Assembly: GCF_018609725.1 (NCBI RefSeq) | Contig: NZ_JAHENT010000109.1 | Location: 1 to 32,975, forward strand | Direction of reading: 5' to 3' | Length of the DNA: 32,975 bases | From: Methanohalobium sp. | GTDB taxonomy: Archaea; Halobacteriota; Methanosarcinia; Methanosarcinales; Methanosarcinaceae | Shown: positions 1 through 32,975 of the stretch, one piece after another | How the letters are laid out: the number at the start of each line of letters is the position of its first letter | Numbering within the stretch: the first letter of the stretch is position 1 | Notes under the pieces: model-generated | What the model was told of the DNA's origin: nothing | Databases searched by the model: none | Seen by the model: the letters and a program-made list of their open reading frames with translations, nothing else | Position numbers and translations under genes: made by a program

Positions 1-1048
1 CTACCTCGACCATTGCTTTACTACATCTGGTCACTGCATCCACAGGTGGTGTCTCGAACATCGGTATTCCACCGACACCCATTCCCATGTTTACATGACA
101 GGGGATTGGTGATGATTCAACTGCTGACTTTACAAATGTGACAGCTCTTGCAAGGTTCCATGAAGTGCTGTGGCCAGTGCTGGTGTTACAAACAGGTCCA
201 AATAAATTCGCACCAGCCTTACCAAGTAGTGGTGCCTGTTCATGCGGCCAGAGACCTGCAAGTGTTGTTCCGTCGTATTCAAATTCTCCATGCATACCAA
301 GTATTGACTCTGATGCCATTCCAGCTTCGATATACATGTTCGGGAACCTCTTTCTGAGGGCTTCGATTGCATTCAAGGTTGCATAGAATTCTCCATCACC
401 GGCTGCCGCAATTGTATCAAAGTTTACACCGTCTGCAGCAGATTTATAGAGTTTATCTACTGTCCAGATCATGTCATTGGTCAGCTCATCAGCAGCACCT
501 TCTATCTGCTCCTTGGCTTCCTGGAGCTTGAATTCTCTCATAATATCCGATGGATTCTTGAACGGACCGTCCGGCTGGTAGTAGAGCCCCATGTTCGGCA
601 TTGCACCATACATCAGTGGAACGGTCATGTTCTGCTGGCAAACTTCCATGGTCTGGCATTCCTGTGAAACCACTGGTTTTACAGGTTTGAAACTGTAGTC
701 GATGTGTCCCAGTTCCATGGTATCGGTACCGAAAGCACGTTCGTGGGTCATGACACCGGTCAATCTGCTTGCAGGTATTCCGGTACCGCTGTTACCCTGA
801 TCTCCATCGATTCTTAAAGTACCGATATCGTGGGTCACAGGTACTTCGTTACCTGCATCGACACTCACCATCTTTTGGGGAGACATCAGGATGTCTGCGA
901 TTTTTTCTTTGTCATCATCGCTGAGTGCTGGTATTCCACCAAGTTCAGCAGCATCGTTTGTACCTGCTTCGATGTCTTCCATTATCCTGTCTTTGGAATG
1001 GTATTCTGTGGTAGAATCTCCCATTCTTATTCTGTATCCTTTTGCCAT
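1..1048 (-). CDS. mtbB: Dimethylamine:corrinoid methyltransferase MtbB (partial, 3' end outside window)
   Basis: MtbB demethylates dimethylamine and passes the methyl group to the cobalt of corrinoid protein MtbC, the first step of methanogenesis from dimethylamine; it is cytoplasmic. I translated the minus strand from the ATG at 1048-1046: 349 codons are open to the window edge. The sequence matches the family as I remember it, with [19 protein letters not shown] near the N-terminus, [20 protein letters not shown], and SKAMVEV as the last residues seen. Family members carry an in-frame UAG for pyrrolysine near codon 356, which would fall about six codons beyond the edge, so the residue itself cannot be seen here. 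A ribosome site (AGGGGGAT) lies before the ATG, 22 bases after the mtbC stop, so the two genes form an operon. MttB and MtmB are unrelated in sequence and do not fit. Confidence 0.93.
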
Positions 1049-1070
1049 TGTTTACAATCCCCCTGTCGAT

Positions 1071-1724
1071 TTATTTGGATGCACCGAGTTTTTCTTTGGT
1101 CTTGTTTACTGCTATACTTGCGTTTTCTGCATAGATGTCGGCACCTATCTTGTCTGCCCATGCCTGGGTTGCTGGTGCTCCACCTACCATGACAACGATA
1201 TCGTCTCTCATACCGGATTCTTTGAGAAGCTCGATGATGTCCTTCTGTCCCGGTAGTGTTGTGGTCATGAGTGCAGAGATTCCGACTACATTGGCGTTGT
1301 ATTCTTTTATCTTGTCGATAAAGTCCTGTGCAGGTACATCTCTTCCGATATCATAGACTTCAAATCCGGATGCCTGCAGCATTGTGGACACGATGGATTT
1401 ACCGATGTCGTGTACATCTCCTTCTACTGTACCATTGATAACTACACCAAGTGGTTTGCCTCTGGATTCCTGAGGCATGTCCTCTTCAAGTGTTTTGACA
1501 GCATCTGTCATGGCTTCGGCTGCCATCATCACATGCGGTAAGAACAGTTTACCTCTCTCAAACCTCATTCCGACTTCGTTCATGCCGGCTGCAAGGCCGT
1601 TTTCTATGATGTCTGAAGCCTCGAGGTCGCCTCTGGCTTTGTTTACCGCTTCCAGTACGTTATCCTTCTTGCAGGATATTATAGCATCAGCTACTTCTTT
1701 TAATAATGCTTCTCTTTCTGCTAT
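1071..1724 (-). CDS. mtbC: Dimethylamine corrinoid protein MtbC, apparently starting at AUA
   Basis: Small cobalamin protein that carries the methyl group from MtbB to the CoM methyltransferase MtbA. The B12-binding signature GDVHDIG (D-x-H-x-x-G), SALMTTT and GGAP are all present, after an N-terminal helical cap. The reading frame continues well upstream of the first ATG (1583): RGDLEASDIIENGLAAG and earlier residues are typical of the cap domain, and starting at 1583 would remove it. No ATG, GTG or TTG occurs in frame between the upstream stop and 1583. An ATA at 1724-1722, five bases after a strong GGGGGGAG ribosome site, gives 217 residues, the usual family length, so I use it as start. 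Assignment to MtbC rather than MttC rests mainly on its position directly before mtbB. Confidence 0.85.
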   Translation of the reverse strand: MAEREALLKEVADAIISCKKDNVLEAVNKARGDLEASDIIENGLAAGMNEVGMRFERGKLFLPHVMMAAEAMTDAVKTLEEDMPQESRGKPLGVVINGTVEGDVHDIGKSIVSTMLQASGFEVYDIGRDVPAQDFIDKIKEYNANVVGISALMTTTLPGQKDIIELLKESGMRDDIVVMVGGAPATQAWADKIGADIYAENASIAVNKTKEKLGASK

Positions 1725-1765
1725 CGATACTCCCCCCTTTTTTACTAAATAGGGATTTAAACTAA

Positions 1766-1837
1766 GTTAGGGTTGTGTAATAACAGTTCTTCTAAACCCT
1801 AATCATGTACTGTTAACACACTCCACACAAACCTAAC
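1766..1837 (-). promoter_or_regulatory. Nested hairpin in the mtbC-mtbB leader
   Basis: Arms GTTAGGGTTGTGT (1766-1778) and ACACAAACCTAAC (1825-1837) pair with one mismatch; an inner perfect stem TAACAGT (1781-1787) with ACTGTTA (1809-1815) closes a 21-base loop. With a TATA box at 1859-1868 on the minus strand, transcription should begin near 1835, so the hairpin would occupy the very 5' end of a leader of roughly 110 bases. Long leaders are known for methylamine genes of Methanosarcina; a role for this hairpin in stability or control is inference. Confidence 0.55.
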
Positions 1838-1858
1838 AAAAGAAAACATTGTTAAGTA

Positions 1859-1868
1859 TTATATTTAA
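1859..1868 (-). promoter_or_regulatory. TATA box for mtbC-mtbB
   Basis: The minus strand reads CCTTAAATATAATACTT here, a good archaeal TATA box, 135 bases before the proposed mtbC start. The 433-base gap between mtbC and hdrA (1725-2157) otherwise holds only AT-rich sequence, the leader hairpin and the hdrA promoter. Confidence 0.5.
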
Positions 1869-2040
1869 GGTTTGTTTCTTATAGGAGAGTAAGAATATTT
1901 ATGTAAATTAAATTGAGAATTTAACTTCCTCTAAATAAAAAATTGAATTAAAAACTAATTAATTATAAGCTTTAATAAGAATTATTGTCCCCTTAATAAA
2001 TGTTTACTTTTTATTTATTTGAAGTTGATTTCAAGGGTAT

Positions 2041-2050
2041 AGTATATAAA
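2041..2050 (+). promoter_or_regulatory. TATA box for hdrA-polyferredoxin
   Basis: AGTATATAAA lies 108-117 bases before the hdrA ATG and is the best TATA-like sequence in this AT-rich gap. It would give a leader of about 80 bases. Confidence 0.4.
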
Positions 2051-2157
2051 AGAGAAAATGAATATAGGATGTATCAAAGCTTATTATTTAACATTTTGTT
2101 CTAACCTGCTTTTTTAATTAAAAGAATTATACTAAATCAATAACGGAGTACAAGGGC

Positions 2158-4527
2158 ATGAAAATTGGAATATATATATGCCACTGTGGTTTAAATATTG
2201 CACATGTTATAAATATGGATATCCTGCAGGACAAAATAAAAAATGAATTTGAAGATATTGAAATTGTCAGGGATATACAGTTCATGTGTTCTGATACAGG
2301 ACAGGATGCAATAATAGAAGATATAAAAGAGCATAATATAGACAGAGTACTTATAGCAGCATGTTCTCCCAAATTACATGAAAAAACATTCCAGCAAGTA
2401 ATTGAAAATGCAGGAGTAAACCCATATTTGCTGGAAATTGTAAATATCAGGGAACAATGTTCATGGGTGCATAAACAACATCCAGAAATGGCAACTCAAA
2501 AAGCCTTTGATCAGATCAAAATGGGGGTTGCCAAACTGAAAAACCTTGAACCACTTGAAGTAAAAAAGGTTCCAATTAACAGGGATATCCTTGTTATCGG
2601 TGGTGGGGTAGCCGGGATAGAAGCAGCGCTTAATTTAGCCGATGCAGGTTATTATGTATATATGGTTGAAAAAGAACCCAGTATAGGCGGGAAGATGGCG
2701 CTTTTGAATGAAGTTTTCCCTACGAATGATTGTTCCATCTGTGTCCTTGCCCCGAAAATGACAGAAGTATCCAATCACCCAAACATAGAACTTTATACAA
2801 ATTCAGAAATAACCGAAATAACAGGTTCAGTAGGAAATTTCATTGTAAAAGGATTAAAAAAACCCAGGTATGTTTCTGAGGACAAATGTAAGGGCTGTAT
2901 AGAAGAGTGTTCCAGTGTATGCCCAGTTGAAATATCCAATCCATTTGATTATGGTATAGGAAAAATAAAAGCCATAAGTATGCCGTTCCCTCAGGCTGTT
3001 CCCCAGTGTGCATATATCAATGACGAGTACTGTGTGGGTTGTGGATTGTGCAGACAGGTATGTCCTGCTGATGCTGTAGATTATGAACAAAAAGAAGAAG
3101 AATTTTTCTTTAACACAGGTGCAGTTATTGTAGCTACAGGATACAATGTATTTGATGCTTCACGTAAAGAAGAATACGGCTACAGCAAATATCCTGATGT
3201 GATTACTAATATGGAACTGGAGCGTATGATAAATGCATCAGGTCCAACACACGGAAAAGTAGTAGTTCCTTCTACCAGAGAAACTCCTCAAAAAGTTGCT
3301 TTTATACATTGTGTCGGTTCAAGAGATGAAACTGTAGGAAATCCCTATTGTTCAAAAGTATGCTGTATGTCAGCTATAAAAAATGCTCAATTGCTAAAAG
3401 AAAGACATCCAGAAATGGACATCAGACTCCACTATATAGATATAAGAGCATCAGGTGAAATGTATGAGGAATATTATACAAACGCTCAATCAATGGGCAT
3501 CCAGTTTGTAAGGGGTAAAGTCGCTGAAATACAAGAGGATAACAGCGGAAAGCCGGTTCTCAGGTATGAAGACACACTTGAAAACAATATTTTTGAAGAA
3601 ACCTATGACCTTGTAGTCCTTTCAGTTGGACTCGAGACGAATAAAGATGAAAAAATTTCCAGTATGCTGAATTTGAGCACACGTTCGGACGGATTTTATA
3701 CCGTGTCCCATCCAAAAATGCGTCCTGTTGAATCCAATATCGATGGTGTATATATTGCAGGTTGTGCATCAGGACCAAAAGAAATACAGATATCAATCGC
3801 TCAAGGCAGTGCTGCAGCATCCAAAGCCATGCAGCTTTTGAGCAAGGGTGAACTTGAAACTGACCCGATGAGTGCTTTTGTAGATACCGATAAATGTACA
3901 GGATGCGGCATCTGTCAGGATGTATGCAAATTCGGAAAAATTAAACTTTATGACCATAAAGCGGAAGTTGATGAACTCTCCTGCCACGGATGCGGTTCAT
4001 GCAGTGCAGCATGTCCAGAAGATGCCATATATATGCGAAACCAGACAGACGCACAGATACATTCCCAGATAGAAGCGGCTCTTGAAGTTAAAGATGAATT
4101 TCCTTTGATTGTAAGTTTTCTATGTAACTGGTGCAGCTACGCCTGTGCAGACCTTGCAGGAACATCTCGCATCCAGTATTCTACAAACATCAGGGTCATC
4201 AGAGTCATGTGTGCAGGACGTGTAGACCCAGAATTCGTACTTACCGCTTTTGAAAAAGGTGCTGATGGTGTCATGGTTTCAGGTTGCCGTCTCGGAGAAT
4301 GCCATTATGTATATGGGAACTACAATGCAAAACAGAGAATGGACGTCCTAAAAGATGTGCTGGAAGAGATTGATATAAACCCTAACCGTCTTAAAGTTGA
4401 ATGGATATCCGCATCTGAATGCAACAGGTTTGCTGAATCCATAGAAAATTTTGTTAAGGAACTGGAAAAAATAGGTCCAATAGGTTCTGAAATCCTGGAG
4501 GCACCAAATGCAGAACACACCGGATGA
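2158..4527 (+). CDS. hdrA: Heterodisulfide reductase subunit A fused to an MvhD domain
   Basis: HdrA is the FAD and iron-sulfur core of soluble heterodisulfide reductase (CoM-S-S-CoB) and can split electrons between heterodisulfide and ferredoxin. In the 789 residues I see: an N-terminal CHC motif (8-10), the FAD loop VIGGGVAG (146-153), the HdrA cysteine motif DCSICVLAPKM (from 191), an inserted ferredoxin domain (C244-C255 and C292-C302), the HCVGSRDE motif (C385) followed by YCSKVCC, a second two-cluster ferredoxin (C580-C590 and about 608-621), and a C-terminal MvhD/FlpD-like domain from about 649 (FLCNWCSYACADLAG), which binds [2Fe-2S] in its relatives. The MvhD fusion implies docking to an electron donor other than a dedicated hydrogenase, possibly F420-linked. 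No hdrB or hdrC is in the window. The 3' end overlaps the polyferredoxin gene by 20 bases. Confidence 0.92.
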   Translation: MKIGIYICHCGLNIAHVINMDILQDKIKNEFEDIEIVRDIQFMCSDTGQDAIIEDIKEHNIDRVLIAACSPKLHEKTFQQVIENAGVNPYLLEIVNIREQCSWVHKQHPEMATQKAFDQIKMGVAKLKNLEPLEVKKVPINRDILVIGGGVAGIEAALNLADAGYYVYMVEKEPSIGGKMALLNEVFPTNDCSICVLAPKMTEVSNHPNIELYTNSEITEITGSVGNFIVKGLKKPRYVSEDKCKGCIEECSSVCPVEISNPFDYGIGKIKAISMPFPQAVPQCAYINDEYCVGCGLCRQVCPADAVDYEQKEEEFFFNTGAVIVATGYNVFDASRKEEYGYSKYPDVITNMELERMINASGPTHGKVVVPSTRETPQKVAFIHCVGSRDETVGNPYCSKVCCMSAIKNAQLLKERHPEMDIRLHYIDIRASGEMYEEYYTNAQSMGIQFVRGKVAEIQEDNSGKPVLRYEDTLENNIFEETYDLVVLSVGLETNKDEKISSMLNLSTRSDGFYTVSHPKMRPVESNIDGVYIAGCASGPKEIQISIAQGSAAASKAMQLLSKGELETDPMSAFVDTDKCTGCGICQDVCKFGKIKLYDHKAEVDELSCHGCGSCSAACPEDAIYMRNQTDAQIHSQIEAALEVKDEFPLIVSFLCNWCSYACADLAGTSRIQYSTNIRVIRVMCAGRVDPEFVLTAFEKGADGVMVSGCRLGECHYVYGNYNAKQRMDVLKDVLEEIDINPNRLKVEWISASECNRFAESIENFVKELEKIGPIGSEILEAPNAEHTG

Positions 4528-5857
4528 AAACGGAAACACGAATGAACAGGAAGACCCCATCACAGTAACAAAGGACATGGATGTTCAGGGTTCACATTTT
4601 ATCTATATACAGTCAACTGAAAAATCCAGAAAAAAACTGGATTATGATTACAAACGCTGTACCGGGTGTGGTCTGTGTGTGAAAATTTGCCCTACTCAAG
4701 CACTTGAACTTGGACCCATGCATGAAATTGCTACAGGAATGGATGCACCACCGGTTACATTGGATATAGAAAAATGCACGTTCTGTGGTATGTGTTCAAA
4801 ATTCTGTCCTGTGAACGCATTCAAAATGGAAACAAGTGGTGATGTTCCATCTGAAGATTCCTACCCTGAATTTGATTCTTATGTCAAAATCAATGAAAAC
4901 TGCCTCCCGTGCCTTCTCTGTGAATCATCATGTCCTGAAGACGCAATAGAAGTAAAACTTAACATACCTAAAAAAGAGGATATCGCACCGTTTGATGAGA
5001 ATGCTGAAGGTGAAATTGAAATAGACACAGAAAAATGCAACCTTTGCGGTTTATGTTCGCATTTCTGTGATGCCTTTATAATGCTTGAAAAAGAACCAAG
5101 CCCCACTGACCCATCACCCTTTGAACAGTTAATGGTAGATGAAGATGAATGCGATTACTGTATGCTGTGCCAAGACCTATGTCCAGAAGATGCCATAAAA
5201 GTGAAAGGTAAAAAACCCTGCGAACCACCAGCCATAGAAGGGGGAGTGCATATAGATGAGGATAAATGCACTCGATGCGGCTGGTGCAGAGAAGTCTGCC
5301 CCTATAATGCAGTGGAAATCAAAAAACCGTTTGAAGGAGAGATTACACTAAAAGAGAACAATATAAAACGCTGTGACCCTCACGGTTGTCAGGCATGTTT
5401 TAATGTATGTCCAGCACATTTGTGGTATGTTCCAGAAGACAAAAACATCGCGATGAAAGAGGATTACTGTATTTATTGTGGAGCATGTGAAAATGCATGT
5501 CCTGAAAACGTTATGAGTGTTAAGAGAACTCAAGTACATCATACCAAAATTCCTAGTGCTCCATGGGCTTCCCAATGGGAGGATGCTATTGAATCGATGA
5601 TAACGTCAAAACGAAAAAATCCGGATACATCCCGTACAATTGAAGTTGAAAAAGAACCATCAAAAGAGCATGAAGAAGTAGAATTTCCAGAAATCGATGA
5701 ATCGCTGTTAAAAGCTGCAAGAGAGCGTATAAACTCCACAAAACCGGCACTTAAAAATATAAATGTAAGGCGAAAATGGGAAAAAGAACCATCAAAAGAA
5801 ACCAGAAAAGAAGTTAGAAAGAAATTTAAAAACATAAAGGAGAGTAGTGGTAAATAA
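4508..5857 (+). CDS. Polyferredoxin with eight [4Fe-4S] motifs
   Basis: Electron-carrying iron-sulfur protein. Between residues 51 and about 331 I count eight cysteine motifs, mostly C-x2-C-x2-C-x3-C (for example CTGCGLCVKICP, CTFCGMCSKFCP, CTRCGWCREVCP, CIYCGACENACP). Two deviate: the fourth ends in CD instead of CP, and the seventh reads CDPHGCQACFNVCP with a longer first gap. The last 115 residues have no cysteines and are rich in Lys and Glu, probably a flexible tail. The start ATG lies inside the hdrA end with a good ribosome site (GGAGG), which indicates translational coupling. The hdrA-polyferredoxin pairing without hdrBC resembles one of the hdr loci of Methanosarcina, so it likely wires HdrA to ferredoxin or another donor. 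Confidence 0.88.
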   Translation: MQNTPDENGNTNEQEDPITVTKDMDVQGSHFIYIQSTEKSRKKLDYDYKRCTGCGLCVKICPTQALELGPMHEIATGMDAPPVTLDIEKCTFCGMCSKFCPVNAFKMETSGDVPSEDSYPEFDSYVKINENCLPCLLCESSCPEDAIEVKLNIPKKEDIAPFDENAEGEIEIDTEKCNLCGLCSHFCDAFIMLEKEPSPTDPSPFEQLMVDEDECDYCMLCQDLCPEDAIKVKGKKPCEPPAIEGGVHIDEDKCTRCGWCREVCPYNAVEIKKPFEGEITLKENNIKRCDPHGCQACFNVCPAHLWYVPEDKNIAMKEDYCIYCGACENACPENVMSVKRTQVHHTKIPSAPWASQWEDAIESMITSKRKNPDTSRTIEVEKEPSKEHEEVEFPEIDESLLKAARERINSTKPALKNINVRRKWEKEPSKETRKEVRKKFKNIKESSGK

Positions 5858-5914
5858 TATTTTAATACAGGCTGTTTTATTTAAAAGGATAAAATCAACG
5901 GTGTGATATTATTC

Positions 5915-7819
5915 ATGAGTGAAAAATTCGACTACGAAAAACTTGGATTAAAATGTGGTCTTGAAATTCATCAACAACTGGACACACATGAAAAATTGTT
6001 CTGCAGATGCCCTACTAAATTAAGAGGTACCAATGATTCAAATCTGGAATTTTTCAGGTATATACGTCCGACTGCCAGTGAAATGGGTAAAACTGACCTT
6101 GCAGCACTTGAACAATCAAAACTTAATAGAAAATACATTTACAAAGCCTATGATTCCACATGCCTGGTTGAATATGATGAAGAGCCACCAAACGAGATTG
6201 ATAAAGAAGCTCTCAATACTTCACTTACAATCACAAAGCTTCTGAATATGCAGCCTGTTGACCAGATGCATGTCATGCGAAAGATTGTAGTCGATGGTTC
6301 CAACACCACCGGATTCCAGAGAACAGCTTTCCTTGCAAGTGGTGGGTTTCTGGAAACTTCAAATGGTTATGTAGGTATGGACAGCCTGTGTCTTGAAGAA
6401 GAATCCGCCCGTATAATTGAACAAAATACTGATTCTACAAAATATTCCCTTGATCGTCTGGGTATTCCGCTTGTTGAAATCGGAACTGCTCCAGATATAC
6501 ATTCACCCCAACAAGCAAGGGAAACTGCACAGCTTATAGGTATGCTTTTAAGGTCAACAGGAAAGGTTAAAAGAGGATTGGGAACAATCCGTCAGGATGT
6601 TAATATATCCATAGCAAAAGGGGCACGTATCGAAATAAAAGGAGTTCAATCGCTTGAACAAATAGAATCCATTGTTGAAAATGAAGTTGAAAGGCAGATT
6701 AATTTGATAAAAATAAGGGATGAACTCCTGCAAAAAGGAGCCCATGTTAATGAAAATATGTATGATGTGTCAGAGGTTTTTGCAGATACACAATCCAAGA
6801 TAATAAAAAAAGCTCTTAAAAAAGGAAAAGTAATTGCAGGAGTTTTACCGGGATTTGCAGGATTTATAGGAAAAGAAATCCAGCCCGGTAGACGTCTTGG
6901 TACTGAGTTTTCAGACCGTGCAAAAACATCAGGTGTAGGTGGAATTTTCCATACAGATGAACTTCCAAATTACGGCATAACAGAAGATGAAATTGAGTCT
7001 CTTTGTGAATACGTAGATGCAGGAGATAATGATGCTGTAGTTCTTGTCTCTGACAATGAGAAACGCTCCTTTAGTGCAATAGAAAGCGTTATCCAGCGTG
7101 CTAAAGAAGCTCTTGAAGGTGTACCGGAAGAAACTCGTAAAGCATTACCTGATGGAAATAACTCATACATGAGACCTCTTCCCGGTGCTGCACGTATGTA
7201 TCCTGAAACCGACGTTCCTCAAGTCGAAATATCCAGAGAATATTTTGAATCCATTGAAATGCCCGAACTGTTAAGTGATAAGATAAACCGGTTTAAACAG
7301 GAATTTGGATTGAATCAGGAACTTGCGGAAAAAGTTGTCCAGTCAAAGGATTTGCCTCTGTTTGAAGATATAATGCGGACGTTTAAGTATAGTTCAAATA
7401 TAAATGCCACGATAGTAGCAAGAACTCTAACCGGTACAGTACCCGAACTTAGAAGAGAAGGTGTAGAGGTTGACAGCATAAAAGATGAACATTTTTTCCA
7501 GTTGTTTGAACTTGTTGAAGATGGAAAAACTGCAAAAGAGGGAATTGAAGAAATACTGAAAAAACTTGCAGATAATCCCGAATTGAGTGCTGAAAATGCT
7601 GCATCCGAACTTGGATTAACAGGTGTTGATACATCAGAAATTGAAAAATTTGTAGATGAAGTTATTGATAACAGAGAGGAGTTTGTACAGGAAAAAGGTT
7701 TAGATGCTGTTGGACCCCTTATGGGTGTAGTTATGGGTGAGTTTCGCGGCAAAGCTGATGGAAAACAGGTGAGCAGCATATTAAAACAAAAAATCGAGGA
7801 ATACCTCAGCCAACAATAA
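5915..7819 (+). CDS. gatE: Glu-tRNA(Gln) amidotransferase subunit E
   Basis: Archaeal GatE, the kinase/transamidase subunit of GatDE, converts Glu-tRNA(Gln) to Gln-tRNA(Gln) with ammonia from GatD. The start region [13 protein letters not shown] with KLFCRCP is the GatB/GatE family signature, and length (634 residues) fits GatE, which is longer than GatB because of an inserted AspRS-like domain in the middle; a helical YqeY-like tail ends the protein. I chose ATG 5915 instead of GTG 5903, because GGTGTGAT at 5900-5907 is a plausible ribosome site for it. gatD is not in the window. The gene sits alone, 57 bases after the polyferredoxin and 171 before carA. Confidence 0.93.
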
Positions 7820-7927
7820 TTAATCGGTAAGTTTTAAAATTAATTAGTTTAAACCCATGTTTACTTCTGTTTCAGGGAATTTTGTCAAGTATTCAATCAA
7901 ATATATATTGTATGAAATAATACGGGT

Positions 7928-7961
7928 CTGGAAAATATATTTCCAGCACAATACTTATAAG
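7928..7961 (+). promoter_or_regulatory. carA promoter with an upstream palindrome
   Basis: CTGGAAA (7928-7934) and TTTCCAG (7940-7946) form a perfect 7-base inverted repeat around a 5-base spacer. Immediately downstream is the TATA box CTTATAAG (7954-7961), which would start transcription near 7983, only about 8 bases before the carA ATG. A dyad abutting the upstream side of TATA suggests a regulator acting on the carAB-argG operon; which one is unknown. Confidence 0.5.
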
Positions 7962-7990
7962 CTATTCTTTACATTTAATGGCAGGTTCTA

Positions 7991-9091
7991 ATGATGGATG
8001 CAGTATTAGGATTAGAAGACGGTACAATCGTAAAAGGCACTGGAATTGGCAGTGAAGGTGCAGTCAGTGGTGAACTTGTTTTTACAACTCTCTACACCGG
8101 ATATGAAGAAGCGATGACAGACCCTTCATATAAAGGTCAGATATTGATGTTCACCTATCCCTTGATAGGTAACTATGGTGTAAGCGGTGAAAATTTCCAG
8201 TCTGAGAATATACAGACCGACGGAATTGTTGTCAGAGAGGCATGTAGCAGTCCTTATCATTATAAATCTACAAGAAATTATAACCAACTATTGCAGGATG
8301 AAGGGGTACCGGGTATTGCAGGAGTAGATACCCGAATGCTTACCATAAAAACAAGAGAAACAGGTGCAATGCGTGCAGCACTTATAAACGGAAGCGATGA
8401 CGGTGATGAAGCAGTAAATCTTGCACGTAAACAACCCTATATATCAGATGTGGATTTGATATCCAAAGTTACCTGCCAGGAACCATATCATATTAAAAGT
8501 GAAAAGTCGGTTTTTGGTAAATCAAAACATGCTGTTGTCATCGACCTTGGTCTGAAAAGAAATATCCTTTCAAGTCTTTTGGCTCGAGGTATCGATGTTA
8601 CAGTAGTCCCTGCAAACACATCCACCTCAATGATTGAAGCCTATGAACCTGATTTTATTTTCCTTACCAACGGACCCGGTGACCCTTTGCAAGCAAAAGG
8701 TGCAATATCAGCAGTTAATGAATTTGCTGGAAAACTTCCAATAATCGGAATCTGTTTTGGAAACCAGATAATATCTCTTGCTCTTGGTGCAAATACCTAT
8801 AAACTTAAATTCGGCCACAGAGGAGCAAACCAGCCGGTAAAAGACCTTGAAACCGGTAAAGTGTATATCACATCACAAAATCATGGTTTTGCAGTAGATG
8901 GACAATCTCTTGATGCCACTGACCTTTCTGTCACACAGGTTAATGCCAATGATAATACTGTTGAAGGAGTGGCTCATGAATATCTTGATATATACAGTGT
9001 CCAGTATCATCCAGAGGCAAATCCGGGTCCATGGGATACTGAAAAACTGTTTTTTGACAGGGTTGTTAAGACCATAGGAGGTGATCTATGA
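7991..9091 (+). CDS. carA: Carbamoyl phosphate synthase small (glutaminase) subunit
   Basis: CarA hydrolyses glutamine and channels ammonia to CarB to make carbamoyl phosphate for arginine and pyrimidines. The N-terminal CarA domain shows [16 protein letters not shown]; the C-terminal class I glutaminase shows [16 protein letters not shown] with the nucleophile C255, GHRGANQPV, and the catalytic pair in QYHPE (H340, E342). The residue after CFG is Asn where the E. coli enzyme has His (CLGHQ). At 366 residues it is of normal length. Its TGA overlaps the carB ATG (ATGA). Two adjacent ATGs (7991, 7994) are possible starts. Confidence 0.95.
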
Positions 9092-12000
9092 TGCCGAAAC
9101 AGGACGACATCAAAAAAGTTTTACTTATAGGCTCAGGTCCAATCACCATAGGTCAAGCGGCTGAATTTGATTTCTCCGGAAGCCAGGCTTGTAGGGCTTT
9201 AAGAGAAGAAGGTATTGACGTTGTACTTGTAAACTCAAACCCCGCCACTATAATGACAGACCCAGAAATGGCGGATTCAGTCTACATTGAACCACTTGAA
9301 CCCAGAGTTGTAGAAAAAATTATAGAAAGAGAACGTCCTGACGGCATCATAGCAGGTCTTGGAGGACAAACCGGGTTAAATGTTACAAGTGAATTATCCG
9401 ATCTTGGTGCACTTGAAAAATACAATGTCAAACTTCTGGGAACTCCTCTTGATGCAATAACCAATACTGAAGACAGAGAACTTTTTAAAGAGAAAATGGG
9501 AGATATTGGTGAAAAAGTTCCACAGAGTAAAGCAATTTCTTCCCTAAAAGAAGCAGAAGAAATGATTGATGAGCTCGGACTGCCGCTGATTGTCAGACCT
9601 GCCTATACTCTGGGTGGTGCAGGCGGTGGTATCGCCCACACCAAGGAACAGCTTTTTGAAATCGTTGAAAGAGGGCTTAGAAGGAGTCGAATCCATCAGG
9701 TACTGGTTGAAGAAAGCGTACTCGGATGGAAGGAATATGAATACGAGGTCATGCGCGATTCAAACGATACCTGTGTTATTATCTGTAACATGGAAAACTT
9801 CGACCCTATGGGTATTCATACAGGCGAATCCATTGTGGTAACACCGTCCCAGACACTTAGCGATGAAGAACATCAGATGCTTCGTTCTTCAGCGATAAAT
9901 ATTATCCGATCTTTCGGAATTGAAGGTGGCTGTAACATCCAGTTTGCAGTTAAAGATGGAGACTACAGGGTAGTTGAAGTTAACCCCCGTGTATCACGTT
10001 CTTCTGCACTTGCATCCAAAGCAACTGGTTATCCCATTGCAAGAGTTACTGCAAAAATCGCCATTGGAATGACACTTGATGAAATACCAAACGATGTAAC
10101 CAAAAAGACACCTGCTTCCTTTGAACCAACTATTGATTATGTTGTCACAAAGATTCCAAGGTGGCCTTTTGATAAATTTGTTACAGCAGATAAAACCCTT
10201 TCAACATCCATGAAGAGTACCGGTGAAGTAATGGCCATAGGTAGAACGATTGAAGAATCTATGTTGAAAGCCATCCGTTCCCTTGATATAGACATACAAA
10301 CCAGGGTTACATGGGATGAAAATGAAATTATCACTCTTCTAAAAACCCCCACAAGCAACCGATTGTTTGTTATTTTCCAGGCTTTAAGGAGCGGATATAC
10401 AGTAGAAGCCATCAATCAATTCACAGGTATTAGCACTTTCTTCCTCTGGAAAATCAAAAATATTGTAGATATAGAAAAATCGCTACAGGAATATGCAGAA
10501 TCAAATGAAGTCCCTTTGAATTATCTATGTGATTCAAAACGTTTGGGAATTACTGATTCACGGATTGCAGAATTGACAGACAAAACAGAAGAAGAAATCG
10601 GAGATGCCAGAAAAGACAATCAAATTAAGACCACCTACAAAATGGTGGATACCTGTGCTGCAGAATTTGCTGCTGTAACACCCTATTATTATTCATCCTA
10701 TGAAACCATGTGTGAATCCGAACCCACCGATAACAAAAAGATACTGATACTTGGTTCGGGTCCCATTCGTATTGGTCAGGGTATTGAATTTGATTACTGT
10801 ACAGTACATGCTGTATCTGCTATCAGTGAAGAAAACATCGAATCACATATTATCAATAACAATCCTGAAACAGTGTCTACAGATTATGATACCTCTGATA
10901 AACTGTTCTTTGAACCTCTGACATTGGAAGATGTGGTGAATGTTATAGAAAAAGAGCAACCTGACGGTGTACTGGTTCAATTTGGTGGTCAGACTTCCGT
11001 TAATATTTCCATACCACTACAGCATGAACTTGAACGCAGGAATGATTTAAAAACTAAAATATTTGGAACCTCTCCCGATAAAATCGATACTGCAGAAGAC
11101 AGAGACAAATTTTATGCCCTTATGAAAGAACTCGGTATTAATCAGCCAGATGGTAAATATGCTCTTTCACAGGGAGAAGCGATAAACTTTGCTACAGAAA
11201 TCGGTTATCCTGTCCTTGTAAGACCTTCATATGTGCTCGGTGGAAGGGCGATGGAGATTGTATACGATGAGGAAGAACTGAAAAGGTATCTCAGGGAATC
11301 TGTCTGTGTTTCAAAGGATAACCCGATTTTAATCGATGACTTCCTTGAAGGAGCGGTTGAAATCGACGTGGATGCTGTATGTGATGGTGAAAATGTACTC
11401 ATCGGTGCGATAATGGAGCACATTGAAGAAGCAGGGGTGCATTCAGGAGATTCTGCATGTGTTATACCACCACAGAGTCTTTCTGAAGAAACATTGGAAA
11501 TCGTCCGTGACTATACCCGCAAAATAGCACTGTCACTCGATGTCAAAGGACTGATTAACATACAGATGGCAAAAAGAGACGGAGAAGTCTATGTTCTTGA
11601 AGCAAATCCGCGTTCCAGCCGAACAATACCTTTTGTATCAAAAGCTGTAGGTATACCACTTGCAAAAATAGCGGCACAGGTCATTATGGGTCATAAACTG
11701 AAAGATCTCGGGTATGCACTGGACAAAGAACCAGATGTAAAACATATTTCAGTTAAAGAAGTTGTCCTGCCATTTGATAAACTGCCAGGTGTCGACCCTG
11801 TTCTTGGCCCTGAAATGAAGAGTACTGGTGAAGTTATGGGTGTGGACTACAATTTTGGACGTGCTTTCTTCAAAGCCCAGTTGAGTGCAGACAATCTATT
11901 ACCCCAAACTGGAAAAGTGTTCCTATCAATCCGAGATGAGGATAAAGAAAAGATTGTAAACGTTGCTCGTAAGATGCAGGACGCAGGTATCGAACTCATG

Positions 12001-12318
12001 GGTACTCACGGAACTGCCAATTATCTGGCAGAACATGGAATAATTGTAGAATCCGTCAAGAAAGTGCATGATGGAAGTCCAAACGTAATCGACATGATGA
12101 GAAGAGATGAAGTATCTCTTATCATTAACACACCTACAAGCAAACAATCCAGAAAAGACGGTTATCAAATACGCAGAGCAGCGGTTGATTTTAAAGTGCC
12201 CTATATAACAACCATCCAGGCAGCTATTGCTGCAGCAGAAGCTATCGAAGCTATGAAGAACAATGACATTACTATAAAGTCGATTAATGAATACCATGAA
12301 GAGGTAACACAGGGTTGA
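9088..12318 (+). CDS. carB: Carbamoyl phosphate synthase large subunit
   Basis: CarB makes carbamoyl phosphate from bicarbonate, ammonia and two ATP. The 1076 residues show the duplicated layout: first ATP-grasp half from ILLIGSGPI-type start ([19 protein letters not shown]), an oligomerisation region around 400-550, a second half starting [19 protein letters not shown] near residue 550, and a C-terminal MGS-like allosteric domain in the last 140 residues. A near-perfect ribosome site, GGAGGTGATCT, directly precedes ATG 9088 inside the end of carA, so the two subunits are translationally coupled. The gene is full length, unlike the split carB of some archaea. Confidence 0.96.
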
Positions 12319-12324
12319 TTTAAT

Positions 12325-13512
12325 ATGCCAGAGCCAAAAAAAGTAGTTTTAGCGTATTCAGGAGGACTTGATACATCAGTATGTATCCCTCTTTTAAAAG
12401 AAGAATACGGCTATGATGAAGTTATAACAGTTGCAGTAAATGTTGGACAGCCCGAGGAAGAGATTAAAGAAGCAGATGAAAAGGCTGAAAAAATCAGTGA
12501 CAAACATTATACAATTGATGCCAGAAAAGAGTTTGTCAATGACTATATCTTCCCGCTTATCAAAGCAAACGGTGATTATGAAGGATATGTAATGGGTACA
12601 TCTGTTGCACGTCCATTGATTGCCAAAAAAGTGGTGGAAGTTGCTGAAAAAGAAAAAGCAAGTGCTCTTTCCCATGGATGCACTGGCAAAGGCAATGACC
12701 AGCTCCGCTTTGAAGCGATTTTCAGGCTAACCGACCTTGAAGTGATTGCTCCTATGCGGGATATGAATCTCACCCGCGAATGGGAAATTGAATACGCAAA
12801 AAAACATGGGATACCTGTCTCTGTTACTACCGGTGAACCGTGGAGCATAGATGAGAACATATGGAGCCGGAGTATAGAAGGTGGAAAACTTGAAGACCCT
12901 TCATGTGCTCCTCCACAGGAAATCTACAGCTGGACAGTATCACCGGATGATGCTCCTGAAGCACAGGCGATGGTAATCGGATTCGATAATGGTGTCCCTG
13001 TGTCCCTTGACGGAAATGAGATAGATGGAGTTAAACTCATACAACAACTAAACAATATCGCTGGCTCACACGGTATAGGCAGGACTGACATGATAGAAGA
13101 CCGGGTTCTTGGTTTAAAAGCCAGAGAAAATTATGAACATCCTGCAGCAACCGTACTCCTGACAGCTCATCAGGATCTGGAAAAACTGGTACTTACCCGT
13201 TCAGAACTCAGGTTTAAGACTGATGTCGATTCCCAGTGGTCAGAACTTGCATATTATGGACTTGTTGATGAGCCTTTATATACAGACCTCAATGAATTCA
13301 TTAACAAAACACAGGAACGTGTTACAGGAAAAGTAATAGTAAAACTGCACAAAGGCAATGTCAGTGTTCTGGCTCGAAGTTCACCATATGCATTGTATTC
13401 AGAAGAATTTGTATCCTTTGACAGCAAAACCATTGATCAGAAGGATGCTGAAGGGTTTGCTAAATATTATGGATTCCAGTCCCGCCTATACAAAAAATTT
13501 GTAGAGAAATAA
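12325..13512 (+). CDS. argG: Argininosuccinate synthase
   Basis: ArgG joins citrulline and aspartate with ATP to give argininosuccinate, the penultimate step of arginine synthesis. The ATP pyrophosphatase loop AYSGGLDTS is at residues 10-18, and later family motifs include [23 protein letters not shown] and [13 protein letters not shown]. Length (395) is normal. It begins six bases after the carB stop, so carA-carB-argG form one operon in which carbamoyl phosphate supply is tied to arginine. The following ArgH step releases fumarate, which the fumarase/fumarate reductase genes further along could consume. A T-rich run (13533-13540) follows the stop and may end transcription. Confidence 0.96.
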
Positions 13513-13552
13513 TTCACTATACTTCTCCTTTCTTATTTTTGTATCATTACTA

Positions 13553-13560
13553 TTTTTATA
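13553..13560 (+). promoter_or_regulatory. TATA box for a probably leaderless transcript
   Basis: TTTTTATA followed by AGG stands about 30 bases before ATG 13590. There is no ribosome site in front of that ATG, which fits a leaderless mRNA. Confidence 0.35.
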
Positions 13561-13589
13561 AGGTTAAATCATATTTTATCCCGAATCAA

Positions 13590-14168
13590 ATGATTCAAAG
13601 AAAACTTTTTAAGGAGTACTTGAGAAAAGTTATTCATCTTATATCTGTTCTTATTATTGTAATTTATGCATTTCTTGGTAAACAGATAGTTCTTATACTT
13701 CTGCTTGTATCTCTGGTTTTTTTCCTTGTACTTGAATACATCCGGATTGAAAAATCCATAAAACTTCCAATGTTACATGTTTTATATCGTAACAGTGAAA
13801 AAAATCACCTTGGAGGACATGTATTTCTTACTATTGGTGCTATTATATCCATTGCGATGTTTAGTAAACAGGTCGCTTTTGCCTGTATTCTTATGACAAC
13901 TCTGGGTGATTTATGTGCGGCTCTTGTAGGCAAAACATTTGGAAATACAAAACTTCCATATAATGATAAATCACTGGAAGGAAGTACTTCCGAGTTTGTG
14001 GTTGACCTGGCAATAGGGTTTGCTTTTACCGGTAACTGGATAATAGCTGTGGGAATGGCATTTGTTGCTACTGTCGTTGAGACCACTGTGGTAAGGATAG
14101 ATGATAACTTAATGATACCAATGTTTTCCGGTATAACCGGTGAAATTTTGTTATATTTAGTTTTTTAA
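13590..14168 (+). CDS. Dolichol kinase / VTE5 / DGK1-family membrane protein
   Basis: Integral membrane protein of the CTP-dependent lipid kinase family (dolichol kinase, phytol kinase, yeast diacylglycerol kinase) and related cytidylyltransferases. It has about six hydrophobic segments, an N-terminal RKVIHL motif, and the family signature TLGDLCAALVGKTFG followed by KSLEGSTSEF. In archaea such proteins probably phosphorylate polyprenol or geranylgeraniol-type lipids; the exact substrate cannot be read. I prefer ATG 13590 (192 residues) over TTG 13539, because a TATA box lies between them. It follows argG after a T-rich stretch and appears to have its own promoter. Confidence 0.75.
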   Translation: MIQRKLFKEYLRKVIHLISVLIIVIYAFLGKQIVLILLLVSLVFFLVLEYIRIEKSIKLPMLHVLYRNSEKNHLGGHVFLTIGAIISIAMFSKQVAFACILMTTLGDLCAALVGKTFGNTKLPYNDKSLEGSTSEFVVDLAIGFAFTGNWIIAVGMAFVATVVETTVVRIDDNLMIPMFSGITGEILLYLVF

Positions 14169-14203
14169 CCAGTGGATAAAAACTTATTAGTATCTACAAA
14201 TCG

Positions 14204-16879
14204 ATGTTATATTTTATGAGTGGGGGGAATAAGTGGTATCATTCAGATTATGTTGAGGTATTTGAAAAACTGGAGAGCAGTAGAGACGGTCTTGAACAGT
14301 CTGAGGCAAAAAAAAGACTTTCTACTGACGGATACAATGAAGTAGAAGCAAAAAAAGAACATAGTGAGATTTACAAATTTTTAAAACAGTTCGCCAGCCC
14401 ACTGATATATATCCTTATGGCTGCTGCAATAATTACATTTTTCCTTGAAAAATACATTGACACTGCTGTTATATTAAGTGTTGTTATTGCAAACTCCATC
14501 ATTGGCTATATTCAGGAGAGTAAAGCTGAAAATGCTCTTGAATCATTGTCCAAAATGCTTGTACCTGAAGCTACTGTCATAAGAGACGGTCAGAGAAAGG
14601 TAATTCCCAGTAAAGAACTTGTAGTGGGAGATGTAGTCATATTGGAATCAGGTAGCAGAATACCTGCCGATATTAGACTTTTTTATGTAAAAAACCTGAG
14701 AGTTGATGAATCTCCTCTAACCGGTGAATCCGTACCTGTTGAAAAAAAAACCAGAGCAATTGATGAAGACAGCATCCCGCTTGGCGACCAGATAAATCTG
14801 TCATTTGCAGGGACGTTTGTAAGCGAAGGTCTTGGACGTGGTGTAGTAATAGCCACTGGTGAAGATACTGAAATCGGAAAAATATCCCAATCTATAAGAG
14901 AGAGTGAAGAAATCTCAACACCACTTGTCCAAAAAATAGCAAGGTTTGGAGTTTTTCTCTCGGTTGCCATTCTTGTAATATCTGTATTTGTCTTTTTTAT
15001 AGGATTATTGCAGGGTTTTGATGCAGTTGAGACGTTCCTTGCGGCAGTTAGCCTTGCAGTTGCTGCAATACCAGAAGGCCTGCCTGCAACCATTACTATT
15101 TCTTTTGCCATCGGTATTAAAGCAATGGCATCGCGTAATTCCATAATCCGAAGCCTTCCTGCTGTAGAAACACTGGGTTCGGCTACTGTCATATGTTCGG
15201 ATAAAACAGGAACTTTAACCAAGAACCAGATGACTGTTACAGAAATCTATACCGCAACAGGTACAACTTACAATGTTACTGGCTCAGGATATTCATCAAA
15301 AGGAAATTTCATTCTGGACAATGAAAACGTTGATCCAAAAAATGACCTAGTGTTGCTGGAAACTCTGAAAACCGGTTATTTGTGCAATGATGCTTCATTT
15401 AAAGATGGAGATGTGGTTGGTGACCCTACAGAGGGAGCTTTAATGGTGTCTGCTCTCAAAGCCGGTAAGTTCTACATTCCAAGGTTGGATGTTATACCCT
15501 TCGAATCGGGAAAACGCATCATGGCTACTCTAAATGAAGATTCAGAAGGGAATAGGATAATCTATGTAAAAGGATCACCTGAAAAAATAATGGAACTGTC
15601 CCAGCACAAATTCGATGGTAAAAACGAGATTGATATTGATGTCAATGCACTGTCCGAGATTAAAAAAAGTTCAGAGAAAATGGCTACCCAGGGACTTCGT
15701 GTCATTGGAATGGCATATATGAAAGTAGAAAAGGACAGAGAGAGAATCGATTATTCAGACCTTGATGATCTGGTATTCCTCGGATTACAGGGTATCATAG
15801 ACCCGCCCAGAGAAGAAGTCAAGGAATCAATCAATAAATGCAAAACTGCTGGTATCCGGGTTATCATGATTACTGGAGACCATACATTAACAGCCCACTC
15901 AATAGCCCGGCAACTCGGAATCGAAACAGAAAAAGCAGTTTCCGGCAGTGATATTGATGATATGACCGATGAACAGTTAAAAGATACGCTTAAAAACGTT
16001 TCTGTTTTTGCCAGAACATCTCCAGAGCACAAGTCAAGAATTGTAAAGCTTCTAAAATCTGAGGGGGACATTATAGCGGTAACAGGAGACGGTATAAATG
16101 ATGCTCCAGCCCTGAAAAATGCGGATATCGGTATATCCATGGGTGCATCAGGTACAGAGGTTGCACGTGAAGCTTCTGACATGGTTCTTGTAGATGACAA
16201 CTTTGCATCTATAGTAGCAGCTGTCGAAGAAGGACGTGATGTATACAACAAAATCCAGAAACTGATTATATGGATGCTGCCTACCAATGGAGGTCAAGCA
16301 CTTACCGTTGTATCGGCTATTATTCTTGGTATCACTCTACCGTTACTTCCGCTGCACATACTCTGGATAAACACTATAACTACTATCGGACTCGGTGTTA
16401 CCATATCTGCTGAACCTCGAGCAAAAGGTCTGCTGGATTATCCACCACGACCCACAGGAGAACCTCTTTTAACACAATTCATAAAAAAAAGAATCGGATT
16501 TGTGTCTATACTGATGGTTTCTGCTGCATTCTTCCTGTTTACTCTGGAGATGTTTTCCAGTAATGAATTACCTGCAGCACGAACTACAGCACTAAACACC
16601 ATTGTATTTATTCAGATATCCTATCTGTTCAATATCAAATCCCTTCATGGTTATGTATTTGATGAGCTGTTTTCCAACAAATATATGCTTATAGGAATAG
16701 GGGGTGTTATCGGACTTCAGATGCTGCTAACTTATCACCCATTCATGAACCTGATATTTGATACTGCACCTATTGGATTGTACAACTGGTCGTGGATTAT
16801 AACAGTAGCAATTGTTGTGTTCTTTATCATAGAATTGGAAAAGTATATATATAGATGGATAGAAAAAAGAAATACTTAA
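14204..16879 (+). CDS. P2-type cation-transporting P-type ATPase with altered ion-site residues
   Basis: ATP-driven cation pump of the cytoplasmic membrane, 891 residues. Present in order: N-terminal cation-ATPase domain, actuator motif TGESVP, PEGLP in TM4 (290-294), phosphorylation motif DKTGTLT (D333), hinge motif TGDGINDAPAL, then four C-terminal membrane helices. Ca2+ pumps use N768, E771 and D800 (SERCA numbering); at matching places this protein has N-G-G-Q in TM5 and N723-T-I-T-T in TM6, so the TM5 Glu is Gln and the TM6 Asp is Thr. The cation is therefore uncertain; H+, Na+ or another ion is possible. ATG 14216 is an alternative start (a weak TATA-like AACTTATTA lies near 14181). It converges with tfrB. 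Confidence 0.88.
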   Translation: MLYFMSGGNKWYHSDYVEVFEKLESSRDGLEQSEAKKRLSTDGYNEVEAKKEHSEIYKFLKQFASPLIYILMAAAIITFFLEKYIDTAVILSVVIANSIIGYIQESKAENALESLSKMLVPEATVIRDGQRKVIPSKELVVGDVVILESGSRIPADIRLFYVKNLRVDESPLTGESVPVEKKTRAIDEDSIPLGDQINLSFAGTFVSEGLGRGVVIATGEDTEIGKISQSIRESEEISTPLVQKIARFGVFLSVAILVISVFVFFIGLLQGFDAVETFLAAVSLAVAAIPEGLPATITISFAIGIKAMASRNSIIRSLPAVETLGSATVICSDKTGTLTKNQMTVTEIYTATGTTYNVTGSGYSSKGNFILDNENVDPKNDLVLLETLKTGYLCNDASFKDGDVVGDPTEGALMVSALKAGKFYIPRLDVIPFESGKRIMATLNEDSEGNRIIYVKGSPEKIMELSQHKFDGKNEIDIDVNALSEIKKSSEKMATQGLRVIGMAYMKVEKDRERIDYSDLDDLVFLGLQGIIDPPREEVKESINKCKTAGIRVIMITGDHTLTAHSIARQLGIETEKAVSGSDIDDMTDEQLKDTLKNVSVFARTSPEHKSRIVKLLKSEGDIIAVTGDGINDAPALKNADIGISMGASGTEVAREASDMVLVDDNFASIVAAVEEGRDVYNKIQKLIIWMLPTNGGQALTVVSAIILGITLPLLPLHILWINTITTIGLGVTISAEPRAKGLLDYPPRPTGEPLLTQFIKKRIGFVSILMVSAAFFLFTLEMFSSNELPAARTTALNTIVFIQISYLFNIKSLHGYVFDELFSNKYMLIGIGGVIGLQMLLTYHPFMNLIFDTAPIGLYNWSWIITVAIVVFFIIELEKYIYRWIEKRNT

Positions 16880-16895
16880 CAAAACCTATAGTCTT

Positions 16896-17648
16896 TTATT
16901 TTTCAGATATTTGCCTGCGCATTTGTTTAATTGCTTTGGTTGGTGGTACTTTTTTGGGACAAACTGCAACACATTTATATACCAAATCACAACCCCATAC
17001 ACCTGATGGAGAATCCACGATATTATACCGTTGAAGTTTGCTTTTTTCTAACTCCCTCGGGTCTAACTGAAATCTCCATGCTCTGGCAAGCCCTGCAGGG
17101 CTTAAATATTTATCATCTCTTGTTGCAGCCGGACATATACCATGACATACCGCACACAGGATACAATTAGTATATTTTTCCAATTTTTTCTGGGTTGCTG
17201 GCTCTATCAGATGTTTTTTATCATAATTTTCTTCTGCCGTTATCCAAGGTTGCACTGAATCCACAAGACTGTAGAAATGCTCCATATCAACAACAAGGTC
17301 TCGTATTACTCCGAGATTGGGTAACGGTTCAATCAACACCCTATCATTTGATTCTTTACTGGATTGAGGAGAGGTGAGAATCTGGTCGGATTTCAGACTG
17401 GATATATCCTCTTTTTTAACATCCCCTACCAGTTTTTTACAGGCAAGTCGAGGCACTTTATTTATAAGCATGGCACAACTACCACATACTGCACCCCTGC
17501 AGGCGAACCTGAAACAAAGACTCCCATCCAATTTTTCTTGTATTTCAAATAATGCTTCCAAAACATTCATTCCAGGTTTTTCTTCCACATGGAATGTATC
17601 ATACCAGATTTTATCATCTTCCTGACGTTTGATGTTTAAAGTAACCAT
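16896..17648 (-). CDS. tfrB: Fumarate reductase/succinate dehydrogenase iron-sulfur subunit
   Basis: Carries electrons between an unknown partner and the flavoprotein. An N-terminal [2Fe-2S] plant-ferredoxin domain has C50, C55, C58, C70; the C-terminal domain has C162-x2-C165-x2-C168-x3-C172 and C220, C226, C230, the full set for one [4Fe-4S] and one [3Fe-4S] cluster. At 250 residues it ends where SdhB/FrdB ends and lacks the HdrB-like CCG domain that extends thiol:fumarate reductase TfrB of Methanothermobacter. No membrane anchor gene follows. It begins 13 bases after tfrA. The symbol follows methanogen usage; sdhB or frdB would be equally justified from sequence. Confidence 0.85.
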   Translation of the reverse strand: MVTLNIKRQEDDKIWYDTFHVEEKPGMNVLEALFEIQEKLDGSLCFRFACRGAVCGSCAMLINKVPRLACKKLVGDVKKEDISSLKSDQILTSPQSSKESNDRVLIEPLPNLGVIRDLVVDMEHFYSLVDSVQPWITAEENYDKKHLIEPATQKKLEKYTNCILCAVCHGICPAATRDDKYLSPAGLARAWRFQLDPRELEKSKLQRYNIVDSPSGVWGCDLVYKCVAVCPKKVPPTKAIKQMRRQISEK

Positions 17649-17661
17649 ATTGTACCCCAGT

Positions 17662-19338
17662 TTAATACTCCCTCTTTTCTGAATAGAAACTTGTTATTGT
17701 TACATCCTTGTATTCCAATCTGGGACCTTGGGGAGTGTAGTAAGCAATCGTATGTTTTTTCCAGTTGTTATCGTCCCTTTCAATAAAATCAGTACGGTAA
17801 TGAGCTCCTCTGCTCTCCTGTCTTGCCAGTGCTCCGGTGGCTATAACATGTGCGATATCTACCATTCTTTTCAGTTCAATTGCGTCCAGAAGCTCCAGAT
17901 TGAAAGATTTAGCTCTGCTCTTTACTTTGATTTTTTGAGCCCTGTATTTTAGATTTTTAAGGTCTTCTATTGCATGTTCAAGGTTTTCATGGTTTCTGAA
18001 TACACCCACCTTTTCCTGCATAATATTTTTTAATTCATTTCTGACAGTAGCAAAATTTTCACCGGATTCACCAAACAAATCTGAGAGGAAACGTTTCTCA
18101 TTTTCAAGTTCCTTAATAAGATTTTCATCTTGGGGTATATCTTTATCCTGTATCGATTCTGCAGCATGTTGACCTGCTCTTTTACCGAAAACAAGGGTGT
18201 CAAGAAGTGAATTACCACCAAGCCTGTTTGCACCGTGAACACTTATACAGGCACATTCACCCACAGCATACAATCCATCCATAGGTGTTTTTCCATTTAT
18301 ACTCGATAAAATACCTCCCATAGAATAATGCTGACCGGGCTGTACAGGAATCGGTTTTTTTACGGGGTCTACTCCTGCGAAATCCATTGAAATTTCACGT
18401 ATACCGCTCAATCTCTCCTTTATTAACTGCGGGTCAAGATGTGTAATATCAAGATAAACGTACTCGTTAGAGATGCCTCTTCCTTCATTGATTTCAGTCT
18501 GTATGGCTCTTGCTACTATATCTCTTGGCGCCAGTTCTATGGATTCTGGAGCATAGGATTTCATAAAGCGTTGATGGTTTTTATTGTAAAGATAACCACC
18601 TTCTCCCCGAACACCTTCAGTAATCAGTATATTGGAATCCCATAATGTTGTGGGATGGAACTGTACAAATTCCATATCCTGTAGAGGCACACCTGCTCTG
18701 TAAGCCAGACCTATACCAAAACCCCTGTTGATAATAGAATTTGTAGAGCGTTTGTAGATTCTCCCATATCCACCTGTAGCAATAACTGTTATTTTTGCTT
18801 TAAACACGTCAGGTTCTGAATTGAATATATTGATTGCTACAAATCCGGTACATCTACCGCCATCTGTAACCAATCTGGTAACCATCCACTCAGGATAAAC
18901 TTTGATTCCTGCTTTTAGAACTTGTTCTTGTAAAGTATACAATAGATTATGCCCGGTTTTATCCCCAGCATAGCATGTTCTTGGAAACCCCGCTCCTCCA
19001 AACGGTCGCTGGGCTATTTTGCCATCTTGAGTTCTTGAGAAAGAAGTACCCCAATTATCCATCTCAAGTACTATCTCAGGAGCTTCTTTACATAATATTT
19101 CCACTGCATCCTGATCGGCAAGATAGTCACTGCCTTTTACAGTATCCCATGCATGAGCTTTCCAGCTATCATCAGCACCCAGAGAAGCATTGATACCTCC
19201 CTGTGCAGCCACCGAATGACTACGTATAGGTGAAACCTTTGATATTATAGCTACATCAGCACCCTTTTTATGCGCCTCAAGTGCAGCCCTGAGCCCTGAA
19301 AGTCCTCCTCCAATAACAATAACATCATGATATATCAT
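17662..19338 (-). CDS. tfrA: Fumarate reductase/succinate dehydrogenase flavoprotein subunit
   Basis: Catalyses fumarate/succinate interconversion. The FAD fold begins VIGGGLSG (8-15); RSHSVAAQGGINAS has H41 at the position of the His that binds FAD covalently in SdhA/FrdA; substrate-site motifs QFHPTTL, RGEGGYLYN and HGANRLGGNSLLD are intact, so the enzyme should be active. Length (558) is normal for the family. The ATG overlaps the fumC stop (ATGA) and has a GGTGGGGG ribosome site, so fumC-tfrA-tfrB are one operon. In a methanogen with an incomplete citric acid cycle the likely direction is fumarate reduction, possibly with CoM-SH and CoB-SH as donors; this is inference. Confidence 0.9.
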   Translation of the reverse strand: MIYHDVIVIGGGLSGLRAALEAHKKGADVAIISKVSPIRSHSVAAQGGINASLGADDSWKAHAWDTVKGSDYLADQDAVEILCKEAPEIVLEMDNWGTSFSRTQDGKIAQRPFGGAGFPRTCYAGDKTGHNLLYTLQEQVLKAGIKVYPEWMVTRLVTDGGRCTGFVAINIFNSEPDVFKAKITVIATGGYGRIYKRSTNSIINRGFGIGLAYRAGVPLQDMEFVQFHPTTLWDSNILITEGVRGEGGYLYNKNHQRFMKSYAPESIELAPRDIVARAIQTEINEGRGISNEYVYLDITHLDPQLIKERLSGIREISMDFAGVDPVKKPIPVQPGQHYSMGGILSSINGKTPMDGLYAVGECACISVHGANRLGGNSLLDTLVFGKRAGQHAAESIQDKDIPQDENLIKELENEKRFLSDLFGESGENFATVRNELKNIMQEKVGVFRNHENLEHAIEDLKNLKYRAQKIKVKSRAKSFNLELLDAIELKRMVDIAHVIATGALARQESRGAHYRTDFIERDDNNWKKHTIAYYTPQGPRLEYKDVTITSFYSEKREY

Positions 19339-20723
19339 GTTCCCCCACCTGTCATTTTAATAAGGTCAAGTAATTCATCCACCTCACTTTCAACAAGCAA
19401 ATCCTTTTCAAGTATAACCTGTCGTACTGTTTTACCCTCGTTGTAAGCCAGATAGGCTACCTCTGCGGCTTTTTCATATCCAATTTTAGGAGCAAGTGCA
19501 GTTGCAAGTGATAAGCTGGATTTTGCCAGATTTTCACAATGCTTTATGTTTGCAGTGATTCCTTTTAAACACCGGTTGTTAAATGATTCAAGGCCACCAG
19601 ACATTATCTGTATGGAATCGAGCAGGTTATGTGCCAAAACTGGTGTAAAAACATTCAAATCCATTTGTCCCGACCGGGATGCCATCATTATCGCAGTATC
19701 ATTTCCCACAACCTGATAACAGACCATGTTAAGCATTTCAGCCATTACAGGATTGACCTTTCCGGGCATTATAGATGAACCTGGTTGTACCGCTGGAAGT
19801 CGAATTTCTCCTATAGCTGTTCTGGGACCACTGGAAAAAAGCCTAAAGTCATCTGCTATTTTTATAAGGCTAATAGCAAGTCCACGAAGAGCTGAAGATA
19901 GTTCAAGGATAGATTCTGCACTCTGGGTGGCTTCAAAATAATTATCAGCCAACTTGAAATTAAGACCTGTGATACGATTTACTTCTTCTACCGCAAAATA
20001 TCCAAAATCTTTAGGTGCGTTTAATCCTGTGCCCACAGCAGTACCACCCATGTTCAATTCTGCCAGTCTGTCTATTGAGTTATCTAAACGTTTAATACCC
20101 ATCTCCAGCATTCTGGTATAACCGCTAAATTCCTGACCCAGAGTAATGGGAACTGCATCCTGAAGATGCGTTCTTCCGGGCTTAACAACATTATTGAATT
20201 CAGAGGATTTTATTTTAAAATCATTATAGAGTTGTTTAAGAACCGGTATCAAACTGCTATTAAGAGATTCCATTGCTGCTATATGGATGGCTGTATGTGT
20301 TGTATCATTGGATGACTGGGACATATTTACATGGTCATTGGGATGAACTATATCGTATCTTCCTTTTTCATAGCCCAACATCTCCAGTGCACGGTTTGCG
20401 ATAACCTCGTTTGCATTCATATTCTGAGATGTTCCTGCACCCGATTGGAATGCATCCACTACAAATTGGTCATTTAATTTTCCATCCCTTACCTCAGATG
20501 CAGCAGAAATAATCGCGTTTCCTATCTCTGGATTTAATTTGCTCGTCCTGATATTGGATTTTGCAGAAGCCCATTTAATTACAGCTTGAGCCCTGATAAA
20601 TTCAAAAGGCAATTGATGGTTACTTATTTTGAAATTGATTACAGCACGTGCAGTCTGTGGCCCATAATAGACATCATCAGGTACTTCAACATCCCCCAAT
20701 GTATCACGTTCTATATGTACCAT
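19335..20723 (-). CDS. fumC: Class II fumarate hydratase (fumarase/aspartase superfamily)
   Basis: Interconverts malate and fumarate. Superfamily signatures are clear: VHPNDHVNMSQSSNDT, GRTHLQDAVPITLGQE and the C-terminal loop GSSIMPGKVNP. Some residues (SGAGTSQNMNANEV) lean toward aspartate ammonia-lyase, the main alternative, but the operon with fumarate reductase favours fumarase; in either case the product is fumarate for TfrA. I use ATG 20723 (462 residues, beginning MVHIERDTLGDVEVP), since the TTG at 20735 has no room for a ribosome site. Confidence 0.85.
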   Translation of the reverse strand: MVHIERDTLGDVEVPDDVYYGPQTARAVINFKISNHQLPFEFIRAQAVIKWASAKSNIRTSKLNPEIGNAIISAASEVRDGKLNDQFVVDAFQSGAGTSQNMNANEVIANRALEMLGYEKGRYDIVHPNDHVNMSQSSNDTTHTAIHIAAMESLNSSLIPVLKQLYNDFKIKSSEFNNVVKPGRTHLQDAVPITLGQEFSGYTRMLEMGIKRLDNSIDRLAELNMGGTAVGTGLNAPKDFGYFAVEEVNRITGLNFKLADNYFEATQSAESILELSSALRGLAISLIKIADDFRLFSSGPRTAIGEIRLPAVQPGSSIMPGKVNPVMAEMLNMVCYQVVGNDTAIMMASRSGQMDLNVFTPVLAHNLLDSIQIMSGGLESFNNRCLKGITANIKHCENLAKSSLSLATALAPKIGYEKAAEVAYLAYNEGKTVRQVILEKDLLVESEVDELLDLIKMTGGGT

Positions 20724-20750
20724 GAAAACGCCCAAAACCCCTTGTATATA

Positions 20751-20785
20751 GTAACAATACCTATATTGTTACATTATTATATATT
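20751..20785 (-). promoter_or_regulatory. fumC-tfrAB promoter with an operator-like inverted repeat
   Basis: GTAACAAT (20751-20758) and ATTGTTAC (20765-20772) are perfect 8-base arms around the 6-base spacer ACCTAT. On the minus strand the TATA box AAATATATAATAATG (20771-20785) comes just before, so the repeat covers the expected start site near 20754. That position, between TATA and gene, is the usual place of an archaeal repressor operator. The regulator is unknown. Confidence 0.6.
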
Positions 20786-20848
20786 TGCTGTCTACCCTTA
20801 AAATACTGTTATAAATGTATAAGAGTGTTTTAAAGTTTTCAACGATAG

Positions 20849-20888
20849 TTATAAAGAGCAGCTGTTTACAAACAATTATTATAAAGAG
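20849..20888 (+). promoter_or_regulatory. Tandem TATA-like repeats before the cupin gene
   Basis: TTATAAAGAG occurs twice, at 20849-20858 and 20879-20888, 30 bases apart. The second is suitably placed as TATA box for the cupin gene (start site near 20910, AAGGGAG ribosome site before ATG 20931). The first may be a second promoter or a binding site. Confidence 0.4.
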
Positions 20889-20930
20889 TCTGCATTAGAT
20901 AAATGAAATGATAAATAAGGGAGTTTTTCT

Positions 20931-21281
20931 ATGCAAAAGTTTTCATTAAAAGATTATATGGTAGAACCTGAAGGAAAAATTGCAAAGCGTGTAATTTACA
21001 ATGATAAGAATACACTGGCTTTCTTATTAAATATAGCATCTGGTCAATCACTGCCCAAACATACCCATTTTGATTGTACTGTACTTTTACAAGTAATTAA
21101 AGGCGAAGCAATGGTTAATGTTGATGGTGAATCAGTATCTATGAATGAAAGTGAGTTGTTACAAATAGATGGGTCTGAGGAGATGTCTGTTGATAATACA
21201 GGACAAAATGTACTTACTCTATATGTAACAATATCTCCACAACCACCATCAGAAAATTATTTAGTCGACGCTGACTTATAA
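20931..21281 (+). CDS. Small single-domain cupin protein
   Basis: A 116-residue soluble beta-barrel protein. It has the first cupin motif in part (SGQSLPKHTHFD, H44 and H46) followed by the conserved strand pair around VIKGEAMVNVDGE, but the second-motif His is replaced (EEMSVDN), so a metal centre, if any, is incomplete. Function unknown; relatives bind small molecules or act as stress-linked proteins. It is a single-gene unit with its own promoter, ribosome site and terminator. Divergent from fumC. Confidence 0.75.
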   Translation: MQKFSLKDYMVEPEGKIAKRVIYNDKNTLAFLLNIASGQSLPKHTHFDCTVLLQVIKGEAMVNVDGESVSMNESELLQIDGSEEMSVDNTGQNVLTLYVTISPQPPSENYLVDADL

Positions 21282-21323
21282 ACTATATTAAAATTTTTCT
21301 CTAATATAGTTTAATTTTTTTTT
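21280..21323 (+). terminator. Hairpin plus T-run after the cupin gene
   Basis: AAACTATATTA (21280-21290) pairs perfectly with TAATATAGTTT (21302-21312) over an 11-base loop and is followed by a run of nine T. The stem begins within the stop codon. Confidence 0.7.
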
Positions 21324-21404
21324 GCAAAATTAGTTGCACACTATCTGGACTTTTCAAAAGACAATATTTTCTATAGTGTTATAAACCCACTAACCTAAAA
21401 TAAA

Positions 21405-21600
21405 TGCCGTGAACTACACCTGAGCTAAAGACTCAGGTGCTTCCTGTTTCATCCTTTTCCCTTATGGGAACAAGTCCACAGGCTCTACCCCTCGTTCCGA
21501 AGGTGCTTATGTTCCTATTAGATTTTGCTTATCTAATGCAAATTTTTTAATGTTAACTGATGCATTGATGTCTCTATCATGGTCAGTCTTACAGATAAAG
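21405..21600 (-). mobile_element. IS200/IS605-type right-end relic: TnpB tail and reRNA/omega-RNA-like end
   Basis: On the minus strand I can translate the end of a TnpB: FICKTDHDRDINASVNI, then KKFALDKQNLIGT and a TAA at 21507-21509. The first cysteine of the zinc ribbon and D-R-D-x-N-A-S-x-N-I are typical of TnpB C-termini. Downstream (21405-21506) is the kind of structured non-coding right end such elements carry, ending in a perfect 8-base hairpin (21417-21424 with 21432-21439, loop CTAAAGA) and GTAGTTCAC. Everything upstream in tnpB is missing; the sequence passes directly into a histidine kinase reading frame. No tnpA is present, so this is an immobile scar. Confidence 0.75.
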
Positions 21601-22923
21601 ACTGTGATTTCGTCTATGTCTCACTATCACACGGGACCCATCTTGGGTACAGTTTCGAGGATTTAGTTGATAGGAATATATTCGATTTTATCCACCCTGA
21701 TGATTTAGATTATATTAAAAATCTGTATTCTGAATTTCTACAGACATTAGAACCTGTAACATTAGAGTGCAGGTTCCGCCACTCAAACGGTCATTATGTC
21801 TGGTTAGAGACAAGTGCCAATATTGTCTATGACGATTACGGTGATATCAAATATTTTGTTTTAAATAGTCGTGATATAACCGAACGCAAAGAAACTGAAG
21901 AGAAATTAAAATATAAAGATGAAATATTAGAACTTGCTTTAAACAGCGCCTCTTTAGCTGTTTGGGACTGTGATATAAAAAATAAAGAGTTGTATTTCAG
22001 TAAACAATTTTCTAAACTCTTAGGCTTTGGCAATAAAGAATTGGTACTTGATACACAGACATGGTGGAATCTAATACATCCTGATGATGTAAATAGTGTA
22101 TCAAAAGCGTTAAATGATTATTACGATGGGAGAACAACTGTTTTCGAAAGTGAATACCGTTTTAAGGATAACTCTGGAAAATGGTTGTGGTTACTTGACA
22201 AAGGAAAAATAACTAAAAAAGATGATTCAGGAAATTCAGAAAGATTGACAGGCGTTATTTTAGATATAACAGATAAAGTCAAGAGAGAAGAAAATATTCG
22301 GGAATATGCAAACAAAATAAAAGATTCAAAAATTACAAGAGAAAAAGAACTCCACCACAGGATTAAAAATAACCTCCAGGTGATTTCCAGTTTGCTCAAT
22401 CTTCAATCAGAAAAATTTGAAGATGAAGATGTGGTTGAAGCTTTTAAAGATACACAAAACCGTGTTATATCAATGTCTTTCTTGCATCAGAAACTGTATC
22501 AGACAAATAATTTAGACAACCTAAATTCAAAAGATTATATTAAAGAGCTTGTAAGTTATCTGACAAACCTGTATAATAAGAACAAGATTGACCTAAATAT
22601 AGATGTCCAGAATTGCTATTTTGGAATTGATATTATCATACCGCTCGGGATGCTAATTAATTAAATTGTTTCTAATTCTTTAAAATATGCTTTCCCTGAA
22701 GGTGAATATGGCAAAGTAGATATTCAACTCTATAAAAATTACAAAGGATGTCATACACTGATTATAGCCGATAATGGCAGGGGTTTATCTGAAAATATAG
22801 ATATTAGAGATTCAGAAACTCTTGGTTTTCAGCTTGTGAGCAGTTTAGTGGATCAGATTAATGGTTGTTTTGATATATATTCAGATAATGGTACAATGTT
22901 TATTATCGAATTCAGCGGTTAAT
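21579..22923 (+). pseudogene. PAS-PAS histidine kinase (HisKA_2 type), interrupted by a TAA
   Basis: Sensor kinase remnant. Two PAS domains (about residues 10-107 and 110-235: FDFIHPDDLDYI, NLIHPDDVNSV) precede a HisKA_2 phosphoacceptor region ELHHRIKNNLQVISSLLNLQ. Translation stops at TAA 22662-22664, but the same frame stays open to TAA 22921-22923 and encodes the missing ATPase domain: IVSNSLKYAFPEG, ADNGRGL (G1 box) and LGFQLVSSLVDQI. The stop takes the place of the conserved Glu of the N-box (IN-E-IVSNSLKYA), so a single GAA to TAA change would explain it. The upstream end is also damaged: the first eight or so codons overlap the TnpB relic, so any N-terminal sensor is gone. UAA is not the pyrrolysine codon. 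Confidence 0.85.
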
Positions 22924-22944
22924 TGATTATTCCATTAGTTTGTT

Positions 22945-24342
22945 TTATGTTATACTTAATCCAATAACAGGCCAATAGGTTAGAACCATAACTATAAAAA
23001 CTATCCAAGAAGTAAAATTTAGTATTAATCCAGGGATTAATACATCTTTTATTTCATAATATCCTGAAGAATAGGCGATGGCATTTGGAGGGGTTCCCAT
23101 GGGTAAAATGAAAACCAACCCTGATGGGATTGCTATCAGATAAACCATCGCTATAGGATTAATCCCTATCACATCACCCAGACTGAAACCTATGGGTACC
23201 AAAATAGCAACAGCTGCCGAATTGCTAATACCTTCAGTAAGAAACTTGGCAATTAATGATATGATTAGTACCAGCAATATAGGTGTCAATACGAATCCAT
23301 TAATAACTCCATTTGCTATCCATTGAGCTGCTCCTGTGTATGATAGCGCTGAACCTATTGATATGGCTCCACCATACATTAAAATTATACCCCAGTTAAC
23401 ATCTGATTCTATATCTTCCCAGTTTAGAATATTAAAAATGAACAACGCAACCGAACCTATAACTGCAATAGCAGCCAGTCCAAAATTATGACCAAAAACT
23501 ATCCATGCTATTATAGTTGAAAAAACTATAATAGCGGTTTTTGTTTCATATTCGTCCATCTTACCGATATTGTTTATTTCTTCCTTGAGAGCCCATTTTG
23601 CAGGCTGTACATCATCCACATCTATTTTAAAAAAATAATTCAATACTACAAAACCAATTATAAGCATAATAAAAACAATTGGAATTGCAGCTACACACCA
23701 CTCAAAAAAAGAAATGCTCATACCGGTATTTTCTTCAAGCATTCCTATAGCAAGTGGATTTCTTGCACCTCCCAATAAAGTCCCTACACCTCCAATAATC
23801 GCACCCCAAGCAAGTGATAGAAAAAGAAAAGTACCGTAGTTACTATTTAAAGGTTCCAAGTTCAAGTTTTCAGCTATGGTCTTTACTACTGGAAACATGA
23901 TTGCAGCAACCGCATGTTCGGGCATTATAAATGACATTAAAGCAGATGAAAACATAATGCCACCTACCATCTTTTTAGGTGTGTTTCCAAATCTGGTTAG
24001 CATCATAAGAGCAATTCTCTTACTGAGCCCGGTTTTCATCATACCAGCGGCTAATATGAAAGCACCTAAAATAAAAAATACTGCCTTGTTTCCAAAAAGT
24101 GAAAAAGCATCCTTACTGGACATTACATTGAGTAAAGGTAGCAATACAAGAACAAATAAACCGGTAACAGACAGTGGTAATGCATTTGTAACCCATAATA
24201 TAATAGCTATTATAAATATACCAAATGTATTTTTACCCTGAACTGAAAGTCCATCTGGTGCAGGTGCAAGAAAGACTAACAGGAGTATAATTAAGCAAAA
24301 AAATATTACCGTGTAGCTATGGGTGCTATTTTTTGAATCCAT
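22945..24342 (-). CDS. DASS/SLC13-family anion:sodium symporter
   Basis: Polytopic membrane transporter (465 residues, about 11-12 hydrophobic segments) of the divalent anion:Na+ symporter family, whose members carry C4-dicarboxylates, sulfate or related anions. The C-terminal half keeps SNSAAVAILVP (the SNT-type motif) and GTPPNAIAYSSG; in the N-terminal half the usual SNT site reads MPEHAVAAIMFP, so one substrate loop is changed. Next to sulfur genes, sulfate or a sulfur anion is a reasonable guess, but a dicarboxylate fits the nearby fumarate genes. I use ATG 24342, preceded by AGGAT, rather than 24387. It lies downstream of the winged-helix gene on the same strand and has an operator copy in its upstream region. 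Confidence 0.82.
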   Translation of the reverse strand: MDSKNSTHSYTVIFFCLIILLLVFLAPAPDGLSVQGKNTFGIFIIAIILWVTNALPLSVTGLFVLVLLPLLNVMSSKDAFSLFGNKAVFFILGAFILAAGMMKTGLSKRIALMMLTRFGNTPKKMVGGIMFSSALMSFIMPEHAVAAIMFPVVKTIAENLNLEPLNSNYGTFLFLSLAWGAIIGGVGTLLGGARNPLAIGMLEENTGMSISFFEWCVAAIPIVFIMLIIGFVVLNYFFKIDVDDVQPAKWALKEEINNIGKMDEYETKTAIIVFSTIIAWIVFGHNFGLAAIAVIGSVALFIFNILNWEDIESDVNWGIILMYGGAISIGSALSYTGAAQWIANGVINGFVLTPILLVLIISLIAKFLTEGISNSAAVAILVPIGFSLGDVIGINPIAMVYLIAIPSGLVFILPMGTPPNAIAYSSGYYEIKDVLIPGLILNFTSWIVFIVMVLTYWPVIGLSIT

Positions 24343-24383
24343 AACGCATATCCTGCAATAAAAGTTTAAATAGTATGAGAATA

Positions 24384-24414
24384 CCAATAATTATCCAATA
24401 ATCTTTGCTGTCTA
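24384..24414 (-). promoter_or_regulatory. Direct repeats in the DASS upstream region
   Basis: CCAATAAT occurs twice (24384-24391, 24395-24402), one helical turn apart, followed by TTTGCTGTCTA (24404-24414), an 11-base sequence also found at 20784-20794 next to the fumC TATA box. On the minus strand the candidate TATA ACTATTTAAAC lies further downstream near 24366-24376. Confidence 0.35.
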
Positions 24415-24443
24415 TTCTGGTTTAATGTATGTCAATTATGAAA

Positions 24444-24457
24444 TTCACAATCGTGAA
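24444..24457. promoter_or_regulatory. Operator copy 1 (one mismatch) upstream of the DASS gene
   Basis: TTCACAATCGTGAA, the palindrome TTCACAATTGTGAA with one base changed, about 100 bases before the DASS start. The rest of the 264-base gap 24343-24606 shows no convincing gene. Confidence 0.6.
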
Positions 24458-24606
24458 CTTAACAATAAAAACAGTAGTTTATTGCATATAAACCAATCAG
24501 AACTTGCAAAATATGCCACAAAAATAAATAAAAAAGCAGTTAAACATTGTTTTAACAATTATTTACAAATTATGTTAGTATTGCAATGCTATTATTACCA
24601 CATCCT

Positions 24607-24997
24607 TTACCATTGATATTTTATTGAATTGTTGTTTTTATGCAGGCAAACCGAAACATCGAAATCATTATCTGTTAAAAAGTCCTTTTTAAAGTTGTTT
24701 AAAGACAATTTTAAACCATACAAACTTTGTCTTGCGTCTTTAAAATAAAATTTCTCTGTCAGAAGACCCTCATGCTTTAGTCTATTTAAAGCATATCTTA
24801 CGGTTCTTGAAGGGAGATAACTTTCATCAGCTATCTCTTTTTGAGTCAGGAAACCCCTGTATTCCAGTATTTTAAGCACGAGTTTGGTAGATGGGGGTAG
24901 ATTTTCTATTGTTTTTTGAAGTTTTTGCGGGTTTACATCGGTTGTTTCATTTATTACTGGTGTATTTACATTATTATCAACAAAAACGATCCCTCAT
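24607..24997 (-). CDS. Winged-helix transcriptional regulator with a frameshift near its start
   Basis: Small DNA-binding protein with a MarR/TrmB-like winged helix: LPPSTKLVLKILEYRG, then recognition-helix region TQKEIADESYLPSRTVRYALNRLKHEGLL and a wing. Similar stand-alone winged-helix proteins are common in archaea. In the domain frame no ATG, GTG or TTG exists between the upstream TGA and GTG 24879, which lies inside the domain. ATG 24997, with GGTGA as ribosome site, opens the neighbouring frame (MRDRF), and removing one T from the T5 run (A 24982-24986 on plus) joins it to VDNNVNTPVINETTD and the domain. So there is either a frameshift mutation, a sequencing error or a programmed +1 shift. 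The palindrome at its promoter suggests it regulates itself and the sulfur island. Confidence 0.65.
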
Positions 24998-25022
24998 TGA
25001 TTTCACCATCCTTATGTGATGT

Positions 25023-25040
25023 AATTCACAATTGTGAATT
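25023..25040. promoter_or_regulatory. Operator copy 2: divergent promoter of regulator and tusA
   Basis: AATTCACAATTGTGAATT is an 18-base perfect palindrome. On the minus strand a TATA box (CTTTATATAATAATA, about 25050-25064) lies 25 bases before it, so the palindrome covers the regulator's expected start site. The same AT-rich block (ATTATATAAAGG, 25058-25069) can serve as TATA on the plus strand for tusA. Confidence 0.7.
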
Positions 25041-25136
25041 GTATCTTAAAATCCCTATTATTATATAAAGGTAATGGTGTAAAATCAATTAAGTTATAAT
25101 GATTTTTATTTGGTGGCATTAATTGCCTTTATCTAA

Positions 25137-25412
25137 ATGTATATAAACAATTACACAAAAATCAACTTAGTGAAAATGAAATATGAAATCGATTTGCAGG
25201 GAGAAGTCTGCCCTTACACATTTGTAAAGACCAAATTAAAACTTGAAGAATTAGAAAATAGTGATATATTAACCGTAACCTTTGACCACCCACCTGCAAT
25301 AAACAATGTATCAAGAAGCGTAAAAAATGAAGGTCACAAGGTACTTGGAATTGACAATATTAACAATATGCAATGGAAGATCCATATAAAAAAGTTGGGT
25401 AAAGAACTTTGA
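25137..25412 (+). CDS. tusA: TusA/YedF-family sulfur carrier protein
   Basis: Small persulfide carrier. The core reads YEIDLQGEVCPYTFVKTKLKLEEL; the Cys of the CP motif is the sulfur-binding residue (the usual CPxP is CPYT here), and the fold continues to IKKLGKEL. The core begins at ATG 25176 (78 residues); the upstream ATG 25137 adds 13 residues not typical of the family and neither start has a clear ribosome site. The gene is the first on the plus strand of the sulfur region and shares a promoter region and palindrome with the winged-helix regulator. Likely role: handing sulfur between the reductases and acceptors; partners are inferred. Confidence 0.82.
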   Translation: MYINNYTKINLVKMKYEIDLQGEVCPYTFVKTKLKLEELENSDILTVTFDHPPAINNVSRSVKNEGHKVLGIDNINNMQWKIHIKKLGKEL

Positions 25413-25556
25413 TTGGATGAAAGTTCTATAATTTATAATTCCTTAATACGTGTTGGTGGAGTATTTTTGGTGAAAAAGTCAAAACAAGAATATCCAAAAA
25501 TCTATAATAAATTATTACATATTTATAATCATAAAGGATTTCTACAGAGCCAGTAA
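25413..25556 (+). pseudogene. Short ORF fragment ending in an IS6-like terminal sequence
   Basis: From TTG 25413 the frame encodes DESSIIYNSLIRVGGVFLVKK and a further 26 residues, ending KGFLQSQ; the last codons are the terminal sequence of an insertion element (25539-25551). I do not recognise the protein. It begins directly at the tusA stop. It may be the front of a gene truncated by the element, or chance. Confidence 0.3.
25539..25551 (-). mobile_element. Solo IS6-like terminal inverted repeat
   Basis: TTTCTACAGAGCC is the exact reverse complement of GGCTCTGTAGAAA, the left end of the small element at 29908, and is preceded by AAGGA exactly as that element's right end is. No partner end is found to its left, so only one end of an old insertion remains. 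Confidence 0.55.
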
Positions 25557-25621
25557 AGGGTAACTGAAAAACGTATATCGTTACCAATTAAATTAAGCAT
25601 TTAGTTTATCCTGAATATTAC

Positions 25622-25843
25622 ATGGATGAAGCAACAATTAACAGAAATAAATCAGCGATAAATGCGTTAATTATATACAATAAATTTGGATAGACATTGC
25701 ACCAGAATATAATTTCTAATCACGATTTAATAACCTTAAATAAACGATTAAAAAGCGCAATAAACAATATAAAAAACAGAGAAATAATTTCAAAAGAGAG
25801 CAAGAATATAAAAAAAGTAATTCAGAATAAGTTTTTCTATTAA
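25622..25843 (+). pseudogene. 73-codon frame with one in-frame TAG
   Basis: From ATG 25622 the frame reads MDEATINRNKSAINALIIYN, KFG, then TAG (25691-25693), then continues TLHQNIISNHDLITLNKRLK and further helical, Lys/Asn-rich sequence to a TAA at 25841-25843. The frame is also open upstream to about 25590. No ribosome site is visible. In an organism that reads UAG as pyrrolysine this could be one small protein, but a decayed gene or chance is at least as likely. Confidence 0.3.
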
Positions 25844-25864
25844 ATTGGAATCCATGTTATAATT

Positions 25865-25909
25865 GTAAATTTTTACCTATATATTTTTAGCACCTATGCA
25901 AAATTTACC
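25865..25909. promoter_or_regulatory. Paired GGTAAAATTTGCC-like sites before the sulfite reductase gene
   Basis: GTAAATTTTTACC (25865-25877) and GCAAAATTTACC (25898-25909) resemble each other as inverted copies, 33 bases apart. The TATA box CTCTATATAAAGG (25921-25933) follows, then ATG 25964. Similar sites occur at 28939 and 30618. The gap 25413-25963 otherwise holds the two fragments listed separately. Confidence 0.4.
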
Positions 25910-25963
25910 ACATAACACAGCTCTATATAAAGGTCAGATATTATTAATCTTGAAAGTGATTAT

Positions 25964-26833
25964 ATGAGCAAAAAAATTAATTTTGAAAGGCTTAAACTCG
26001 GTGGGATACTTCCTCAACGCCAAAATGGAGATCTTTATTCAATCCGTCTCCGTATAGTAGGAGGTCAACTAAATTCCAACCAATTAAGGGCACTTGCTGA
26101 TGCAACTGAGAAATATGGAAGTGGAGAAATACATATAACTTCACGTCAGGGCGTAGAGATATCATATGTACCCATTGATTATGCAGACAAAATGTTAGAT
26201 GAACTTGAAAACTCGGGTGTTCATCAGGGTGCATGTGGACCGCGTGTGCGTGGAATTGTATCCTGCCAGGGTAACCGTGTCTGTCCACGTGGTTTGATAG
26301 ATGCTGAGTATATAGCCGGTAAAATAGATGAGAAATATTTTGCTAAAAATTTGCCGAGTAAATTCAAATTTGCAGTCACTGGATGTCCTGCATCCTGTAT
26401 GAAGCCTCAAGAAAATGACTTTGGAATAATGGGTAGTATAGAACCTAAATGGGTTGGAGAAAATTGTACATTTTGTGGATTATGTGAATCAACTTGCCCC
26501 ACAGATGCCATAAAAATCGAAGATAATACTATACATATAGACAGAGATAAGTGCAATCTTTGTGGTGATTGTATTTCCATATGCCCTACTGAGGCATGGA
26601 TAAAAGCAAATTCAGGATATACAATATATGTTGGTGGTAAAGTGGGCAGATTCCCCAAACTTGCAATTAAACTTATAGAAATGGTAGAAGAGGATGAACT
26701 TTTCAAAATTATTGATAAAACCTTTAACTTCTATAAAGAAAATGCTCAACCGGATGAAAGATTCAGAAACACTATCGACAGAGTTGGATTTGACAATTAC
26801 AAACAATCGGTGTTAACTCAAGACCATGACTAA
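25964..26833 (+). CDS. Small siroheme sulfite reductase with inserted ferredoxin domain (Dsr-like protein)
   Basis: Single-polypeptide sulfite (or nitrite) reductase of the small archaeal/anaerobe type, reducing sulfite to sulfide for assimilation. The siroheme-[4Fe-4S] ligands are complete: C101-x5-C107 (CQGNRVC) and C141-x3-C145 (CPASC). A two-cluster ferredoxin domain follows (C168, C171, C174, C178; C197, C200, C203, C207), which would deliver electrons. Siroheme contacts such as HITSRQGVEISYV are visible. At 289 residues it has one reductase repeat, much smaller than CysI, like the low-mass assimilatory reductase described from Methanosarcina barkeri plus a ferredoxin insert. It lies 29 bases before cysH, in the same operon. 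Confidence 0.85.
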   Translation: MSKKINFERLKLGGILPQRQNGDLYSIRLRIVGGQLNSNQLRALADATEKYGSGEIHITSRQGVEISYVPIDYADKMLDELENSGVHQGACGPRVRGIVSCQGNRVCPRGLIDAEYIAGKIDEKYFAKNLPSKFKFAVTGCPASCMKPQENDFGIMGSIEPKWVGENCTFCGLCESTCPTDAIKIEDNTIHIDRDKCNLCGDCISICPTEAWIKANSGYTIYVGGKVGRFPKLAIKLIEMVEEDELFKIIDKTFNFYKENAQPDERFRNTIDRVGFDNYKQSVLTQDHD

Positions 26834-26862
26834 TTAAAATTTCCAGTACCAGAGGCTGAAAT

Positions 26863-27597
26863 ATGTCCAAAAAAACATTAAAATCATCAGAAGAAATTAA
26901 TCAATTAGCCGAAGAATTCAATAATGAAAATCCTCAGAAAATCATTTCTTATGCACTTGATAAATATACACCCAATATATCAATATCATTTAGTGGAGCA
27001 GAAGACGTAGTTCTTATAGACATGGCTAAAAAAATAAGGGACGATATAAGTGTATTTACTCTTGATACAGGACGACTGTATCCAGAAACCTACCGGTTTA
27101 TAGAAGAGGTACGAGACTATTACAATATTGATATAGATGTATATATGCCCGACCGTGAATCTACAGAGAAACTTGTGAAAGAAAAAGGGTTGTTCTCTTT
27201 TTACGATGATGGGCATAATGAATGCTGCAGTGTCAGAAAAATAGCACCCCTAAAACGAGCACTTGAGGGTCTGGATGCATGGATTACAGGACAGAGAAAA
27301 GACCAGAGTCCAAGCCGTTCTAACCTCCCTGTCGTCCAAATCGACCCTGCTTTTGGTGGCGGTGAACTTGTGAAATTTAACCCACTGGCAAACTGGACTC
27401 TGAAACAGGTATGGCAGTACATATATGAAAACGATGTCCCCTACAATAAACTCCATGAAAAGGGATACATTAGTATTGGATGTGAACCGTGTACAAGAAC
27501 CGTCACTCCGGGACAGCATGAACGTGAAGGTCGTTGGTGGTGGGAAGAAGCCACCAAAAAAGAATGTGGCCTTCATTCAGGAAATATTAGAAAATGA
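26863..27597 (+). CDS. cysH: Adenylylsulfate (APS) reductase, CysH family
   Basis: Reduces APS (or PAPS) to sulfite. The 244 residues contain [21 protein letters not shown], the two Cys pairs C121-C122 and C207/C210 that hold a [4Fe-4S] cluster in APS-type enzymes, [18 protein letters not shown], and the C-terminal catalytic Cys in KECGLH (C235). The double Cys pairs mark it as APS reductase rather than the cluster-free PAPS enzyme. It looks complete and very like bacterial assimilatory enzymes, so transfer from bacteria is plausible. With the sulfite reductase in front, it provides APS to sulfide; ATP sulfurylase is not in the window. Confidence 0.92.
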
Positions 27598-27637
27598 ATT
27601 TATTGTGGCAGTTAATCCTGCCTCTTTAACAAATTCA

Positions 27638-28546
27638 TTAATCCAATCTATTCAAAAAACGGATATCAAAAATATCTTTCTCATCCAGATTCTTTTTTAT
27701 ATAACCAAGGTTTTGTAAAATAGGAACAAACTCCATGGTTGATTTTATGTAACACTTTGTAATTTTTGCTGAATATTTAGGAGACATTTTTAATATCTCA
27801 TATACAAAATCCGGAGTTACAATACCTACATTATCAGAAATTATTTGAGCTGCATGTTCAGGTTTTTCTTTAATAAATTTACAGGCTTTATCGTGTTTTT
27901 CAACAAATGTAAATACAAGCTCTGGATAACTATCAATCAATTCTTGTTTTGCAACAATCCCATAACTGGGATTATTTTTCCATAAATTATCAGGTGTAAT
28001 TACAGTCTTTGCTTCACAGAACCTTTTAGCCACAACTGCAAGAGAGGGAGTACCTATTGCAACATGAATATCACCATCAGCCATGCTTTCGGGTATCATA
28101 TCAGCCCATTCATAATTCTTAATGGTTATTTCATTTTCAAATTCTAAATTTCTTAGATATTCCCGAATAATTACATCATGAATAGACCCTTTTGGTGGGC
28201 AGGCAATTGTTAATCCTTTAAATTGATTTAAGAATGGTCTATATTCACCATTAAATTCATCCAGTGATTTATATCCGTGAACTGCAATCATTACTGTGCC
28301 TTCTACATGACCTCCAGCAATACATTTAATTGACAATCCCTTGTCTATCCCTTTCATAGCAGGTGGTAAACCGATATATCCCAAATCAATCTCGCCTTTT
28401 TCAAATGCTTCAACTATTGCAGGACCACCACCAAAAAGGTTCCAGTTTACTTTAATATTTGATTTTTCAAGCCAATCAGTACTCATTAAAACAAATGACG
28501 AATGGTACATGGTTGACAGATGACCGATATTCAGGGTTTTGTTCAT
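27638..28546 (-). CDS. SsuA/NrtA-like solute-binding-fold protein without signal peptide
   Basis: Periplasmic-binding-protein fold of the NMT1/SsuA/TauA kind: LNIGHLSTMYHSS, GGGPAIVEAFEKGEIDLGYIG, then CIAGGHVEGTVMIAVHGY and a C-terminal helical region. It starts directly with the first strand: there is no signal peptide or lipobox, so it should stay in the cytoplasm, and no permease or ATPase gene is nearby. The GGAGGTT of its ribosome site encodes the last Gly-Gly of the preceding MoaD-like gene, and its ATG (28546) is 7 bases after that stop. The tight coupling suggests it works with the sulfur carrier, perhaps as a ligand-binding partner or enzyme; this is inference. GTG 28564 is a less likely start. 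Confidence 0.7.
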   Translation of the reverse strand: MNKTLNIGHLSTMYHSSFVLMSTDWLEKSNIKVNWNLFGGGPAIVEAFEKGEIDLGYIGLPPAMKGIDKGLSIKCIAGGHVEGTVMIAVHGYKSLDEFNGEYRPFLNQFKGLTIACPPKGSIHDVIIREYLRNLEFENEITIKNYEWADMIPESMADGDIHVAIGTPSLAVVAKRFCEAKTVITPDNLWKNNPSYGIVAKQELIDSYPELVFTFVEKHDKACKFIKEKPEHAAQIISDNVGIVTPDFVYEILKMSPKYSAKITKCYIKSTMEFVPILQNLGYIKKNLDEKDIFDIRFLNRLD

Positions 28547-28553
28547 TAAGTTT

Positions 28554-28829
28554 TTAACCTCCACTTATTGCTGGAAGTATAGATATCTCATCCGAATCTC
28601 TGATTTTAGTTTTTAGGCCTTTTAAGTGTTTAACATCTTCACCGTTTACATAAACATTGATAAACGTTCGAAGTTCACCATTTTGGAATAAACGGTTTTT
28701 TAAATCTTTACCAAATATTTCTATTAACTTATTAAACAATTCACTTAACTCAATGTTATCTGCACTAATAATTGTTGATCTTGTTTTTGTAACATCATTC
28801 AATACTGAAAAAAATTTTATTTCTACCAT
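28554..28829 (-). CDS. MoaD/ThiS-family sulfur carrier protein
   Basis: Ubiquitin-fold protein of 91 residues (VEIKFFSVLNDVTKTRS at the start, VYVNGEDVKHLKG in the middle) ending in ISGG. The C-terminal Gly-Gly is adenylated by an E1-like enzyme and turned into thiocarboxylate to carry sulfur. The MoeB/ThiF gene diverges from it across a shared regulatory region, a natural partner. Whether it serves molybdopterin, thiamine, cysteine or methionine synthesis cannot be read; the sulfate-reduction context favours amino acid sulfur. It is the first gene of a two-gene minus-strand operon. A TATA box (ATTATATATTTAAAA, near 28855-28870) precedes it. Confidence 0.82.
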   Translation of the reverse strand: MVEIKFFSVLNDVTKTRSTIISADNIELSELFNKLIEIFGKDLKNRLFQNGELRTFINVYVNGEDVKHLKGLKTKIRDSDEISILPAISGG

Positions 28830-28927
28830 TTAATCCCTTATAATTTGTCTATTTTAAATATATAATATCAAAATCAGTGTTTAATTTAAACAAGATAATA
28901 ATAGTAAATAAATCTAAATCCATTAAT

Positions 28928-28995
28928 CTTGGTAAGTAGGCAAATTTTACCAAGATATAATAACAAAAGAAAAGTTCAATTATTGCCGCAATAAT
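28928..28995. promoter_or_regulatory. Divergent moaD/moeB regulatory region with two dyads
   Basis: CTTGGTAA (28928-28935) and TTACCAAG (28947-28954) are perfect 8-base arms; inside lies GGCAAATTTTACC (28939-28951), like the sites before the sulfite reductase. A second dyad, ATTATTG (28979-28985) with CAATAAT (28989-28995), follows. TATA boxes for the two divergent genes lie on either side, near 28860 and 29030. Confidence 0.5.
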
Positions 28996-29057
28996 AACAT
29001 ATTTGATATAATATTCGTTTTACTCAAACATATATAATAAACTCTAATGTGACCAGA

Positions 29058-29873
29058 ATGATTGATAAATTTACAGAAGAACAAATAAAGCGATATTCAA
29101 GACACATCATAATGGAAGAAGTAGGAGGAGAAGGTCAACAGAAATTATTAAATTCCAAAGTCCTTTGTATAGGTGCAGGAGGGCTTGGGTCTCCCATAAT
29201 ACAGTATTTGGCGGCAGCTGGAGTAGGTACGATTGGTATTGTTGATGATGATGTAGTAGATTTAAGTAATCTACATAGACAGGTGATACATGGGAATAAT
29301 CTGGGTATATCAAAAGTAGAATCTTCTAAAGAATTTGTTAATAAACTTAATCCAGATGTAGATGTTATAACTTATAATAAAAGATTAAATCCCAATAATA
29401 TCTGTGATATTATAAAAGAATACGATATCATTGTAGATGGGTCTGACAATTTTTCAACCAGATATCTTGTAAATGATGCCTGTGTACTTGCCAACAAACC
29501 TCTATCACATGGTAGTATACTTCGTTTTGAAGGGCAGGTAACAACATTTGTACCCCATGAAGGACCTTGCTACAGATGTATTTTTGAATATGCTCCACCC
29601 TCGGATATGGTTCCAAGTTGCCAGGAAGCTGGAGTTATTGGTGTTTTACCGGGTATAATCGGTGTTATACAGGGTACTGAAGTAATTAAATATCTTTTAG
29701 GAATTGGCAATTTACTCATTGAACGTATGATATATTATAGTGCGTTAGATATGTCATTTGATGAGATTAAAATCCGTAAAAATCCATCATGCCCTGTATG
29801 CAGCCAAAATCCAGAAATCATATCAATAAAACATGAAAACTACATTGAAAACCAACAGTGTTACATTGGCTAA
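29058..29873 (+). CDS. MoeB/ThiF/HesA-family adenylyltransferase
   Basis: E1-like enzyme that adenylates the C-terminal Gly of a MoaD/ThiS carrier. Rossmann loop GAGGLGS (39-45), the DxxxLSNLHRQ motif (DLSNLHRQ), zinc cysteines C171-x2-C174 and C245-x2-C248, and the conserved Cys of SCQEAGVIGVLPGIIG (C188) are intact; no rhodanese domain is attached, 271 residues. I use ATG 29058 rather than GTG 29049: the TATA box ACATATATAATAA (29028-29040) places the start of transcription at about 29058, so the mRNA is probably leaderless. The divergent MoaD-like protein is the likely substrate. Confidence 0.9.
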   Translation: MIDKFTEEQIKRYSRHIIMEEVGGEGQQKLLNSKVLCIGAGGLGSPIIQYLAAAGVGTIGIVDDDVVDLSNLHRQVIHGNNLGISKVESSKEFVNKLNPDVDVITYNKRLNPNNICDIIKEYDIIVDGSDNFSTRYLVNDACVLANKPLSHGSILRFEGQVTTFVPHEGPCYRCIFEYAPPSDMVPSCQEAGVIGVLPGIIGVIQGTEVIKYLLGIGNLLIERMIYYSALDMSFDEIKIRKNPSCPVCSQNPEIISIKHENYIENQQCYIG

Positions 29874-29899
29874 AATGTAAAACTTGAAATGTTAATCAT

Positions 29900-30048
29900 T
29901 ATAATTCGGCTCTGTAGAAACCCTATAGAAATCGCCGTCAATCAGCAAATACTAACAGATTTTAATCAATATTAAAAAGTACATCTAAAAAGATTACTAA
30001 TTTCCTTAATTACCCAAATATCAAGGATTTCTACAAAGCCTATAATTC
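29900..30048. mobile_element. 133-bp IS6-like MITE with 8-bp target duplication
   Basis: Element 29908-30040 begins GGCTCTGTAGAAA and ends TTTCTACAAAGCC (one mismatch as inverted repeats), and is flanked on both sides by TATAATTC (29900-29907 and 30041-30048). Eight-base duplications and GGNTCTGT-type ends match the IS6 family. The interior has no coding capacity, so it moved with a transposase supplied elsewhere. Confidence 0.8.
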
Positions 30049-30075
30049 CATGATTTTTAAATCAATAAATAAAAA

Positions 30076-30324
30076 TTAGCCTAATAATGTCTTTAATAGT
30101 TGCATTAATCCAAAGGTTATGACTATGAACACTATCCCTGTGACAGTTAGGATGAATATGTTTCTATATACGATATTTTTATCTGAACCTGCCTTAATTC
30201 CTAATCCACAGCATCCTCCTTCTGTACTGCAAGCATTGCAATCTGTGGAGTTGTCACAATTTGGGTCTTTGGTAGTGGTTTTATTGTGGGTTTTTAAGGG
30301 AAATGTATGTGTATCATATAACAT
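30076..30324 (-). CDS. Small Cys-rich single-pass membrane protein
   Basis: 82 residues: a hydrophilic N-terminal part with a cysteine cluster (CDNSTDCNACSTEGGCCGLG) and one C-terminal membrane helix (NIFILTVTGIVFIVITFGLM). Unrecognised. The cluster could bind metal. ATG 30324 has an excellent ribosome site (AGGAGATGAG) that overlaps the stop of the 39-residue gene before it, so both are one operon. The TTG at 30345 is not needed. Confidence 0.6.
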   Translation of the reverse strand: MLYDTHTFPLKTHNKTTTKDPNCDNSTDCNACSTEGGCCGLGIKAGSDKNIVYRNIFILTVTGIVFIVITFGLMQLLKTLLG

Positions 30325-30328
30325 ATAC

Positions 30329-30448
30329 TCATCTCCTGTTAACAATCAATATAACTGACAAAATAGCACCAATTATAATCAATGTCCATAATAACATTCC
30401 AAATAGCATAGACCCATCTGCAGGGCAATAATATCCATATTCCAACAT
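30329..30448 (-). CDS. 39-residue single-pass membrane protein
   Basis: ATG 30448 opens MLEYGYYCPADGSMLF followed by one strong membrane helix (about residues 17-36) and ends VNRR, with TGA at 30331-30329, four bases before the next ATG. AAGGATTGG serves as ribosome site. Size and layout (one helix, basic tail) recall CcmD-like helpers of cytochrome c maturation, and ccmF genes are close, but no sequence motif proves it. Confidence 0.55.
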   Translation of the reverse strand: MLEYGYYCPADGSMLFGMLLWTLIIIGAILSVILIVNRR

Positions 30449-30476
30449 TTTAACCAATCCTTAAAGTTATTTTTAA

Positions 30477-30546
30477 GGCTAAATTGATAATCGAACTCAC
30501 ATATTTCGATTCGCAGTCGGAAGAATAACCACTCTGTCACTCAGCC
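30477..30546 (-). tRNA. Degenerate tRNA-Cys-like sequence (pseudo-tRNA or unusual tRNA)
   Basis: On the minus strand 70 bases fold as a cloverleaf: acceptor stem GGCTGAG with TTTAGCC (7 of 7 pairs, two or more G-U), TG at 8-9, D-loop AGTGGTTA with the conserved A, GG and A, anticodon arm TCCGA-CTGCGAA-TCGAA (one C-A mismatch), T-loop TTCGATT and T as the base after the acceptor. GTGACAGAGTGGTTATTC and CGACTGCGAATC resemble tRNA-Cys of methanogens (…GACTGCAGATC…), and U73 is the tRNA-Cys discriminator. But the D-stem and two T-stem pairs are broken, and the triplet at the anticodon position reads GCG, not GCA. It lies just behind an operator and TATA box and before the two small membrane genes, so it could also be a transcribed leader. 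Confidence 0.45.
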
Positions 30547-30557
30547 TTCCTCATCAA

Positions 30558-30571
30558 TTCACAATTGTGAA
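30558..30571. promoter_or_regulatory. Operator copy 3, before the tRNA-like sequence
   Basis: TTCACAATTGTGAA, perfect 14-base palindrome. On the minus strand a TATA box (CCTATATATACCC, about 30598-30610) would start transcription near 30578, so the palindrome sits just after the start site and 11 bases before the tRNA-like sequence. Confidence 0.65.
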
Positions 30572-30716
30572 CTAATATAGATGTATGATTTTTGGGTATA
30601 TATAGGTTATGACATGAACAAAATTTGCCTTATTGTTCCTATTTTTATATTCTAAAAAATACCTACCAAAAAATGAATAATATTAAACCTGTATTATTAT
30701 ATAGATAAGTGGTTAT

Positions 30717-31100
30717 ATGTTCTATAAATTAACCAAATTTGTTGATAATTTATTGCCTAAATACCCGAACTCTGAATATATACAGGTTATCGTTTACTGT
30801 ACAAAAGCTAATTTATCATCAGGTGATATATCTAAAAAAATGTGTGATATATCTAAAAAATCCAGTAATAAAGCACCTGAAAAAAATTTAGATATTTGGA
30901 ATTATAATAACAATCGGTATAAACAATTGTTAAAATGTGATGATTTTTCGGAAATGGAGGAAATATTCGAAGAAGCTGAATATGGTGGAATCCCAGCAAG
31001 CTCTATATGCAATACTGATAACGATATCATTTTAATTGCAATCGGACCTGACAAAAAAGAAAGATTATCTGAATTAACAACCAACCTTGAAAATATTTGA
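30717..31100 (+). CDS. Divergent Pth2-fold protein lacking the usual catalytic residues
   Basis: 127 residues. It lines up along its length with peptidyl-tRNA hydrolase 2: first strand YIQVIVYCTKANLSSGDISK against the K/R-TDL-x-MGKGK region, a W in the middle (LDIWNYN), LLKCDDFSEMEEIFEEAEYGG against the helix of Pth2, ICNTDND at the place of DAGRTQI, and IAIGPDKKERL against GIGPG. The lysine-rich GKGK, the AQ-x-x-HA helix and the DAG-x-TQ loop that carry catalysis are not conserved, so it may bind tRNA or RNA instead of hydrolysing peptidyl-tRNA. TATTATTATATAG (30690-30702) as TATA makes a leaderless start at 30717 likely. It diverges from the tRNA-like sequence. An unrelated function remains possible. 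Confidence 0.5.
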   Translation: MFYKLTKFVDNLLPKYPNSEYIQVIVYCTKANLSSGDISKKMCDISKKSSNKAPEKNLDIWNYNNNRYKQLLKCDDFSEMEEIFEEAEYGGIPASSICNTDNDIILIAIGPDKKERLSELTTNLENI

Positions 31101-31152
31101 CCTTTTGTAATTATACTTTTTACGGATATAAATATTTAAATATAACAAGTTA

Positions 31153-31167
31153 ATTCACAATTGTGAT
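31153..31167. promoter_or_regulatory. Operator copy 4 at the ccmF promoter
   Basis: ATTCACAATTGTGAT contains the perfect 12-base core TCACAATTGTGA (31155-31166). The TATA box ATATTTAAATATAAC (31131-31145) lies one standard distance before it, so the palindrome covers the expected start site; AAGGAATG then serves as ribosome site for ATG 31194. Confidence 0.65.
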
Positions 31168-31193
31168 TAATAAAAAATAAGGAATGTCAAAAT

Positions 31194-32126
31194 ATGACGT
31201 ACTTAGAACAGGTTTTTACAAAAAGCAATGTCATGCTTGCAGCATTGCTTGTTTTTGTATTGCTTGCGGCTTTGATAACCGTTGGTATGCTGACACCACT
31301 TCTGGTGGACTTTTTAACAGGAAACAGCATGAATCTAGATGCCTATTATTTTAACATAAGGGCAGCTCTACCTACTGGAATTCTTATAATTTTGCTTTCA
31401 ATTTATCTGTTACTTGGAAAAATGAGCGAGAAAAAATTATTTGTCATTGTATCTGGTGTAGTAGTTTTATCCGCTGTTTTTGCGGTCATGTCACCATTTA
31501 ACAGTTTGCCTGTAGATTTTATAATTCCTGTCTCAGTTCTTGCGATTATTGCTATCTTTTATAATATATTATACTCTGTTACAGGATGGAAATATAATCC
31601 ATATAAAAACACCCGAAGTATCAGCGCACATATTATTCATCTGGGTCTTGTTCTGATTATGCTGGGTGTGGTTTTAAGCACTGGTTTGACCGTCGAGGAC
31701 TCCACAGTAGTATCAACCGAATCCAGAGGGTTTTTTGAAGGGCAGGACTACAGTGTGGGTGTTACAAAAATTTCCACACAATTTGAAGGAGAACCGTTCA
31801 AATCACATCCGGGTTCATCCTATGTAACTTATATATCATTTGATGTCTATAAAAACGGGGAGTATTTTGATAGTGGTAATGTTAAATCTATCAGGGATTT
31901 AAAATGGGATCAATCCTATACCACAACCTATATTGATAGAGGTTTGATTGGTGAATTTTTCCTAACTCCCAAAAGCGTAGACCTTGAGACCGGTAAAGTG
32001 AGCCTTTACGCGAGGACTGTACCTTTTATAACACTTATATGGAGCGGTCTATTTTTTATGTCTGTTGGATTTGTAACGCTAATTTTAAGTGGGTACTTGA
32101 GAGGTAAAAGATACCACAATAATTGA
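31194..32126 (+). CDS. CcmF-like protein, C-terminal half (split cytochrome c maturation factor)
   Basis: Membrane protein of 310 residues: four or five helices, the motif SAHIIHLGLVLIMLGVVLS, a large extracytoplasmic domain of about 100 residues (from VEDSTVVS to VSLYARTVP) and a last helix. This is the layout of the C-terminal part of CcmF, which attaches haem to apocytochrome c. In archaea CcmF is often encoded as two proteins; this part comes first, 19 bases before the WWD-motif part. Likely role: maturation of the multihaem c-type cytochromes of cytochrome-containing methanogens. Its promoter carries the shared palindrome. Confidence 0.75.
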   Translation: MTYLEQVFTKSNVMLAALLVFVLLAALITVGMLTPLLVDFLTGNSMNLDAYYFNIRAALPTGILIILLSIYLLLGKMSEKKLFVIVSGVVVLSAVFAVMSPFNSLPVDFIIPVSVLAIIAIFYNILYSVTGWKYNPYKNTRSISAHIIHLGLVLIMLGVVLSTGLTVEDSTVVSTESRGFFEGQDYSVGVTKISTQFEGEPFKSHPGSSYVTYISFDVYKNGEYFDSGNVKSIRDLKWDQSYTTTYIDRGLIGEFFLTPKSVDLETGKVSLYARTVPFITLIWSGLFFMSVGFVTLILSGYLRGKRYHNN

Positions 32127-32145
32127 TCATATGGAGTTTTAAATT

Positions 32146-32975
32146 ATGAATATAGGAATGATATTAATCTGGGCATCATTTACACTTTGTCTTGGAGCAG
32201 GACTCACATCTATTTTGTATTATCTTAAAGGTTCGGGTTATTTAAAGACCCTGTCACAGAGATTTGAAATTGGTGCTGCGGGTTCGGTCACAGGTGCAGT
32301 AATCCTGCTCAGCTACTACCTTTTCCATGTTCAAACCGCCTACAGTTATGTTTATCAGCACTCGAGTGCAGACCTTAGCTGGTATTACCGGTTATCTGCC
32401 CTCTGGGCAGGTCAGGAGGGGTCTTTCCTTCTGTGGGGATGGTTTATATTGGTAATACTTTTGGTTTTAAAATATACAATGCATAAGGGTAAACTTTCAA
32501 GAACCAGACTGTATGAGCTTACGGTAACCATTTCACTTTTTATTGCATCAGTTTTTTTACTGCTTCTTGTTCTCAAAAACCCGTTTTCAATGTATCATGT
32601 TATGCCTTCAGGAACAATAGAACTTACAAACTGGAACCCATTTGTCACAGCATTCCAGGCTCCCTATGGACAGGGAATGAACCCTCTTCTTCGCAACCCC
32701 TGGATGGCGATACATCCACCTGTTCTGTTTATTGGTTACGCAGCAATTACTATCCCTTTTGCATCGGCGTTTGCAAGTCTCATACTGGATGATAATCGAT
32801 GGACAGAAATAGCCACCCACTGGATGAGGGTTTCATGGCTGTTTTTAACACTTGGAATTGGACTCGGAGGATTCTGGGCTTATGAAGTTCTGGGATGGGG
32901 TGCATGGTACTGGTCATGGGACCCTGTGGAAACTTCATCTCTTATACCCTGGATAATTTCAACGGCTTATCTGCA
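32146..32975 (+). CDS. ccmF: CcmF-like protein, N-terminal half with WWD motif (partial, runs off the window)
   Basis: The frame from ATG 32146 (GGAG ribosome site at 32133) is open to the edge, 276 codons. It shows many membrane helices, the CcmF/CcmC-family motifs SALWAGQEGSFLLWGW, NPWMAIHPPVLFIGY and the tryptophan-rich WWD haem-handling motif as GWGAWYWSWDPVE. It belongs to the HHT haem lyase family and forms a unit with the C-terminal half encoded just before it. The 3' end is not in the window. Confidence 0.9.
   Translation, partial: MNIGMILIWASFTLCLGAGLTSILYYLKGSGYLKTLSQRFEIGAAGSVTGAVILLSYYLFHVQTAYSYVYQHSSADLSWYYRLSALWAGQEGSFLLWGWFILVILLVLKYTMHKGKLSRTRLYELTVTISLFIASVFLLLLVLKNPFSMYHVMPSGTIELTNWNPFVTAFQAPYGQGMNPLLRNPWMAIHPPVLFIGYAAITIPFASAFASLILDDNRWTEIATHWMRVSWLFLTLGIGLGGFWAYEVLGWGAWYWSWDPVETSSLIPWIISTAYL

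Follow-up and report, generated by a model that had tools for sequence, protein, structure and literature searches.

Archaeal tRNA genes are usually regarded as constitutive, and members of the Methanosarcinaceae make cysteine both free and on tRNA. Molecules of tRNA-Cys are marked by a set of identity elements, namely the GCA anticodon, G37, the G1-C72 pair and U73, of which G1-C72 and U73 are identity elements for SepRS (PMC9499178). The sequence described here derives from such a tRNA-Cys, as used in the SepRS/SepCysS and CysRS pathways of Methanosarcina, but it lacks the GCA anticodon and G37. It belongs with what we call type A tRNA-Cys. The type B tRNA-Cys of archaeal rRNA operons has the same anticodon and amino acid as that class, but is of a different sequence class, has no operator and lies between the 23S and 5S genes inside the rRNA operon of a sister species (no rRNA operon was seen among the tRNA loci of the genome studied here). 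Like other tRNA pseudogenes, our sequence is homologous to a functional tRNA along its full length, has broken stems and a wrong anticodon, and scores below threshold; unlike them, it keeps a perfect operator and a TATA box and stands in the leader of a small operon, as the head of what was once a tRNA operon.

The window, that is, the whole stretch of 32,975 nucleotides that was analysed, is contig C109 of a 2.09-Mb assembly that is 97% complete. On its minus strand, positions 30476..30546 hold a degenerate copy of a type A tRNA-Cys, which reads GGCTGAGTGACAGAGTGGTTATTCTTCCGACTGCGAATCGAAATATGTGAGTTCGATTATCAATTTAGCCT from 30546 to 30476. The preliminary description had set the interval at 30477-30546; a tRNA-Cys-like sequence is indeed present there, but a border at 30477 omits U73 and the true end is 30476. 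The cloverleaf-sized likeness to tRNA-Cys that it had proposed is real: R1, a covariance model that draws on 13 distinct tRNA-Cys genes from this family of archaea, matches the element at 54.9 bits (E 2e-12) over 71/71 positions and without indels. In this genome, R1 gives the intact tRNA-Cys 95.2 bits and the best non-Cys tRNA 48.2 bits. The element thus ranks second, below the true tRNA-Cys and above every other tRNA, and its match is far beyond chance and specific to tRNA-Cys. In fact, it is related to type A tRNA-Cys from end to end and is nearer to it than to other tRNAs: 54/71 positions are identical to the type A gene of its own genome, versus 42 over 77 aligned columns for the rRNA-linked type B gene of the sister species. 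A covariance search with relaxed cutoffs, as the preliminary description had proposed, finds the element over its full length with Rfam RF00005 at 16.4 bits, below the cutoff of 29 bits, and the element is one of five such below-cutoff matches across the whole assembly. ARAGORN calls no tRNA in the window, the element included. A functional tRNA would be expected to reach at least 29 bits with RF00005 and to form a cloverleaf with intact stems; here 5/20 pairs are broken.

The acceptor stem is fully paired (7/7, two of them G-U) and the D- and T-stems are broken (1/3 and 3/5 pairs left), all as first described, and the anticodon stem keeps 4/5 pairs. The GCG triplet noted at the anticodon position is also there, A36 having changed to G, and next to it G37 has become A. 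The signature bases AGAGTGG in the D-loop and TTCGATT in the T-loop are kept, as had been seen. Of the tRNA-Cys identity elements, G1-C72 and U73 are thus retained, with GCG and A37 in place of GCA and G37. Relative to a consensus ancestor, the element has undergone 14 changes, 13 of which go from G/C to A/T. When the same number of changes was placed at random in a decay simulation, 68-77% of the sequences kept at least the element's total of 15/20 pairs (P 0.68-0.77). Total pairing and the AT-biased spectrum are therefore those of unconstrained decay, and the acceptor stem is mildly above chance: it stayed fully paired in 8-18% of simulated sequences (P about 0.08-0.18), and in 3% when the number of changes falling in it was held at five (P about 0.03), a comparison chosen post hoc among four stems. 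Changes at family-invariant columns numbered 6 against 8.9 expected (P 0.07). The pattern has the look of recent decay, any constraint on the acceptor stem being a hint at most. Fold prediction gave no cloverleaf (z -1.1), and a special fold was considered and rejected (z about -1).

What has not decayed is the control region. The TATA box and the operator lie directly upstream of the element, where the preliminary description had placed them, both on the minus strand. The operator (TTCACAATTGTGAA, 30558..30571) is an exact copy, 11 nt ahead of the tRNA-like sequence, and the TATA box (TATATATA, 30597..30604) was recognised from its sequence and by aligning it with the intact tRNA-Cys promoter; transcription would start at the operator edge. 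The element thus has what we take to define an operator-controlled unit, a TATA box, a palindrome of the TTCACAATTGTGAA type and a tRNA-Cys whose first base is no more than about 40 nt from the palindrome end. The intact tRNA-Cys(GCA) of the same genome (C136:26422) has the identical operator 8 nt upstream and a similarly spaced TATA box, and is followed by a gene for a radical SAM protein. Promoter, operator and tRNA of the element are all homologous to those of this intact copy, which shows that the whole unit was copied.

The operator is rare in the assembly. Exact copies number three in 2.09 Mb: at the element, at the intact tRNA-Cys and at the TusA/sulfite-reductase genes, where it lies at 25025..25038 (plus strand) upstream of the TusA gene, sulfite reductase coming next. 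A reversed-pattern control in the same assembly gave no site at up to one mismatch. Copies with one mismatch lie on the plus strand of the window upstream of a CcmF_C-like gene (31154..31167) and in a DASS-transporter/HTH region (24444..24457), and elsewhere at Thi4, whose region also holds a CysE gene, at a gene for cysteine desulfurase that is divergent from an HTH gene, and at a COG1900-like gene.

Across the family, the operator stands just upstream of 41/46 distinct type A tRNA-Cys copies, often as two palindromes (within 100 nt, at most two mismatches), in a sample that is non-random in that several copies were chosen by similarity to the window element. The same search upstream of about 56 other tRNA genes, which were not chosen on the operator, found none. 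Genes for SepCysS (TIGR02539) and O-acetylhomoserine sulfhydrylase (TIGR01326) lie immediately after type A tRNA-Cys, as do others that on inspection resemble those for homoserine acetyltransferase, Thi4 and TusA; the tRNA is often first in operons for SepCysS (in several genomes), homocysteine synthase or thiazole synthase, a coherent cysteine/sulfur theme. When GTDB-type genomes were scanned for the exact pattern, the operator came up together with tRNA-Cys in Methanosarcina, Methanohalophilus and a single record labelled Methanomicrobiaceae (UBA207). The latter, outside the Methanosarcinaceae, combines the operator with a type A tRNA-Cys and, behind it, a reading frame like that of SepCysS (L223 6757-6853), possibly through transfer or a mislabelled bin. 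The tRNA-Cys under operator control in the sister species (L039 260-1564) has two mismatches in its acceptor stem and is directly followed by transposase-like ORFs, which hold the place of the radical SAM gene. With caution, given a limited literature search, we regard a second tRNA-Cys class under a cysteine/sulfur operator throughout the Methanosarcinaceae as new: no report of operator control of tRNA-Cys was found in the literature searched, the key M. mazei isoacceptor study lying outside that search. This study of the M. mazei tRNA-Cys isoacceptors, by Hauenstein and Perona in 2008 (JBC 283:22007; cited in PMC8762117), is the most likely place for earlier isoacceptor data.

A likely regulator can be proposed from its sequence and position. 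The HTH gene at C136:31026-31367 encodes 114 aa with a weak HTH_3 match, and close orthologs (85 bits or more) occur in most family genomes. The gene often adjoins the type A tRNA-Cys or lies within a few kb of it, in several genera (e.g. G021, G030, G031, G033, G036 and G037). All 30 of the HTH loci read (L225-L254) encode a C-terminal CxxC followed by another Cys, and 23/30 have an operator with at most one mismatch within 250 nt upstream. This small protein with its Cys cluster is likely to be the regulator that acts at the operator and is a candidate for a sulfur or Fe-S responsive one, DNA binding and signal being putative.

Behind the element are two small ORFs on the minus strand. The first, at 30329..30448, encodes a 39-aa membrane peptide (MLEYGYYCPADG...) without a Pfam match and has AAGGAT about 9 nt before its ATG. 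The second, at 30076..30324, encodes an 82-aa Cys-rich small membrane protein with a paralog on another contig (G000:C25, 48% identity). Its family occurs in most Methanosarcinaceae, and the usual copy, including that on C25, sits just behind tRNA-Ser(GCU). The window copy is thus a paralog that has come to sit behind a tRNA-Cys promoter. No operator was found at the tRNA-Ser-linked copies, and no tRNA-like sequence upstream of the copies without a nearby tRNA. The family consists of Cys-rich single-span membrane proteins of about 80 aa, directly downstream of tRNA-Ser(GCU) in 25/29 loci read (L111-L139; G000:C25:2822-3172).

Divergent from the unit, at 30717..31100 on the plus strand, is a PTH2-like gene, a peptidyl-tRNA hydrolase 2 paralog (Pfam PF01981, 35.5 bits). 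It is probably outside the tRNA-like unit; a link between the two was considered and rejected, as the sister species keeps the gene without the tRNA-like sequence. Such paralogs exist beside the standard Pth2, one here and three in the sister (G001:C1:1457731, 1160119 and 1284937; 87, 60 and 45% identity). The start of the PTH2-like promoter region, 30623-30663 on the plus strand (ATTTGCCTTATT..CTATTTTTATAT), is closely similar to the sequence that precedes the intact tRNA-Cys (L030 1428-1468), on the strand opposite to the tRNA-like unit. No further Methanohalobium locus with a PTH2-like protein came up in a scan of genome contigs. A BLASTN search of the sister species (G001) for an orthologous tRNA-like sequence matched its tRNA-Cys alone, and by synteny with this one species 27646-30641 is missing there as a block. 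These ~3 kb hold MoaD/ThiS-like, ThiF/MoeB-like and NMT1-like genes, the small membrane operon and the tRNA-like sequence, and the sister has a clean junction in their place (L140 7655/7657). At this locus it also lacks the sulfite-reductase region.

The element is not alone in its decay. A further seven type A copies, from seven genomes, are degenerate too, with pairs broken at different places: G1 is changed in two, the T-stem in others, and the acceptor 3' end is destroyed in G083. All seven keep the operator at no more than two mismatches. The G083 copy (L074) is the closest parallel, with two perfect operators, a wrecked tRNA-Cys on which ARAGORN makes no call, and then a homocysteine-synthase-type gene. 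No preserved sub-structure common to the degenerate copies was found, which argues against a conserved mimic.

That the element is a regulated tRNA mimic, as the preliminary description had suggested among other readings, or a decoy is thus very unlikely. Such a leader would bind CysRS, SepRS or sensors of uncharged tRNA and so control the small membrane-protein operon. The operator context would suit it, as would the retention of G1-C72 and U73, by which SepRS recognises its tRNA (PMC9499178), but the other identity elements, the GCA anticodon and G37, are gone and total stem retention is that of random decay. As a further point against a mimic, we know of no archaeal mechanism of this type. 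Somewhat less improbable, if still unlikely, is a remnant of function in RNA processing: the acceptor stem and T-loop would make up a minihelix, still a substrate for RNase P and tRNase Z, whose cuts would release the downstream mRNA from its leader, the RNA itself no longer being a tRNA. The paired acceptor stem, unbroken by its five changes, the intact T-loop and the 3/5 pairs of the T-stem could be read in this way, and such processing probably does occur at intact type A tRNA-Cys genes, which lie 14-130 nt before the ORFs behind them. However, the T-stem of the element is mismatched at both closing pairs, its predicted fold is not that of a tRNA, and in L074 the acceptor stem is destroyed while operator and operon remain.

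Hardly credible, in our view, is an odd but functional tRNA, be it a tRNA-Cys variant or a tRNA-Arg(GCG), that is used under sulfur stress. An intact promoter and operator and an exact length without indels speak for it; five broken pairs, among them two of the three in the D-stem, a score below the Rfam cutoff and the silence of ARAGORN speak against it. A tRNA-Arg(GCG) function was rejected, because a normal tRNA-Arg(GCG) is present in this genome, as is a normal tRNA-Cys(GCA). The special tRNA for sulfur stress that had been proposed thus fits the intact paralogs and their sulfur/cysteine regulon, but not the element, which is without the GCA anticodon, G37 and five stem pairs.

The element is very probably a pseudogene of an operator-controlled tRNA-Cys, and the small operon in whose leader it lies presumably still relies on the switch. 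This agrees with the preliminary description in so far as it spoke of an operator-controlled and decaying tRNA-Cys: it is a copy of an operator-controlled class that is intact elsewhere in the genome and in the family. It is the intact homologs that are informative: there, the operator palindrome that separates the TATA box from tRNA-Cys would be bound, probably, by the small HTH protein with its C-terminal Cys cluster. In step with the supply of sulfur or cysteine, this protein would then switch the tRNA-Cys together with the operons that follow (SepCysS, homocysteine synthase, thiazole synthase), both regulator and signal being putative. At our locus, a type A tRNA-Cys gene with TATA box and TTCACAATTGTGAA would have been copied in front of the two small membrane-protein ORFs, a direction that, like the time of the duplication, we infer. 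AT-biased mutation would then have eroded the tRNA part, because C136 has an intact copy and relatives have copies in rRNA operons. Promoter and operator would have been retained, presumably since the ORFs downstream are still driven by them within a cysteine/sulfur regulon.

More generally, we envision, as a tentative view that falls just short of being probable, that in the Methanosarcinaceae a second tRNA-Cys class is regulated through an operator, along with SepCysS and homocysteine/thiazole synthesis, by what is probably an HTH protein that senses Fe-S or thiols, and that such operons repeatedly lose the tRNA and keep the switch, the remnant perhaps staying on as a processing signal. Taken by itself, the element is of modest interest; what merits following is the class of regulated tRNA-Cys to which it leads. 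One isoacceptor class of one tRNA has a dedicated operator in common with sulfur-assimilation genes, so that switching of the tRNA-dependent cysteine route by sulfur supply becomes testable. The element and its seven parallels also illustrate a simple route by which genes may acquire a regulated promoter: they come to sit behind a regulated tRNA, and the tRNA then decays.
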